Source: Comamonas granuli NBRC 101663
Lineage (GTDB): Bacteria; Pseudomonadota; Gammaproteobacteria; Burkholderiales; Burkholderiaceae_C
DNA length: 64,000 nucleotides
Direction of reading: 5' to 3'
Assembly (NCBI RefSeq): GCF_000739995.1
Contig: NZ_BBJX01000006.1
Location: 124,001 to 188,000 of the forward strand
In this document: in pieces, positions 1-64,000 of the stretch
Position numbering within the stretch: position 1 is the first letter of the stretch
Layout of the letters: each line of letters begins with the position of its first letter
Translations under genes and position numbers: made by a program
The notes under the pieces: generated by a model
What the model saw: the letters and a program-made list of their open reading frames with translations, nothing else
Told to the model about the DNA's origin: nothing
Databases searched by the model: none

Positions 1-141
1 CGCCGCCTCGATGAGCGCAGGCACCGCACCCGGGCGGCCTATGCCCCTGCGGATCCAGTCGGGCTGGAGCGTGGCCACGACGAAGTAGGCCGCGACGAGC
101 ACCGTCACGGTTTGCGAAAACAGCAGCCAGAGGCGTTTCAT
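1..141 (-). CDS. DegS/AlgW-like S1C serine protease, N-terminal fragment
   Basis: Only the first 47 codons are in the window; the gene runs off the left edge. The peptide starts MKRLWLLFSQ and has a single hydrophobic stretch at about residues 5-25, so it looks like an N-terminal membrane anchor or uncleaved signal. From memory this start is typical of the short, inner-membrane-anchored trypsin-like Do proteases (DegS/AlgW class) of Comamonadaceae, which sense misfolded outer-membrane proteins and start anti-sigma cleavage. No catalytic residues are visible in this fragment, so the family call rests on the N-terminus only. It is transcribed divergently from the Nif3-family gene, with 78 bp between them. 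Confidence 0.5.
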   Translation of the reverse strand, partial: MKRLWLLFSQTVTVLVAAYFVVATLQPDWIRRGIGRPGAVPALIEAA

Positions 142-219
142 GGGGGTGTCTGGAATAAATGCAGTGCGGGCACTATTGTGGCGCAAGCGCCCGTGCGCGC
201 CAGGCAGGACAATACATAC

Positions 220-972
220 ATGCCCCTATCCCGAGACACCCTGTTGCAGTCCTTCGATGCGCTCTTGCAGCCCGAGCGCTTCAAGGACTACGGACCCAAC
301 GGCCTGCAGGTCGAAGGCAAGCGCGCGGTGGCGCGCATCGTCAGCGGCGTGACGGCCAGCCGCGCCCTGATCGACGCCGCCATCGCCGCGCAGGCCGACG
401 CCATCTTCGTGCACCACGGCCTGTTCTGGCGCGGGCAGGACGGCCGCGTCACCGGCTGGATGAAAGAGCGCCTGCAGCGCCTGCTGGCGCACGACATCAA
501 CCTCTTTGCCTACCACCTGCCGCTGGACGCCCACCCCGAGCTGGGCAACAACGCGCGCCTGGGTGCCGAGCTGGGCTTCACGGCCGAGGCGCGCTTTGGC
601 GAGCAGGAGCTGGGCTTTGCGGGCCGCGCGGCCTACGACCATGCGGCAGCGCTGGCACGCCACGTGGAGCAGGTGCTGGGCCGCCCCGTGACCCTGGTGG
701 AGGGCGAGCCCGGGCGGCCCATCCGCCGCGTGGCCTGGTGCAGCGGTGGAGCCCAGGGCTACTTCGAGGCGGCCATCGCCGCCGGGGCCGATGCCTTCCT
801 CACCGGCGAGATCTCCGAGCCCCAGGCGCATCTGGCGCGCGAGTGCGGCGTCGCCTTTCTGGCCGCGGGCCACCACGCGACCGAACGCTACGGCGCGCCG
901 GCCGTCGCGGCGCAGGTGGCGGCGCAGTGGGGCCTGGAGCACCGCTTCATCGACATCGCCAATCCGGCTTGA
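220..972 (+). CDS. Nif3-like dinuclear metal centre hexameric protein (YbgI family)
   Basis: A 250-residue protein of the Nif3/YbgI family. These are toroidal hexamers with two metal ions per subunit; the family is often annotated as GTP cyclohydrolase I type 2, but its true role is unsettled. Visible family marks are the early NGLQVEG motif, the metal-ligand segment VHHGLFW, YHLPLDAHPELGNN in the middle, the GEISEPQAHLARE segment and the late HHATERYG segment, which give the expected His/Glu metal ligands. Length matches the family. I start at the ATG at 220; an in-frame ORF extends upstream to 112 but that part has no family similarity and overlaps the divergent protease start. No clear Shine-Dalgarno precedes it. 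Confidence 0.88.
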   Translation: MPLSRDTLLQSFDALLQPERFKDYGPNGLQVEGKRAVARIVSGVTASRALIDAAIAAQADAIFVHHGLFWRGQDGRVTGWMKERLQRLLAHDINLFAYHLPLDAHPELGNNARLGAELGFTAEARFGEQELGFAGRAAYDHAAALARHVEQVLGRPVTLVEGEPGRPIRRVAWCSGGAQGYFEAAIAAGADAFLTGEISEPQAHLARECGVAFLAAGHHATERYGAPAVAAQVAAQWGLEHRFIDIANPA

Positions 973-982
973 AACTCCTGTT

Positions 983-1030
983 TTGATAGCTGGTAGCGCT
1001 TAACCACAGGGCGCTACAGCCATTTTTCCT
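983..1030 (+). repeat. Short palindromic intergenic repeat (copy a)
   Basis: Core GATAGCTGGTAGCGC followed by a spacer and GGCGCTAC, then CAGCCATTTTT. The arms GTAGCGC and GCGCTAC can pair. It fills almost the whole gap before pdxA. Same family as the copies near 13.1, 25.4, 26.9, 27.4, 41.8 and 54.7 kb. Confidence 0.75.
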
Positions 1031-2086
1031 ATGAATACTGCCGCCATGCTTCCCATTGCCATCACCCAGGGCGATCCTGCGGGTATCGGCCCCGAGATCG
1101 TCGCCAAGGCCTTCCGCGATGCCCCCGAGGTGCTGCGCGGCTGCTTTGCCGTGGGCGAGCTGGCGACGCTGCGCCGTGCGGCGGCGTGCATCGCCGGGCC
1201 CGGCCAGCCCGGCCAGCCCGAGCTGCCCGTGGCGCTGCTGGACGCGGCGCGCGACGCCGCACAGGTGCCGCCGCGCTGTCTGCCCGTGCTGGCGCTGCCC
1301 GGCCTGCCCGGCCCGCCGCCCTGGGGGCAGGTGACGGCCGGGGCAGGGCGCGCGGCCGCCGACTGCGTGCTGTGGGCCGCGCGCGCGGCGCTGCGCGGGG
1401 AGGTGGCGGCGCTGGTCACGGCGCCGCTGCACAAGGAGGCGCTGGCCGCGGCGGGGGTGGACTACCCGGGGCACACGGAGCTGCTGCAGGCCGAGGCGGC
1501 GCGGCACGCGGGCGTGGCCCTGGCCGACATGCCGGTGCGCATGATGCTCGCCAGCGACGAGCTGCGCACGGTGCTGGTGAGCATCCATGTGTCGCTGCGC
1601 GACGCCATCGCGGCGGTCACGCCCGCCAATGTGCTGCAGACGTTGCGCATCGCGCATGCCGCGCTCGCGCGCAGCCTGGGGCGGGCACCGCGCATCGCCG
1701 TGGCCGGGCTCAATCCGCATGCGGGCGAGGGTGGCCTGTTCGGCCGCGAGGAAATCGAGGTGATCGCCCCGGCCGTGGCCCAGGCCCGCGCCGAGGGCGT
1801 GGACGCCCATGGCCCCTACGCGCCCGACACCGTGTTCATGCGCGCACGCCATGCCCCGGGGCATCCGGGCGAATTCGATGCCGTCGTGGCCATGTACCAC
1901 GACCAGGGCCTCATCCCGGTGAAATACCTGGGCGTGGACAAGGGCGTGAACGTCACCCTGGGCCTGCCCCTGGTGCGCACCAGCCCGGACCATGGCACGG
2001 CCTTCGACATCGCCGGCCAGGGCGTGGCCGATGCCTCCAGCCTCATCGAGGCGGTGCGCATGGCGCGCCGCCTGGTGGCGGGCTGA
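1031..2086 (+). CDS. pdxA: 4-hydroxythreonine-4-phosphate dehydrogenase
   Basis: PdxA oxidises 4-phosphohydroxy-L-threonine with NAD in the DXP-dependent pyridoxal 5'-phosphate pathway; its product is used with DXP by PdxJ, whose gene lies at 26.2 kb. The 351-residue length is slightly above the usual 330. Diagnostic segments are the N-terminal ITQGDPAGIGPEI, TAPLHKEAL and YPGHTELL, and the C-terminal AMYHDQGLIPVKYLG and LPLVRTSPDHGTAFDIAG motifs that carry substrate- and metal-binding His/Asp residues. The start at 1031 directly follows an intergenic repeat; an ATG five codons later is an alternative. The stop is immediately adjacent to the stop of the convergent mscL gene. Confidence 0.96.
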   Translation: MNTAAMLPIAITQGDPAGIGPEIVAKAFRDAPEVLRGCFAVGELATLRRAAACIAGPGQPGQPELPVALLDAARDAAQVPPRCLPVLALPGLPGPPPWGQVTAGAGRAAADCVLWAARAALRGEVAALVTAPLHKEALAAAGVDYPGHTELLQAEAARHAGVALADMPVRMMLASDELRTVLVSIHVSLRDAIAAVTPANVLQTLRIAHAALARSLGRAPRIAVAGLNPHAGEGGLFGREEIEVIAPAVAQARAEGVDAHGPYAPDTVFMRARHAPGHPGEFDAVVAMYHDQGLIPVKYLGVDKGVNVTLGLPLVRTSPDHGTAFDIAGQGVADASSLIEAVRMARRLVAG

Positions 2087-2524
2087 TCAGCGCTTGAGGC
2101 TGTCGCGGATTTCGCGCAGCAGCACGATGTCCTCGGGCGTGGGCGCCGGCTCGACCGGCGCGGGCGCGGCGGCCGGGGCTTCGCGCTTGAGCCGGTTGAT
2201 CTGCTTGATCATCATGAAGATGATGAACGCCAGGATGAAGAAATTCACCGCCACGGTGACGAAGTTGCCGTAGGCAAAGACGGGCACGCCCGCTTTCTTG
2301 AGCGCATCGAGCGTGCGCGCCGTGCCCTCAGGCACCGTGCCGAGCACGACGAACAGGTTGGAGAAATCGAGCTTGCCGAACACCAGGCCCACCACCGGCA
2401 TGATGAGGTCGGAGACGACGGAATCGACGATCTTGCCAAATGCCCCGCCGATGATCACACCCACGGCCAGATCGATGACGTTGCCCTTGATGGCGAATTC
2501 GCGGAATTCTTGCAGCATGCCCAT
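2087..2524 (-). CDS. mscL: Large-conductance mechanosensitive channel
   Basis: MscL is the inner-membrane emergency valve that opens at high membrane tension during osmotic downshock. The 145-residue protein shows the N-terminal amphipathic helix ([13 protein letters not shown]), TM1 with [15 protein letters not shown], a periplasmic loop, TM2 (about residues 75-98) and a charged C-terminal helix ending REIRDSLKR. The start at 2524 is chosen because AAGGA lies a few bases upstream and because E. coli MscL begins at the same point; a longer frame to 2554 has no support. It is convergent with pdxA with no bases between the two stop codons. Confidence 0.96.
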
Positions 2525-2639
2525 GGATGTGTCCTTGAAGTGGGAAAGCTGCAAGTATCACGCACAACACGACCGCACGCAGAGTTCGATGCAGGTCAAT
2601 GACGCGCCAGATTGTCCCGGCCCTTTCTTGGCACTCCGC

Positions 2640-2645
2640 TACAAT
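2640..2645 (+). promoter_or_regulatory. Probable -10 box for the petABC operon
   Basis: TACAAT lies 42 bp before the petA start codon, in the gap between the 5' ends of mscL and petA. I cannot find a good -35 box at 16-18 bp spacing, so the call is by position and -10 match only. Confidence 0.4.
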
Positions 2646-2687
2646 TTACGGTTGACCCAACCATAGCGATGTTCATCGAGGACCCCC

Positions 2688-3287
2688 ATGAGTGACACTC
2701 CAATCGACTCCAGCAAAAGGACGTGGCTGATCGCGACCGGCTGCGCGGGCGCCGTGGGCGGCGTGGCAACCGCCGTTCCTTTCGTGAGTACCTTCCAGCC
2801 GTCGGAAAAGGCCAAAGCCGCCGGCGCTGCGATCGAGGTGGACATCTCTCAGCTCAAGCCTGGTGAGCGCATCATCGCCGAGTGGCGCGGCAAGCCCGTC
2901 TGGATCATCAAGCGCACGCCCGAGCAGATCGCCGATCTGCCCTCGCTCGACAATCAGCTGGCCGACCCCAAGTCCGAGCGCAAGCCCGACGAATTCACGC
3001 CCCCCTACGCGCGCAACGAGCACCGCTCCATCAAGCCCGAGATCCTCGTGGCCGTGGGCATCTGCCCGCACCTGGGCTGCTCGCCGACCGAAAAATACAC
3101 CCCCGGTCCCCAGCCTTCGCTGCCCGACGACTGGAAGGGCGGCTTCCTCTGCCCCTGCCATGGCTCCACCTTCGACCTGGCCGGCCGCGTGTTCAAGAAC
3201 AAGCCTTCGCCCGACAACCTCGAAATTCCCCCGCACATGTACCTGTCGGACACGCGCCTGCTCATCGGTGAAGACAAGAAAGCCTAA
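2688..3287 (+). CDS. petA: Ubiquinol-cytochrome c reductase iron-sulfur subunit (Rieske protein)
   Basis: Rieske subunit of the cytochrome bc1 complex (complex III); it carries electrons from ubiquinol to cytochrome c1 on the periplasmic side. The 199-residue protein has a twin-arginine-free N-terminus with a membrane anchor at about residues 12-34 and the two [2Fe-2S] boxes, CPHLGC at 126-131 and CPCHGS at 155-160, each giving one Cys and one His ligand plus the disulfide Cys. It is the first gene of petA-petB-petC, with 14 bp to petB; both petA and petB are preceded by the same GAGGACCCC motif just before the start codon. Confidence 0.97.
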   Translation: MSDTPIDSSKRTWLIATGCAGAVGGVATAVPFVSTFQPSEKAKAAGAAIEVDISQLKPGERIIAEWRGKPVWIIKRTPEQIADLPSLDNQLADPKSERKPDEFTPPYARNEHRSIKPEILVAVGICPHLGCSPTEKYTPGPQPSLPDDWKGGFLCPCHGSTFDLAGRVFKNKPSPDNLEIPPHMYLSDTRLLIGEDKKA

Positions 3288-3301
3288 TCGAGGACCCCAC
3301 C

Positions 3302-4717
3302 ATGGCCGAATTCAAGGAAATCTCCCCCAACGCCTCGGCGGGCGCCAAGCTCACCAACTGGTTTGAGAACCGCTTTCCGACCATGTTCGACGCCTACCGC
3401 GTCCACATGTCGGAGTACTACGCACCCAAGAACTTCAACTTCTGGTACATCTTCGGTTCGCTCGCCCTGCTGGTGCTGGTGATCCAGATCGTCACCGGCA
3501 TCTTCCTCGTGATGCACTACAAGCCCGACGCCGCCAAGGCCTTCGAGTCGGTCGAGTACATCATGCGCGACGTGCCCTGGGGCTGGCTGATCCGCTACAT
3601 GCACTCCACGGGCGCCTCGGCGTTCTTCATCGTGGTGTACCTGCACATGTTCCGCGGCCTGCTGTACGGCAGCTACCGCAAGCCGCGCGAGCTGGTCTGG
3701 ATCTTTGGCTGCGCCATCTTCCTGGCGCTCATGGGCGAGGCCTTCATGGGCTACCTGCTGCCCTGGGGTCAGATGTCCTACTGGGGCGCCCAGGTGATCG
3801 TGAACCTGTTCTCCGCCATCCCCTTCATCGGCCCTGACCTGGCCCTGCTGATCCGCGGCGACTACGTGGTGTCCGACGCCACGCTGAACCGCTTCTTCAG
3901 CTTCCACGTCATCGCCGTGCCGCTGGTGCTGCTGGGCCTGGTGGTGGCCCACCTACTGGCGCTGCACGACGTGGGCTCCAACAACCCCGACGGCATCGAG
4001 ATCAAGAAGGGCCCCAAGGGCAACCGCTGGTCGCCGACCGCTCCGACCGACGGCATTCCGTTCCACCCCTACTACACGGTGCACGACATCCTTGGCGTGT
4101 GCGTGTTCCTGATCGTCTTCACGGCCGTGATCTTCTTTGCGCCTGAAGCCGGCGGCTACTTCCTGGAGTACAACAACTTCATCCCGGCCGATCCCCTGGT
4201 CACGCCGGCGCACATCGCCCCGGTGTGGTACTTCACGCCGTTCTACTCCATGCTGCGCGCCATCACCACCGAAATGGTGTACGTGCTCGTGGCCTGCGTG
4301 GTGCTGGGCGCGGCCTTCGGTGTCTTCAAGGCCAAACTGCCCGGCATCTTCAAGGGCCTCATCGCCGTGGCCGCGGCCGTCACCGTGGCCCTCATGCTTG
4401 CCATCGACGCCAAGTTCTGGGGCGTGGTGGTCATGGGCGGCGCCGTGATCATCCTGTTCTTCCTGCCCTGGCTCGACTGCAGCCCGGCGCGCTCCATCCG
4501 CTACCGCCCGACCTGGCACAAGTACGTGTACGCCGTGTTCGTGGTCAACTTCGTGATCCTGGCCTACCTGGGCGTGCAGCCTCCGTCTCCCGTGGGCGAG
4601 CGCGTCTCGCAGCTTGGCACGCTGATCTACTTCGGCTTCTTCCTGCTGATGCCCTGGTGGAGCGCCAAGGGGGAGCCCAAGCCCGTGCCCGACCGTGTCA
4701 TCTACCAAGCGCATTGA
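3302..4717 (+). CDS. petB: Cytochrome b subunit of the bc1 complex
   Basis: Membrane-embedded core of complex III; binds hemes bL and bH and both quinol sites. The 471-residue protein has about nine transmembrane segments. Family landmarks include the first heme/quinone region around YMHSTGASAFF, the LPWGQMSYWGA segment, RFFSFHVIAVP with a heme-ligand His, and the Qo-site PEW-equivalent region near VWYFTPFYSMLRA. Length fits the betaproteobacterial full-length cytochrome b (not split into b6 and subunit IV). It lies between petA and petC, 17 bp before petC. Confidence 0.97.
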   Translation: MAEFKEISPNASAGAKLTNWFENRFPTMFDAYRVHMSEYYAPKNFNFWYIFGSLALLVLVIQIVTGIFLVMHYKPDAAKAFESVEYIMRDVPWGWLIRYMHSTGASAFFIVVYLHMFRGLLYGSYRKPRELVWIFGCAIFLALMGEAFMGYLLPWGQMSYWGAQVIVNLFSAIPFIGPDLALLIRGDYVVSDATLNRFFSFHVIAVPLVLLGLVVAHLLALHDVGSNNPDGIEIKKGPKGNRWSPTAPTDGIPFHPYYTVHDILGVCVFLIVFTAVIFFAPEAGGYFLEYNNFIPADPLVTPAHIAPVWYFTPFYSMLRAITTEMVYVLVACVVLGAAFGVFKAKLPGIFKGLIAVAAAVTVALMLAIDAKFWGVVVMGGAVIILFFLPWLDCSPARSIRYRPTWHKYVYAVFVVNFVILAYLGVQPPSPVGERVSQLGTLIYFGFFLLMPWWSAKGEPKPVPDRVIYQAH

Positions 4718-4734
4718 GCCGGAGTCAACCCACC

Positions 4735-5478
4735 ATGAAAAAAATCATCCTCTCGTTCATTGCGGCTCTGGGCCTGGTTGCTGGCGCGGCCCATGCCGCC
4801 GGCGGCGCCACCATTGCCTGGGACAAGGCGCCCAACAAGACCAATGACCTGCCGGCCCTGCAGAACGGCGCCAAGCTGTTCGTCAACTACTGCCTGGGCT
4901 GCCACTCGGCCGCCTTCATGCGCTACAACCGCCTCCAGGACATCGGCCTGACCGAGCAGCAGATCAAGGACAACCTGCTGCTGACCACGGACAAGATCGG
5001 TGACACCATGAAGGCCACCATCGATCCCAAGCAGGCCAAGGATTGGTTCGGCGCCAACCCGCCCGACCTGACCGTGATCGCGCGCTCGCGTGCGGGCCAT
5101 GGTGGCACCGGCGCTGACTATCTCTACACCTTCCTGCGCTCCTTCTACCGCGATGACGCCAAGGCCACGGGCTGGAACAACGTGCTGTTCCCCAACGTGG
5201 GCATGCCGCACGCGCTGTGGGAGCTGCAGGGTGAGCGCCGCGCCACCTTCGACGAGACCACCCATGCCTTCAAGGGCTACGAGCAAGTCACACCTGGCAA
5301 GATGAGCGCGCAGGAATACGACGCTGCCGTGGCGGACCTCGTCGGCTACCTGCAGTGGATGGGCGAGCCGGCCCAGAATACCCGCGTGCGTATCGGCATC
5401 TGGGTGCTGGCTTTCCTGTTCGTGACCACGTTCCTCGCCTGGAGGCTCAACGCCGCTTTCTGGAAAGACGTCAAGTAA
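4735..5478 (+). CDS. petC: Cytochrome c1
   Basis: Heme c-bearing subunit of complex III that passes electrons to soluble cytochrome c. It has a cleavable signal peptide (MKKIILSFIAALGLVAGAAHA, cut before AGGA), the heme-attachment motif CLGCH at residues 53-57, the later Met-containing region NVGMPHALWELQG that supplies the axial ligand side, and a C-terminal membrane anchor at about residues 220-240 ending WKDVK. At 247 residues it is of normal length. Last gene of the pet operon; two hairpins follow. Confidence 0.97.
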   Translation: MKKIILSFIAALGLVAGAAHAAGGATIAWDKAPNKTNDLPALQNGAKLFVNYCLGCHSAAFMRYNRLQDIGLTEQQIKDNLLLTTDKIGDTMKATIDPKQAKDWFGANPPDLTVIARSRAGHGGTGADYLYTFLRSFYRDDAKATGWNNVLFPNVGMPHALWELQGERRATFDETTHAFKGYEQVTPGKMSAQEYDAAVADLVGYLQWMGEPAQNTRVRIGIWVLAFLFVTTFLAWRLNAAFWKDVK

Positions 5479-5497
5479 GGCCCCCAGCCTTGCCCCC

Positions 5498-5560
5498 GCC
5501 GCGCCTTCGGGCGCGGCCCATCCTTTGCGGAGTGGACGCGTGCATGCGTTCCACTCCTTT
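5498..5560 (+). terminator. Tandem hairpins after petC
   Basis: The first is a perfect 8-bp stem GCCGCGCC/GGCGCGGC closed by a TTCG tetraloop (5498-5517). The second is GGAGTGGA/TCCACTCC (5529-5557) with extra CGC/GCG pairing, followed by TTT and then GGTTTTTAGG. Together they probably end the pet transcript, with sspA using the AGGAG at about 5567. Confidence 0.7.
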
Positions 5561-5581
5561 GGTTTTTAGGAGCTACTTGCC

Positions 5582-6193
5582 ATGATGGTGCTTTATTCGG
5601 GAACCACCTGCCCCTTCTCCCACCGCTGCCGCTTCGTGCTGTTCGAAAAAGGCATGGATTTCGAAATCCGCGACGTGGACCTCTACAACAAGCCCGAAGA
5701 CATCAGCGTGATGAACCCGTACGGCCAGGTGCCCATCCTCGTGGAGCGCGACCTCATCCTGTACGAGTCCAACATCATCAACGAGTACATCGACGAGCGT
5801 TTCCCCCATCCCCAGCTCATGCCCGGGGATCCGGTGGACCGCGCCCGCGTACGCCTGTTCCTGCTCAACTTCGAGAAGGAACTGTTCGTCCACGTCAGCA
5901 CGCTGGAGTCGCGCGCCACCAAGAGCAACGAGAAAGCCCTGGAAAAGGCCCGCGCGCACATCCGCGACCGCCTGACCCAGCTCGCCCCGGTGTTTCTGAA
6001 AAACAAATACATGCTGGGCGAGAACTTCTCCATGCTGGACGTGGCCATCGCGCCGCTGCTCTGGCGCCTGGACTACTACGGCATCGAACTGAGCAAGAAT
6101 GCCGCCCCCCTGCTCAAGTACGCCGAGCGCATCTTTTCGCGCCCGGCCTACATCGAGGCGCTCACGCCCTCGGAAAAGGTCATGCGCAAGTAA
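5582..6193 (+). CDS. sspA: Stringent starvation protein A, GST-fold
   Basis: SspA is a glutathione-S-transferase-fold protein that binds RNA polymerase and changes transcription during starvation. The 203-residue protein has an N-terminal thioredoxin-like domain (MMVLYSGTTCPFSHRCR, cis-Pro region GQVPILVERD, then LYESNIINEYIDERFPHPQL) and an all-helical C-terminal domain with the ENFSMLDVAIAPLLWRLDYYG signature. Preceded by AGGAG about 10 bases before the first ATG; a second in-frame ATG follows immediately. It sits between the bc1 operon and sspB, the order expected in betaproteobacteria. Confidence 0.95.
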   Translation: MMVLYSGTTCPFSHRCRFVLFEKGMDFEIRDVDLYNKPEDISVMNPYGQVPILVERDLILYESNIINEYIDERFPHPQLMPGDPVDRARVRLFLLNFEKELFVHVSTLESRATKSNEKALEKARAHIRDRLTQLAPVFLKNKYMLGENFSMLDVAIAPLLWRLDYYGIELSKNAAPLLKYAERIFSRPAYIEALTPSEKVMRK

Positions 6194-6261
6194 GCCCCAG
6201 ACGGCCCCGCGCCCGCCGGGCCGTACCGCCCCCCCCCGAAGCCATCGCAGTTCCACCCGCA

Positions 6262-6756
6262 ATGAACGACCAGGAAACCACCTCCACGCGCCCCTACCTG
6301 ATCCGTGCGTTGCACGAATGGTGCACCGACAACGGCCTCACGCCCTACATCGCCGTGCGTGTGGACGAATCCGTGCAGGTGCCCCGGGAGTACGTGAACG
6401 GCGGTGAAATCGTGCTCAACGTGGGCTTCGATGCCACGGGCAGCCTGCAACTGGGCAATGACTACATCAGTTTCAAGGCCCGTTTCGGCGGCGTAGCGCG
6501 CGACATCGTGGTGCCGGTGGACCGGGTGCTGGCCATTTATGCGCGCGAGAACGGGCAGGGCATGGCTTTTCCGCCGGAGACCAGCCCTCAGACGGCACAG
6601 CCGGTGGCGCCGGAGCCTGCCAGTGGCGACCCGGCGCGCGTGGTGCAACTCGTGAGCAGCGAGCCTGCCGCCGCGCCAGGCGAGGAGCCCCCACAGGACC
6701 CACCGCCCAGCCCGCCGACGCAGCCCACGCGCCCCGCGCTCAAGCGCGTCAAATAA
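6262..6756 (+). CDS. sspB: ClpXP protease specificity-enhancing factor SspB
   Basis: SspB delivers ssrA-tagged proteins from rescued ribosomes to the ClpXP protease. The 164-residue protein has the folded substrate-binding domain (RPYLIRALHEWCTDNGLTPY, then VNGGEIVLNVGFDAT and NDYISFKARFGG) joined by a Pro/Ala-rich flexible linker to a C-terminal PALKRVK tail that matches the ClpX-binding XB motif known from E. coli. The 68-bp gap after sspA contains an uninterrupted run of nine C (6229-6237), so the pair may be co-transcribed. Confidence 0.95.
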   Translation: MNDQETTSTRPYLIRALHEWCTDNGLTPYIAVRVDESVQVPREYVNGGEIVLNVGFDATGSLQLGNDYISFKARFGGVARDIVVPVDRVLAIYARENGQGMAFPPETSPQTAQPVAPEPASGDPARVVQLVSSEPAAAPGEEPPQDPPPSPPTQPTRPALKRVK

Positions 6757-6787
6757 GCCGCTGGGGCGCCGCTACAATACCGGCCAC

Positions 6788-6862
6788 GCCGATTTAGCTC
6801 AGTGGTAGAGCAACCGCCTTGTAAGCGGTAGGTCGTCAGTTCGATCCCGACAATCGGCACCA
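6788..6862 (+). tRNA. tRNA-Thr(TGT)
   Basis: A full cloverleaf is visible: acceptor GCCGATT/AATCGGC, D arm with AGCTCAGTGGTAGAGC, anticodon stem CCGCC/GGCGG-type pairing around the loop CTTGTAA (anticodon TGT, reads ACA), and T arm GTTCGATCC. The CCA end is encoded (6860-6862). Close behind sspB and followed by a strong terminator. Confidence 0.97.
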
Positions 6863-6867
6863 CATCC

Positions 6868-6903
6868 AGGGCCGCACCGTTCTCCGAACGTGCGGCCCTT
6901 TGC
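6868..6903 (+). terminator. Rho-independent terminator of tRNA-Thr
   Basis: Perfect 10-bp stem AGGGCCGCAC/GTGCGGCCCT with a 12-nt loop, then TTTGCTTT. Six bases after the encoded CCA. Confidence 0.85.
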
Positions 6904-7031
6904 TTTGCCTGCGCGTTCCTCCGGGCCCGTGCCGGGGGGCGGGGGGCGGCCCCGCCAGGGCCTTCAGCCAGGCCTAAGTGTTGCCGCGCACACTGCCCTT
7001 GCATCAGCATCACCTTGTGGAAAGGCACGCC

Positions 7032-8537
7032 ATGAACACGCTCAACAATTCCTCGCGCCGCTGGCTGGTCGCCGTGCTGGCCTCGGGCGCCTTGGGCGCC
7101 GCGGGCGCGGGCTATGTCACGGCCCATGCGGCGCGCACGCCGCACGAACTCCCGGCCGCCGCTGCGCCTGTTGCGGCGCCGCCCCTGGCCGTGGGGAGCG
7201 GATTGCCGGATTTTTCGCGCGTCACCGCCTTGTATGGCCCGGCGGTGGTCAACATCAGCGTCAGCGGCATGCGCAAGGTCTCCGGCGCCCAGGCGCAGGG
7301 CGATTCGGCCGGCAGCGGCATGCCCGGCCTGGACCCGGACAGCCCCTGGCCCGAGCTGTTGCGCCGTTTCGGCCTGCCGGGCATGGACGGGCGGGACGGC
7401 GCGGCCGTGCCCCTGCGCGGCCAGGGTTCGGGCTTCATCATCGATGCCAATGGCATCGTTCTGACCAATGCCCACGTGGTCCAGGGCGCCAGCGACGTCA
7501 CCGTCAAGCTCACGGACCGGCGCGAGTTCCGCGCCAAGGTGCTGGGCGCCGATCCCAAGACCGACATTGCCGTGCTGAAGATCGACGCCAAGAACCTGCC
7601 CACGGTGCAACTGGGGCGCTCGCAGGACCTGCAGGTGGGCGAATGGGTGCTGGCCATTGGCTCGCCCTTTGGTTTTGAGAACACCGTCACCGCGGGCGTG
7701 GTCAGTGCCAAGGGCCGCAGCTTGCCCGACGACAGCCTGGTGCCCTTCATCCAGACCGATGCGGCGGTGAACCCCGGCAACTCGGGCGGTCCCCTGTTCA
7801 ATGCACGCGGCGAGGTGGTGGGCATCAATGCCCAGATCTACAGCCGCTCCGGGGGCTTCCAGGGGCTGTCGTTCGCCATTCCCATCGAGGTGGCGACGCG
7901 CGTCGAGCAGCAGGTCCGGCAGACCGGTCATGCGCGCCATGCGCGTCTGGGGGTCGCCGTGCAGGAGGTGAACCAGGCCTTTGCCGATTCCTTCGAGCTG
8001 CCGCGCCCTGCCGGGGCGCTGGTCTCCAGCGTCGAGCCTGGCGGCCCGGCCGACAAGGCCGGACTGCGCGCCGGCGATGTGATTCTGCGGATCGGCAGCC
8101 AGGCCATTGTGGCGTCCGGAGATCTGCCCGCTTTCATCGGCCAGGCCGCGCCAGGCGAGAAGCTGGAGCTCGAAGTCTGGCGCCAGGGCCGGGCCACCAC
8201 CCTGAACGCCACGCTCGGCGACGCCAGCGACCAAGCCCGTGTGGCAGAGCGCGGCGATGCTGCCGTGGGCCAGGGGCGGCTGGGCCTGGCGCTGCGGCCG
8301 CTGGCCCCCGCGGAAGCGCGTGCCGCCGGTGTGGGTGCAGGCCTCGTGATCGAGGACGTGCGCGGCCCCGCTGCCATGGCCGGTGTACAGCCGGGCGACG
8401 TGCTGCTGGCCATCAACGGCACGCCCGTGCAGGGCGTTGAGCAGGTGCGCAGTACCGTGGCCCATGCCGGTTCGTCGGTGGCGCTGCTCATCGCGCGCGA
8501 CAGCGAGAAAATCTTCATTCCCGTGCGCCTGGGCTGA
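7032..8537 (+). CDS. HtrA/Do-type periplasmic serine protease with two PDZ domains
   Basis: A 501-residue S1C protease/chaperone of the DegP/DegQ group. The N-terminus has a signal sequence (about residues 10-35) so it acts in the periplasm. The catalytic triad is His148 (NAHVVQG), Asp178 (TDIAVLKI) and Ser251 (PGNSGGPLF). Two PDZ domains follow, at roughly 290-390 (VSSVEPGGPADKAGLRAGDV) and 410-495 (GPAAMAGVQPGDVLLAINGT). The chosen ATG follows GGAAAGG by 6 bp. It is immediately upstream of a two-component system, a linkage different from the rpoE-linked DegP at 18.5 kb, so this may be a paralogue under separate envelope control. Confidence 0.92.
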   Translation: MNTLNNSSRRWLVAVLASGALGAAGAGYVTAHAARTPHELPAAAAPVAAPPLAVGSGLPDFSRVTALYGPAVVNISVSGMRKVSGAQAQGDSAGSGMPGLDPDSPWPELLRRFGLPGMDGRDGAAVPLRGQGSGFIIDANGIVLTNAHVVQGASDVTVKLTDRREFRAKVLGADPKTDIAVLKIDAKNLPTVQLGRSQDLQVGEWVLAIGSPFGFENTVTAGVVSAKGRSLPDDSLVPFIQTDAAVNPGNSGGPLFNARGEVVGINAQIYSRSGGFQGLSFAIPIEVATRVEQQVRQTGHARHARLGVAVQEVNQAFADSFELPRPAGALVSSVEPGGPADKAGLRAGDVILRIGSQAIVASGDLPAFIGQAAPGEKLELEVWRQGRATTLNATLGDASDQARVAERGDAAVGQGRLGLALRPLAPAEARAAGVGAGLVIEDVRGPAAMAGVQPGDVLLAINGTPVQGVEQVRSTVAHAGSSVALLIARDSEKIFIPVRLG

Positions 8538-8618
8538 GGCGGGAGCGCGGACCGGTTTACGATAGCCAGGCCAGGGCCGGTGCCGCCGCCCCGCCCCTGG
8601 CCGAACCGTGGATTTCCC

Positions 8619-9278
8619 ATGCGCCTGCTGCTCGTCGAGGACGATCCCATGATCGGTGAAGCCGTGCGTGATCTGCTGCGCGGCGAGCACTATGCCGTGG
8701 ACTGGGCGACCGATGGCGCCATGGCCGATGCGGCGCTGGCCGCGCAAGCCTACGATCTGGTGCTGCTGGACCTGGGCTTGCCGCGCCGCGACGGCCTGGC
8801 CGTGCTGCGCGGCCTGCGGGCGCGCCGGGACCGCACTCCCGTGCTCGTGGCCACGGCGCGCGACGGCGTGGCCCAGCGCATCGAAGGGCTCGATGCCGGT
8901 GCCGACGACTACGTGCTCAAGCCCTACGATTTCGACGAACTGCTGGCACGCATCCGCGCGCTGCTGCGCCGCGCCGCCGGACGCGCCGAGCCGGTGTACG
9001 AGCACCAGGGCGTGGCCATAGCCCCGGCCACGCGCGAGGTGCGCGTGCAGGGGCGCGCCGTGGTGCTGTCGGCGCGCGAATGGGCGGTGCTCGAAGCGCT
9101 GCTCGCCCGTCCAGGGGCGGTGCTCTCGCGCCAGCAACTGGAGGACAAGCTCTACGGCTGGGGCGAAGAGGTCAGCAGCAACGCGGTCGAGGTCTACATC
9201 CATGGCCTGCGCAAGAAGCTCGGCGCGGGCCTGGTGCTCAACGTGCGCGGCGTGGGCTATATGGTGCCCAAGGCATGA
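8619..9278 (+). CDS. OmpR-family response regulator (QseB/PmrA-like)
   Basis: A 219-residue two-domain regulator. The receiver domain (1-120) has the acidic pocket in LLLVEDDP, the phosphoacceptor Asp51 in LLDLGLPRRDG, the switch Thr in LVATARDG and the conserved Lys in LKPYDFDEL. The C-terminal winged helix (about 125-219) has the recognition-helix region SSNAVEVYIHGLRKKLG and the terminal wing NVRGVGYMV typical of the QseB/PmrA/TctD group. Its stop overlaps the start of the kinase gene (ATGA), so the pair is translationally coupled. The 81-bp gap after the protease gene leaves room for a promoter. Confidence 0.92.
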   Translation: MRLLLVEDDPMIGEAVRDLLRGEHYAVDWATDGAMADAALAAQAYDLVLLDLGLPRRDGLAVLRGLRARRDRTPVLVATARDGVAQRIEGLDAGADDYVLKPYDFDELLARIRALLRRAAGRAEPVYEHQGVAIAPATREVRVQGRAVVLSAREWAVLEALLARPGAVLSRQQLEDKLYGWGEEVSSNAVEVYIHGLRKKLGAGLVLNVRGVGYMVPKA

Positions 9279-10690
9279 ATACGGCCAGGCGGTCGCCCGT
9301 GGGCCTGCCGCGCTCCCTGCGCGTGCGCCTGCTGGTCTTCCTGCTCGCGGCCATTGCCCTGGCCGCGGCGGTGCAGGGGGCGCTGGCCTACCGCAGCGCC
9401 CTGGCCGAAGCCGACGCCCTGTTCGACTACCACATGCAGCAGACGGCCTTTGCCCTGCGCGCCGGGCTGCCACCCATGGCGCCGGGCGTTGGGCCCGCGC
9501 CGCTGCCCGAGGACGAGAACCACGAATTCATCGTCCAGATCTGGACCCAGGAGGGGCTGCGCATCTTTGAATCTGCCGTGGGGGCGGCCTTGCCGCAGAT
9601 GGCCGTGCTGGGCTTTGCCGACGTGCGGGCGCGCGGGACCACCTACCGGGTGTTTTCCCTGCAGACGCGCGCGCAGGTCATCCAGGTCGCGCAGGACATG
9701 GCGGTGCGCCGCTCCATGGCGCGGGCGCTGGCGCTGCGCTCCCTGCTGCCCCTGGCCCTGATGGCGCCGCTGCTGGCCCTGGCGGTGTGGGCCGCCGTGA
9801 GCCGCCTGCTGGTCCCGGTCGAGCGGGTGCGCAGCGAGCTGGCGCAGCGCCAGGCGGGCGATTTGTCGCCCGTGGATGCGGCGGCACTGCCCGACGAGGT
9901 GGAGCCGCTGGTGCGTGAACTCAACCTGCTGTTTGCGCGCGTGCAGCAGGCTTTCGAGGCGCAGAGCCATTTTGTGGCCGATGCGGCGCACGAGCTGCGC
10001 TCGCCGCTGGCGGCGCTCAAGCTGCAGGTGCAGGGCCTGCGCCGGGCGCAGGACGAGGCGGCGCGCCGCCTGGCCGTGGCGCGCCTCGAAGCCGGCATCG
10101 ACCGTGCCGCGGGCCTGGTCGCGCAACTGCTCGTGCTGGCGCGCCAGGAAGCCCACGCAGCGCAAGGCGCCCCGGCCGAACCGGTGGACCTGGCCGGGGT
10201 CGTGCGCCTGGTGCTGGCCGATCTGGCGCCGGCGGCCCAGGCGCGCGGCATAGACCTGGGCCTGGCGCCGTTGCCCGAGGCGCCGCTGCCAGCCATTGCC
10301 GGGCAGCAGGAGGCGCTGCGCATCCTGGTGCGCAACCTGCTGGACAACGCCATCAAATACACGCCCGCCGGCGGCACGGTGGATGTGACCCTGCGCACGG
10401 CCGCCCGCCCGGATGGGCCGAGCGGGCCGGTACCCGTGGTCGAACTGGTGGTGGAGGACAGCGGCCCGGGCATTCCCGAGGCCGAGCGCGGCCGGGTGTT
10501 CGGCCGCTTCTACCGCACGGCCGCGGGCGCGCAGGGCGCTGGAGGCAGCGGACTGGGGCTGGCCATCGTGCACGCCATCGCTCGGCTGCACGGTGCGACG
10601 CTCGTTCTGGAGTCCTCCCGGCGCCTGGGCGGGCTGTGTGTGGTGCTGGGTTTTCCAGTGCTGGCGAGCGAGCCCGGGTTTGCGCTATAA
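9275..10690 (+). CDS. Sensor histidine kinase (QseC-like)
   Basis: A 471-residue membrane kinase, partner of the preceding response regulator. It has TM1 at about residues 14-34, a periplasmic sensor segment of about 120 residues with acidic motif [14 protein letters not shown]2 near residues 155-178, then the dimerisation H-box with phosphoacceptor His239 in [14 protein letters not shown], the N-box [11 protein letters not shown], and the G boxes VEDSGPGIP and GSGLGLAIV. Domain order and length match the QseC/TctE class. The signal sensed is not visible from sequence. The stop codon overlaps the -10 element of the rpmF promoter. Confidence 0.92.
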
Positions 10691-10691
10691 T
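10686..10691 (+). promoter_or_regulatory. Likely -10 box for rpmF-plsX-fab
   Basis: A consensus TATAAT overlaps the stop codon of the histidine-kinase gene, 85 bp before rpmF. The best -35 candidate, CTGGCG at 10661, is weak and spaced 19 bp. This would give the ribosome/fatty-acid block its own promoter, independent of the two-component system. Confidence 0.55.
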
Positions 10692-10775
10692 GGCAGGCTT
10701 CGCGCGAAACCCCTCGTGTCTTTGGTTGGGCTGATCGCGTTTTCACCAACACCTTTTGAAGACCAGGAGCCCCTC

Positions 10776-10958
10776 ATGGCTGTTCAGCAAAACAAGAAAT
10801 CGCCGTCCAAGCGCGGCATGCACCGCTCGCACAATGCACTGACGGTGCCGGGCATCGCTGTGGAACCCACCACGGGCGAAACCCATCTGCGCCACCATAT
10901 CAGCCCCAACGGCTTCTATCGCGGCCGCCAGGTGCTGAAGAACAAGTCGGAAGCCTGA
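10776..10958 (+). CDS. rpmF: 50S ribosomal protein L32
   Basis: A 60-residue basic protein starting [20 protein letters not shown], the L32 signature, with [14 protein letters not shown] near the end. It contains no Cys, so it is the zinc-free form. A good Shine-Dalgarno (CAGGAG) precedes the ATG. rpmF heading the plsX-fab cluster is conserved across proteobacteria and couples ribosome and membrane-lipid synthesis. The DUF177 (YceD) gene that often precedes rpmF is not present here; a two-component system is in its place. Confidence 0.97.
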
Positions 10959-10987
10959 TCGGCATTTGCCCGAGGCCGTTTCCTCCC

Positions 10988-11023
10988 AGGCCCGTAGCTA
11001 CCGTACCGTAGCACGGGCCTTTG
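10988..11023 (+). terminator. Terminator/attenuator hairpin between rpmF and plsX
   Basis: AGGCCCGT(A)GCTAC pairs with GTAGCACGGGCCT: a 13-bp stem with one bulged A and a six-base loop, followed by TTTG. The short T run suggests partial termination, which would set rpmF expression above plsX. Confidence 0.65.
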
Positions 11024-11080
11024 TCGTATGTGCGTTCTGCGCGCCCGGCAAGGGGAGCCGTTTCACCAGAATCCTGTTGC

Positions 11081-12133
11081 ATGATCACACTGGCTGTTGA
11101 CTGCATGGGCGGCGACCATGGCCCCCATGTCACGCTGGCGGCGTGCCGCCATTTCCTCGATGCGCACGCCGATGCGCGCCTGCTCCTCGTGGGCCTGCCT
11201 GCGGCCCTGCAGGGCTTTGCCCATGAGCGCGCCACCGTGGTGCCGGCGAGCGAGGTGGTCGCCATGGACGATCCCATCGAGGTGGCCCTGCGCCGCAAGA
11301 AGGACTCTTCCATGCGCGTGGCCATCATGCAGGTGAAGGAGGGGGCGGCGGCCGCCGCCGTGTCCGCGGGCAATACGGGCGCGCTCATGGCGATTGCCCG
11401 TTACGTGCTCAAGACCCTCGACGGCATAGACCGGCCGGCCATTGCCACCCAGATGCCCAACGACAAGGGCGGCGCCACCACCGTGCTGGACCTCGGCGCC
11501 AACGTCGATTGCTCGGCTGAGCACCTGCTGCAGTTCGCGGTGATGGGCTCGGCCCTGGTGTCGGTGCTGCAGGAGGGCTCGCCCGCCGCCGTAGGCCTGC
11601 TCAATATTGGCGAAGAAACCATCAAGGGCAGTGAAATCATCAAGAGGGCTGGCGAATTGCTGCGATCTGCGGCTAACTCCGGCGATTTGAACTTCTACGG
11701 CAACGTCGAGGGCAATGACATCTTCAAGGGCACGGTGGATATCGTCGTCTGCGACGGCTTTGTGGGCAACGTCGCTCTCAAGGCCAGCGAAGGGGTCGCC
11801 TCGATGATCGTGGGTGGACTCAAGCAAGAGTTCAAGCGCAATATCTTCACCAAAATTGCCGCCATCATTGCGTATCCGGTGCTATCTGCGCTGATGAAGC
11901 GCATGGACTACCGGCGCTACAACGGCGCGGCCCTGCTCGGGCTGCGCGGGCTGGTGTTCAAGAGCCATGGTTCGGCCGATGTGCTGGCCTTTGAGCAGGC
12001 CTTGAACCGGGCGTATGATGCGGCCCGCAACAACCTGCTCGACCGAGTCCGGTCCCGGATTGCGCATGCGGCCCCCTTGCTGATGCCTGCCGCTGCCCAG
12101 TCCGTCCCGGAGGCGGCGGCCACCCAGCCTTGA
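11081..12133 (+). CDS. plsX: Phosphate acyltransferase
   Basis: PlsX makes acyl-phosphate from acyl-ACP, the first committed step to phosphatidic acid with PlsY. The 350-residue protein starts [15 protein letters not shown], the hallmark N-terminus, and includes [37 protein letters not shown] and [22 protein letters not shown] use the ATG at 11081; the longer frame to 11021 runs through the terminator hairpin. The stop overlaps the fabH start (TTGA), so translation is coupled. Confidence 0.96.
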
Positions 12134-13110
12134 ACACACGCTATTCCCGTATCACCGGCACCGGCAGCTACCTGCCGCCGCGCCGCGTCACCAATGCCGA
12201 ACTGGTGGCCGACCTGGCCGCCCGGGGGATCGAGTCCTCCCACCAATGGATCGTCGAGCGCACCGGCATCGAAGCGCGCCACTTCGCCGACGCCGGCGTG
12301 GCCTGCAGCGACCTCGCGCTGGAGGCTGCGCGCCAGGCCCTGCAGGCGGCCGGCGTGGCGGCGCAGGACATCGATCTCATCATCGTCGCCACGTCCACGC
12401 CGGACATGGTGTTTCCCTCCACGGCCTGCATTCTGCAGAACAAGCTGGGCATCGTGGGTTGCCCGGCCTTTGACGTGCAGGCGGTGTGCAGCGGCTTCGT
12501 CTATGCGCTCACGGTGGCGGACGCCATGATCCGTGCCGGCACGGCGCGCCGCGCCCTGGTGGTGGGGGCGGAAATCTTCAGCCGCCTCCTGGATTTCAAC
12601 GACCGCACGACCTGCGTGCTCTTCGGCGATGGCGCCGGTGCCGTGGTGCTGGAGGCTTCGGACGAACCGGGCATTCTGGCCAGCGACCTGCACGCCGATG
12701 GGCGCCATGTGGGCATCCTGTGCGTGCCGGGCCATGTCTCGGGCGGCCAGGCCACGGGCCACCCCCTGCTGACCATGGACGGCCCCGCCGTGTTCCGGCT
12801 CGCCGTGGGTGTGCTCGAGAGCGCGGCGCGCGCCGCCCTGGACAAGGCGGGGCTGGCCGCATCCGACATCGACTGGCTCATTCCGCACCAGGCCAATATC
12901 CGCATCATGCAGGGCACGGCACGCAAGCTCCGGCTGCCGCTCGAGCGCATGGTGGTCACCGTGCACGAACACGGCAACACCTCTGCGGCGTCCATTCCGC
13001 TGGCGCTGGACCATGCGGTGCGCGCCGGGCGCATCCACCGGGGCGAGACGGTGCTGCTCGAAGGCGTGGGCGGCGGCTTCACCTGGGGCGCTGTGCTATT
13101 GAAAATGTAG
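12130..13110 (+). CDS. fabH: 3-oxoacyl-ACP synthase III (KAS III)
   Basis: FabH starts each fatty acid by condensing acetyl-CoA with malonyl-ACP. The 326-residue protein has the Cys-His-Asn triad at Cys120 (AVCSGF), His253 ([10 protein letters not shown]) and Asn283 ([10 protein letters not shown]), plus [10 protein letters not shown] at the C-terminus. The start codon is a TTG overlapping the plsX stop; the next in-frame ATG is far inside the fold, so TTG is the best choice. The last codons (LLKM) and the stop lie inside an intergenic palindromic repeat, which therefore forms the natural end of the gene. Confidence 0.95.
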
Positions 13111-13160
13111 CTTTTGGCGCTTGATGGATAAGCGCTAGAGGCCGATTTGACTGTATTTTT
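13098..13160 (+). repeat. Short palindromic repeat (copy b), overlapping fabH stop
   Basis: TTGAAAATGTAGCTTTTGGC, GCTTGATGGATAAGC, GCTAGAGGCCGATTTGA. The GCGCTT/AAGCGC arms pair around GATGGAT. The TAG in the repeat serves as the fabH stop codon. Confidence 0.75.
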
Positions 13161-13170
13161 CAGAACCACC

Positions 13171-14121
13171 ATGAAGAATTTCGCATTCGTCTTTCCCGGC
13201 CAGGGCTCGCAGGCCGTGGGCATGCTCGATGGCTGGGGCGATCACCCCGCTGTGGCCCAGACGCTGCAGGAAGCGTCCGACGCCCTGGGCGAAGACGTGG
13301 GCCGCCTGATCCACGAAGGCCCCAAGGAGGCGCTGGCCCTGACCACCAACACCCAGCCGGTGATGCTGGTGGCCGGCGTGGCAGCCTGGCGCGTCTGGCG
13401 CGCCGAGGGCGGTGCGCTACCGGCCGCTGTGGCCGGGCACTCGCTCGGCGAATACTCGGCGCTGGTGGCGTCCGGCGTGCTCACGCTGGCCCAGGCGGCG
13501 CCGCTGGTGCGCCTGCGCGCCGCCGCCATGCAGGAAGCCGTGCCCGTGGGCACCGGCGCCATGGCCGCGATTCTGGGCCTGGGTGCAGCAAAAGTAATAG
13601 CTGGTTGCGCAGAAGTGACGCGCGCCCTGGGCCAAAACGGCACTGAAGTGGTCGAGGCGGTCAATTTCAACGATCCGGCCCAGACCGTGATTGCAGGCAG
13701 CAAGGCGGCCGTCGAGAAGGCCTGCGAAGCCCTCAAGGCCGCCGGTGCCAAGCGCGCGCTACCGCTGCCGGTGTCGGCGCCCTTTCATTCCAGCCTGATG
13801 AAGCCTGCCGCCGAGAAGCTGCGTGCCGCCCTGGCCACCACGCCACTGGCGGCGCCGCAGATCCCGGTGCTCAACAATATCGACGTGGCCGTGCAGCAGG
13901 ACGCCGACGCCATCCGTGACGCGCTCTACCGCCAGGCCTTCGGCCCCGTGCGCTGGGTGGAGTGCGTGCAGGCGCTCAAGGCCCGCGGCATCACCCACAT
14001 CGTCGAATGCGGCCCCGGCAAGGTGCTGGCGGGCATGACCAAGCGCATCGACGCCGAACTGACGGGCGCGGCACTGTACGACCCGGCCACCCTGAATGAA
14101 GTGAAGGAACTGCTGGCATGA
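13171..14121 (+). CDS. fabD: Malonyl-CoA:ACP transacylase
   Basis: FabD charges ACP with malonyl groups for chain elongation. The 316-residue protein opens MKNFAFVFPGQGSQAVGM; the nucleophile is Ser91 in GHSLGEYSA and the catalytic His206 is in SAPFHSSLM. I start at the ATG at 13171, where the family begins, rather than an upstream GTG-like extension to 13147. About residues 139-157 (AAKVIAGCAEVTRALGQNG) are encoded by a copy of the local palindromic repeat and are longer than the equivalent loop in E. coli FabD. The stop overlaps the fabG start (ATGA). Confidence 0.96.
   Translation: MKNFAFVFPGQGSQAVGMLDGWGDHPAVAQTLQEASDALGEDVGRLIHEGPKEALALTTNTQPVMLVAGVAAWRVWRAEGGALPAAVAGHSLGEYSALVASGVLTLAQAAPLVRLRAAAMQEAVPVGTGAMAAILGLGAAKVIAGCAEVTRALGQNGTEVVEAVNFNDPAQTVIAGSKAAVEKACEALKAAGAKRALPLPVSAPFHSSLMKPAAEKLRAALATTPLAAPQIPVLNNIDVAVQQDADAIRDALYRQAFGPVRWVECVQALKARGITHIVECGPGKVLAGMTKRIDAELTGAALYDPATLNEVKELLA
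13587..13640 (+). repeat. Repeat-like segment inside fabD (copy i)
   Basis: AAAAGTAATAGCTGGTTGCG followed by a spacer, then CGCGCCCTGGGCCAAAACGG, aligns along its length with the intergenic repeat (GATAGCTGGTAGCGC, spacer, GGGCGCTAGAGGCC). It is read in frame as KVIAGCAEV and onward. Confidence 0.5.
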
Positions 14122-14864
14122 GCGCATCCACCGCAACCCCCACCGTGGCGCTGGTCACGGGTGCTTCGCGCGGCATCGGCGCCGCCATCGCCCTGGAACT
14201 GGCCGCGCGCGGCCACCAGGTCATCGGCACGGCCACCACCGACGATGGCGCAGCGCGCATCACCCAGGCGCTGGCCGCCTACCCGGGCTGCCGGGGTGCC
14301 AACCTCAATGTGAACGACGCGGCGGCGGTCGAGGCGCTGATCGACGGCATCGTCAAGGGCCAGGGCGGCCTGCATGTGCTGGTGAACAACGCCGGCATCA
14401 CGCGCGACCAGCTTGCCATGCGCATGAAGGACGACGACTGGGACGCCGTGCTGGACACCAACCTCAAGGCCGTGTTCCGCGTCAGCCGTGCCGCGATCAA
14501 GCCCATGATGAAGCAGCGCTACGGCCGCATCATCAGCATCACCAGCGTGGTGGGTGCGTCGGGCAACCCCGGCCAGGCCAACTACGCTGCCGCCAAGGCG
14601 GGCGTGGCGGGCATGACGCGCTCGCTGGCGCGCGAGCTGGGCAGCCGCAACATCACGGTCAACTGCGTGGCGCCGGGCTTCATCCAGACCGACATGACGG
14701 CCGAGCTGTCCGCAGAGCAGCACAAGGCCCTGCAGGCGCAGATTCCGCTGGGCCACATGGGCCAGCCCGTCGACATCGCCCACGCCGTGGCCTACCTGGC
14801 ATCGCGCGAGGCGGGTTACGTGACCGGGCAGGAGCTGCACGTCAACGGCGGCATGTATATGTAG
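14118..14864 (+). CDS. fabG: 3-oxoacyl-ACP reductase
   Basis: FabG is the NADPH-dependent ketoreductase of the elongation cycle. The 248-residue short-chain dehydrogenase has the cofactor motif TGASRGIG, NNAG at the end of strand 4, and the catalytic set Ser143, Tyr156, Lys160 with the same spacing as E. coli FabG. C-terminal GYVTGQELHVNGGMYM is typical. It overlaps fabD by four bases. A 108-bp gap with a possible promoter separates it from acpP. Confidence 0.96.
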   Translation: MSASTATPTVALVTGASRGIGAAIALELAARGHQVIGTATTDDGAARITQALAAYPGCRGANLNVNDAAAVEALIDGIVKGQGGLHVLVNNAGITRDQLAMRMKDDDWDAVLDTNLKAVFRVSRAAIKPMMKQRYGRIISITSVVGASGNPGQANYAAAKAGVAGMTRSLARELGSRNITVNCVAPGFIQTDMTAELSAEQHKALQAQIPLGHMGQPVDIAHAVAYLASREAGYVTGQELHVNGGMYM

Positions 14865-14927
14865 CATGCCGCGCTAGAAACACGCCGATCCATCCGTGCG
14901 GCGGGCGGTTTAGGGCACATTCCTTAA

Positions 14928-15212
<285 letters not shown>

Positions 15213-15267
15213 GCGGCGCACCGCGCGCCGCTGTACCTGCAGCGATCAGCACAAGGTTTTTTCACGC

Positions 15268-16512
15268 ATGAGCCGTCGTCGCGTAGTCGTGACCGGCCTG
15301 GGCTGTGTCACTCCCGTAGGCAATACGGTGGCTGATGCCTGGGCCAACCTCCTGGCCGGTAAATCCGGCATTGACCTCATCACCAAGTTCGATGCGTCGA
15401 ACTTCGCCTGCAGAATTGCCGGCGAGGTCCGGGGGTTTGACCTCGAGTCCTACATCAGCGCCAAGGAGGCGCGCAGCATGGACTCGTTCATCCATTACGG
15501 CATCGCCGCGGCCACCCAGGCCGTGCGTGACGCAGGTTTGCCCACGGGCGATGCCCTGAGCGAAGAGCAGGCCACGCGCATTGGCTGCGTCATCGGCTCG
15601 GGCATCGGCGGCCTGCCGCTGATCGAGGAAACCCACACCGAGTACGTCAACCGCGGCCCGCGGCGCATCACGCCCTTCTTCGTCCCGGCGTCCATCATCA
15701 ACATGGTGGCGGGCCATGTGTCCATGCGCTTTGGCTTCAAGGGGCCGAACCTCGCCGTCGTCACCGCCTGCACCACAGGCCTGCACTGCATCGGCGAGGC
15801 GGGCCGCATGATCGAGTATGGCGATGCCGACGTGGTCGTGGCCGGCGGCTCGGAGGCCACGGTCTCGCCCCTGGGCATAGGCGGCTTTGCCGCGATGCGT
15901 GCGCTGTCCACGCGCAACGACGCCCCCCAGGCGGCCTCCCGCCCCTGGGACAAGGACCGCGACGGCTTCGTGCTGGGCGAGGGTGCCGGCGTGGTCGTGC
16001 TGGAAGAGTACGAGCATGCCAAGGCCCGCGGCGCGCGCATCTACGCCGAGCTCTCGGGCTACGGCATGAGCGCCGACGCCGGTCACATGACGGCCCCCAG
16101 CATGGACGGCCCGCGCCGCGCCATGCTCGCTGCACTGCGCAACGCCGGTCTCCCGGCCGATGCGGTGGGCTACCTCAACGCGCACGGCACCTCCACCCCG
16201 CTGGGGGACGTGAACGAGTCCAACGCCATCAAGGCGGCCCTGGGCGCGCATGCGCACCAGGTCGTCGTGAGCTCCACCAAGTCCATGACCGGCCACCTGC
16301 TGGGCGGCGCCGGGGGCATTGAGAGCATCTTCACCATCCTGGCGCTGTACCACCAGCAGATCCCGCCCACCATCAACCTGGATGCCCAGGACCCCGAGTG
16401 CGACCTGGACTACTGCGCCCATACTGCGCGCGACCTGAAGTTCGACGTCGCCATGAAGAACAACTTCGGCTTTGGCGGAACCAACGGCACTCTGGTGTTC
16501 CGCCGGGTCTGA
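15268..16512 (+). CDS. fabF: 3-oxoacyl-ACP synthase II (KAS II)
   Basis: FabF extends acyl chains and sets the balance of unsaturated C16/C18 acids. The 414-residue protein has the Cys-His-His triad at Cys168 (TACTTGLH), His306 ([11 protein letters not shown]) and His343 ([10 protein letters not shown]), and the C-terminal [12 protein letters not shown]. It is 55 bp behind acpP, the standard acpP-fabF order. The next gene begins 60 bp after its stop. Confidence 0.97.
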
Positions 16513-16572
16513 CGCCGGCCCGGCACCCCGCGCCCCGGCCCCGCCTGTGCCGGCGTGCGCAGGACCTGCGCC

Positions 16573-17070
16573 ATGACCGGCCCAGCCGCGCGCCGGCAGG
16601 CGCCGCCCGTGCACTATCCCGTAGCGCGCAGCCGCTGGCTCGCCGGCGTGCTCTGCGCCGTGGCGCTGGCAGGCCTGGCCGCACTGCTCGTCTGGGCCCT
16701 GTGGGGTGCCGGGCAGCATGCCTGGTGGGTGGTGCCGGCCTGCATGGGCGCTTGGCTGGCAGCCTGCCTGTCCGCCGGGCGCCAGTGGCACGCGCAGCCG
16801 CTGGGCGTGCTGCACTGGACGGGCAGCCACTGGGACTTGCAGGCGGGCAGGCAGAGCCTGGCGCAGGCGCGCCTGCAAGTGCACCTGGACCTGCAGCAGC
16901 GCATGGGCGTATGCCTGGTGGCCCCGCAGGGCGCGCGCTGCTGGCTCTGGCTCGAATCGCGCACCCAGCCCGAGCGCTGGAGCGCGCTGCGCCGTGCGGT
17001 ATATTCGCGCGCCGGCGTCGATTCTGCCGACACGGCGACGCCTCCCACCCGGCCGGACGAAGGACCGTGA
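16573..17070 (+). CDS. Small membrane protein of unknown function between fabF and rpoE
   Basis: I do not recognise this 165-residue protein as a defined family. It has two hydrophobic segments close together (about residues 22-47 and 52-68), then a soluble C-terminal part rich in Trp, Leu and Arg with alternating hydrophobic pattern (VLHWTGSHWDLQAG). This layout, two membrane helices and a small cytoplasmic domain, resembles the YgfX/CptA-type proteins, but that is only an impression. The ATG at 16573 has AGGA eight bases upstream; a longer frame starts at 16555 (GTG). It ends 19 bp before rpoE and is probably co-transcribed with it. Confidence 0.6.
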   Translation: MTGPAARRQAPPVHYPVARSRWLAGVLCAVALAGLAALLVWALWGAGQHAWWVVPACMGAWLAACLSAGRQWHAQPLGVLHWTGSHWDLQAGRQSLAQARLQVHLDLQQRMGVCLVAPQGARCWLWLESRTQPERWSALRRAVYSRAGVDSADTATPPTRPDEGP

Positions 17071-17089
17071 GCCGCAAGCCCCCATTGCC

Positions 17090-17728
17090 ATGACCCATCC
17101 ATCGTCCGCTTCTCCCCCGCCAAGCCCGGCCGACAGCGACCTGCTGCTGGTCGAGCGCACCGTGGCCGGGGATTTGCGCGCCTACGACCTGCTGGTGATC
17201 AAGTACCAGCGCCGCATCGAGCGTCTCATCGGCCGCATGGTGCGCGACACCGATCTGGTGCAGGACATTGCGCAAGAGACCTTTCTGCGCGCCTACCGTG
17301 CGCTGCACCAGTTCCGTGGCGAAGCCCAGTTCTACACCTGGCTGTACCGCATTGCCGTGAACACGGCCAAGAAGGCCTTGATGGACCTCAAGCGCGACCC
17401 CGTGGTGTACGAGGGGGCGCTGCGGCCCGAGGGCGAAGACGATGAAACTTCCCGCCCCGTGCAGGAACCAACCAGCGACGAAACCCCCGAGACCGTGCTG
17501 GCAGCACAGGAAATTGCGGCCGCTGTGAATGCCGCGATGGAAGCGCTGCCCGAGGATTTGCGCCAGGCTGTGACGCTGCGCGAGATCGAGGGCTTGAGCT
17601 ACGAGGAAATCGCCACGGCCATGGCTTGCCCGATCGGTACGGTGCGCTCGCGCATCTTCCGGGCACGTGAGGCCATATCGGCGCGTGTGCGCCCGCTGCT
17701 GGAAAACCGCAGTGGCAAGCGCTGGTGA
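17090..17728 (+). CDS. rpoE: RNA polymerase sigma factor RpoE (sigma-24, AlgU)
   Basis: Group IV (ECF) sigma factor that turns on the envelope-stress regulon. The 212-residue protein has region 2 (LVIKYQRRIERLIGRM, then DIAQETFLRAYRAL and FYTWLYRIAVNTAK) and region 4 (LPEDLRQAVTLREIEGLSYE, then IGTVRSRIFRARE). The 10-residue Pro/Ser-rich N-terminal extension is harmless. It is followed after 42 bp by its anti-sigma factor rseA and then a DegP/MucD protease, the arrangement known for this class. Confidence 0.95.
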   Translation: MTHPSSASPPPSPADSDLLLVERTVAGDLRAYDLLVIKYQRRIERLIGRMVRDTDLVQDIAQETFLRAYRALHQFRGEAQFYTWLYRIAVNTAKKALMDLKRDPVVYEGALRPEGEDDETSRPVQEPTSDETPETVLAAQEIAAAVNAAMEALPEDLRQAVTLREIEGLSYEEIATAMACPIGTVRSRIFRAREAISARVRPLLENRSGKRW

Positions 17729-17770
17729 TGGGGTGGTGGCGTACGCGAGTGAGACGATGGCGAGGCAGGT

Positions 17771-18391
17771 ATGAGCATGGACCAGGAACTGAAATTGCGT
17801 GAACAGTTGTCGGCGCTGGCGGATGGCCAGTTGCCTGCCGGAGAGTTGCCGCCGGTGCTGGACTATGCCGGCCAGGCGGCAGGCCGGCAAGCGTGGCTGG
17901 AGTACCAGCTCATCGGTGATGCGCTGCGCTCGGCCGAGCTGGCGCGTGCCAGTGCGGCCCCGGCGTTTCTGGCCGGGCTGCACGAGCGCCTGGCGCAGGA
18001 GCCGGCTGTGCCGCGCCCTGCGCCGCACGCCGAGCGACAGGCGCCGGGCGCAGGCGCGCTGGCGCGCGGCGAGGCGGCCAACCAGGCGCTGTTCCGCTGG
18101 AAGATGATGGCCGGCATTGCCTCGCTCGCGGCGGTCTCGGCCCTGGGCTGGAATGTGCTGGACGCCGTGCGCGGCCCGGCCGCCGGAGCCCAACTGGCCG
18201 CGGCGCCCGCGCGTGCCGACACCGCCAGCGTGCAGGTCGCTGCCCAGCCTGCGGCCGACAGCCAGGTCATGCTGCGCGACCCGCGGCTCGACGAACTGCT
18301 CGCCGCCCGCAGGCAGTACAGCGGCGCCAATGCGCTGCAGATGCCGGCGCGCTTCCTGCGCAACACCACGCTGGAAGAGCCGCAGCGCTGA
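17771..18391 (+). CDS. rseA: Sigma-E anti-sigma factor RseA
   Basis: A 206-residue single-pass inner-membrane protein. The cytoplasmic N-terminal domain opens LREQLSALADGQLPAGELPP, the RseA_N signature that binds sigma-E, and continues with WLEYQLIGDALRS. One transmembrane helix lies at about residues 114-132 (MMAGIASLAAVSALGW). The periplasmic part (about 133-206) is short and Ala-rich. AGG sits five bases before the ATG; a second ATG two codons later is possible. The periplasmic regulator RseB, which normally follows, is not encoded here. Confidence 0.88.
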   Translation: MSMDQELKLREQLSALADGQLPAGELPPVLDYAGQAAGRQAWLEYQLIGDALRSAELARASAAPAFLAGLHERLAQEPAVPRPAPHAERQAPGAGALARGEAANQALFRWKMMAGIASLAAVSALGWNVLDAVRGPAAGAQLAAAPARADTASVQVAAQPAADSQVMLRDPRLDELLAARRQYSGANALQMPARFLRNTTLEEPQR

Positions 18392-18516
18392 ATCCCCAGG
18401 CGCTGCGCCGTGTGCGCACGCGGCCCGCGCGCACGGGGAACCAAAGTGCGTGCCCGGCCTTCACAGAGCAGGTGCCGGCGCCTCCGCCGGCCTACCGCAT
18501 CATGAGAGGTACACCG

Positions 18517-19989
18517 ATGAATGCAAGCATTGCAAAGCAGTGGAACACGCTGGCCTGCGCTGCGGCCGTGGGCCTGGCGGCGGCACTGGGCCATGCCGCC
18601 CCCGCCGCGGCACAGACGGCCGCCCCCGCGCCCGTGGTGCGCGGCCTGCCCGACTTCAGTGACCTGGTCGAGCAGGTCGGCCCCTCGGTCGTGAACATCC
18701 GCACCATGGAGAAAGTGGGCACGCGCGGCGCCTTTAGCGGCATGGACGAGGACATGCTGGAGTTCTTCAAGCGCTTCGGCATTCCCATGCCCCAGGTTCC
18801 ACGCCAGCAGCGCCCCCAGCGGCCACAGGAAGAGGAGCAGGCGCGCGGCTTGGGTTCGGGCTTCATCATCAGCCCGGACGGCTATGTGCTGACCAATGCG
18901 CATGTGGTCGATGGCGCCGACGAGGTCTTCGTGACCCTGACCGACAAGCGCGAGTTCAAGGCGCGCATCGTGGGCACGGACAAGCGCACCGACGTGGCCC
19001 TGGTGAAGATCGACGCCACGGGCCTGCCGGCCGTGCGCATTGCCGACGTGGGGCGCCTGCGCGTGGGCGAGTGGGTCATGGCGATTGGCTCGCCCTTCGG
19101 CCTGGACAACACCGTGACGGCCGGCATCGTGAGCGCCAAGCAGCGCGACACCGGCGACTACCTGCCCTTCATCCAGACGGATGTGGCCATCAACCCCGGC
19201 AACTCGGGCGGGCCGCTGATCAATATGCGCGGCGAGGTCGTGGGCATCAACAGCCAGATCTACTCGCGCTCGGGCGGCTTCATGGGCATTTCGTTTGCCA
19301 TTCCCATCGACGAGGCCATGCGCGTGAGCGAGCAACTGCGTGCCAGCGGGCGCGTGACGCGCGGGCGCATCGGCGTGCAGATCGGCCCGGTGTCGCGTGA
19401 CCTGGCCGAATCCCTGGGCCTGGGCAAGCAGCAGGGGGCACTGGTGACCGGCGTGGAGACCGGCTCCCCGGCCGACAAGGCCGGCGTCGAGGCGGGCGAC
19501 ATCATCACCCGTTTCGAGGGCAAACCCATCGAGAAGCTGGCGGACCTGCCGCGCATGGTTGGCAATACCAAGCCCGGCACCAAGAGCGCCATCACGGTGT
19601 TCCGGCGCGGGCGGGCCAAGGACTTGAGCGTGGTGATCGGCGAGGTCGAGCCCGATGCACCTGCCGCCAAGACCTCCGAGCGCGAAGGCCGTGCGCCCAA
19701 GGCCTCGGCGGCAGCCCAGCAGCTCGGGCTCACGGTCTCCGACCTCAGCGATGCCCAGAAGAAGGAGCTGCGGTTGCGCGGCGGCGTGCGCGTGGACGCG
19801 GCCAGCGAGGCCGCGGCGCGCGCCGGTCTGCGTGAGGGCGATGTCATCCTCGCGATCGCCAATACGGAGGTGGCCACGGTCAAGGACTTCGAGGCCGCCG
19901 TCGCCAGGCTCGACAAGGGCAAGCCCGTCAATGTGCTGTTCCGGCGCGGGGAGTGGGCGCAGTACGCGCTGATCCGGCCCGCGCGCTGA
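18517..19989 (+). CDS. DegP/MucD-type periplasmic serine endoprotease of the sigma-E operon
   Basis: A 490-residue Do-family protease/chaperone. A signal peptide covers about residues 1-30 (cut after AAPAAAQ). The triad is His129 (NAHVVDG), Asp159 (TDVALVKI) and Ser230 (PGNSGGPLI). A Q-linker rich in Gln/Arg/Pro precedes the protease core near residue 95. PDZ1 is about 285-375 (VTGVETGSPADKAGVEAGDI) and PDZ2 about 400-485. The start at 18517 has GAGAGG just upstream; longer frames have no support. Being third in rpoE-rseA-degP, it is probably the housekeeping periplasmic quality-control protease and may also act in feedback on sigma-E. Confidence 0.94.
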   Translation: MNASIAKQWNTLACAAAVGLAAALGHAAPAAAQTAAPAPVVRGLPDFSDLVEQVGPSVVNIRTMEKVGTRGAFSGMDEDMLEFFKRFGIPMPQVPRQQRPQRPQEEEQARGLGSGFIISPDGYVLTNAHVVDGADEVFVTLTDKREFKARIVGTDKRTDVALVKIDATGLPAVRIADVGRLRVGEWVMAIGSPFGLDNTVTAGIVSAKQRDTGDYLPFIQTDVAINPGNSGGPLINMRGEVVGINSQIYSRSGGFMGISFAIPIDEAMRVSEQLRASGRVTRGRIGVQIGPVSRDLAESLGLGKQQGALVTGVETGSPADKAGVEAGDIITRFEGKPIEKLADLPRMVGNTKPGTKSAITVFRRGRAKDLSVVIGEVEPDAPAAKTSEREGRAPKASAAAQQLGLTVSDLSDAQKKELRLRGGVRVDAASEAAARAGLREGDVILAIANTEVATVKDFEAAVARLDKGKPVNVLFRRGEWAQYALIRPAR

Positions 19990-20028
19990 TGCCATGGGGG
20001 CGCCCGCCGGGGAGCAGGAATAACCCTT

Positions 20029-20063
20029 TGTGCGTGCCGGTCATGGCCATTCCGGCAGGCACA
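20029..20063 (+). terminator. Stem-loop after degP
   Basis: TGTGCGTGCCGG and CCGGCAGGCACA pair at 11 of 12 positions around an 11-base loop. No T tract follows, so it may be a Rho-linked or protective 3' hairpin rather than a classical terminator. Confidence 0.45.
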
Positions 20064-20315
20064 CCCCGGCGCAGCCTACATAGCCGATTTGTTAGAATGG
20101 CGCCCTTCCAAGGCATGGCAAGCGGTATAACGGCATGGCCTGATTTCATGATTTGGGATATTGCCAGGTACCGCACAAGCGATCCACAGGTCGCGCACAG
20201 GATGTCCCTGTGTGATGTGCTCATCATGTGGATAAATTGTGCATAACATTTCGTTGCCGCTCTGCAACGCTCTGGGTCGACTGCGTGGACGCCTTTTTTT
20301 GCGGGGCTTTTTGCC
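20064..20315. other. Gene-free, relatively AT-rich region with DnaA-box-like sites
   Basis: No gene of support lies between the degP stop (19989) and lepA (20440). The region has visibly lower GC than its surroundings. It holds a perfect DnaA-box consensus on the minus strand (TGTGGATAA, 20227-20235), a second with one mismatch 11 bases on (TGTGCATAA, 20238-20246), and a weak third (CGATCCACA, 20180-20188). A TAGAAT -10-like element is at 20093, and GGCATGGC occurs twice near 20112 and 20133. See findings. Confidence 0.5.
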
Positions 20316-20392
20316 TACAATGAGGCTCCAACCATCGCAGTTGCCACAGATCGTTGGTTCAGGGCGCGTCTTCCGTCGACGCGCCCTTTTTT
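20316..20392 (+). ncRNA. Candidate small RNA or lepA leader with intrinsic terminator
   Basis: A -10 box TACAAT (20316-20321) is followed about 40 bases later by a textbook terminator: GGGCGCGTC/GACGCGCCC, 9 bp, 7-nt loop, then TTTTTT (20362-20392). A transcript starting near 20328 would be about 65 nt and would also hold a CCAAC/GTTGG pairing. No open reading frame of note is inside. It could be an independent small RNA or an attenuated leader of lepA, whose ATG is 48 bases beyond. The -35 region is only a T tract, so promoter strength is uncertain. Confidence 0.45.
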
Positions 20393-20439
20393 CATGCCCG
20401 CCTGGTGCATTGTTCCTTCCCTGACGCAGATTCCCGTCG

Positions 20440-22247
<1,808 letters not shown>

Positions 22248-22248
<1 letters not shown>

Positions 22249-23222
22249 TGCAGGCCATCTCCATCCTCACCGCGTGCATCCTGGCCGCCTTTGCCGGCTA
22301 TGCCGGCGCCTGGTACTTCGGCGCCATCGAAGGCAATTTCGCGCTGCTGCTGTTCCTGGCCACGGTGGTCACGGGCGTCTATTGGCTGGCCGAGCGCCTG
22401 TACTTCCTGCCGCAGCGCCGGCGCGCGGCCGAGGCCGTGGAGGCTGCCGCCGCCCAGCGCCGCGCCGAACTCGACCGCATGGGCATCGCTCAGGTGGACA
22501 TCGACGTGCGCGCCGCCAAGGACAAGCTGCTCATGCAGCCCTGGTGGCTGGACTGGACGGCGGGCCTGTTCCCGGTGATCGCCGCCGTGTTCCTGCTGCG
22601 CTCGTTCCTGTTCGAGCCGTTCAAGATCCCCTCGGGCTCCATGATTCCCACGCTGCTGGTCGGCGACCTGATCCTGGTGAACAAGTTCACCTACGGCGTG
22701 CGCCTGCCGGTGATCAACACCAAGGTCACACAGGGCAATGCGCCGCAGCGCGGCGACGTGGTGGTGTTCCGCTACCCGCCGCAGCCCAGCTTGGACTACA
22801 TCAAGCGCGTGGTGGGCCTGCCGGGCGACGAGGTGGCCTACCTGAACAAGCGCCTCACCATCAACGGCCAGCCGGTGCCGGCCTCGGCCCTGCCGGACTA
22901 TCTCGAGGAAGGCAGCCTGCGCTACTTCCAGCAGTTCGACGAACAGCTCGGCGCCGAGCGCCACCACCTGATCGTCAACCCCGAAGCCCCGGCCTTCGTG
23001 CAGGGGGCGAGCAATTTTGCCTACCGTGACCAGTGCCGCTACAGTGTGGAAGGCGTGGTCTGCAAGGTGCCCGAGGGCCACTACTTCATGATGGGCGACA
23101 ACCGCGATAATTCGCTCGATTCGCGCTACTGGGGCTTCGTGCCGGAGTCCAATATCGTGGGCAAGGCCTTCTTCGTCTGGATGAACTTCGGCAACCTCAA
23201 GCGCATCGGTTCGTTCCACTGA
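22248..23222 (+). CDS. lepB: Signal peptidase I
   Basis: Removes signal peptides of Sec and Tat substrates at the periplasmic face. The 324-residue protein has an N-terminal TM at about 5-25, a second TM near 105-122, then the catalytic Ser131 (IPSGSMIPTL), general base Lys186 (YIKRVVGLPGD) and the C-terminal box GDNRDNSLDSRYWGFV. The enlarged insert with QFDEQL between boxes is common in betaproteobacteria. Translationally coupled to lepA. Confidence 0.97.
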
Positions 23223-23242
23223 CACACGAGAGGGGAGACAAG

Positions 23243-23608
23243 ATGACCGCATTCCGATCCGCCCGCCGCGCCCGCCAGCGCGGCCTGTCGTTCTTTGGCC
23301 TGATCTTCGTGGGCGTGCTGGCCGTGGCCGGCTTTGCCGTGGGCGGGCAGTCCATCCCCGTCTTTCTCGAGTACCACGCGATCGGCAAGGCCGCCAAGAA
23401 GGCTGCGCGCGAGGGATCGACCGTGAACGACGTGCGCGCTGCCTTTGACCGCGCGGCCGCCATCGACGACATCCACTCCATCTCGGGCAAGGACCTGGAG
23501 GTCACTAAGCGTGGCGACAAGGTCGTGGTGTCGTTCAAGTATTCGCGCGAGATCGCCCTCGCCGGCCCGGCGTACCTGGTGTACCGCTTCCAAGAGTCCG
23601 TCGAATAG
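23243..23608 (+). CDS. DUF4845 domain-containing membrane protein
   Basis: A 121-residue protein with one N-terminal TM (about residues 14-34, GLSFFGLIFVGVLAVAGFAV) and a small soluble domain (VNDVRAAFDRAAAIDDIHSI). The family is known mainly from its fixed position between lepB and rnc in beta- and gammaproteobacteria; function is unknown. A strong GAGGGGAG Shine-Dalgarno precedes the ATG. The stop touches the GTG start of rnc. Confidence 0.88.
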   Translation: MTAFRSARRARQRGLSFFGLIFVGVLAVAGFAVGGQSIPVFLEYHAIGKAAKKAAREGSTVNDVRAAFDRAAAIDDIHSISGKDLEVTKRGDKVVVSFKYSREIALAGPAYLVYRFQESVE

Positions 23609-24295
23609 GTGTCCGCATCGCCCCTGATGGCGCTGCAGTCGCGGCTGCAGCACCCGTTTTCCCATGCCGCGCTGCTGCAGCAGGCGGTCACGCACCGCAG
23701 TTTCGGCAGCGAACACAACGAGCGCCTGGAGTTCCTGGGCGACTCGGTGCTCAGCCTGGCGGTCTCCAGCCTGCTGTACCAGCGACTGAGCGACCTGCCG
23801 GAAGGCGAGCTCTCGCGCCTGCGCGCCCACCTGGTCCGGCAGGAGTCGCTGCACGCACTCGCGCTCGCCCTGCGCCTGCCCGAGGTCCTGCGCCTGGGCG
23901 AGGGTGAGGCCAAGTCCGGCGGGCGCCAGCGCCCCTCCATCCTGGCCGACGCTCTGGAAGCCATCATCGGCGCGGTGTACCTGGACGCGGGCTATGCGCC
24001 CGCCGAGGCCCTGGTGCACCGCCTGTACGAGGGTGTGGAGCTGAGCCCGCGCCTGCGCGCGGCGGCCAAGGATGCCAAGACGGCGTTGCAGGAGTGGCTG
24101 CAGGGCCGCAAAATGCAATTGCCCCAGTACCGTGTGGTGCAGACCACGGGCGCCGCGCACCGGCAGGTGTTCCATGTGGAGTGCCAGATCGCCGAGCTGG
24201 ACCTGCGCCAGGACGGCAGCGGGGCCTCGCGCCGTGCGGCCGAGCAGGCCGCGGCGGCCGCCATGCTGGCCCAATTGACAAGCGCAAACCGATGA
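23609..24295 (+). CDS. rnc: Ribonuclease III
   Basis: Double-strand-specific endoribonuclease for rRNA processing and mRNA turnover. The 228-residue protein has the catalytic signature [12 protein letters not shown], the second acidic cluster [17 protein letters not shown] and a C-terminal dsRNA-binding domain ([20 protein letters not shown]). The start is a GTG directly after the previous stop; the ATG six codons later is an alternative. The stop overlaps era (ATGA). Confidence 0.96.
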
Positions 24296-25329
24296 CGAAT
24301 GCTCCCAAAAATGTAGCTCCTGGCGCAAGCCCGGCGGGCGCTGCAACCCAAAATGACCTGGATTCCATGCTCGCTGCGCTGCGCCCCGGCGGTACGGTGG
24401 CGGCGGCGCAGGCGGACGGCGGAACCAGTGCCGCGGGCCAGCGCTGCGGGCTGATCGCCATCGTGGGCAAGCCCAACGTGGGCAAGTCCACGCTGATGAA
24501 CGCGCTCGTGGGGCAGAAGATCTCCATCACCTCGCGCAAGGCGCAGACCACGCGCCACCGCATCACGGGCATCCGCACGCGCGGCCAGACGCAGTTCGTC
24601 TTCGTCGATACGCCGGGCTTCCAGACGCGCCACAGCACGGCGCTGAACAAGTCGCTCAACAAGGCCGTGATGGGGGCCATCGGCGACGTGGACCTGATCC
24701 TCTTCGTCGTCGAGGCCGGCAGCTTCACGCTGCAGGACGCCAAGGTGCTGAGCCTGTTCAAGCCCGGCATTCCCACGCTGCTCATCGCCAACAAGCTCGA
24801 CACCGTGCACCGCCGCGCCGAGATCGCGCCCTGGCTCAAGGGCATGCAGGAGCGCCACCCGTTCGCCGAGTTCGTGCCCATGTCGGCCAAGAGCAAGGGC
24901 GACATCGAGCGCCTGTACGGCATCGTCGAGAAATACCTGCCCGAGCAAGCCTGGTGGTACGCCGAGGACGAGCTGACCGACCGCAGCGAGAAATTCCTCG
25001 CCAGCGAGACGGTGCGCGAAAAGCTCTTCCGCTTCACGGGCGACGAGCTGCCCTACACCTCGACGGTGATGATAGAGAAGTGGGACGAGGAGGAGAGCCG
25101 CCAGTACAAGCGCTTCGTGCGCATTGCCGCCACCATCGTGGTCGAGCGCGACAGCCACAAGGCCATGGTCATCGGCGACAAGGGCGAGCGCTTGAAGCGC
25201 ATCAGCACCGAGGCGCGCCAGGAGCTCGAACGCCTGCTCGACGCCAAGGTGTTCCTCGAAATCTGGGTCAAGGTGCGCTCGGGCTGGGCCGACGACGAGG
25301 CGCGCGTGCGCTCCTTCGGCTATGAGTGA
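24292..25329 (+). CDS. era: GTPase Era with repeat-encoded N-terminal extension
   Basis: Era is an essential GTPase that binds the 3' end of 16S rRNA and helps 30S assembly. The 345-residue protein has G1 GKPNVGKS at 59-66, switch [12 protein letters not shown]3 DTPGFQ, G4 NKLD and the KH domain ([20 protein letters not shown]). E. coli Era has G1 near residue 15, so this one carries about 44 extra N-terminal residues, low in complexity (Ala/Gly/Thr). The first 20 codons are written by a copy of the local palindromic repeat. The ATG overlaps the rnc stop, so the extension is probably really translated, although a downstream start cannot be ruled out. Confidence 0.95.
24303..24357 (+). repeat. 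Repeat-like segment inside era (copy j)
   Basis: AAAAATGTAGCTCCTGGCGC, AAGCCCGGC, GGGCGCTGCAACCCAAAATG follows the intergenic repeat pattern closely, with GCGCTTG altered to GCGCAAG. Read in frame as [16 protein letters not shown]. Confidence 0.6.
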
Positions 25330-25354
25330 GGAACACTCCCCTGCGGCGCTGCAT

Positions 25355-25412
25355 GGATGAAATCAGCCGCCAGCGCCCGTCCATCAAGCGCCGGAAGCTA
25401 CTGAATCAATAG
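25355..25412 (-). repeat. Short palindromic repeat (copy c)
   Basis: On the minus strand: TTCAGTAGCTTCCGGCGCTT, GATGGACG, GGCGCTGGCGGCTGATTTCA. Fills the 89-bp gap between era and recO. Confidence 0.75.
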
Positions 25413-25418
25413 CGTCCC

Positions 25419-26177
25419 ATGGCAGTGCGCCGCATTTCCGACGAGCCCGCCTTCGTGCTGCACAGCTATGCCTGGAGCGAGTCCAGCCTGATCCTGGAAG
25501 CCTTCACGCGCCACCATGGGCGCGTGGCACTGGTGGCCAAGGGGGCGAAGAAGCCCACCTCCAACTTCCGTCCCGTGCTGCTGCCGCTGCAGCCGCTGCA
25601 CCTGGCCTACACGGTGGCTGCGACCGGGGCGGCCGAGATCCATGCACTCAAGGGCGCGGAATGGGTGGGCGGCCACGTCATGCCCACGGGCGATGCGCTG
25701 CTCTCGGGCCTGTACCTCAACGAGCTGCTGCTGCGCCTGCTCGCGCGCGACGACCCGCACGCCGAGCTGTTCGACATCTACGCCGGCGTGGTGCGCGTGC
25801 TCGCTGGCGGCCCCCAGGGCGATGCGGTGGGCCCCGTGCTGCGCACCTTCGAGCTGCTGCTGCTGCGCGCCATCGGCCTGCTGCCCGCGCTGGACGCCGA
25901 GACCGCCACCCTGGCCGCGCTGGACGCCCAGGCCCGCTACACGCTGGTGCCCGAGGGCGGCCTGCGCGCTGCCGCGCCCGCTGACCGCGCCGCGCTCACC
26001 GGGGCGCAGTGGAGCGCGCTGCAGCAGGCGCTGGAGCAGGACTACCCCGCGCTGCTGCGCGCCTGCGCCAGCGTGGACGCCGAACTCAAGCCCCAGTTGC
26101 GCGTGCTGCTGCAATACCATTGCGGCAGCCCGCTGCTGCGCACGCGCCAGCTCATGATGGACCTGCAATCGCTATGA
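25419..26177 (+). CDS. recO: DNA repair protein RecO
   Basis: RecO loads RecA on SSB-coated gaps together with RecF/RecR. The 252-residue protein has the N-terminal OB fold ([20 protein letters not shown], then [13 protein letters not shown]) and a helical C-terminal part including [18 protein letters not shown]. The zinc-finger cysteines of some RecO proteins are not visible. It lies in the conserved era-recO-pdxJ-acpS run; the stop overlaps the pdxJ start (ATGA). Confidence 0.94.
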
Positions 26178-26944
26178 CCCACGCCCACCCCCGCACGGCC
26201 CTGTCCGTCAACGTCAACAAGGTCGCCCTGGTGCGCAACACGCGCCACCTGGGCATTCCCAGCGTCACGCGTGCCGCGCAGCGCTGCCTGGAGGCGGGGG
26301 CGCAGGGCATCACCGTGCACCCGCGCCCCGACGGGCGCCACATCCGCGCCGTAGACGTGCAGCAGCTCGCCGAGCTGCTGCGCGCCTGGCCGCAGGCGGA
26401 ATACAACATCGAGGGCAACCCCACGCAGAACCTCATGGACTTCATCCGCCAGGTGCGCCCGCACCAGGCCACCTTCGTGCCCGACAGCGAGAGCCAGTTC
26501 ACCAGCGACCACGGCTGGAGCCTGCCGCAGGACGCCGCGCGCCTGCGGCCGCTGATCGACGAGTGCCACGCCCTGGGCGTGCGCGTGAGCCTGTTCATGG
26601 ACCCCGTGCCCGAGCAGATGGCCGCCGCGCGCAGCGTGGGCGCCGACCGCGTCGAGCTCTACACCGAACCCTACGCGGCCGCCTGGGGCACGCCGCAGCA
26701 GGCCGCGCAGCTCGCGCGCTACCGCGCCGCAGCCCAGGCCGCGCTGGCGGCGGGCCTGGGCGTGAACGCGGGCCACGACCTCAACCGCGACAACCTGGCC
26801 GACTTCCTGGCGCAGGTGCCCGGCGTGCTGGAGGTGTCCATAGGCCACGCGCTGATCGCCGACGCGCTGGAGCTGGGCTATGGCGACACGGTGCGCGCCT
26901 ACCAGCGCTGCATAGACCAGGGCATGGCCGAGCGGGACTCCTGA
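26174..26944 (+). CDS. pdxJ: Pyridoxine 5'-phosphate synthase
   Basis: Condenses 1-deoxyxylulose 5-phosphate with 3-amino-2-oxopropyl phosphate, the step after PdxA (1.0 kb). The 256-residue TIM barrel has [48 protein letters not shown] and [13 protein letters not shown], all diagnostic. The start at 26174 overlaps the recO stop; longer upstream frames are not supported. Confidence 0.97.
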
Positions 26945-26998
26945 ATCCATAGCTGCCAGCGCTTGCCACGCAAGGGCTGGAGGCCTTTTTTACTTAAA
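26945..26998 (+). repeat. Palindromic repeat acting as terminator (copy d)
   Basis: CATAGCTGCCAGCGCTTG, CCAC, GCAAGGGCTGGAGGCC, TTTTTTAC. CCAGC/GCTGG and CTTGC/GCAAG pair, then a six-T run follows. This copy could terminate the pdxJ transcript, but acpS begins five bases later. Confidence 0.7.
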
Positions 26999-27002
26999 AC
27001 CC

Positions 27003-27395
27003 ATGGTCTACGGCATCGGTACCGACATCTGCGACATCCGCCGCATCCGCGCCAGCCTGGAGCGCCATGGGGAGCGTTTTGCCGAAAAAGTGCTGTGCGA
27101 GGGCGAGCTCGCCATCTGGCGCGCGCGCTCGGCGCGCTGGAGCGAGCGCGGCCTGCGCTATCTGGCCACGCGCTTTTCCGCCAAGGAGGCGTTCTCCAAG
27201 GCCGTGGGCCTGGGGATGCGCATGCCCATGACCTGGCGCGCCTGCGAGGTCGTGAACCTGCCCAGCGGCCAGCCCGCCATCGTGCTGCATGGCGCGCTGC
27301 AGGACTGGTTCGACGCGCAGGGCCTGCGCTGCCACCTCAGCGTGACGGACGAAAGCGACTACGCCGCCAGTTTCTGCGTGGTCGAGAAGATTTGA
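27003..27395 (+). CDS. acpS: Holo-[acyl-carrier-protein] synthase
   Basis: Transfers 4'-phosphopantetheine from CoA to Ser37 of AcpP. The 130-residue protein has the metal motif [12 protein letters not shown] with Asp8, and [15 protein letters not shown], the second signature. Length and position after pdxJ are standard. Flanked on both sides by palindromic repeats. Confidence 0.97.
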
Positions 27396-27452
27396 AGGAA
27401 AATCGCCTTTGGCGGCCACCCAGCAAGCGTAAGCAGCTATTAAAAACAGAGC
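27396..27452 (-). repeat. Palindromic repeat, diverged (copy e)
   Basis: On the minus strand: TTAATAGCTGCTTACGCTTG, CTGGGTGG, CCGCCAAAGGCGATTTTC. The ATAGCTG start and GCGATTTTC end match the family; the middle is diverged. Confidence 0.6.
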
Positions 27453-27461
27453 ATTCACCGC

Positions 27462-28553
27462 ATGACCGAGCATTCCCCCCTGATCATCGACGTCGCCGGC
27501 ACCGCCCTCACGGCGGCAGACCGCGCGCGCCTGGCCCACCCGCTGGTGGGCGGCGTCATCCTGTTTGCGCGCAACTGGCAGGACCGCGCGCAACTGCTGC
27601 AGCTCACGGCCAGCATCAAGGCGGTGCGCGCCGACCTGCTGATCTGCGTGGACCACGAGGGCGGGCGCGTGCAGCGCTTCAAGACCGACGGCTTCACGCA
27701 CATCCCGCCCATGCGCGCCTTCGGCGAGCTGTGGCTGGACGACGGCCAGGGGCGCGCCTACCGCGAGGGCAGCGGCGCGCTGCGCGCCATGGACGCGGCC
27801 ACGGCGGCGGGCTATGTGCTGGGGGCCGAGCTGCGCGCCTGCGGCGTGGATTTTTCCTTCACGCCCGTGCTCGACCTGGACTACGGCGTCAGCGGCGTGA
27901 TCGGCGACCGCGCCTTCGCGCGCGACCCGCGCGTGGTGACCCTGCTGGCGCGCGCCCTCATGCAGGGCCTGCTGCAGGCGGGCATGGCCCATTGCGGCAA
28001 GCATTTTCCTGGGCACGGCTTCGTCCAGGCCGACTCGCACACGGAGATTCCGGTGGACCGGCGCAGCTTCAGCGCCATCCTGCACGACGACGCCGCGCCC
28101 TACGGCTGGCTGTCGAGCTCGCTGCAGAGCGTCATGCCCGCGCATGTCATCTATCCCCAGGTGGACAGCCGCCCGGCGGGCTTTTCCGCACGCTGGCTGC
28201 AGGACATTCTGCGCGGCCAGCTGCGCTTTGACGGCGCCATCTTCAGCGACGACCTGAGCATGGAGGGCGCGCGGCGCATCGACGGCCGCACGGTGAGCTA
28301 CACCGACGCCGCCGTCGCGGCCCTGCAGGCGGGTTGCGACCTGGTGCTGCTGTGCAACCAGAGCCTGGGCGAGGGCCACGAGGTCGATGCCCTGATCGGC
28401 GGCCTGGCCCAGGCCCAGTCGCAGGGCCGCTGGCAGCCCAGCGCCCGCAGCGAGGAGCGCCGCCTGGCCTTGCTGCCCGAGACCCTGCCCCTGGCCTGGG
28501 ACGAGCTCATGGTGCACGGCGCCTACATGCGCGCGCTGGATCTGCTGCCCTGA
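27462..28553 (+). CDS. nagZ: Beta-N-acetylhexosaminidase (GH3)
   Basis: NagZ removes GlcNAc from anhydromuropeptides in cytoplasmic peptidoglycan recycling and so feeds AmpC-inducing signals. The 363-residue GH3 enzyme has VDHEGGRVQRF, KHFPGHG with the mobile-loop His, and the nucleophile Asp in FSDDLSMEGA. Slightly longer than E. coli NagZ (341). Convergent with the mscS-type gene; the two stops share one hairpin. Confidence 0.96.
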   Translation: MTEHSPLIIDVAGTALTAADRARLAHPLVGGVILFARNWQDRAQLLQLTASIKAVRADLLICVDHEGGRVQRFKTDGFTHIPPMRAFGELWLDDGQGRAYREGSGALRAMDAATAAGYVLGAELRACGVDFSFTPVLDLDYGVSGVIGDRAFARDPRVVTLLARALMQGLLQAGMAHCGKHFPGHGFVQADSHTEIPVDRRSFSAILHDDAAPYGWLSSSLQSVMPAHVIYPQVDSRPAGFSARWLQDILRGQLRFDGAIFSDDLSMEGARRIDGRTVSYTDAAVAALQAGCDLVLLCNQSLGEGHEVDALIGGLAQAQSQGRWQPSARSEERRLALLPETLPLAWDELMVHGAYMRALDLLP

Positions 28554-28569
28554 GAGGCAGCGCTCAGGG
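28548..28569. terminator. Shared hairpin between convergent nagZ and mscS-type gene
   Basis: CCCTGAG and CTCAGGG pair around eight bases and overlap both stop codons, so it could act in both directions. No T tract is present. Confidence 0.5.
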
Positions 28570-29211
28570 CACGGCGGGGGTGTCTGCCGCGCTGCCGTCT
28601 GCGGCGGGCACCGGCGTGCTGGCGCCCGCATCGGCAGCCGGGCCGTCGGGCCAGCGGCGCACCACGCGCTGGAAGATCAGCGCATTCGGGATTTGCAACA
28701 GCGCTCCGGCCTGTGGCGGCGCGCCATCCTGCAGCGTGGTGTAGAGCAGGTTGATGTCCACCACGCGGCCCCTGGCGCCGGGCTTTTCCGCCGTGTCCAG
28801 CACCTCGATGGTGTCGCCCAGCTTGAACGGCCGCACGGTGAAGATCAGCAGGGCGCAGAACAGGTTGGAGAGCACGCTCCATGCCGCGAAGAAGGCCACG
28901 GCGCCCACGGTGGCAAAGCCGGTGAAGGCGGCCCACAGCACCGAGGCCGATACGCCCAGGCGTTCGAGCACGAGCAGCAGGGCGCTGGCCAGGATGGTCC
29001 AGCGGATCAGGCCGTTGACGGAGGTGCGCAGCGCGTGCGGCAGGCCGTAGCGCTCGGCGGCGTGGGCAAACAGCCGGCGCAGCAGGCGCTGCAGCGCCCA
29101 GGCGGCCAGCAGGATGAGCAGGATCTGCGCGCCCGGGACGATGAGGTCCAGCCAGTCCTGCACCCACTCGGGCAGGCGCTCTTTCACACTGGGCCGGATC
29201 GCGGTTCTCAT
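28564..29211 (-). CDS. Small-conductance mechanosensitive channel family protein
   Basis: A 215-residue short MscS-family protein. Two or three TM helices lie at about residues 22-42, 67-85 and 90-112; the pore-lining helix contains FTGFATVGAVAFFAAWSVLS. The MscS beta domain follows with FTVRPFKLGDTIEV and LQIPNALIF. The usual alpha/beta C-terminal cage is reduced and the tail is Ala/Pro-rich. Last gene of the minus-strand run after lysS, with 40 bp between. Confidence 0.85.
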   Translation of the reverse strand: MRTAIRPSVKERLPEWVQDWLDLIVPGAQILLILLAAWALQRLLRRLFAHAAERYGLPHALRTSVNGLIRWTILASALLLVLERLGVSASVLWAAFTGFATVGAVAFFAAWSVLSNLFCALLIFTVRPFKLGDTIEVLDTAEKPGARGRVVDINLLYTTLQDGAPPQAGALLQIPNALIFQRVVRRWPDGPAADAGASTPVPAADGSAADTPAVP

Positions 29212-29251
29212 GTCAGATCCCCATGGCGCGCGGTCATCCCGATGACGGCGC

Positions 29252-30781
<1,530 letters not shown>

Positions 30782-30808
30782 AGGGGCCGTCGCTGCGGGG
30801 CGTGAAAA

Positions 30809-30848
30809 GGGCGGCCGATGCGGCCAGAAGGGGCGGCCGATGCGGCCA
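30809..30848 (-). repeat. Tandem palindromic direct repeat in the lysS leader
   Basis: GGGCGGCCGATGCGGCCA occurs twice, 22 bp apart (30809-30826 and 30831-30848). Each unit contains the palindrome GGCCG-ATG-CGGCC. A TAAAAT -10-like element lies just upstream on the minus strand (near 30857-30862, over the stop of the sugar transferase gene), so the repeats would be in the lysS 5' UTR. Confidence 0.6.
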
Positions 30849-30859
30849 AACTCGCGATT

Positions 30860-31492
30860 TTACGGCGGTGCGCTTCCGTGCGGCGGCGCCGCGCCCTGCC
30901 AGCCCAGCACGGCCAGTGCCGTGCGGGCAATGATGCGCAGGTCCAGCCACAGGCTGCGCTGTTGCACGTAGTCGCAGGCGTGGCGCAGCTTGACGGGCAG
31001 GATCTGCTCCACATAGGTGCGCTCGGGGTCGGCGCTGGCGGCCAGCAGGCCGGCCTCGTCGCGGAAGGCGAGCGAGGCCAGGTCGGTGATGCCGGGGCGC
31101 ACGCTCAGCACGGTGGCGCGCTGCGCGGCCGGGTACAGCGCCACGTAGCGCGGCACCTCGGGGCGCGGGCCCACCACGCTCATCTCGCCGCGCAGCACGT
31201 TGAAGAACTGCGGCAATTCATCGAGCTTGCTGCGGCGCAGCCAGGCGCCCGCGCGCGTGACGCGCGGGTCCCGCCCCACGGTGATCTGCAGCCCGGCGGC
31301 CTCGGCGTTCACCTGCATGGTGCGGAACTTGAGGATGGCAAACGGCCGCCCGCCGCGCCCCACGCGCTGCTGGCGAAACAGCACCGGCCCCGGCGAATCG
31401 AGCCGCACCCACAGCGCGACCAGCAGCAGCACGGGTGACAGCAGCACCAGCGCCGTGGCGGCACAGGCAATGTCGAACAGGCGTTTGCCCAT
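30860..31492 (-). CDS. Undecaprenyl-phosphate sugar-1-phosphate transferase (PglC/WcaJ-C type)
   Basis: A 210-residue monotopic phosphoglycosyl transferase that would attach the first sugar phosphate to undecaprenyl phosphate at the inner membrane. It starts MGKRLFDIACAATALVLLSP with the re-entrant membrane helix at about 7-30, then PGPVLFRQQRVGRGGRPF, the basic LKFRTM segment, DELPQFFNVLRGEMSVVGPR and RPGITDLAS. It lacks the N-terminal multi-TM region of long WbaP/WcaJ enzymes and so is of minimal PglC size. Last gene of the glycan operon, 46 bp after the aminotransferase gene. Confidence 0.92.
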   Translation of the reverse strand: MGKRLFDIACAATALVLLSPVLLLVALWVRLDSPGPVLFRQQRVGRGGRPFAILKFRTMQVNAEAAGLQITVGRDPRVTRAGAWLRRSKLDELPQFFNVLRGEMSVVGPRPEVPRYVALYPAAQRATVLSVRPGITDLASLAFRDEAGLLAASADPERTYVEQILPVKLRHACDYVQQRSLWLDLRIIARTALAVLGWQGAAPPHGSAPP

Positions 31493-31538
31493 CTCAGTGG
31501 TCCTTGGCGCTGCGCGCCACGGGGGGTGTGGCATCGCC

Positions 31539-32705
31539 CTAGCCCAGCAGTTCCTGCAGCGCGGCGATGACGCGGTCCTGGTCCGCATCCTGCATGGCAG
31601 TGAACAGCGGCAGGCTGACCATGGATTGGTAGGCCGCGTCGGCCTGCGGAAACTGTTCGGCGCGCAGTTGGTAGCGGTCGCGCCAGTAGGGGTGGCGGTG
31701 CAGCGGCACATAGTGCACGCTGGTGCCGATGCCGCGGTCCGACAGGGCCTGGATCAGCGCATCGCGCTCCAGGCGGGCGCCCGGCGCCAGGCGCACCACG
31801 TACAGGTGCCAGGCGTGCACATCGCCCATCGGCGCGCAGGCGGGCAGCACCAGGGGCAGGCCGGCCAGTTGCGCATGGTAGCGCTGCGCCAGATATTCGC
31901 GCCGCTGCACGAACTGCGGCAGACGCTGCAATTGCACCATGCCCAGGGCGGCGGCGGTGTCGGTCAGGTTGTACTTGAAACCGGGTGCCACCACCTCGTA
32001 GTACCAGGCCGGCGTCTTGGAGGTGAAGCGGTCGAAGGCGTCGCGGCTCATGCCGTGCAGGCGCATCACGCGCATGCGCTCGGCCAGTTTCGGATCGCGC
32101 GTCACGGCCATGCCGCCTTCGCCGGTGGTGATGGTCTTGTTGGCGTAGAAGCTGAACACTGTCACGTCGGAGTCGAGCTGTCCCACGAGCTGGCCTTGCC
32201 AGGTGGTGGGCAGGGCGTGCGCGGCGTCTTCCACCACTTTCAGGCCGTGTTCGCGCGCAATGGCCAGGATGGCGTCCATGCGGCAGGCCAGGCCCCCATA
32301 GTGCACCGGCATGATGGCGCGGGTAGCCGGCGTGATGGCGGTGCGGATGGCCTCGGGGGCAATGTTCAGCGTCACCGGGTCCACGTCCACCAGCACCGGG
32401 TCGGCGCCGAGGTAGCGCACCACCTCCACGGTGGCGGTGAAGGTCAGCGTGGGCGCGATCACCTCGTCGCCCGGGCCGATGCCCAGAGCCTCCAGCGCCA
32501 GGTGCAGGCCGGCCGTGGCGGAGTTGACGGCGATGGACTGCAAACCGTTGCCGCCCAGGTAGTCGGTGAAGGCCTGCTCGAAAGCGCGGGCACGGGGGCC
32601 GGTGGTGACCCAGCCCGAGCGCAGGGCCTCGGTGACGGCGGCGATTTCGGCGTCGCCGATGTCGGGGCGGGCGAAGGGCAGGAAGGGGGGGGCGGTGTCG
32701 GACAT
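31539..32705 (-). CDS. DegT/DnrJ/EryC1-family sugar aminotransferase
   Basis: A 388-residue PLP enzyme of the nucleotide-sugar aminotransferase family (ArnB/PglE/WbpE group). Visible are [37 protein letters not shown], the [10 protein letters not shown] segment, [10 protein letters not shown] and the Schiff-base Lys in [14 protein letters not shown]. With the WbpM/PglF-type dehydratase of the same operon it probably makes a 4-amino-4,6-dideoxy sugar from UDP-4-keto-6-deoxy-GlcNAc. Codons 5-7 contain an uninterrupted run of eight C on the coding strand (32685-32692), a possible slippage site. Confidence 0.9.
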
Positions 32706-32714
32706 GGTGAGGGT

Positions 32715-34046
32715 TCAGGGGGTGCCACGGCCGATGGCGTGGTATTCGATGCCCAGCGCGCGCATGTCGGCGGGTTCGAACAGGTTGCGGCCGTCGAAGA
32801 GGACCGGCTGGCGCAGCGTGGCGGCCAGGTGGGCGAAGTCGGGGCTGCGGAACTCTCTCCACTCGGTCACGATGACGAGCGCATCCGCACCTTCGAGCAC
32901 GGCATTGGCCTGGTCCAGCAGGCGCAAGCCCGTGCGTTCGCCCAGTGCGATGCGCGCCTGCGCCAGCGCCACGGGGTCGTAGGCGGCGACTTCGGCGCCG
33001 AGGGCCAGCAGGCGCTCGATGAGGGTCAGGCTCGGTGCCTCGCGCATGTCGTCCGTGCCCGGCTTGAAGGCCAGGCCCCAGAGCGCAAAACGCCGCCCGC
33101 GCAGGTCCGGCCCGAAGCGGGCCACGATCTTGTCCACCAGCACCTGCTTCTGGCGCTCGTTCACGGCCTGCACGGCCTGCAGGATGGTCAGGTCCTGCCC
33201 GGCCTCGCGCGCGGTGTGTACCAGGGCCTTCACGTCCTTGGGAAAGCAGGACCCGCCATAGCCCGTGCCCGCGTAGAGGAAATGCGTGCCGATGCGCGGG
33301 TCGGTGCCGATGCCCGTGCGCACCTGTTCGATATCGGCACCCAGCTTCTCGGCCAGCAGGGCCAGCTCGTTCATGAAGCTGATGCGCGTAGCCAGCATGG
33401 CGTTGGCCGCGTACTTGGTGAACTCGGCGCTGCGCACGTCCATCACGATCAGGCGGTCGCGGTTGCGCATGAAGGGTGCGTAGAGCTGGTGCAGCGTCTG
33501 GGCCGCCTGGGGATCGTCGGCGCCCACGACCACGCGGTCCGGGCGCATGAAGTCCTGCACGGCCGAGCCCTCCTTGAGGAACTCGGGGTTGGACGCCACC
33601 GAAAACGCCAGCGCCGGCAGGCCGCGCGCCTGCAGCACCTGCGCTACCGCCTCGCGCACGCGGTCCGCCGTACCCACGGGGACGGTGCTCTTGTTCACGA
33701 TGAGCCGGGGCTCCTGCATGCGCTCGGCGATGGCCTGCGCGGCGGCGAGCACATGCTGCAGGTCGGCCGAGCCATCTTCGCCCGCAGGCGTGCCCACGGC
33801 GATGAATTGCACGCTGCCGTGCGCCACGGCGTGGTCCACGTCGCCCGTGAAAGCCAAGCGCCCGCTGCGCGTGTTGCGCAGCACGATATCGAGCAGGCCG
33901 GGCTCGTGGATGGGCAACTGGCCATTCTGCAGCGTGGCGATGCGCTCGGTGTCGCGGTCCAGGCAGACCACCTGGTTGCCCATCTCCGAGAGGCAGGCGC
34001 CCGTGACCAGGCCCACGTAACCGGTTCCGACGACAGTGATTTTCAT
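32715..34046 (-). CDS. ugd: UDP-glucose 6-dehydrogenase
   Basis: Oxidises UDP-glucose to UDP-glucuronate for polysaccharide synthesis. The 443-residue protein has the NAD-binding start [34 protein letters not shown], the [12 protein letters not shown] segment, the catalytic Cys in GGSCFPKD and the C-terminal [17 protein letters not shown]. Seven to nine bases separate it from its neighbours in the glycan operon. Confidence 0.96.
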
Positions 34047-34053
34047 GCTCGAT

Positions 34054-34752
34054 TCACAGAGGTTTGACCGCCCAGGTGAGGCGGTGCGTGCGCAACGGGG
34101 GCAGCAGCAGCGAGGTCGGGGCGATGAGCCCGGCGGGCAGCCGCCGCGCGACCGGTGGCGCCAGCGTCAGGCGGCGCGAATGCAGCCGCGCGCCGGGGAA
34201 CAGGGCGCGCAGTTCGGACAGCGGCAGTTTGCGCACATCGGGATTGTGCGGGTTGTTGACGACGAAGTCATACACCAGCACGCCGCCGCCCGGCGCCACC
34301 CAGCGCCACAGGGTGCGCGCGAACTGCTGCCGGTAGGCGGGGTCGAGCAGCGAGCTGAATACGGTAAAGGCCAGCACGGCCTGCTGGCTGCCATCTGCCA
34401 CGGGAGCGGCGCAGGCGTCGCCAGCGATGAGCTGCACGCCGCCCGGCAGCACAGCGCGCGCGGCGGCGGCACGCTCGGGCAGCAACTCGATGCCGGTCAA
34501 CTGCGTGGGCGCGGCGCCCAGGCGCAGCAGGTCCAGCAGGTTGCCGCCGCTGCCGCAGCCCACTTCGAGCAGCGTGCGGCCCGACAGGTCGGTCCAGCCA
34601 TGCGCACGCCACAGGCGCGCCAGGACACGCAGGCGTTCCTGTTGCGCCTGCAATGCGGCCGCGTTGGCGTACAGGCTGTAGCGCTGTGCGTCGGCGCTGC
34701 TGTCGCGCCGGGCGTAGCGTGCCTGTACAGCCTGGGTTTCGGGCGTGCTCAT
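34054..34752 (-). CDS. SAM-dependent methyltransferase (class I)
   Basis: A 232-residue Rossmann-fold methyltransferase. Motif I is [16 protein letters not shown], then an acidic end of strand 2 in [10 protein letters not shown], and motif IV-like [16 protein letters not shown] with [16 protein letters not shown]. The substrate is unknown; its place between glycosyltransferase and ugd genes suggests sugar or glycan capping methylation. It overlaps the upstream glycosyltransferase by four bases (ATGA). Confidence 0.85.
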
Positions 34753-35774
34753 CGCGTGATTCTCGCGAAGCGCTGCGCGGGCGGGCGCTTGCGCAGCACA
34801 TCCCACAGGCCCTGCCAGGTGCCCCAGCCATAGCCGAGGTGGAAGGCCGTGATCACCGCGGGCAGGCGCGGCAGCGCGCGCCAGGACCCGGCGGCGTGTG
34901 CCGCCGCCACGCTCGCCATTGCCAGATAACCGCCGTAGAGCGCCAGCAGCGCGGTGGCGGGCCAGGCCGACCAGGGCAGCAGCAGGGCGCAGAGCACGAG
35001 CGCGGCGACGAACAGCGCGGGTACGAGCTGGCGCGGCGAACCTGGCTGGCCGTGCTTGCGCACCACGAAGGGCCGCCAGTAGCCGTACTGCTGCTGCTGG
35101 GCATAGAGGTGGCGCAGCGAGCCGCGCGGGTGGTAAACCGAATGGATCGTGCCGCTCTGCCAGATGCGGCCGCCGCCCAGGCGCAGGCGCAGGTTGTGTT
35201 CGTCGTCCTGGTTGCGCACCAGCGCCTCGTCGAACAGGCCGAAACGCGCGAACGCCTCGCGCCGCCAGCAGCCCAGGTACACGGTGTCGACCGCGCCTTC
35301 GTAGGCCGGGTCGCGCGAGCGCGCGCCGCCCACCACCCAGCGGCACTGGAAGGCCGCCGCGATGGCTTCGCCCATGGGGCCGGTGCCCTGCGCGATCCAG
35401 GGGCCGCCCACGTTGTCGGCACCGCTGCGCACCAATGTCTCGATGCAGCGCGCCAGGTAGTCCGGGGCGAACTGGGTGTGGATGTCGAGCCGGGCAATCA
35501 CCTCGCCCTGGGCGCGCGCGATGCAGGCATTGAGCCCGGTGGAGACGATGCGGTCCGGGTTGTCCACCCACACCAGGCGCGCGTCGTGCGCGCAGCGCTC
35601 CTGCAGGCGCGCGCGCGTGCCGTCGTCGCTCTCGCCGTCGGCGATCAGCACTTCCATGCGCCAGCCTGCGGGCAACTGCTGGCGCAGCACCGAGTCGCAA
35701 AAGGCGTCGATGAAGGCGGCCTCGTTGCGGCAGGGGGCGATCACGCTGAGCAGATGGGGGGTGGGGGCGGTCAT
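34749..35774 (-). CDS. Family 2 glycosyltransferase with C-terminal membrane segments
   Basis: A 341-residue GT-A enzyme related to ExoA-type succinoglycan transferases. It opens LLSVIAPCRNEAAFIDAF, has the DXD-like ADGESDDGT and ARLDIHTQFAPDYL, then NQDDEHNLRLRLGGGRIW and the QQQQYGYWRPFVVRKHG segment known from ExoA relatives. Two to three TM segments at about residues 243-300 would hold it in the inner membrane. Overlaps both neighbours by four bases. Confidence 0.88.
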   Translation of the reverse strand: MTAPTPHLLSVIAPCRNEAAFIDAFCDSVLRQQLPAGWRMEVLIADGESDDGTRARLQERCAHDARLVWVDNPDRIVSTGLNACIARAQGEVIARLDIHTQFAPDYLARCIETLVRSGADNVGGPWIAQGTGPMGEAIAAAFQCRWVVGGARSRDPAYEGAVDTVYLGCWRREAFARFGLFDEALVRNQDDEHNLRLRLGGGRIWQSGTIHSVYHPRGSLRHLYAQQQQYGYWRPFVVRKHGQPGSPRQLVPALFVAALVLCALLLPWSAWPATALLALYGGYLAMASVAAAHAAGSWRALPRLPAVITAFHLGYGWGTWQGLWDVLRKRPPAQRFARITR

Positions 35775-36829
35775 GGCAGTAGTTTCCGGTACAGCCGGTC
35801 CATGCGGTCCATCTGCGCCTTGCGGTCGCCGTCCAGAGCGATGCGCTCGGCATTGCGCTCGCCGGCCTGGCGCGCCAGTGCATCGTCGCTGGCCAGCCGC
35901 TGCAGCACGCGGGCCAGCGCGGGCGCGTCGCCCGCGGGTACCAGCAGTTCGGGGGTGATCCACTGCCGGTTGGCGGGCAGGTCGCTGGCGACCACGGCCA
36001 GGCCGCAGGCCATGCTCTCCAGCATGGCCACGGAGGTGGCGTCGCTGGTTGGCACGCTGACCGAGATCTTGCAGCGCGCCAGCACGGCGGCCATGCCCGC
36101 ATCGTCGAGCCGGCCATGGAACACCACGCTCTGCGCCAGGCCCAGCGCCTGCACCTGCGCGCGCAGCGCGGCTTCGAGCGCGCCGCCGCCCAGCAGGTGC
36201 AGCTGCAGCGGCGCACCGGGCAGTTGCTGGCGCAGCAGCGCGAAGGCCTCGATCAGCGTGCCGATCTGGTAGTTGGGCTCCCAGGCGCGCAGGCTCACGA
36301 TGTGCAGGCCGTCCTTGTGCTCCCAGGGCGCGGGGGCGAAGCGCGCGCGGTCCACGCCCCAGTGGATCTCGTGCACCGGGGCACGCGGGTGGTATTGCCG
36401 TGCGGCCTCCACCAGGCTGGCCGAGTCGCCGGTGAGGAGGTCGGCGCGGCGCAGGATCCAGCCGGTGAGCCAGCGCATCCACGGGTGGGTGTGCGGCGTG
36501 ACGAGCAGGTCGCTGCCCCAGGCCGTCATCACCAGCGGGTGACGGCCGCAGCGTGCGGCCAAGTAGCCGTAGGAGGTGACATAGTGCGCATGCACGATGT
36601 CGGGCGCCAGCTCGTGCACATGGCGGCGCGCCGCGCCTGCGCGCAGCAGCCAGTCGGCCTGGCGCCGCACCGGCGGCAGGATGCGCTGCTCCACGCCGTC
36701 GAGCGGTTCGGGCCGCGCCGTGACGAGGGAGACACGCCAGCCGCGCGCGCGCATCTCCAGCGCCCAGCGCCGCGTGTGCGGGCTGTTGGCGTCGCCGAGC
36801 AGGCACAGGTGGGGCGGCCTGTCAGCCAT
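35771..36829 (-). CDS. Family 4 glycosyltransferase
   Basis: A 352-residue GT-B enzyme. The N-terminal domain begins HLCLLGDANSPHTRRWALEM and has DIVHAHYVTSYGYLAARCG; the C-terminal domain has the nucleotide-sugar motif ISVSVPTSDATSVAMLESMA, with the family's E-X7-E element in degenerate form. Donor and acceptor cannot be read from sequence. I start at 36829 (MADRPPHL); longer frames are shadows. Overlaps the acyltransferase gene by eight bases. Confidence 0.9.
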   Translation of the reverse strand: MADRPPHLCLLGDANSPHTRRWALEMRARGWRVSLVTARPEPLDGVEQRILPPVRRQADWLLRAGAARRHVHELAPDIVHAHYVTSYGYLAARCGRHPLVMTAWGSDLLVTPHTHPWMRWLTGWILRRADLLTGDSASLVEAARQYHPRAPVHEIHWGVDRARFAPAPWEHKDGLHIVSLRAWEPNYQIGTLIEAFALLRQQLPGAPLQLHLLGGGALEAALRAQVQALGLAQSVVFHGRLDDAGMAAVLARCKISVSVPTSDATSVAMLESMACGLAVVASDLPANRQWITPELLVPAGDAPALARVLQRLASDDALARQAGERNAERIALDGDRKAQMDRMDRLYRKLLP

Positions 36830-37424
36830 GCCCGGGCTCCGCGCGGGGCAGCTCGCCGGCCCAGGCGGCGTAGTGGGCGGCCATGTCCGGGTGCTGGGCG
36901 AGCAGGCGGGCGTCGCGCACCCGCACATCGCCCACGGGGCGCGCCGGCACCCCGGCGACGATGGCAAAATCCGGCACCGTGCCGCGCACGCGCGAGTGGG
37001 AACACACCACCACGCCCTTGCCGATGCGGCTGCCCGCCTCGATCACGCTGTGCGGGCCGATGAAGCTGTAGGCGCCGATGTCCACGCCCGCGCGCACGTA
37101 GCCCGGCATCTCGCCCGTGTGGCTGGTGAAGTGGCGGCCCAGCAGCCGGATGCTGCGGTGCGAGCTGTGCGTGAGGATGCTCACATAGTTCGTGATCTGC
37201 ACGCCCTCGCCGATGCGCAGCCCCCCCGAGGCCTCCAGGTAATTGAACTGGCCGATGAAGACATGGTCGGCGAGCTCCAGGCCCTGGGGATGGTCGATGC
37301 AGGTGCTGGGAGCGATGCGCGTGTGCGCCAGCGCACGGCCGTTGCGGTCCTGCTCGCCGAACACCATGCGGAAGAAGAGCTGCCGCCACAGTGCGCGGCG
37401 CCAGCGGTTAAGCCAGGCTCTCAT
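36822..37424 (-). CDS. Left-handed beta-helix acyltransferase
   Basis: A 200-residue hexapeptide-repeat acyltransferase of the WbbJ/maltose O-acetyltransferase type. Repeats run from about residue 45 (LELADHVFIGQFNYLEASGG) through LRIGEGVQITNYVSI and DIGAYSFIGPHSVIEAGSRI to VPDFAIVAGVPARPVGDVRV. The His in SHRSI/FTSHTGE is the probable active-site residue. It lacks the Rossmann-like N-domain of PglD, so it is not a clear bacillosamine N-acetyltransferase; O-acetylation of the glycan is also possible. Confidence 0.85.
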   Translation of the reverse strand: MRAWLNRWRRALWRQLFFRMVFGEQDRNGRALAHTRIAPSTCIDHPQGLELADHVFIGQFNYLEASGGLRIGEGVQITNYVSILTHSSHRSIRLLGRHFTSHTGEMPGYVRAGVDIGAYSFIGPHSVIEAGSRIGKGVVVCSHSRVRGTVPDFAIVAGVPARPVGDVRVRDARLLAQHPDMAAHYAAWAGELPRAEPGHG

Positions 37425-38640
37425 GGGGAACCTCCTTCCAGTGTGCCAGGGCATGGAAATAGTAAAGAAAGTACGCTGCCATGGCGGCCGAAACACTCCA
37501 GGCCGCCCCCTCCAGCCCGCCCCACCGTAAACCGGGGATGAGCGCGGCAAAGAACACCGCCTGCCCCACCAGCGACAGGCGCAATGCCCAGGGCTGTGCG
37601 CGCCAGGCCAGCGTGACCACGGCGAGCGGCGAGGCGATGAAATGCAGGCCGATGTACAGCGCCAGCCCCCGCGCGAGCGCCCCCGTGCCGCCCCAGTGCG
37701 CGCCGAACGCCCAGGTGAACAGGCCGGGCCCCCACAGCAGCAGCACGGCAGCCAGGGGGACGGCGAGCAGGGCCAGCGCCAGCATGCTGCGGCGCACCAG
37801 GGCGCGGGCCTGGTCGGCGCTGTGCGCCTGCACCAGTTGCGGGTACAGCGCTTGCGACAGCGCGCCGCCCAGCAGCGTGGCCGGTGCCTTGAGGTAGCGC
37901 AACGCTAGCGCCCAGAAGCCTGCGGCCGCGTCGCCCGCCCAGGCGGCGACCAGCAGCAGGGCCAGGGTGTCCTGCAGGGCGCCCAGAAAGGCGTGCGGCG
38001 TGTTGTAGAGCGGGAAGTCGCGGTGGCGCCGTGCCATGGTCCGCAGCCGCTGCAGCGGCTGGCGCACCAGGCCCTGCCAGCCCCCGTGCGGCGCAGGCCG
38101 GGCCAGCAACCCGGCCGCTGCCAGCGCCGCCAGCACCGGCCCCAGCACCAGCCCCCACAGCCCGGCGTGCAGCAGGCCCAGCAGCACCTGCAGCACGGCG
38201 CCGCCGCCCTGCTGCAGCAGGCGCGCCGCCGCCAGCAGGCCAAAGCGCTGCCCGCGCGTCGCCCACATGCCCAGCCATTGCACGCTGCCCGTGCCCAGCA
38301 CCGCCAGCGGCAGCAGCCAGGCCTGCGCCAGGCCCTGCCACCACCACAGCGCCAGCCCCACGGGCAGGGCCAGGGCGGCCGCACCCAGGAGGATGCGTGC
38401 ACACAGCGCCATCAGCAGGGCGGCGGACCGGGCACGCGGCTCCAGCGGCAGGGCAAACTCGTAGCGTGCACAGGCCACCACGGCGAGGTTGGCCGCCACG
38501 GCCCACAGCAGTGCGAAGCGGCCGAAGTCTTCGGGTGCATACAGGCGCGTGAGCGCCGGGCCCAGCAGCAGGGGCAGCGCATGCGCCAGCACGCTGCCCG
38601 TCAGCAGCGTGAACGTGGCCCGCAGCAGCGTCGGAGTCAT
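37408..38640 (-). CDS. Polysaccharide/oligosaccharide flippase (Wzx-like, MOP family)
   Basis: A 410-residue integral membrane protein with about 12 hydrophobic segments. It starts MTPTLLRATFTLLTGSVLAH, then RLYAPEDFGRFALLWAVAAN, a common Wzx pattern, and has FPLYNTPHAFLGALQDTLAL mid-protein. It would flip undecaprenyl-linked sugars to the periplasm. No Wzy polymerase or O-antigen ligase is encoded nearby. Overlaps wbpM-like by four bases and the acyltransferase gene by 17. Confidence 0.85.
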   Translation of the reverse strand: MTPTLLRATFTLLTGSVLAHALPLLLGPALTRLYAPEDFGRFALLWAVAANLAVVACARYEFALPLEPRARSAALLMALCARILLGAAALALPVGLALWWWQGLAQAWLLPLAVLGTGSVQWLGMWATRGQRFGLLAAARLLQQGGGAVLQVLLGLLHAGLWGLVLGPVLAALAAAGLLARPAPHGGWQGLVRQPLQRLRTMARRHRDFPLYNTPHAFLGALQDTLALLLVAAWAGDAAAGFWALALRYLKAPATLLGGALSQALYPQLVQAHSADQARALVRRSMLALALLAVPLAAVLLLWGPGLFTWAFGAHWGGTGALARGLALYIGLHFIASPLAVVTLAWRAQPWALRLSLVGQAVFFAALIPGLRWGGLEGAAWSVSAAMAAYFLYYFHALAHWKEVPHESLA

Positions 38641-40562
38641 GGCTGCGCGCTGGAGGGCGGCTGGTAGCCGGGCACCAGCGTGCGCAGCAGGGCCTTGAGG
38701 GCCGCGCCGTCGTTCGCCTGCGCGTTGCGCTGTAACTGCTCCAGCAGGGGCTGCAAGGCCGGCCAGGGCAGATGCTCCTCGCAGGCGCGCAGGATGCGCG
38801 GGTGCGCCGTTGGCAGGGGCTGGTCGGCGATGAGCAGCTCTTCGTAGAGCTTTTCGCCTGGGCGCAGGCCGGTGAACTCGATGGCGATGTCGCCCAGGGG
38901 GTGCTGCGCGTCGCGTACCGTCAGGCCCGAGAGCGCCACCATGCGCCGTGCCAGGTCCACGATGCGCACGGGCTCGCCCATGTCCAGCAGGAACAGGTCG
39001 CCGCCTTCGGCGAGGGCACCGGCCTGCAGCACGAGCTGGGCGGCCTCGGGGATGGTCATGAAATAGCGCGTGACCTCGGGGTGCGTGACCGTGACCGGGC
39101 CGCCCGTGGCGATCTGGCGCCGGAACAGCGGGATCACGCTGCCGCTGGAGCCCAGCACATTGCCAAAGCGCACCATGGAAAAGCGCACCGGGCATTGCCA
39201 GGGCGCGGCGCTGCCTGCGGCCGCCCAGGGCGCGGCGCGGCTGGCGGCCACGGCCTGCAGAATCAGCTCGGCCACGCGCTTGCTCGCCCCCATCACATTG
39301 GTCGGGCGCACGGCCTTGTCGGTGGAGATGAGCACGAAATGCTGCGCCCCGTGCGCCAGCGCCATGCGCACCATGGTGAGCGTGCCAAAGACGTTGTTGA
39401 GCACGCCTTCGCCGGCGTTGGCCTCCACCATGGGCACGTGCTTGTAGGCGGCGGCGTGGTAGATGCAGTGCGGGCGGTGGGCTGCGCAGATGCCCTCCAT
39501 GCGCTGCGCATCGCACACGCTGGCCAGCAGCGGCACGAGCTCGCAGCCGTGCGCGCCCTGGGCCTGCAGTTCGTGGTGGATGCGGTAGAGCGCGAATTCG
39601 CTGTGGTCCACCAGCAGCAGCCGTGCCGGCCCCTCGTGCACGATCTGGCGGCACAGCTCGCTGCCGATGCTGCCGCCGGCACCCGTCACCATGACGACTT
39701 GGCCCGCGAGGTTGCGGCCCAGCAGGCCGGGCAGGGGCGCCACGGGCTCGCGCCCCAGCAGGTCTTCGATGTCCAGGTCCTGGAAGTCCGCCACCGTCAC
39801 GCGGCCGCTGGCCAGGTCCGAGAGCCCGGGCAGGGTGCGGATGCGCACAGGCAGGCGGCCCAGGCTTTCGATGATCTGGCGCCGGCGCTGGCGCGTGGTG
39901 CTGGGCACGGCCAGCAGCACATCGGTGACGTGCAGGCGCTGCACCACCTCGGCCAGGTCCTGCGGCCCATACACGCGCACGCCGTTGATGCTGCGCCCGA
40001 CCTTGCCCGCGTCGTCGTCGACAAAGCCCTGCAACTGGTACTGGCGCATGCCTACCAGTCCGGCGGCGGTCTGCGCGCCGGCGCTGCCCGCACCGTAGAT
40101 CAGCAGGCGCCGCGAGGCCGCGTCCGGGCGGCCGGCCAGCCAGAGCCAGGCCAGAGCGCGGCTGGTGCCCACGAGCAGCAGAAACATCAGCGGCTGCAGA
40201 ATGCCCACGCTGCGCGGCACGCCCTCCCACTGCGCGACCAGCAGAATGGCCAGCAGCAGTGCCCCGTACAGGGCTACGGCCTTGCCGGTGGTAAGCAGGG
40301 CGCGGATGCCGGTGTAGCGGAAGATGGCGCGGTACAGCCCCAGGTGCACGAAGATGGGAAAGGCCAGCAGCGGCCCCAGCCCGTACACCAGCCATTGCAG
40401 GCCGGTGGGCCGGTGCAGGGTATCCAGGCGCAGCGAGAAGGCCAGCCACATGGCCAGCAGGCCCATGCCCGTGTCGAGCAGCGCGACGAACAGGCGCTTG
40501 GCCGCGCGCGGCCAGAGCAGCATGCTGTCGAGCATGTCGTGGGAGGGAGCGCTGGCGGTCAT
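38637..40562 (-). CDS. UDP-N-acetylglucosamine 4,6-dehydratase, membrane type (WbpM/PglF/CapD)
   Basis: A 641-residue two-part enzyme. The N-terminal third has four TM helices (about residues 25-130), followed by a nucleotide-binding domain (LLIYGAGSAGAQTAAGL). The catalytic SDR domain begins near residue 290 with VMVTGAGGSIGSELCRQIV, then YHAAAYKHVPMVEANAGEG, STDKAVRPTNVMGASKR, and GLRPGEKLYEELL. It makes UDP-4-keto-6-deoxy-GlcNAc. A 15-residue Ala/Trp-rich insertion (AAPWAAAGSAAPWQ) after ASRAAP in the dehydratase domain is unusual. First glycan-specific gene of the operon; overlaps the LON-domain gene by four bases. Confidence 0.92.
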   Translation of the reverse strand: MTASAPSHDMLDSMLLWPRAAKRLFVALLDTGMGLLAMWLAFSLRLDTLHRPTGLQWLVYGLGPLLAFPIFVHLGLYRAIFRYTGIRALLTTGKAVALYGALLLAILLVAQWEGVPRSVGILQPLMFLLLVGTSRALAWLWLAGRPDAASRRLLIYGAGSAGAQTAAGLVGMRQYQLQGFVDDDAGKVGRSINGVRVYGPQDLAEVVQRLHVTDVLLAVPSTTRQRRRQIIESLGRLPVRIRTLPGLSDLASGRVTVADFQDLDIEDLLGREPVAPLPGLLGRNLAGQVVMVTGAGGSIGSELCRQIVHEGPARLLLVDHSEFALYRIHHELQAQGAHGCELVPLLASVCDAQRMEGICAAHRPHCIYHAAAYKHVPMVEANAGEGVLNNVFGTLTMVRMALAHGAQHFVLISTDKAVRPTNVMGASKRVAELILQAVAASRAAPWAAAGSAAPWQCPVRFSMVRFGNVLGSSGSVIPLFRRQIATGGPVTVTHPEVTRYFMTIPEAAQLVLQAGALAEGGDLFLLDMGEPVRIVDLARRMVALSGLTVRDAQHPLGDIAIEFTGLRPGEKLYEELLIADQPLPTAHPRILRACEEHLPWPALQPLLEQLQRNAQANDGAALKALLRTLVPGYQPPSSAQP

Positions 40563-41197
40563 GGCGCGGCAATGCCCGTGCGTTCGAGCAGGTCGTTGAC
40601 CAGCTCCAGCCGCACCAGGGGCGAGTCCAGTTGCATCAGGCGCTGCTTGAGTTCCAGCGGGATGGGCAGCAGCTCGCACCAGCGGTTGGCGACCCAGCCG
40701 CAGTCGTCGGGCTGCTCCCCGGGCGTGCCGGGGGCCGGGGCGCGCTGCTGCAGGGCGGTGCGCACCCGGGCCAGGGCCTGCGCTGCGGTCTGCAGGTGCG
40801 GCGGCACCGGCACGGGCGCGTCGCCGGGCAGCAGCTCCACGTCGGCCACCCACAGGCCATGGGGCAGCATGTGGCTGTGCAGAATGCGAAAACGCGGGCC
40901 GCCGTGGCATTCCAGCGTGACCAGGCCGGGTTGCGGCGCGTCGAACTGGCCGATGGTGCACAGCGTGCCCACCTCGTGCAACTGCTCGGGGGCGGCGCCG
41001 GCGCGGCGCACCTCGTGCCCCTGGCGCAGGCCCACGACGCCGAAGGGCGCGCCCGCCTGGCGGCATTTGCGCACCATGTCGAGGTAGCGTACCTCGAAGA
41101 CCCTGAGCGGCAGCACCCCGCCCGGAAACAGCAGGGTCTGGAGCGGGAACAGCGGCAGGCTGTTCAGGGTGAGGGGCAGTGAATCGGCTGGCTGCAT
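40559..41197 (-). CDS. LON-type substrate-binding domain protein
   Basis: A 212-residue protein made of the ATP-dependent protease La N-terminal domain only, with no ATPase or protease part. It starts MQPADSLPLTLNSLPLFPLQ and has VLPLRVFEVRYLDMVRKC, FGVVGL and GTLCTIGQFD. Such stand-alone LON proteins are common in betaproteobacteria; role unknown. I start at the ATG at 41197, since the longer frame begins with TTG. It heads the overlapping gene run into the glycan operon, though its function may be unrelated. Confidence 0.9.
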   Translation of the reverse strand: MQPADSLPLTLNSLPLFPLQTLLFPGGVLPLRVFEVRYLDMVRKCRQAGAPFGVVGLRQGHEVRRAGAAPEQLHEVGTLCTIGQFDAPQPGLVTLECHGGPRFRILHSHMLPHGLWVADVELLPGDAPVPVPPHLQTAAQALARVRTALQQRAPAPGTPGEQPDDCGWVANRWCELLPIPLELKQRLMQLDSPLVRLELVNDLLERTGIAAP

Positions 41198-41260
41198 GGC
41201 GCGCACGGGCAAGGGGCTATCATCCCATGCCGCCGTGCGGCCCAGGACGGAATCCCAGCG

Positions 41261-41815
41261 ATGCTCTACCAGATTGTTTCTTTTTTGCTTGACGTGGCGA
41301 CGGGCCTGCTGTGCGGCGCCAGCCTGCTGCGTGTGTGGATGCAGTGGCAGCGCATTCCGTTTGCCAACCCGGTCGGGCGTCTGGTGTTCGCGCTCTCGGA
41401 CTGGATGGTGCTGCCGCTGCGGCGCCTCATCGGTTCGCTGGGGCGTGCCGATGGGGCCAGCCTCACGGCCGCCTACCTCGTGGAACTCGTGCAGTACCTG
41501 CTGCTGTGGCTGCTGCTCGGGGGCGGCGATGGCTGGGCCTGGCTCCCCTGGCTGGCGCTGTTCGGCATGGTGCGCGTGGCCCTGACCGGCCTGGTCGGCT
41601 TGCTCATTGTGTACGCCGTCATGTCCTGGGTGCAGGCCCGCTCGCCGGTGTCGGACGTGATCGCCCGCCTGTGCGAACCCGTGCTGCGGCCGGTGCGCCG
41701 CATCGTGCCGCTGGTGGGCGGTGTCGATCTCTCGCCGCTGCTGGTGCTGGTGCTGCTCCAGGTGGCCTTGATGGTGCTGGGCAGCCTGCAGACCAGTCTG
41801 CTGTTCAGAGGCTGA
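41261..41815 (+). CDS. YggT family membrane protein
   Basis: A 184-residue protein with two YggT repeats: LRVWMQWQRIPFANPVGRL with SDWMVLPLRRLI in the first half, and the membrane segment LLIVYAVMSWVQ followed by LCEPVLRPVRRIVPLVGGVD in the second, four to five TM helices in all. The family is linked to osmotic tolerance and cytoplasmic-membrane organisation. Divergent from the LON-domain gene; a TATCAT -10-like element lies at about 41219. Convergent with accD, separated by a palindromic repeat. Confidence 0.9.
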   Translation: MLYQIVSFLLDVATGLLCGASLLRVWMQWQRIPFANPVGRLVFALSDWMVLPLRRLIGSLGRADGASLTAAYLVELVQYLLLWLLLGGGDGWAWLPWLALFGMVRVALTGLVGLLIVYAVMSWVQARSPVSDVIARLCEPVLRPVRRIVPLVGGVDLSPLLVLVLLQVALMVLGSLQTSLLFRG

Positions 41816-41819
41816 AAAA

Positions 41820-41872
41820 GCCTGTAGCGCCCGTCATTCAAGCGCTACAAGCTATTATTTCAATAGCATTCA
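41820..41872 (-). repeat. Palindromic repeat acting as accD terminator (copy f)
   Basis: On the minus strand: AATAATAGCTTGTAGCGC, TTGAATGACG, GGCGCTACAGGCTTTTTC. TGTAGCGC and GCGCTACA form a perfect 8-bp stem followed by GGCTTTTT, a good Rho-independent terminator for accD. It covers the last bases of accD. Confidence 0.8.
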
Positions 41873-42742
41873 GGCGACGGCGTCGGCTGGCAGGCGCTGC
41901 AGCATGGCCAGGCTGCTGGCCACGGTGTTGCGCAGTTCGCGGCGGTCGCAGATCAGGTCCACCGCGCCCTTTTGCATGAGGAACTCGGCGCGCTGGAAGC
42001 CCTCGGGCAGGGTCACGCGCACGGTGTTCTCGATGACGCGCGGGCCGGCGAAGCCGATCAGCGCCTTGGGCTCGGCGATCACGATGTCGCCCACGAAGGC
42101 GAAGCCCGCGCTCACGCCGCCCATGGTCGGGTCGGTGAGCACGCTGATGTAGGGTAGGCCCTTCTTGGCCAGGCGCGTGAGCGCGGCGTTGGTCTTGGCC
42201 ATCTGCATGAGCGAGAGCAGGCCTTCCTGCATGCGCGCGCCGCCCGTGGCGGTGAAGCAGATGAAGGGCACCTTCTGTTCGATGGCGGTCTCGACGCCGC
42301 GCACGAAGCGCTCGCCCACCACGCTGCCCATGGAGCCGCCCATGAAGTCGAACTCGAAGCAGGCGGCCACGACGTTGATGCTCTTGACGGCGCCGCCCAT
42401 GACGATCAGCGCATCGGTCTCGCCCGTGTTCTCCAGGGCTTCCTTCAGGCGCTCGGGGTACTTGCGGCTGTCCTTGAACTTGAGGGCATCGACCGGGATG
42501 ACCTCCTGGCCGATCTCGTAGCGGCCTTCCGGGTCGAGGAAGGCGTCCAGCCGCGCACGGGCGCCGATGCGGTGGTGGTGGCTGCACTTGGGGCAGACGT
42601 TCTGGTTGTGCTCCAGGTCGGCCTTGTAGAGCACGGTGTCGCAGCTCGGGCACTTGATCCACAGCCCCTCGGGCATCTGGCGGCGCTCGGTGGGGTCGGT
42701 ATGCTGGATCTTGGACGGCAGGAGTTTTTCAAGCCAGGACAT
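41870..42742 (-). CDS. accD: Acetyl-CoA carboxylase carboxyltransferase subunit beta
   Basis: Beta half of the carboxyltransferase that makes malonyl-CoA for the fab genes. The 290-residue protein has the zinc ribbon Cys31, Cys34, Cys50, Cys53 and the crotonase-fold signature [20 protein letters not shown]-like region, [20 protein letters not shown] and [13 protein letters not shown]. It follows trpA on the minus strand after a 172-bp gap. In many Burkholderiales accD is followed by folC; that is not so here. Confidence 0.97.
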
Positions 42743-42914
42743 GCGTATTCCTCTGTATGAATGGGCCCGCAGCGGCGCGGCCTTTGAAACTGACGCGGCC
42801 CAGGCGAGGGCCGCCGTGCAAGGGCCGCCCCGCCGCACTGGCGGCGTCCCCCTTCCCGCGCGCAGCGCGAGAGAAGGGGGAAGCGGCGAAGCCGCTCAGG
42901 GGGTTGAGCCCATA
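42743..42914. repeat. GC-rich hairpin-forming spacer between trpA and accD
   Basis: Contains CCCCCTTCCCGCGC paired with GCGCGAGAGAAGGGGG (about 42848-42880) and the perfect hairpin AGCGGC-GAA-GCCGCT (42882-42896). This type of CGAAGCCGCT/GAGAAGGGGG element is frequent between Comamonadaceae genes, as I recall. A related GC-rich segment is at about 60530-60580. It may stop or slow transcription between trpA and accD. Confidence 0.55.
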
Positions 42915-43732
42915 TTATGCGTCGAGCGCCTTGCGCACACCGCGCAGGAAGTCCATGGCCAGGGGCACGATTTTCTCGTGCGGCTGGTCATCGAGCAACT
43001 GGATGATGCGGCTGCCGATGACCACCGCATCGGCCACCTTGCCGATGGCCTGGGCCGTGGCCGCGTCGCGGATGCCGAAACCCACGCCCACGGGGATGTG
43101 CACATGCTGGCGGATGCGCGGCAGCATGGCCTCGACGGCGGCGGTGTCCAGCGCGCCCGAGCCGGTGACGCCCTTGAGCGACACGTAGTACACATAGCCG
43201 CTGGCCACGCGGGCCACTTCCTGCATGCGCTGCTCGGTGCTGGTGGGGGCCAGCAAGAAGATCAGGTCCATGCCGTGCGCGCGCAGCTTGGCGGCAAACT
43301 CAGTGCATTCCTCGGGCGGGTAGTCCACGATGAGCACGCCATCGACACCGGCCTCGGCGGCGTCGCGCACGAAGGCATCCTTCCCGTGGATCTGGTCATA
43401 GCGCTCCACGGGGTTGGCGTAACCCATCAGCACCACGGGGGTGTCCTTGTTGCGGCCGCGGAATTCGCGCACATGGCCCAGCACCTGCTTGAGGCCGGTG
43501 CCCAGCGCCAGGGCCTTCTCGCCGGCCTTCTGGATGACCGGGCCGTCGGCCATGGGGTCGGAGAAGGGCACGCCCAGCTCGATGATGTCGGCGCCGGCCT
43601 CGACCATGCCGTGCATGAGCGCGGGCGTGATGTCGGCGAACGGAAAGCCCGCCGTGACGTAGGGGATCAGCGCCTTGCGGCCCTTGGCCTGCAGGGCGGC
43701 GAAGGTGGCGGCGATGCGGTTCGGTGTGGTGT

Positions 43733-43736
<4 letters not shown>
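42915..43736 (-). CDS. trpA: Tryptophan synthase alpha subunit
   Basis: Cleaves indole-3-glycerol phosphate to indole, which tunnels to TrpB. The 273-residue TIM barrel has [10 protein letters not shown], the catalytic Glu in [18 protein letters not shown] (with the catalytic Asp), [19 protein letters not shown] and GVGFGIRD. The start overlaps the trpB stop by four bases. Confidence 0.97.
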
Positions 43737-44978
<1,242 letters not shown>

Positions 44979-45001
<23 letters not shown>

Positions 45002-45746
45002 GGGATTGCCTTGCAAGGTGCTCGTCGGCCGCACGCACGGCGGCCACGAAGCGCTGGATCTTGTCGGTGTCCTTGACGCCCTTGATGGGCTGGCCATCGG
45101 GGCCGTCAAGCTCGACGCCGGAACTGACATCAACCGCCAGCGAGAGGCCTCGCGGGCGCACCTGCACGATGCCATCGGTCACGTTTGCAGGCGTGAGTCC
45201 ACCACTTAAAACGAGGTGAGAGGCGACGCTTGGAGGCAGAAGTGACCAATGGAAAGCCTTGCCGCCACCGCCATAGCCTTCGACATGGGCGTCGAGCAGG
45301 ATGGCCCGGGCGCGGGAGTGAACATGGGCATATTCTACGAGGTCGAACCCCATGCCTTGCTCCCCCAGGGGAATGCGCGCGGCGCGCAGGTAGGGGCGTG
45401 CACCCCAGCCGCTGGCCTCCCAGCATTCCTCGGCGGTTTCATCTCCATGAAATTGCAGCATTGCGCCCGCCACCATTGCGCTGGCAGCTATCACATTGGG
45501 AGCGGTTTCGTTGACGAACAGCAGCACCGGCGTGACGAAGGGCGGCAGGCGCGCTGCCAGTTGCGCCGCGCGTTCGGGCGTCACGGCGCGCGGGCTGGGG
45601 GCGTAGAGCACGAAGCCCACGGCGTCCACGCCGGCGGCGACGGCGGCATCCACGTCCTGCTCGCGCGTGAGACCGCAGACCTTGATGCGCGTGCGGGTGG
45701 CGGGGAGGGTTGCGGTGCGGGGCTGGATGTGCGGGGGGCTGCTCAT
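44979..45746 (-). CDS. trpF: Phosphoribosylanthranilate isomerase
   Basis: Third step of the tryptophan branch. The 255-residue TIM barrel is longer than usual (about 205-220). Marks are [16 protein letters not shown] with the catalytic Cys, [38 protein letters not shown] with the catalytic Asp, and [10 protein letters not shown] and AVDVSSGVE. Residues around 85-100 ([14 protein letters not shown]) are written by a copy of the local repeat. The first 20 residues are a non-conserved leader. Overlaps truA by four bases and trpB by 23. Confidence 0.95.
45446..45498 (-). repeat. Repeat-like segment inside trpF (copy k)
   Basis: On the minus strand: CAATGTGATAGCTGCCAGCG, CAATGGTGGC, GGGCGCAATGCTGCAATTTC. 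It follows the intergenic repeat with GCGCTT changed to GCGCAA, and is read as [16 protein letters not shown]. Confidence 0.5.
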
Positions 45747-46561
45747 GGCAGCGCATCATACGCAGCCGTGCGGCTGGGCAGGCCCCAGGCGGCGTCGTAC
45801 ACCGGCCCGAGGAAGTACAGCCCATCGGGCGAGAAGGTGGGCGCGGCCGCGTCGCGCGAGCGCGCCGCCAGCACCTCGGCCATCCAGGAGGCTGGCTTGG
45901 CACCCTGGCCGATGGCCACCAGGCAGCCCATGATGTTGCGGATCATGTGGTGCAGGAAGGCGTTGCCCTCGAACTCGAAGCGCCAGTAGCACGGGCTCCA
46001 GTCCTCGCCGGGCTCGGGCTGGGCGGGGCCTTTGCAGGTGATGTCGATGCGGTGCAGGGTCTTGACCGGCGTGAGCGCCTGGCAGGCTGAGGCGCGGAAC
46101 GAGGTGAAGTCGTGCTCGCCCAGCAGGTGCGCGGCGGCCGCGCGCATGGCGGCGCCGTCGAGCGGGCGGAACACCCAGCCCACGCGCCCGGCTTCTACGC
46201 TGGGGCGCACGGGCGACTGCAGCAGCACATAGGCGTAGCGCCGCGCGGTGGCGCAGGCGCGGGCGTGAAAAGCTTCGGGCACGGGCCGGGCCCATTGCAC
46301 GGCGATGTCGGGCGGCAGGAAGGCGTTGGTGCCGCGCACCCAGGAGAACGGGCTGCGCTCCACCGGGGCGTCGAAGTGCACGACCTGCATCAGCCCGTGC
46401 ACGCCGGCATCGGTGCGGCCGGCGCACAAGGTGCTGATGGGCCGGGTGGCGAACTGCGCGAGTGCCGCCTCCAGCCGGTCCTGCACTGTGTTGCCCGAGG
46501 GCTGGCTCTGCCAGCCCAGGTAGTTCTGGCCGTCGTAGCTGACGCCCAGCGCCATCCGCAT
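45743..46561 (-). CDS. truA: tRNA pseudouridine(38-40) synthase
   Basis: Makes pseudouridine at tRNA positions 38-40. The 272-residue protein starts [20 protein letters not shown] and contains the catalytic Asp in [40 protein letters not shown] and [19 protein letters not shown]. Lies between fimV (17 bp upstream) and trpF, a conserved Burkholderiales order. Confidence 0.96.
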
Positions 46562-46578
46562 GCCTGACGGGCGCGGGG

Positions 46579-49173
46579 TCAACTGAAGTCGGCCAGCATC
46601 TTCTGCGCGCGGGCCTTGAGATCGCCGCTGGCCTCGGCCATCACCTCTTCGATCAGCGTGCGGGCGCCGTCGGTGTCGCCGATGGCATGGAACTCCTGCG
46701 CCAGCGCGAGCTTGGTGGCCAGGGGGTCGCCCGGCAGTTCGGCCCGGGCGGTGGTCGGCTCGGCCGGGCTGCTGTCTGCCGCCGGGCTTGCCGGGGGGGC
46801 CTTGAGGTCCAGCGAGATGCTGTCGAGGTCGAAGTCCATCAGCCCGGATTCGGAAGGCACGTAGGGCTTCTCCGCGGGCTTTTCCAGGGCATTGGGCTGG
46901 GTGTCGATGTCCGGCAGATCCAGCGGAGCGTCCAGGGGCATGTCCAGGGGGACGTCGAGCAGGCCAGGGGGCTCGGCCGCTGCTGCCGGGGCCGGGCTGG
47001 CGGGGACCGGGGGCTGCCACAGCGGGGTTTCATCGGCCTGCATGGGCTCGGGTGCCGGCTCTGCGGGCGACTCGTAGTCGGGAATCTCTAGCGGCATGGG
47101 GGCGCTGTCTTCCAGTACGGGTGCTGCGGCACTCTGGGCTGCGGCGGCAAAGGCGCCGGCGGGAGCCGCCGGGGCATCCGTCAGCGCATCGTCGGGCAGG
47201 TCCAGATCCAGGTCCAGATCCAGGTCGGGCGGCATGGTCGATGGTGCGGCGCCTTCGCCGCCAGCCGCCGCTGCCGGGGCGCCGCCCGGCTGGTACAGGG
47301 CGTTGCCGGGGTCCAGCGTGCGGCCCAGGTCGGCCACGCGGGCCCAGTCCTGGCCCTGGCCCTGGGTCAGCTGGTGGATCTGGGTGGCGGTGGATTCCAG
47401 TGCCTTGCGGTCCTGGCGCTTGGCGTAGATCTCTGCCAGCTTGGCGTGGATGGAGACACGCCCGGGGTTGTGGCGCAGGGCTTCCTTGAGGATTTCCTCG
47501 GCCTGCAGGTCACGCCCGTAGGCCAGGTACACGTCGGCTTCGGCCACGGGGTCCACATCGCCGCCGGCGTCGAGCTGGCTGGGCGAATAGGCCATGGAGG
47601 AGCCGCCCGTGGAGGAGTCGGTGTTGGCCGTGTCGATGCGCTGGCCGCCGCTGGCCCCGAAGAAGGAGTCGGGCTGCAGGCGGCTTTCCAGGAAGGAGCT
47701 GTCCATGCCGGCGTTGTTGCGCCGGCGCTGCACCACGCGGTAGGCGCCATAGCCCAGCAGCAGGGCCAGCAGGCCGCCGCCGGCCAGGGGCATCATGGGG
47801 TCGTCCATCAGGCCGTCGAGGAAGCCGGGCTCCTCGACCGGAGGCGGTGCCGGGGGCGCAGGCCTGGGCGCTGCAGGCTGGGCGGCCGAGGCCGCTTCTG
47901 CCATCGGAGCCGGTGCGGACGCGGCCTCGGCGGCGGAGGCCGCGGGATCGGGGGCGGAAGCGGCTTCGCTGGCGGGCTGCGCCGGGGCGGCTGCGGCCTC
48001 GGGGGCCGGGGCCGGAGCTTCGGAGGCCGCCGGTGCGGGCATGGGTGCTGCCACGGGCACGGCAATGCCTGGGACGCTGGCCGCAGCAGCCGGTGCGGCG
48101 GCTGCGCCGGATGCGGCGCTGAGCTTGTTCAGGTCTTCGATGTTCTTGGCCAGCTCTTCCACGCGTGCTGCCGCTTGCTGCGCCTGCTTGCGCTGAGCCA
48201 GGGCTTCTTCGTTGGCCTTGCGCCCTTTCAGGGCGCCCTTGGAGAGGGTGAGCTTGTCGGGAGCAGCGCTGCCGGCCTTCTGGTCCTGCACCTGGGCTTC
48301 GACCGTGCCCTTGGCAGAGCGCCCGGCGGCGCCCACGTCGACTGCCGGGGCGGCGCCTGCCAGCTTGCGGCGGAAGTCGCTGAAGTCGCGGCTTTGGGCG
48401 GCCAGCACCTGGCGGGCCTCGCCCTTGTCGATGGCGCTGGCCTGGGCTTCGCTCGGCATCTGCAGCACGGCACCGGCCTTGATGCGGTTGACGTTGCCCT
48501 GGATGAAGGCGTCCGGGTTGGCGCGCAGCAGGGCGACCAGCATCTGGTCCAGGGACACGCCGGCCGGGCGGTGCGCGCTGGCGATGCGCCCCGCGGTGTC
48601 TCCCGCCTTGACGGTGACGCTGTGCTCCGCGCCTGCGGCGGCCGCCGGCGCGCTGGCTGCGGGGGCGCTGACCTGCGGCGTACGCTGTGGCTGGGCGGGC
48701 GCGGGCCGGGCGGCAGGCGCCTCGGGCATGGCGGCCACGGCCACGGGCGGCTTGCGCAGCGTGGGCGGGTCGAACAGCATGGTGTAGCTGCGCGTCAGGC
48801 GGCCGGTATTCCAGTTGGCGTCGATCACCAGGTCCACGAAGGGCTCGGTCACGGGCCGATCGCTGGTCAGGCGCAGCACCGCGCTGCCGTTGGCGCGGCG
48901 CTTGATCTCGATCTGCACGCGGGTGACGAGGGGCGAATACTCCATGCCCTGCGCGCGGTAGGTTTCCGGCGCCGCCGTGGTCACGCGCAGCGTCTCGGCC
49001 TCCGAGGCCGTGGCCTGAGGCAGGTCGATCTCGGCACGCAGCGGCTCGCCCAGGGCCGATTGCACGCTGATGGGTCCCAGGGCCAGGGCCAGGGCGCTAG
49101 AGCTGTAGAGGCCAAGCGCCGCCGCGGCGGCCGCAGCCAGGGCGGAGTGTTTCCAACGATGCATGGTTGCCAT
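46579..49173 (-). CDS. fimV: FimV/HubP-family polar landmark protein
   Basis: A very long, Ala/Pro-rich inner-membrane protein that in Pseudomonas and Vibrio organises type IV pili and polar proteins. About 864 residues from the chosen ATG. It has a signal peptide ([20 protein letters not shown]), the FimV N-terminal domain ([20 protein letters not shown]), a LysM-like segment ([20 protein letters not shown]), a coiled-coil ([13 protein letters not shown]), a low-complexity Ala/Pro/Glu stretch, one TM (about residues 450-470), tetratricopeptide-like repeats and the FimV C-terminal domain ending AQKMLADFS. Alternative ATGs are at 49221 (with AGGGGGG upstream) and 49164. A run of Asp-Leu pairs is coded by a 12-bp tandem repeat near 47199-47226. 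Confidence 0.85.
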
Positions 49174-49410
49174 CAACTGATTTGATTCTGGGGCTCGGCG
49201 GAGCGCTCTGGTCCTGGTCATGGTCGGATGTCCCCCCTGCGCTCCAGCGTACGAAAAAATGTGTAAAAGCACCTTAGCAGCAATGTTTTGCACTGACAAG
49301 CTCACGTAGTGGCGAAGCTCTGACCAGACGCTGGAAGCGGGGCTTGCGCCCCCGGGTGTGTTGTCCAGCGACAACGTGGGTAACCAGGTGTTTCAGGGGT
49401 GCAGACGCAA

Positions 49411-49434
49411 GAAAAGCGCCCGCAGGCGCTTTTC
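49411..49434. terminator. Bidirectional terminator hairpin after asd
   Basis: GAAAAGCGCC-CGCA-GGCGCTTTTC is a perfect 10-bp inverted repeat with A and T tracts built in. It ends the asd transcript before the fimV promoter region (49174-49410), where I see no further gene. Confidence 0.85.
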
Positions 49435-49458
49435 TCGGGGAGGGGCCGTGCAAGGGCC

Positions 49459-50589
49459 TCAGGCGTCCAGCAGGATGCGCAGCATGCGGCGCAGCGGTTC
49501 GGCGGCGCCCCACAGCAACTGGTCGCCGATGGTGAAGGCGCCCACGTACTCCGGGCCCATGGCGAGCTTGCGGATGCGGCCCACGGGGATGGTCAGCGTG
49601 CCCGTGACGGCCACGGGCGTGAGGTCCTGGATGGTGGCCTCGCGCGTGTTCGGCACGACCTTGGCCCAGGGGTTGTCGGCGGCGATCATGGCCTCGATGT
49701 CGGCCACGGGCACGTCTTTCTTCAGCTTGAAGGTCAGGGCCTGGCTGTGGCAGCGCATGGCGCCGATGCGCACGCAAAAGCCGTCCACGGGAATGGCGGC
49801 CGTGCCAAAGCCCTCGCCCTGGCCCAGGATCTTGTTGGTCTCGGCCATGCCCTTCCACTCTTCGCGGCTCATGCCGTTGCCCAGGTCCTTGTCGATCCAG
49901 GGAATGAGCGAGCCGCCCAGCGGCACGCCGAAGTTGGCGGTTTCGGCGCCGCTGAGGGCGCGCTGCTTGGCGATGACCTTGCGGTCGATTTCCAGGATGG
50001 CGCTCTTGGGGTCGTCGAGCAGGGCCTTCACTTCGGCGTTGAGGGTGCCGAACTGCGTCAGCAGCTCGCGCATGTGCTGCGCGCCGCCGCCGCTGGCGGC
50101 CTGGTAGGTTTGCGTGCTCATCCACTCGACCAGGCCCGCCTTGTACAGCGCGCCCACGCCCATGAGCATGCAGCTCACGGTGCAGTTGCCGCCGATCCAG
50201 TTCCTGCCGCCCTTGGCCAGGGCGTTCCGGATGACCGGCATGTTCACGGGATCGAGCACGATGACGGCGTCGTCCTTCATGCGCAGGGTGGAGGCGGCAT
50301 CGATCCAGTGGCCGTTCCAGCCCGCAGCGCGCAGCTTGGGGAACACTTCGGTGGTGTAGTCGCCGCCCTGGCAGGAGATGATGATCTCGCAGCGCTTCAG
50401 GGCATCGATATTGAAGGCGTCCTGCAGCGTGGTTTCGTTCCTGGCCTGCGCGGGAGCCTGGCCGCCGGCGTTGGAGGTGGAGAAGAACAGGGGCTCGATC
50501 AGGTCGAAATCGCCTTCGGCCTGCATGCGGTCCATCAATACCGAGCCGACCATGCCGCGCCAGCCCACCAGACCTACCAACTTGCTCAT
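49459..50589 (-). CDS. asd: Aspartate-semialdehyde dehydrogenase
   Basis: Reduces aspartyl phosphate to aspartate semialdehyde, the branch point to lysine/diaminopimelate, methionine, threonine and isoleucine. The 376-residue protein starts [20 protein letters not shown], has the catalytic Cys in [24 protein letters not shown] and the active-site His region [16 protein letters not shown]. It is the E. coli-like Gram-negative form. The ATG at 50589 has AAAGGG nine bases upstream; a TTG two codons earlier is less likely. leuB, which normally precedes asd in Burkholderiales, is absent; a leader peptide and hairpins lie upstream instead. Confidence 0.96.
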
Positions 50590-50609
50590 TTTCAACGCCC
50601 TTTCAAGTT

Positions 50610-50643
50610 AAAAAACAGTACGCACGCGACCGGCGGCTGTTTT
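50610..50643 (-). terminator. Terminator-like hairpin in the asd leader
   Basis: On the minus strand AAAACAG pairs with CTGTTTT, with CGC/GCG inside, and the 3' arm runs into six T. It lies 21-54 bases before the asd ATG, after the leader peptide stop. Confidence 0.6.
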
Positions 50644-50647
50644 CCTC

Positions 50648-50693
50648 GCCCCGGCTCGTCTGGGCCAGGGAGGGCGCACGACGATGCCGGAGC
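50648..50693 (-). promoter_or_regulatory. Strong hairpin directly after the leader peptide
   Basis: GCTCCGGC(A)TCGTC pairs with GACGAGCCGGGGC: 13 bp with one bulge and one G-T pair, loop of about 19. It begins four bases after the leader peptide stop, where a terminating ribosome would cover its 5' arm. Confidence 0.55.
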
Positions 50694-50697
50694 TGGA

Positions 50698-50799
50698 TCA
50701 GCCCTTAATGGTCGTGGTTTTGGTGATGGTTGCGCGCGCAGCCAGACCTGCCAGGCAGGCAGGGGCCAGGTTCGGGGTGAACAGTGGGGCGGCAAACAT
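50698..50799 (-). CDS. Candidate Thr/Ile-rich leader peptide for asd
   Basis: A 33-codon reading frame whose last 12 residues are RATITKTTTIKG: five Thr and two Ile within nine codons, right before the stop. This is the pattern of the E. coli thr operon leader peptide (Thr/Ile codons control an aspartate-family operon), though unrelated in sequence. The -10 box TACAAT ends nine bases before the ATG at 50799, so the message could be leaderless; another ATG three codons earlier (50808) directly abuts the -10. Too short for routine gene finders. Not a described gene to my knowledge; translation is an inference. Confidence 0.5.
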   Translation of the reverse strand: MFAAPLFTPNLAPACLAGLAARATITKTTTIKG

Positions 50800-50808
50800 A
50801 TCGCGCAT

Positions 50809-50814
50809 ATTGTA
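50809..50814 (-). promoter_or_regulatory. -10 box of the asd leader transcript
   Basis: TACAAT on the minus strand, with a weak CTGCCC -35 candidate 17 bp upstream. Placed in the gap between ilvD (ends 50880) and asd. Confidence 0.5.
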
Positions 50815-50879
50815 ATGCAAAGCGGGTATTGGGCAGGCTGCGCGCCGCAGGCCTTGCGGCTGGGGCGGCAGGGCAGTGC

Positions 50880-52592
50880 CTACCGGGCGGCGGCATGGGG
50901 CGCAAAGTCGTCGAGTACGGCGCCCTTGCTGGCGCTGGAGGCGTTGAAGGCGAACTTGGCCTGCACGCCGCGCGTGTAGCGCGGGGCAGGGGGCTGCCAG
51001 AGTGCGCGCCGGTGGGCGAGCTCGGCCTCGTCCACGTTCAGTTGCAGCAGCAGCCGGTGCGCGTCGATGGTGATGCTGTCGCCCTCGTGCACCAGGGCGA
51101 TGGTGCCGCCCACATAGGCCTCGGGCGCCACGTGGCCCACGACCATGCCCCAGGTGCCGCCCGAGAAGCGCCCGTCGGTGACCAGGCCCACGCTCTCGCC
51201 CAGACCCTGGCCCACCAGTGCGCTGGTGGGCGCCAGCATCTCGGGCATGCCCGGCCCGCCCTTGGGGCCCAGGTAGCGCAGCACCACCACATCGCCCGCG
51301 CGGATGCGGCCCGCCAGGATGGCCTGCAGGGCCGAGGGTTCGTCGTCGAACACGCGCGCCGGGCCGGTGATGGCGGGGTTCTTGAGCCCTGTGATCTTGG
51401 CCACCGCCCCCTCGGGGCTGAGATTGCCCTTGAGGATGGCCAAATGGCCCTGGGCATACAGGGGCTGGGTGATGGGGCGGATCACGTCCTGGTCGGCGCG
51501 CGGCTGGTCGGGAACGTCCTTGAGGGCCTCGGCGATGGTCTGGCCGGTGATGGTCATGCAGTCGCCGTGCAGCAGGCCGGCGTTGAGCAGGATCTTCATC
51601 ACCTGCGGGATGCCGCCGGCGCGGTGCAGGTCGATGGCGAGGTGCTTGCCGCTGGGCTTGAGGTCGCAAATCACCGGCACCTTGCGGCGCATGCGCTCGA
51701 AGTCGTCGATGCTCCACGGCACGTCCGCCGCATGGGCAATGGCCAGGAAGTGCAGCACGGCATTGGTCGAGCCGCCCACGGCCATGATCACGGCGACGGC
51801 GTTCTCGATGGACTGGCGCGTGACGATGTCGCGCGGCTTGCGGTCGTGCCGGATGGCGTCGATCAGCACCCGGGCCGATTCCCGGGCGGAATCGACCTTC
51901 TCCTGGTGCTCGTTGGCCATGGTGGAGGAGTAGGGCAGGCTCATGCCCAGCGCCTCGAAGGCGCTGCTCATGGTGTTGGCCGTGTACATGCCGCCGCAGG
52001 AGCCGGTGCCGGGGATGGCGTGCCGTTCGATGTCCTGGAGCTGCTGGTCGCTGATCTTGCCTGCCGCGTTCTCGCCCACGGCCTCGAAGACGCTCACGAT
52101 GTTGAGGTCGCAGCCGTGCAGGCACCCGGGCAGGATGGTGCCGCCGTACACATAGATGCTCGGCACGTTGGCGCGCAGCATGCCCATCATGCCGCCGGGC
52201 ATGTTCTTGTCGCAGCCGCCGATGACCACGCAGCCATCCATCCACTGGCCCTGCACGCAGGTCTCCACGCAGTCGGCAATCACCTCGCGGCTCACCAGGC
52301 TGTACTTCATGCCCTCGGTGCCCATGGCCATGCCGTCGGAGATCGTGGGCGTGCCAAAGGTCTGCGGATTGCCGCCGGCGGCGCGTATGCCTTCCACGGC
52401 GGCATCGCACAGCTTTTGCAGACCGCTGTTGCACGGCGTGATGGTGCTGTGGCCGTTGGCCACGCCGACCATGGGCTTGTCGAAGTCGGCGGCGGTATAG
52501 CCCATGCCGTAGTACATGGAGCGGTTGGGCGCGCGCTCCTTGCCTTGCGTGATGTGGGCGGAGCGGCGGTTCAGGGGCAGGGAATCCGTCAT
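50880..52592 (-). CDS. ilvD: Dihydroxy-acid dehydratase, short class
   Basis: Dehydrates dihydroxyisovalerate and dihydroxymethylvalerate in valine, isoleucine and leucine synthesis. The 570-residue protein has [20 protein letters not shown] at the start, the cluster Cys motifs [10 protein letters not shown] and [31 protein letters not shown] and [20 protein letters not shown]. It is of the plant/mycobacterial class, usually a [2Fe-2S] enzyme more stable to oxygen than the E. coli type. Head to head with the second ilvD, 207 bp apart. Confidence 0.94.
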
Positions 52593-52799
52593 GGCGGTCT
52601 CGGGCAGTGCAGGCGCAGCCAGTGTAGGGCGCGGCGCAGGGCGGCGGCGCCATGCCCCTGGCGCCGTCGGGGTGGGGCTGCGACATAATCGGCCGGTTTG
52701 CCCCGGGCGCCGCTCAAGAGGCGGCGCGCGGCCATGCGCCGTGGCCCTGGAAATGGAAGGGCCGGTTTTCTTTTCCAGACACCTTTTTTCCGTCCCACG
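52593..52799. promoter_or_regulatory. Divergent promoter region between two ilvD genes
   Basis: A CATAAT -10-like box for the plus-strand ilvD lies at 52684-52689. In its leader, GGCCC/GGGCC (52743-52763) followed by GGTTTTCTTTT forms a terminator-like hairpin, possibly an attenuator. I see no branched-chain-rich leader peptide. No clear operator was found. Confidence 0.4.
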
Positions 52800-54656
52800 A
52801 TGCCCGCCTACCGTTCCAAGACCTCCACTGCCGGCCGCAATATGGCCGGCGCCCGCGCCCTGTGGCGCGCCACCGGCATGCAGGATGCCGACTTCCAGAA
52901 GCCCATCATCGCGGTGGTCAACTCCTTCACCCAGTTTGTGCCCGGCCACGTGCACTTGAAGGACCTGGGGCAACTCGTCGCGCGCGAGATCGAGGCCGCC
53001 GGCGGCGTGGCCAAGGAATTCAACACCATTGCCGTGGACGACGGCATCGCCATGGGCCACGACGGCATGCTCTACTCGCTGCCCAGCCGCGACGTGATTG
53101 CCGACAGCGTGGAATACATGGTCAACGCGCACTGCGCCGACGCCATGGTGTGCATCTCCAACTGCGACAAGATCACCCCCGGCATGCTCATGGCCGCGAT
53201 GCGCCTGAACATCCCCGTGATCTTCGTCTCGGGCGGCCCCATGGAGGCGGGCAAGGTGCAACTGGCCACCCCGGGCACCAAGACCATCCACATGAAAAAG
53301 CTCGACCTGGTGGACGCCATGGTCATGGCCGTGGACAGTGCGGTGAGCGAGGCCGACATCGCCGAGGTCGAGCGCAACGCCTGTCCCACCTGCGGCTCGT
53401 GCTCGGGCATGTTCACCGCCAATTCCATGAACTGCCTGACCGAGGCCATGGGCCTGTCGCTGCCCGGCAATGGCACCACGCTGGCCACGCACGCCGACCG
53501 CGAGCAATTGTTCCAGCGCGCCGGCCGGCGCATCGTGGAGCTGGCGCGCCAGTACTACGAGGGCGAGGACGAGAGCATCCTGCCGCGCTCGGTGGGTTTC
53601 AAGGCCTTCGAGAACGCCATGACGCTGGACATCGCCATGGGCGGCTCGACCAACACCATCCTGCACCTGCTGGCCATCGCGCAGGAAGCGGAGATCGACT
53701 TCACCATGGCGGACATCGACCGCCTCTCGCGCAGCGTACCCCAGTTGTGCAAGGTGGCGCCCAATACCGACAAGTACCACATCGAGGACGTGCACCGCGC
53801 GGGCGGCATCGTGGCCATCCTGGGAGAGCTCGAGCGCGCGGGCAAGCTGCACACCGACGTGCCCACGGTGCACGCCAGGACCCTGGGCGAGGCCATCGCG
53901 CAATGGGACATCACGCGCACGCAGGATGAGGCCGTGCACACCTTCTTCAAGGCCGGCCCCGGCGGCGTACCCACGCAAAAGGCCTTCAGCCAGGCCAGCC
54001 GCTGGCCCAGCCTGGACCTGGACCGCGCGCAGGGCTGCATCCGCTCCATCGAGCACGCCTTCAGCCTGGAAGGCGGCCTGGCCGTGCTCAAGGGCAACAT
54101 CGCCGTCGACGGCTGCGTGGTCAAGACCGCGGGCGTGGACGAATCCATCCTGGTGTTCGAGGGCACGGCCCATGTCACCGAGTCGCAGGACGAGGCCGTG
54201 GAGCACATCCTCAACGACCAGGTGAAGGCCGGCGACGTGGTCATCGTGCGCTACGAGGGCCCCAAGGGCGGCCCCGGCATGCAGGAAATGCTCTACCCCA
54301 CCAGCTACATCAAGAGCAAGGGCCTGGGCAAGGCCTGCGCACTGCTGACCGACGGGCGCTTCTCCGGCGGCACCTCGGGCCTGTCCATCGGCCACTGCTC
54401 GCCCGAGGCGGCGGCCGGCGGCGCCATCGGCCTGGTGCAGAACGGCGACAAGATCCGCATCGACATCCCCAACCGCAGCATCAACGTGCTGGTGAGCGAC
54501 GAGGAACTGGCGCGCCGCCGCGCCGCGCAGGACGCCAAGGGCTGGAAGCCGGCCCAGCCGCGCCCGCGCAAGGTGTCGGCCGCGCTCAAGGCCTACGCCA
54601 TGCTGGTGACCAGCGCCGACAAGGGCGCGGTGCGCGACCTCTCGCTGCTCGACTGA
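52800..54656 (+). CDS. ilvD: Dihydroxy-acid dehydratase, E. coli type
   Basis: Same reaction as the neighbour but a different subclass. The 618-residue protein starts [20 protein letters not shown], with cluster motifs [10 protein letters not shown] and [37 protein letters not shown] and [20 protein letters not shown]. Length and motifs match E. coli IlvD, an oxygen-sensitive [4Fe-4S] enzyme. The start ATG at 52800 follows a T-rich leader without a good Shine-Dalgarno. Followed by a strong terminator. Confidence 0.95.
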
Positions 54657-54680
54657 CGCCACGCGCAGCCCTGCGCCTAC

Positions 54681-54706
54681 CCGCCGGATGGATTCCGGCG
54701 GTTTTT
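54681..54706 (+). terminator. Rho-independent terminator of ilvD
   Basis: CCGCCGGA/TCCGGCGG, 8 bp, 5-nt loop, then TTTTT. Confidence 0.9.
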
Positions 54707-54772
54707 GCTATTGTTTCAATAGCGTTTGGCGCTTTCTCCATAAGCGCTAGAGGCCGATTTATTCAAAAATCC
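54706..54772 (+). repeat. Short palindromic repeat (copy g)
   Basis: GTTTCAATAGCGTTTGGCGC, TTTCTCCATAAGC, GCTAGAGGCCGATTTATTC. Nearly the same 3' half as copy b at 13.1 kb. Lies just behind the ilvD terminator. Confidence 0.8.
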
Positions 54773-54831
54773 GTCAATCACCGCCGGGAGGGTGACGCCT
54801 GGATGCAGCGCCGGGCACAATACCGCCCACC

Positions 54832-55638
54832 ATGCTGACTTACCCCCACATCGACCCCGTTGCCCTGCAGCTCGGCCCCGTGGCCATCCATTGGTATGGG
54901 CTGACCTACCTGGCGGCCTTTGGCCTGTTCATGTGGCTGGGGACGCTGCGGCTGCGGCATCCGCCTTTTGCTTCCATGACCGGTCCCGGGGCCTGGACGC
55001 GCAAGGATGTGGAAGACATCCTCTTCCTGGGCGTGGTCGGCGTGATCGTGGGTGGGCGCCTGGGCTACTGCCTGTTCTACAAGCCGGGCTACTACGCCGC
55101 GCACCCGCTGGAGATCTTCGCCGTGTGGCAGGGCGGCATGAGCTTCCATGGCGGGCTGCTGGGCGTCATTGGCTCCTTCTTCTGGTTTGCTCGCACCCGC
55201 CAGCGGCCGTGGCTGCAGGTGGCGGACTTCGTGGCGCCCTGTGTGCCCACGGGCCTGGCGGCGGGCCGTGTGGGCAACTTCATCAACGGCGAGCTGTGGG
55301 GGCGTTTCGCCAGCCCCGACCTGCCCTGGGGCATGGTGTTCCCGCACAGCGGCTCCATGCTGCCGCGCCACCCCTCGCAGGTGTACCAGTTCCTGCTCGA
55401 AGGGCTGCTGCTGTTCGTGCTGCTGTGGCTGTATGCGCGCAAGGAGCGGCGCCAGGGCCAGGTGGCGGCGGCCTTCCTGGTGGGCTACGGCGTTTTCCGC
55501 TTCATCGCCGAATACTTCCGTGAGCCCGATGCCTTTCTGGGCCTGCTGTCGCTGGGCATGAGCATGGGGCAGTGGCTGTGCCTGCCCATGATCGCCGGGG
55601 GCATCGCGCTGTGGCTCTGGAGCGCCAAGCGCGGCTGA
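54832..55638 (+). CDS. lgt: Prolipoprotein diacylglyceryl transferase
   Basis: First step of lipoprotein maturation at the inner membrane. The 268-residue protein has about seven TM helices, the [13 protein letters not shown] start, [22 protein letters not shown] with the essential His, and the Lgt signature [14 protein letters not shown] with the essential Arg. Convergent with the acyl-CoA ligase gene, 19 bp between stops. Confidence 0.96.
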
Positions 55639-55657
55639 CGCCCAGCGAAGCTGTGGC

Positions 55658-57526
55658 TCAGTGCGGTGCGCTGGCGCCGTCGCGGTACAGAGCCTCGATC
55701 TCCTCGGCGTACTGGCGCTGCACCACGTTGCGGCGGATCTTCTGCGTGGGCGTGAGGCAGCCGTTGTCTATGGTGAAGGCGCTTTCCAGCACCGCAAACT
55801 TGCGCACATGCGCCACGCGCGCCTGCTTGGCGTTGACGGCGTCGATGCCGCGCTGCAGCTCCGCGTGCACCGGGCTGCTGCGCGCCCACTCGGCGGGCCC
55901 GCCGGGGATCTGGTGCTGCTGGGCAAAGGCCTGCAACACATCGGGCTTGAGCGTGAGCAGTGCGCCGAGGTAGTGGCGCGAATCGCCGATGACCACCGCG
56001 TGCTCCACCAGGGGCAGGTTCATCAGGTCGGCCTCGATGTTGCCGGGCGAGATGTTCTTGCCGCCCGAGGTGATGAGCAGGTCCTTCTTGCGGCCGGTCA
56101 CGTAGATGAAGCCGTCCTCGTCGATGCGGCCCAGGTCGCCGCTGTGCAGCCAGCCGTCCTGCAGCGCCTCGGCCGTGTCTTCGGGGCGGCCACGGTAGCC
56201 GCGGAACACGTTGGGTCCCTGCACGAGGATCTCGCCGTCCTCGGCAATGCGCACCTGCATGCCGGGCAGGGTCTTTCCCGCCGCGCCCAGGCGGATGAAG
56301 CCGGGCAGGCTGATGGCGGTGGGGCCGCAGTCCTCGGACTGGCCGTACACCTCGCCGATCAGCAGGCCCAGGCCGGTGAAGAATTCCAGGTTTTCCACGG
56401 CGATGGGCGCCGCGCCGGAAATCAGGATACGCGCCTGGTCAAACCCCAGCGCGGCCTGCACCTTGCGGTGCACCAGTTGGTGTGCCCAGCGGTACTGCCG
56501 GTCCAGCCAGGCGCCGGGCGTGCGCCCTTGCAGGCGCTCGGCGTGCCAGGCGCGCCCGGTGCGCAGGGCCCAGCGCGCCAGCCGGGCCTTGACGCCCGTG
56601 GCGCCCGCCAGCTTGGTGGCGATGGCGGCCTGCATCTTCTCCCACACGCGTGGCACGCCGAAGAACACCGTGGGATGCACCTCCTGCAGGTGCTCGCCCA
56701 GGCTCTCCAGCGAGCGCGCGAAGTAGAGCTGGTAACCGGCCAGCGCGTGGTTGCAAATCGACCCGTGCTGCTCGGCGATGTGCGCCAGCGGCAGGTAGGA
56801 GATCAGCCGGTCCTGCGGGCCCACCTGGAATGCGGCCGACAGTGCCGCCGAGGTCCAGCTCAGGTTGGCGTGCGTCAGCTCCACGGCCTTGGGGTGGCCC
56901 GTGGTGCCCGAGGTGTAGATCAGCGTGCCGATGTCCTCCTCGCGGATGGCGTCCATGCGGCGCTGCACCTCGGCATCGTGCTCCATGCCACCCAGCGCCA
57001 GGAACTGCTCCCAGGCCATGGGTGCGGCCACGCCTTCGGGCACCTGCGGCTGGGCATCGTCCGGCGCCTGGCGCATGAGCACGGTGGCGCGCAGGCGGGC
57101 CAGCGCCTGGGGCTCTGCCGCTGCCTTGGCCCATTGCGTCTCGTTTTCCACCAGCAGCACGGCGCAGCCGCTGTGCTCGACGATGTAGGCGATCTCGTTG
57201 GCCGCGCTGCTCCAGTAGATGCCGGCCGCCATGGCGCCCACCATCATGGCGGCCAGGTCCATGGTGGTCCACTCGGGGCGGTTGAAGCCCAGGATGCATA
57301 CCGCGTCGCCGGGTTGCACGCCCAGAGCCACCAGCGCGCGGGCGGCCTGGCGCACTTGCTGGACGTATTCCTGCCAGGTGGTGGGTTGCCAGCCCTGCGC
57401 GTCGCGCACGAAATAGGCGGGCGCCTGCGGCTGGCGCTGGCTGGTGGCCATGAAGCGGGCCGGGATGCTCTGGAAGCGCTGGTCGCTTGCGGCCAGCGGC
57501 CCGCTCTGCGCTAGGGAGGTTGGCAT
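55658..57526 (-). CDS. AMP-dependent acyl-CoA ligase (long-chain FadD15/FACL type)
   Basis: Activates a carboxylic acid to its CoA thioester. The 622-residue protein has the AMP motif LIYTSGTTGHPKAVELTHAN, YGQSEDCGPTAIS, GWLHSGDLGRIDEDGF and the C-terminal Lys region. It belongs to the long, roughly 600-residue eukaryote-like FACL subgroup. GGAGACA precedes the ATG at 57526. Last gene of the right-hand catabolic operon, 100 bp after the BKACE gene; by place it would make the operon's starting CoA ester, comparable with AtuH. Confidence 0.9.
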   Translation of the reverse strand: MPTSLAQSGPLAASDQRFQSIPARFMATSQRQPQAPAYFVRDAQGWQPTTWQEYVQQVRQAARALVALGVQPGDAVCILGFNRPEWTTMDLAAMMVGAMAAGIYWSSAANEIAYIVEHSGCAVLLVENETQWAKAAAEPQALARLRATVLMRQAPDDAQPQVPEGVAAPMAWEQFLALGGMEHDAEVQRRMDAIREEDIGTLIYTSGTTGHPKAVELTHANLSWTSAALSAAFQVGPQDRLISYLPLAHIAEQHGSICNHALAGYQLYFARSLESLGEHLQEVHPTVFFGVPRVWEKMQAAIATKLAGATGVKARLARWALRTGRAWHAERLQGRTPGAWLDRQYRWAHQLVHRKVQAALGFDQARILISGAAPIAVENLEFFTGLGLLIGEVYGQSEDCGPTAISLPGFIRLGAAGKTLPGMQVRIAEDGEILVQGPNVFRGYRGRPEDTAEALQDGWLHSGDLGRIDEDGFIYVTGRKKDLLITSGGKNISPGNIEADLMNLPLVEHAVVIGDSRHYLGALLTLKPDVLQAFAQQHQIPGGPAEWARSSPVHAELQRGIDAVNAKQARVAHVRKFAVLESAFTIDNGCLTPTQKIRRNVVQRQYAEEIEALYRDGASAPH

Positions 57527-57626
57527 GCTCTTGTCTCCGTTTTTTTGGGGGATGGCCTGCACGTGGAGTGCAGGCGGCGCGCCGGCCCCTCTGGCGGGGG
57601 CCTGTCGCGCACAGGCCGGGTGATGC

Positions 57627-58498
57627 TCAGGCCAAGCCCAGCATCTGGCGGGCCTCGGCGGGGGAAGCGATCGCGCGGCCCGCATTGCGCGCGCATTGGG
57701 CCAGCGCCTCGATCAGCACACCGTTGCCGCTGGCGCGGCTGCCGTCGGGCAGGTAGAAGGTGTCTTCCAGGCCGGTGCGCAGCATGCCGCCAAGGTCCGC
57801 CGTCTTCTGGTGCACGGGCCAGATTTCCTGGCGGCCGATCAGCGTGGCCTGCCACACGGCGCCGGGGGCCATCCACTGCGGCAGCAGTTCCAGCAGTTGT
57901 GCGTCGCAGGGCATGCCCGAGGCCACGCCCATCACCAGGTTGTATTCGGGGCGGCCCATGGAGGGCTTGAGCATGCCGTTCTTGATGTACATGGTGACCG
58001 AGCGCACGATGCCCACGTCGAAGCACTCGAACTCGGGGTGCGTGCCGCATTCCTCCATCACGTCGAGGAACTGCTGCACCTTGGCCACCGGGTTGTCGAA
58101 CACCATGGGCGGCCAGGCCCAGGTGCCGTCTTCCTTGAGCTTGAGGTAGTTCAGGCTGCCGGCATTGCAGGCGGCGATCTCGGGTTGGACGCGGCGGATG
58201 CAGGCGAGCGGCCCGCTGATGTCCTTGCCGATGACGCCGGTGGTCAGGTTGATGATGACGCCCGGGCAGGCCGCCCGGATGGCGTCCACCACCTCCTGGG
58301 CCACGTCCGGGTCCCAGCTGGGCATGTGGCCCATGCCGGGCTCCTGCGCGCGGATGTGCACATGCATGATGCTCGCGCCCGCGTTGTAGGCGTCGCGCGC
58401 CTGCGCGGCCATCTGCGCGGGCGTGACGGGCACCGGGTGTTGCTGGGGGTTGGTCAGCACGCCGGTGAGGGCGCAGGTGAGGATGGCTTTTTCTTGCG

Positions 58499-58502
<4 letters not shown>
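57627..58502 (-). CDS. BKACE-family beta-keto acid cleavage enzyme (DUF849)
   Basis: BKACE enzymes use acetyl-CoA to split a beta-keto acid into acetoacetate and a shortened acyl-CoA; 3-keto-5-aminohexanoate cleavage is the founding case. The 291-residue TIM barrel has the start ILTCALTGVLTNPQQHPVPV, the metal-binding pair in ASIMHVHIRAQ, INLTTGVIG and MGRPEYNLVMGVASGMP. The substrate pocket cannot be assigned by eye. The start overlaps the biotin carboxylase stop by four bases (ATGA), so it is a true member of the operon. Confidence 0.9.
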
Positions 58503-60485
<1,983 letters not shown>

Positions 60486-60493
<8 letters not shown>

Positions 60494-60617
60494 GCTGTGC
60501 CCCTTTCGCGGAGAAACCGCCTGCGTGCGCTGCGCGCACCATGCGATGTGGCTTCGCCGCTGCGCCGCTGCGCGGCTGGTCGCCCCGGTTCGCAATCAGG
60601 ATTTTGGAAAAGCTCAT
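60486..60617 (-). pseudogene. Fossil 5' end of a second biotin carboxylase
   Basis: Reading from the ATG at 60617 (overlapping the hydratase stop as ATGA) gives MSFSKILIANRGDQPR, after which similarity ends and the frame closes at TAA 60488-60486, inside the first codons of the intact gene. MSFSKILIANRG is the standard start of biotin carboxylases and parallels MFNKILIANRGE 124 bases on in another frame. So a carboxylase gene once began here and was cut off after about 12 codons, by duplication or gene replacement. Confidence 0.7.
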
Positions 60618-61429
60618 GCGGGAACCCAGTGTGGTTTGCGTTTCTGCAGGAATGCGCCCGTGCCCTCCTGGCCTTCGGGGCCCTGGGCGGCGCGCGAGAA
60701 GAGGGCGGCGGCCTCATCGACCAGCGCGGCGGGGGCGCTCCAGCGTGCCTTGGCCATCAGCGCCTTGGTGGCTGCCAGGGCGCCAGGGGCGCAGGCCAGG
60801 ATGTCGGCCAGCACGGCCTGCAGCGCAGCGTCCGCCTCGGCGGTGGCCACTTGCTGGTGCACCAGGCCGATGCGCAGCGCCTGCGCCGCATCCAGCTTGC
60901 CGCCGGTCACTGCCAGGCGCTTGGCCTGCGAGTAGCCCAGGCGCTCGACGAGGAAGGGTGCGATCTGCGCGGGCACCACGCCCAGCGAGGTCTCGGGCAG
61001 GCGGAAGCTCGCCGTCTCGGTGGCGATCGCCACGTCGGCCACGCAGGCCAGGCCCAAGCCGCCGCCCATCACCGTGCCTTCCAGCACCGCCACCACGGCC
61101 AGCGGGGTGTCGGCAAATGCCGCGCACATGCGGCCGAAGGCGGCATTGACTTCAGCAATGGGGTCGGTGCCTGCCGGGGCCTCCATGGCGCGCATGCGGG
61201 CCATGGCCATGTCCTTGAGGTCGCCCCCGGCGCAGAAATGCCCGCCCGCGCCGCGCAGCACCACCACGCGGGTCGGCTGGGCGCTGCCCACGCTGGCCTC
61301 GGCCTGCGCCAGGGCCTGGCGCAGCTCCTCCACCATGGCCAGCGACATGGCGTTGCGCACGTCGGGGCGGTTCAAGGTGATTTCGAGCACGGGGCCCGTA
61401 GATACGGCGCCAATAGCTATAAAAGTCAT
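60614..61429 (-). CDS. Enoyl-CoA hydratase/isomerase family protein (AtuE/LiuC-like)
   Basis: A 271-residue crotonase. After a repeat-derived start (MTFIAIGAVSTGP) it has LEITLNRPDVRNAMSLAMVE, the oxyanion site HFCAGGDLKDM and EGTVMGGGLGLACVADVAIA, then ASFRLPETSLGVVPAQIAPF. The last motif, with PAQIAPF, looks more like isohexenylglutaconyl-CoA hydratase (AtuE) than methylglutaconyl-CoA hydratase, from memory. The acyl-CoA dehydrogenase gene ends 14 bp upstream. Confidence 0.88.
   Translation of the reverse strand: MTFIAIGAVSTGPVLEITLNRPDVRNAMSLAMVEELRQALAQAEASVGSAQPTRVVVLRGAGGHFCAGGDLKDMAMARMRAMEAPAGTDPIAEVNAAFGRMCAAFADTPLAVVAVLEGTVMGGGLGLACVADVAIATETASFRLPETSLGVVPAQIAPFLVERLGYSQAKRLAVTGGKLDAAQALRIGLVHQQVATAEADAALQAVLADILACAPGALAATKALMAKARWSAPAALVDEAAALFSRAAQGPEGQEGTGAFLQKRKPHWVPA
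61386..61427 (-). repeat. Repeat-like segment at the 5' end of the hydratase gene (copy h)
   Basis: On the minus strand: CTTTTATAGCTATTGGCGCC, GTATCTACG, GGCCCCGTGCTCGAAAT. Begins at the second codon; read as TFIAIGAVSTGPVLE. Weaker match than copies j and k. Confidence 0.4.
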
Positions 61430-61443
61430 AGCATTTATCCGCT

Positions 61444-62598
61444 TCAGCGCTTCTTGCCCGGCAAGGTGCCTTCGAGCTTGCAGATGATGCCGAGCATGAT
61501 TTCGTCCGCCCCACCGCCGATGGAGATCAGGCGGCTGTCGCGGTAGGCCTGGCTGATGGGGTTGTCCGCCGTGAAGCCCATGCCGCCCCAGTACTGCAGG
61601 CAACTGTCCGCCACCTCACGCGACAGGCGCCCCGCCTTGAGCTTGGCCATGGAGGCGAGCTTGGTCACGTCCTTGCCCGCCACGTAGGCCTCCACGGCGC
61701 GGTAGGTGAGGGCGCGCAGGGCTTCGACTTCGGTACGCAGCTCCGCCAGGCGGAAGTGCACCACCTGGTTGTTCAGGAGGGGCTGGCCGAAGGTATGGCG
61801 CTGGCGCGTGTATTCGATGGTTTGGTCGATCAGGTTGTCCAGCGACTGGAGGCTGCTGGCCGCGCCGTACAGGCGCTCTTCCTGGAACTGCAGCATCTGG
61901 AACATGAAGCCCGCGCCCTCCTGGCCGATGAGGTTGCGCTGGGGCACGCGCACGTTGTCGAAGAAGAGCTGCGCCGTGTCGCTCGAATGCATGCCGATCT
62001 TCTCGATCTTCTGGCGCGTCACACCGGGGGCGTCGAGCGGCACCATGATGAGCGACTTGTTCGAGTGCACCGGCCCCTCGCTGGTGTTGGCCAGCAGGCA
62101 GCACCAGTCGGCCTGCATGCCGTTGGTGATCCACATCTTGGAGCCGTTGATGACGTAGTCGCCGCCGTCTTTCTTGGCCGTGGTCTTGAGCGCGGCCACG
62201 TCCGAGCCGCCGGTGACTTCGCTCACGCCGATGCAGCCCACCAGGTCGCCCGCGATGGAGGGGGCGAGGAACTCACGACGCAGCTCGTCGCTGCCAAAGC
62301 GCGCCAGCGCCGGGGTGCACATGTCGGTCTGCACGCCGATGGCCATGGGCACGCCGCCCACGTTGCAGTCGCCCAGCGCCTCGGCCATGACCATGGAGTA
62401 GCTGAAGTCCAGCCCCATGCCGCCGTACTCGGTGGGGTACTTGATGCCCAGCAGGCCCAGGTCGCCCATCTTCTTGAAGAGCTGGTGCGCGGGGAAGATG
62501 CCGGCCTTCTCCCATTCGCGGGTGTGGGGGTTGATCTCGTTGGCGACGAATTTGCGCACCGTGTCGCGGATCTGCTCGTGCTCGGGGGTGAATTGCAT
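61444..62598 (-). CDS. Acyl-CoA dehydrogenase, citronellyl-CoA dehydrogenase (AtuD)-like
   Basis: A 384-residue FAD flavoprotein. It has GLLGIKYPTEYGGMGLDFSY, CIGVSEVTGGSDVAALKTTA for FAD binding, KMWITNGMQADWCCLLANTS, the SIGGGADEIML signature with the catalytic Glu-region ISQAYRDSRL, and ends LEGTLPGKKR. The VPMAIGVQTDMCTPALARFG segment is one I associate with citronellyl-CoA dehydrogenase rather than isovaleryl-CoA dehydrogenase. It lies 29 bp behind the carboxyltransferase gene. Confidence 0.9.
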   Translation of the reverse strand: MQFTPEHEQIRDTVRKFVANEINPHTREWEKAGIFPAHQLFKKMGDLGLLGIKYPTEYGGMGLDFSYSMVMAEALGDCNVGGVPMAIGVQTDMCTPALARFGSDELRREFLAPSIAGDLVGCIGVSEVTGGSDVAALKTTAKKDGGDYVINGSKMWITNGMQADWCCLLANTSEGPVHSNKSLIMVPLDAPGVTRQKIEKIGMHSSDTAQLFFDNVRVPQRNLIGQEGAGFMFQMLQFQEERLYGAASSLQSLDNLIDQTIEYTRQRHTFGQPLLNNQVVHFRLAELRTEVEALRALTYRAVEAYVAGKDVTKLASMAKLKAGRLSREVADSCLQYWGGMGFTADNPISQAYRDSRLISIGGGADEIMLGIICKLEGTLPGKKR

Positions 62599-62627
62599 GG
62601 TGTGTGCTCCAGATTCAAGAAAGGGGG

Positions 62628-64000
62628 TTACATGCGGGCAATGCCGAAGGTGTTGGGGTGCAGCACGCGCGCTTGGGCCTCGCGCGCCATGGCCAGGCAC
62701 TGGGCGAGCACGCTGCGGGTTTCGCGTGGGTCGATGATTCCGTCGTCCCACAGGCGCGCGGTGCCGAACAGCACGTCGGATTCAAGGTCCAGGCGGCGCT
62801 TGAGCTGCTCGCTCATGGCGCGGATGCCGGCCTCGGTGTCTTCGTTCAGCGGTATGCCCTCGCGCGCGAGCTTGCCGCGGCTGATCATCTCCATGACCAT
62901 GGCGGCCTGGGCGCCGCCCATGACGGCGGTGCGTGCGCTGGGCCAGCTGAAGATGAAGTCCGGGTCGAAGCCGCGCCCGCACATGCCGTAGTTGCCCGCG
63001 CCGAACGAGCCGCCCACCACGATGGTGAACTTCGGACAGCGCGCATTGGCCACGGCCTGGATCATCTTGCTGCCGTGCTTGATGGCACCGGCGCGCTCGG
63101 CCGCGCTGCCCACCATGTAGCCCGTGGTGTTCTGCAGGAAGACCAGCGGCGTGCCGCTCTGGTCGCACAACTGGATGAACTGCGCCGCCTTGACCGAGCC
63201 GGTGGGCTGGATGGGGCCGTTGTTGGCGATGAGGCCGACCCGGTGGCCGGCGATGCGCGCATGGCCACAGACGGTGTCGCTGTCGAACGCCGCCTTGAAT
63301 TCGAGGAAGTGCGAGCCATCGACGATGCGCGCGATGATCTCGCGCGCGTCGTAGGGCTCGCGCTCGTCGGCCGGCACGATGCCCAGCAGCTCCTCGGCGT
63401 CGTACAGCGGCGCGCGCACGCTGGCGTCCTGGCCCGCAGCCTCGTCCCAGGGCAGGTGGTCCAGCAGGTCGCGGGCGATGGCGATGGCGTGCGCGTCGTT
63501 CTCGGCCAGGTACTCGCCCAGGCCGGTCACGCGGGCGTGCAGGTCGCTGCCGCCCAGTTCGTCGTCGGTGGTGTCCTCGCCAATGGCGGCCTTCACCAGG
63601 GGCGGGCCGGCCAGGTAGATGCTGGAGCGGTCCTTCACCAGCACCACATAGTCCGACAGGCCCGGCAGGTAGGCGCCACCGGCCGTGGACGAACCGTGCA
63701 CCACGGCGATCTGCGGAATGCCCGCGGCCGACAGGCGCGCCTGGTTGGCAAAGCTGCGCCCGCCGTCCACGAAGATGTCGGCCTGGTACATCAGGTTGGC
63801 GCCGCCCGATTCGACCAGCGACACCAGCGGCAGCTTGTTCTGCAGCGCAATCGCCTGGGCGCGCAGGCCTTTCTTCAGGCCCATGGGCGCCACGGTGCCG
63901 CCCTTGACGGCGCTGTCGCTGGCGGAGATCAGCACGCGCTTGCCCGCCACCTGGCCAATGCCCACGATGGAGCCGCCGCCGAGCACGGCCTTCTTGCCGT
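62628..64000 (-). CDS. Acyl-CoA carboxylase carboxyltransferase (beta) subunit, geranyl-CoA carboxylase-like, 5' end missing
   Basis: At least 456 residues; the gene continues past the right edge, since GKKAVLGGGSIVGIGQVAG is read through. Marks of the biotin-dependent carboxyltransferase family are LVESGGANLMYQADIFVDGG, VVHGSSTAGGAYLPGLSDYV, GPPLVKAAIGE and QNTTGYMVG with FGAGNYGMCGRGFDPDFIFS. Methylcrotonyl-CoA carboxylase usually has [20 protein letters not shown] here; the ANLMYQ/GGRSFANQ form fits geranyl-CoA carboxylase (AtuC) better, as I recall. First visible gene of the catabolic operon. Confidence 0.88.
   Translation of the reverse strand, partial: GKKAVLGGGSIVGIGQVAGKRVLISASDSAVKGGTVAPMGLKKGLRAQAIALQNKLPLVSLVESGGANLMYQADIFVDGGRSFANQARLSAAGIPQIAVVHGSSTAGGAYLPGLSDYVVLVKDRSSIYLAGPPLVKAAIGEDTTDDELGGSDLHARVTGLGEYLAENDAHAIAIARDLLDHLPWDEAAGQDASVRAPLYDAEELLGIVPADEREPYDAREIIARIVDGSHFLEFKAAFDSDTVCGHARIAGHRVGLIANNGPIQPTGSVKAAQFIQLCDQSGTPLVFLQNTTGYMVGSAAERAGAIKHGSKMIQAVANARCPKFTIVVGGSFGAGNYGMCGRGFDPDFIFSWPSARTAVMGGAQAAMVMEMISRGKLAREGIPLNEDTEAGIRAMSEQLKRRLDLESDVLFGTARLWDDGIIDPRETRSVLAQCLAMAREAQARVLHPNTFGIARM

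Follow-up and report, generated by a model that had tools for sequence, protein, structure and literature searches.

In Comamonas granuli NBRC 101663, asd, the gene for aspartate-semialdehyde dehydrogenase, is probably under ribosome-mediated attenuation, with the charging of the tRNAs for Thr, Ile, and, presumably, Lys as the signal sensed. The model is based on sequence, conservation, complementarity, some co-variation, and RNA folds predicted with and without masking. With good confidence, we also propose that LeuB itself serves as the leader peptide in 54 of the 117 genera sampled from the family. In these genera, a Thr/Ile/Lys tail past the end of the enzyme would be the ribosome-read sensor of an intercistronic asd attenuator. 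The tail and a free leaderless leader would have been swapped in evolution with the RNA switch kept, and Thr, Ile, and Lys would be sensed together.

The window, i.e., the whole stretch of 64,000 nucleotides that was analysed, carries asd on its minus strand. The gene is identified by the family model TIGR01745 (607 bits vs a cut-off of 403). The features of the locus, in the direction of transcription, are:

50809 to 50814, minus strand: -10-like hexamer TACAAT, a putative leader promoter, 9 nt upstream of the leader ATG
50698 to 50799, minus strand: leader open reading frame MFAAPLFTPNLAPACLAGLAARATITKTTTIKG, 33 codons plus TGA (ATG at 50799-50797, TGA at 50700-50698)
50701 to 50730, minus strand: candidate sensor codons Thr-Ile-Thr-Lys-Thr-Thr-Thr-Ile-Lys-Gly (TITKTTTIKG), a conserved run
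50680 to 50693, minus strand: segment 1 (GCTCCGGC-A-TCGTC, with a bulged A), which begins 4 nt past the stop and is the partner of segment 3
50661 to 50679, minus strand: loop with segment 2, in which GCGCCCU at 50671-50677 is complementary to the asd Shine-Dalgarno (SD) region
50648 to 50660, minus strand: segment 3 (GACGAGCCGGGGC), which pairs with segment 1 and, in the predicted OFF fold, with CCCTGGC of the loop
50610 to 50643, minus strand: AAAACAG/CTGTTTT hairpin (arms 50643-50637 and 50618-50612) with six T at 50615-50610, found in both predicted folds
50595 to 50601, minus strand: segment 4 (AGGGCGU), the asd SD region and predicted OFF partner of segment 2
49459 to 50589, minus strand: asd, the proposed regulated gene (ATG at 50589-50587)

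The -10 box, the 33-codon frame, the hairpin after its stop, the six-T hairpin, and asd had been proposed by a first-pass annotation of the window, and all are confirmed at their minus-strand sites. Its description of the last ten codons as rich in Thr and Ile is borne out, and two Lys codons have to be added to the run. Among 1369 stretches of ten stop-terminated codons on both strands of the window, only the asd leader reaches eight or more T/I/K codons (it has 9), and the runner-up has 7. The exact motif TCGTCGTGCGCCC occurs a single time in the organism's own genome. Folding of the 213-nt leader, a check the annotation had suggested, gives z = -2.9, with 2 of 200 shuffles equally stable. 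The leader stop is separated from asd by 108 nt.

An ilvD gene precedes the asd leader on the same strand. The only full-length close leuB match in the own genome is on another contig. The annotation had noted the absence of leuB beside asd and argued from it for a private control device. This argument is not right because relatives with an adjacent leuB share the device, either in a leader of its own placed between the two genes or in the C-terminal tail of LeuB. The window also contains two differing ilvD-type dihydroxy-acid dehydratase genes head to head, at 50883-52574 (minus strand, PRK00911-type) and 52710-54653 (plus strand, PRK12448-type), and the first of the two is the one that directly precedes the asd leader.

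Conservation was assessed in samples of different breadth. The asd upstream regions from genome contigs contributed 80 loci, kept out of at least 593. The genus sample covered 26 genomes, the own one included. For the order, 300 genomes were searched, and the upstream loci comprise the best 30 plus 76 later stretches, from about 100 of the 300 genomes. The family sample consisted of 120 genomes, one per genus, of which 117 were used and three with a split or broken asd were left out. The 262 loci overlap in part, as some genomes were hit by several of the samples. The loci were sorted into class A (LeuB tail), B (leuB plus a separate leader), C (a separate leader without leuB upstream), and D (without the run). 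The rule gave 60, 66, 55, and 80 loci, respectively, with L019 too short. By hand, 17 loci with weaker runs were added (16 to A, 1 to B) and L020 and L244 were set aside, which resulted in final classes of 76, 65, 55, and 63 loci and 3 unclassed.

A T/I/K run before a stop codon upstream of asd is present in 181 of the 262 loci by rule and in 196 after hand inspection, and in these 196 the stop lies 68-169 nt from asd. Counting one locus per genus (n = 117), 54 genera have a LeuB tail (14 assigned by hand), 43 have a separate leader (25 with and 18 without leuB upstream), 19 have neither, and 1 was set aside. Ile or Thr is found at codon -3 in 116, at -4 in 118, at -5 in 114, and at -6 in 116 of 120 separate-leader loci. 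The other two reading frames of the run encode mostly P/R and H/D, showing that the signal is frame-specific. A length of 33 codons was counted for 65 of 108 relatives, a number biased toward 33 by the choice of the ATG nearest to that length. At the sequence level, the leader is a short coding stretch with codons for pathway products near its end, and its translation is presumed. By the annotation's own criterion, a lack of conservation of the run or frame in close relatives would have refuted it, and both are conserved there. Its core claim of a Thr/Ile codon-reading attenuator is strongly supported by conservation of the -10 box, of the run and its frame, of the place of the stop, and of the RNA structure.

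Outside the family, runs occur in five of nine loci of family f31 (L121, L123, L132, L133, and L249), and L126, L247, L248, and L250 of the same family are without a run. In family f13, both loci read have one. The f13 separate leaders end in IKRTTTIITKTVMKG (L284) and ITTIITKKTKTIILV (L285) and show another hairpin order; they are possibly an independent attenuator. No run was seen in the remaining 58 order-level loci read. In L332, a stretch 254 nt upstream reaches the rule threshold and was judged not to be such a run. Within the genus, five congeners (L100-L104, from G003, G016, G001, G022, and G015) have an Asd that is only ~70 percent identical and sits on a long branch. Four of the five retain the leader run, and the fifth, L101, has the weak LeuB tail MAQTTQG. 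In these congeners, the asd coding sequence was apparently replaced and the control region left as it was.

Where leuB lies directly before asd, LeuB often extends beyond its usual end (..MGDAVVAAL) and stops right before the RNA element, with tails such as TKTITKG, TTTTKTIKS, and SGKTTTTSITTS. The tail is located beyond the usual end of the enzyme, since the closest solved relative of the query LeuB, 4iwh/4xxv (363 residues), reaches only to query residue 355, short of the tail, and LeuB of the own genome ends in ..MGDAVVKALG. Among the LeuB matches listed, none aligns past residue 357 of the 362 of the query. A fixed rule applied to the 200 loci with leuB finds tail and element together in 64, the tail only in 9, the element only in 6, and neither in 121 (Fisher p 5e-35). 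With one locus per genus, the corresponding counts are 47, 5, 4, and 40 (p 7e-17); both tests treat the loci as independent. At least four of the nine tail-only loci (L025, L068, L074, and L081) have a hairpin variant that the motif rule missed.

The 73 tails are 7-23 residues long and consist of 33.5 percent Thr, 20.7 percent Lys, and 16.2 percent Ile, with 0.8 percent Met and 0.5 percent Asn. Third codon positions vary among 62 distinct tails: Thr is encoded by ACC (169), ACG (35), ACA (11), and ACT (2), Ile by ATC (47) and ATT (56), and Lys by AAA (62) and AAG (74). The LeuB tail behaves like a leader peptide fused to an enzyme. In a quick and weakly resolved Asd tree, the tail class changes at least twice on well-supported branches and 14 times by parsimony. 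Given these supported changes, tail and separate leader have probably replaced each other in evolution. The longest LeuB tail in this set, with 23 residues, belongs to L070 (Roseateles noduli) and has an A/V/G-rich spacer before the T/I/K run. The contigs of L052 and L025 are labelled Akkermansia muciniphila and Singulisphaera, and their asd groups inside Burkholderiales; these bins look mislabelled or contaminated.

The separate leaders look leaderless or nearly so, with a predicted mRNA start at or a few bases before the ATG. In 100 of 108 distinct separate-leader loci, a hexamer that matches TATAAT at five of six positions ends 6-9 nt upstream of the leader ATG, which was picked by its distance from the stop alone (nearest 33 codons). 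At six other spacings, the same match is found in 0-2 of the 108. The -35 side is weak, as a simple scan of 50300-51300 called no sigma-70 promoter in the window.

Downstream of the stop, two alternative helices are predicted, 1:3 between segments 1 and 3 and 2:4 between segments 2 and 4. In the window, 1:3 is the 13-bp hairpin with one bulged A that starts 4 nt past the leader stop. The first-pass annotation had found this hairpin and treated it as a side feature; it is now the proposed ON structure. Where segment 1 was recognised, it starts 3-6 nt past the stop in 177 of 188 loci. The 8 other loci of the 196 are absent from the 2:4 energy, helix, masking, and register-free tests. A test that used neither a motif nor a selection of loci covered all 97 one-per-genus loci with a run. 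The 24 nt that follow the stop form a helix with the next 60 nt that averages 9.5-10.7 bp, and in 58 of the 97 it has p of 0.05 or below vs shuffles. Pairing of 1:3 holds in 98.8 percent of the 410 cells of 41 SD-type loci and in 18-49 percent when the register is slid; the first figure applies to the more uniform loci because the alignment was chosen by hand. All three alignments were hand-chosen (A1, 41 of 63 candidate loci; A2, 18 of 21; A3, 40). In the SD-type loci, 1:3 has one double-change pair, which was matched in 384 of 500 column shuffles, and no more further pair types than shuffled columns (496 of 500). The double changes carry no signal above the shuffles because the stem hardly varies.

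MAFFT misregistered the loop motif between types, and 2:4 was therefore counted register-free and not on A1. In window-type loci, where the loop reads xCGCCC and the SD reads GGGCGy, x and y form a standard pair in 66 of 71 distinct loci (GU 51, UA 11, AU 3, GC 1). Where the SD is AGGCGC (8 loci), the loop is GCGCC, as in most others, in 7 of 8, and GUGCC in L058. Segment 4 is the asd SD in window-type loci. In Rubrivivax-type, Roseateles-type, and f31 loci, it lies elsewhere and its sequence differs strongly, with complementarity kept, as in the diverged 2/4 pairs CUGGACCCC/GGGGUCCGG, CACAAACCC/GGGUUUGUG, and CUUCCCCGC/GCGGGGAAG. Own segments of 27 loci score a mean of 24.6 vs 19.1 (sd 0.7) for swapped ones, a difference reached in 0 of 20000 permutations; this result is not blind, as the loop motifs were chosen after the pairings had been seen. 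For 8 of these 27 loci no foreign partner pairs better, and L153 is a clear exception with 21 better ones. Contiguous 2:4 helices have p of 0.05 or below vs shuffled downstream sequence in 30 of 94 loci (mean z 1.2-1.7 by class). Allowing interior loops, the interaction energy has a mean z of -1.0 to -1.2 vs shuffles. The own energy differs from the swapped one in class A (-16.7 vs -14.1), with no separation in B (-15.9 vs -15.8) or C (-17.1 vs -17.0). Prediction and co-variation point to mutually exclusive downstream structures, and the energy comparison does not support them for classes B and C. The proposed rival of 1:3 is 2:4, the pairing between the loop and the asd SD region, which the first-pass annotation had overlooked.

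The specificity of the arrangement was assessed with R1, a covariance model of the run and 1:3. In the 26 genus genomes, R1 matches directly upstream of asd in 23 at E 4e-18 or better and in one (L101) at 2e-8; there is none in G013 or G024, and no other match in the genus is below E 0.049. The 300 order genomes gave 29 matches at E up to 0.05. Ten of these are at asd and represent all ten family genomes. Outside the family, R1 matches at asd in G289 of f31 (4.7e-4) and G037 of f13 (0.025), and it missed the other f31 leaders. The 17 order matches elsewhere are led by one in G145 (2.3e-4), and the three inspected (L346, L348, and L350) are inside unrelated coding sequence.

Asd, through its product aspartate semialdehyde, supplies the synthesis of Lys, Met, Thr, and Ile. 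Of these amino acids, the run encodes Thr, Ile, and Lys, and Met is almost absent from it. In the proposed mechanism, the ribosome would load directly onto the leaderless leader mRNA. Going by the usual ribosome footprint, a ribosome that waits at codon -3 should leave most of segment 1 free, and one at the stop should cover it. Codon -3 is the last Thr or Ile codon in 166 of 196 loci, so that segment 1 would be free under a stalled ribosome and covered under a terminating one. When Thr, Ile, or Lys is short, the ribosome would stall in the run, 1:3 would form during RNA synthesis, segment 2 would be held in the loop, and the asd SD would stay open (ON). When they are ample, the ribosome would reach the stop, 4 nt before segment 1, cover that segment, and block 1:3, and GCGCCCU of segment 2 would then pair with AGGGCGU of segment 4, the asd SD (OFF). 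In relatives, a separate leader or the final 7-23 leuB codons would feed the same switch, the sensor in the second case being the ribosomes that finish LeuB. Transcription start, translation, stalling, the direction of control, the translational read-out in the window, and the role of Lys are what we infer from the sequence and the folds.

Folding of the post-stop RNA of the window is consistent with this scheme. The unmasked RNA is predicted to form 1:3 with the SD mostly open, and when its first 8, 12, or 15 nt are removed to mimic a ribosome at the stop, GCGCCC(U) pairs with the SD AGGGCGU. Masking the first 14 nt lowers the unpaired fraction of the SD from 0.66 to 0.24 and raises the 2:4 pairs from 0.03 to 7.3, and a control mask of equal length elsewhere leaves 0.62 and 0.22, respectively. 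Since masking segment 1 pairs GCGCCCU with the asd SD, starvation should keep asd on. Over 90 loci, masking adds more than one 2:4 pair in 52 and lowers 2:4 pairing in 6, and SD access goes down in 27 and up in 45. Among the 41 separate-leader loci, masking reduces SD openness in 22 and increases it in 9, whereas among the 49 LeuB-tail loci it reduces SD openness in only 5 and increases it in 36. Predicted folding thus supports SD closure for loci of the window type; for the LeuB-tail loci taken together, it does not. The LeuB-tail loci would need another read-out because their SD access mostly rises on masking. Even unmasked, they favour 2:4 at equilibrium (on average 7.5 vs 2.5 pairs), and the folding order must therefore matter.

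Another read-out for the same sensor would be classical transcription attenuation, with premature termination at a T-rich hairpin before asd as the OFF state, after the manner of the E. coli thr leader. This is a less likely explanation. The AAAACAG/CTGTTTT hairpin with its six T favours termination in the window, where the first-pass annotation had correctly located it. As a switched terminator it is unlikely, since it is present in both predicted states and would not be switched by the ribosome, and SD sequestration fits better. A terminator scan of 50300-51300 called none, and the predicted OFF structure of the window is not an intrinsic terminator with a U-tract. In some Roseateles-type relatives (L184, GGGUUUGUUUUUU; L178; and L179), segment 4 is followed by U, which makes 2:4 itself terminator-like there, and these loci may terminate transcription. 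The Rubrivivax-type and f31 loci, on the other hand, have no long U-tract after 2:4.

Explanations without amino-acid sensing fare worse. It is improbable that the run is merely an unstructured stretch, with ribosome passage as such opening or closing the asd start by translational coupling. The A/C-rich run is indeed mostly unpaired in the predicted fold of the window, as such coupling would have it, but other ANN codons would be equally unstructured, and yet those for Thr, Ile, and Lys predominate, as the rarity of Asn and Met in the tails illustrates. The varying third positions in the tails and the frame-specific signal also argue against it. Less credible still is the reading of the LeuB tail as a protein feature for stability or oligomerisation with an incidental codon bias. 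The tail does extend a conserved enzyme and is translated with it, but it co-occurs with the RNA element, varies in length, and is absent where a separate leader exists: at least three T/I/K residues are found in the LeuB tail of 74 of 76 class A loci (the run was the criterion for this class, and 16 of the 76 were assigned by hand) and in 0 of 65 in B and 0 of 57 in D. A chance reading frame beside chance hairpins has practically no probability left, being refuted by the conservation of the run, the association of LeuB tail and element, the R1 matches, the -10 spacing, and the 1:3 helix. The observation of a leader is correct and not due to chance.

The preferred reading, a codon-reading attenuator, can be compared with known systems. 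In the E. coli thr attenuator (thrL, Rfam Thr_leader), a short open reading frame with a Thr/Ile run before its stop and competing hairpins controls an aspartate-family pathway. The asd leader shares the Thr/Ile run just before the stop, the competing hairpins, and the pathway. It differs from thrL in that 50300-51300 has no match to Thr_leader in Rfam, asd and not thrABC would be controlled, Lys codons are included, and the leader looks leaderless; its OFF state in the window is predicted to close the SD and has no U-tailed terminator, and many relatives have the end of LeuB as their leader. In erm-type translational attenuators, a stalled ribosome likewise decides the opening of a downstream SD, but the erm stall is antibiotic-dependent and that of the asd leader would follow amino-acid supply. 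In the E. coli ampC attenuator, too, the regulatory signal sits where a preceding gene ends, in the frd operon, but it is not known to have a run of amino-acid regulatory codons. The leader peTrpL, which is of the Trp type, has its start codon at the transcription start; the asd leader resembles it as a proteobacterial attenuator leader that would have the same build, with Thr/Ile/Lys in place of Trp. One paper describes peTrpL as an attenuator leader peptide of Sinorhizobium (PMC7298713).

A search of Rfam with 50300-51300 at E up to 10 returned no leader family and three unrelated sub-threshold matches. The asd RNA motif RF01732 is also a structured RNA named after asd; it is listed for Lactobacillales only in the part of Weinberg 2010 available (PMC2864571), and its covariance model has no match in 50300-51300 at E up to 10. 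Full-text literature, in which few subscription papers are covered, yielded neither a Thr/Ile attenuator of asd in betaproteobacteria nor an enzyme tail acting as a leader peptide. The main text of a Burkholderia cenocepacia start-site paper (PMC4603805) makes no mention of asd, leader peptides, or attenuation, and the accessible portions of PMC8632094 and PMC4833913 contain nothing on asd leaders. A Burkholderiales-1 candidate motif is named without an Rfam number in a table of Weinberg 2010 (PMC2864571). The asd leader would be a new form of ribosome-mediated attenuation and not a member of the thr-leader family.

For many Burkholderiales, the model would mean codon-reading control of a branch-point enzyme of the aspartate family, and it would explain the odd C-terminal tail of LeuB in many genera. 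The LeuB tail, the leader between leuB and asd, and the free leader form a natural series in which to follow how attenuators arise and move. It also makes two ideas testable: that a full-length enzyme can act as an attenuator leader, and that the read-out of one RNA switch may be SD closure in one species and termination in another.
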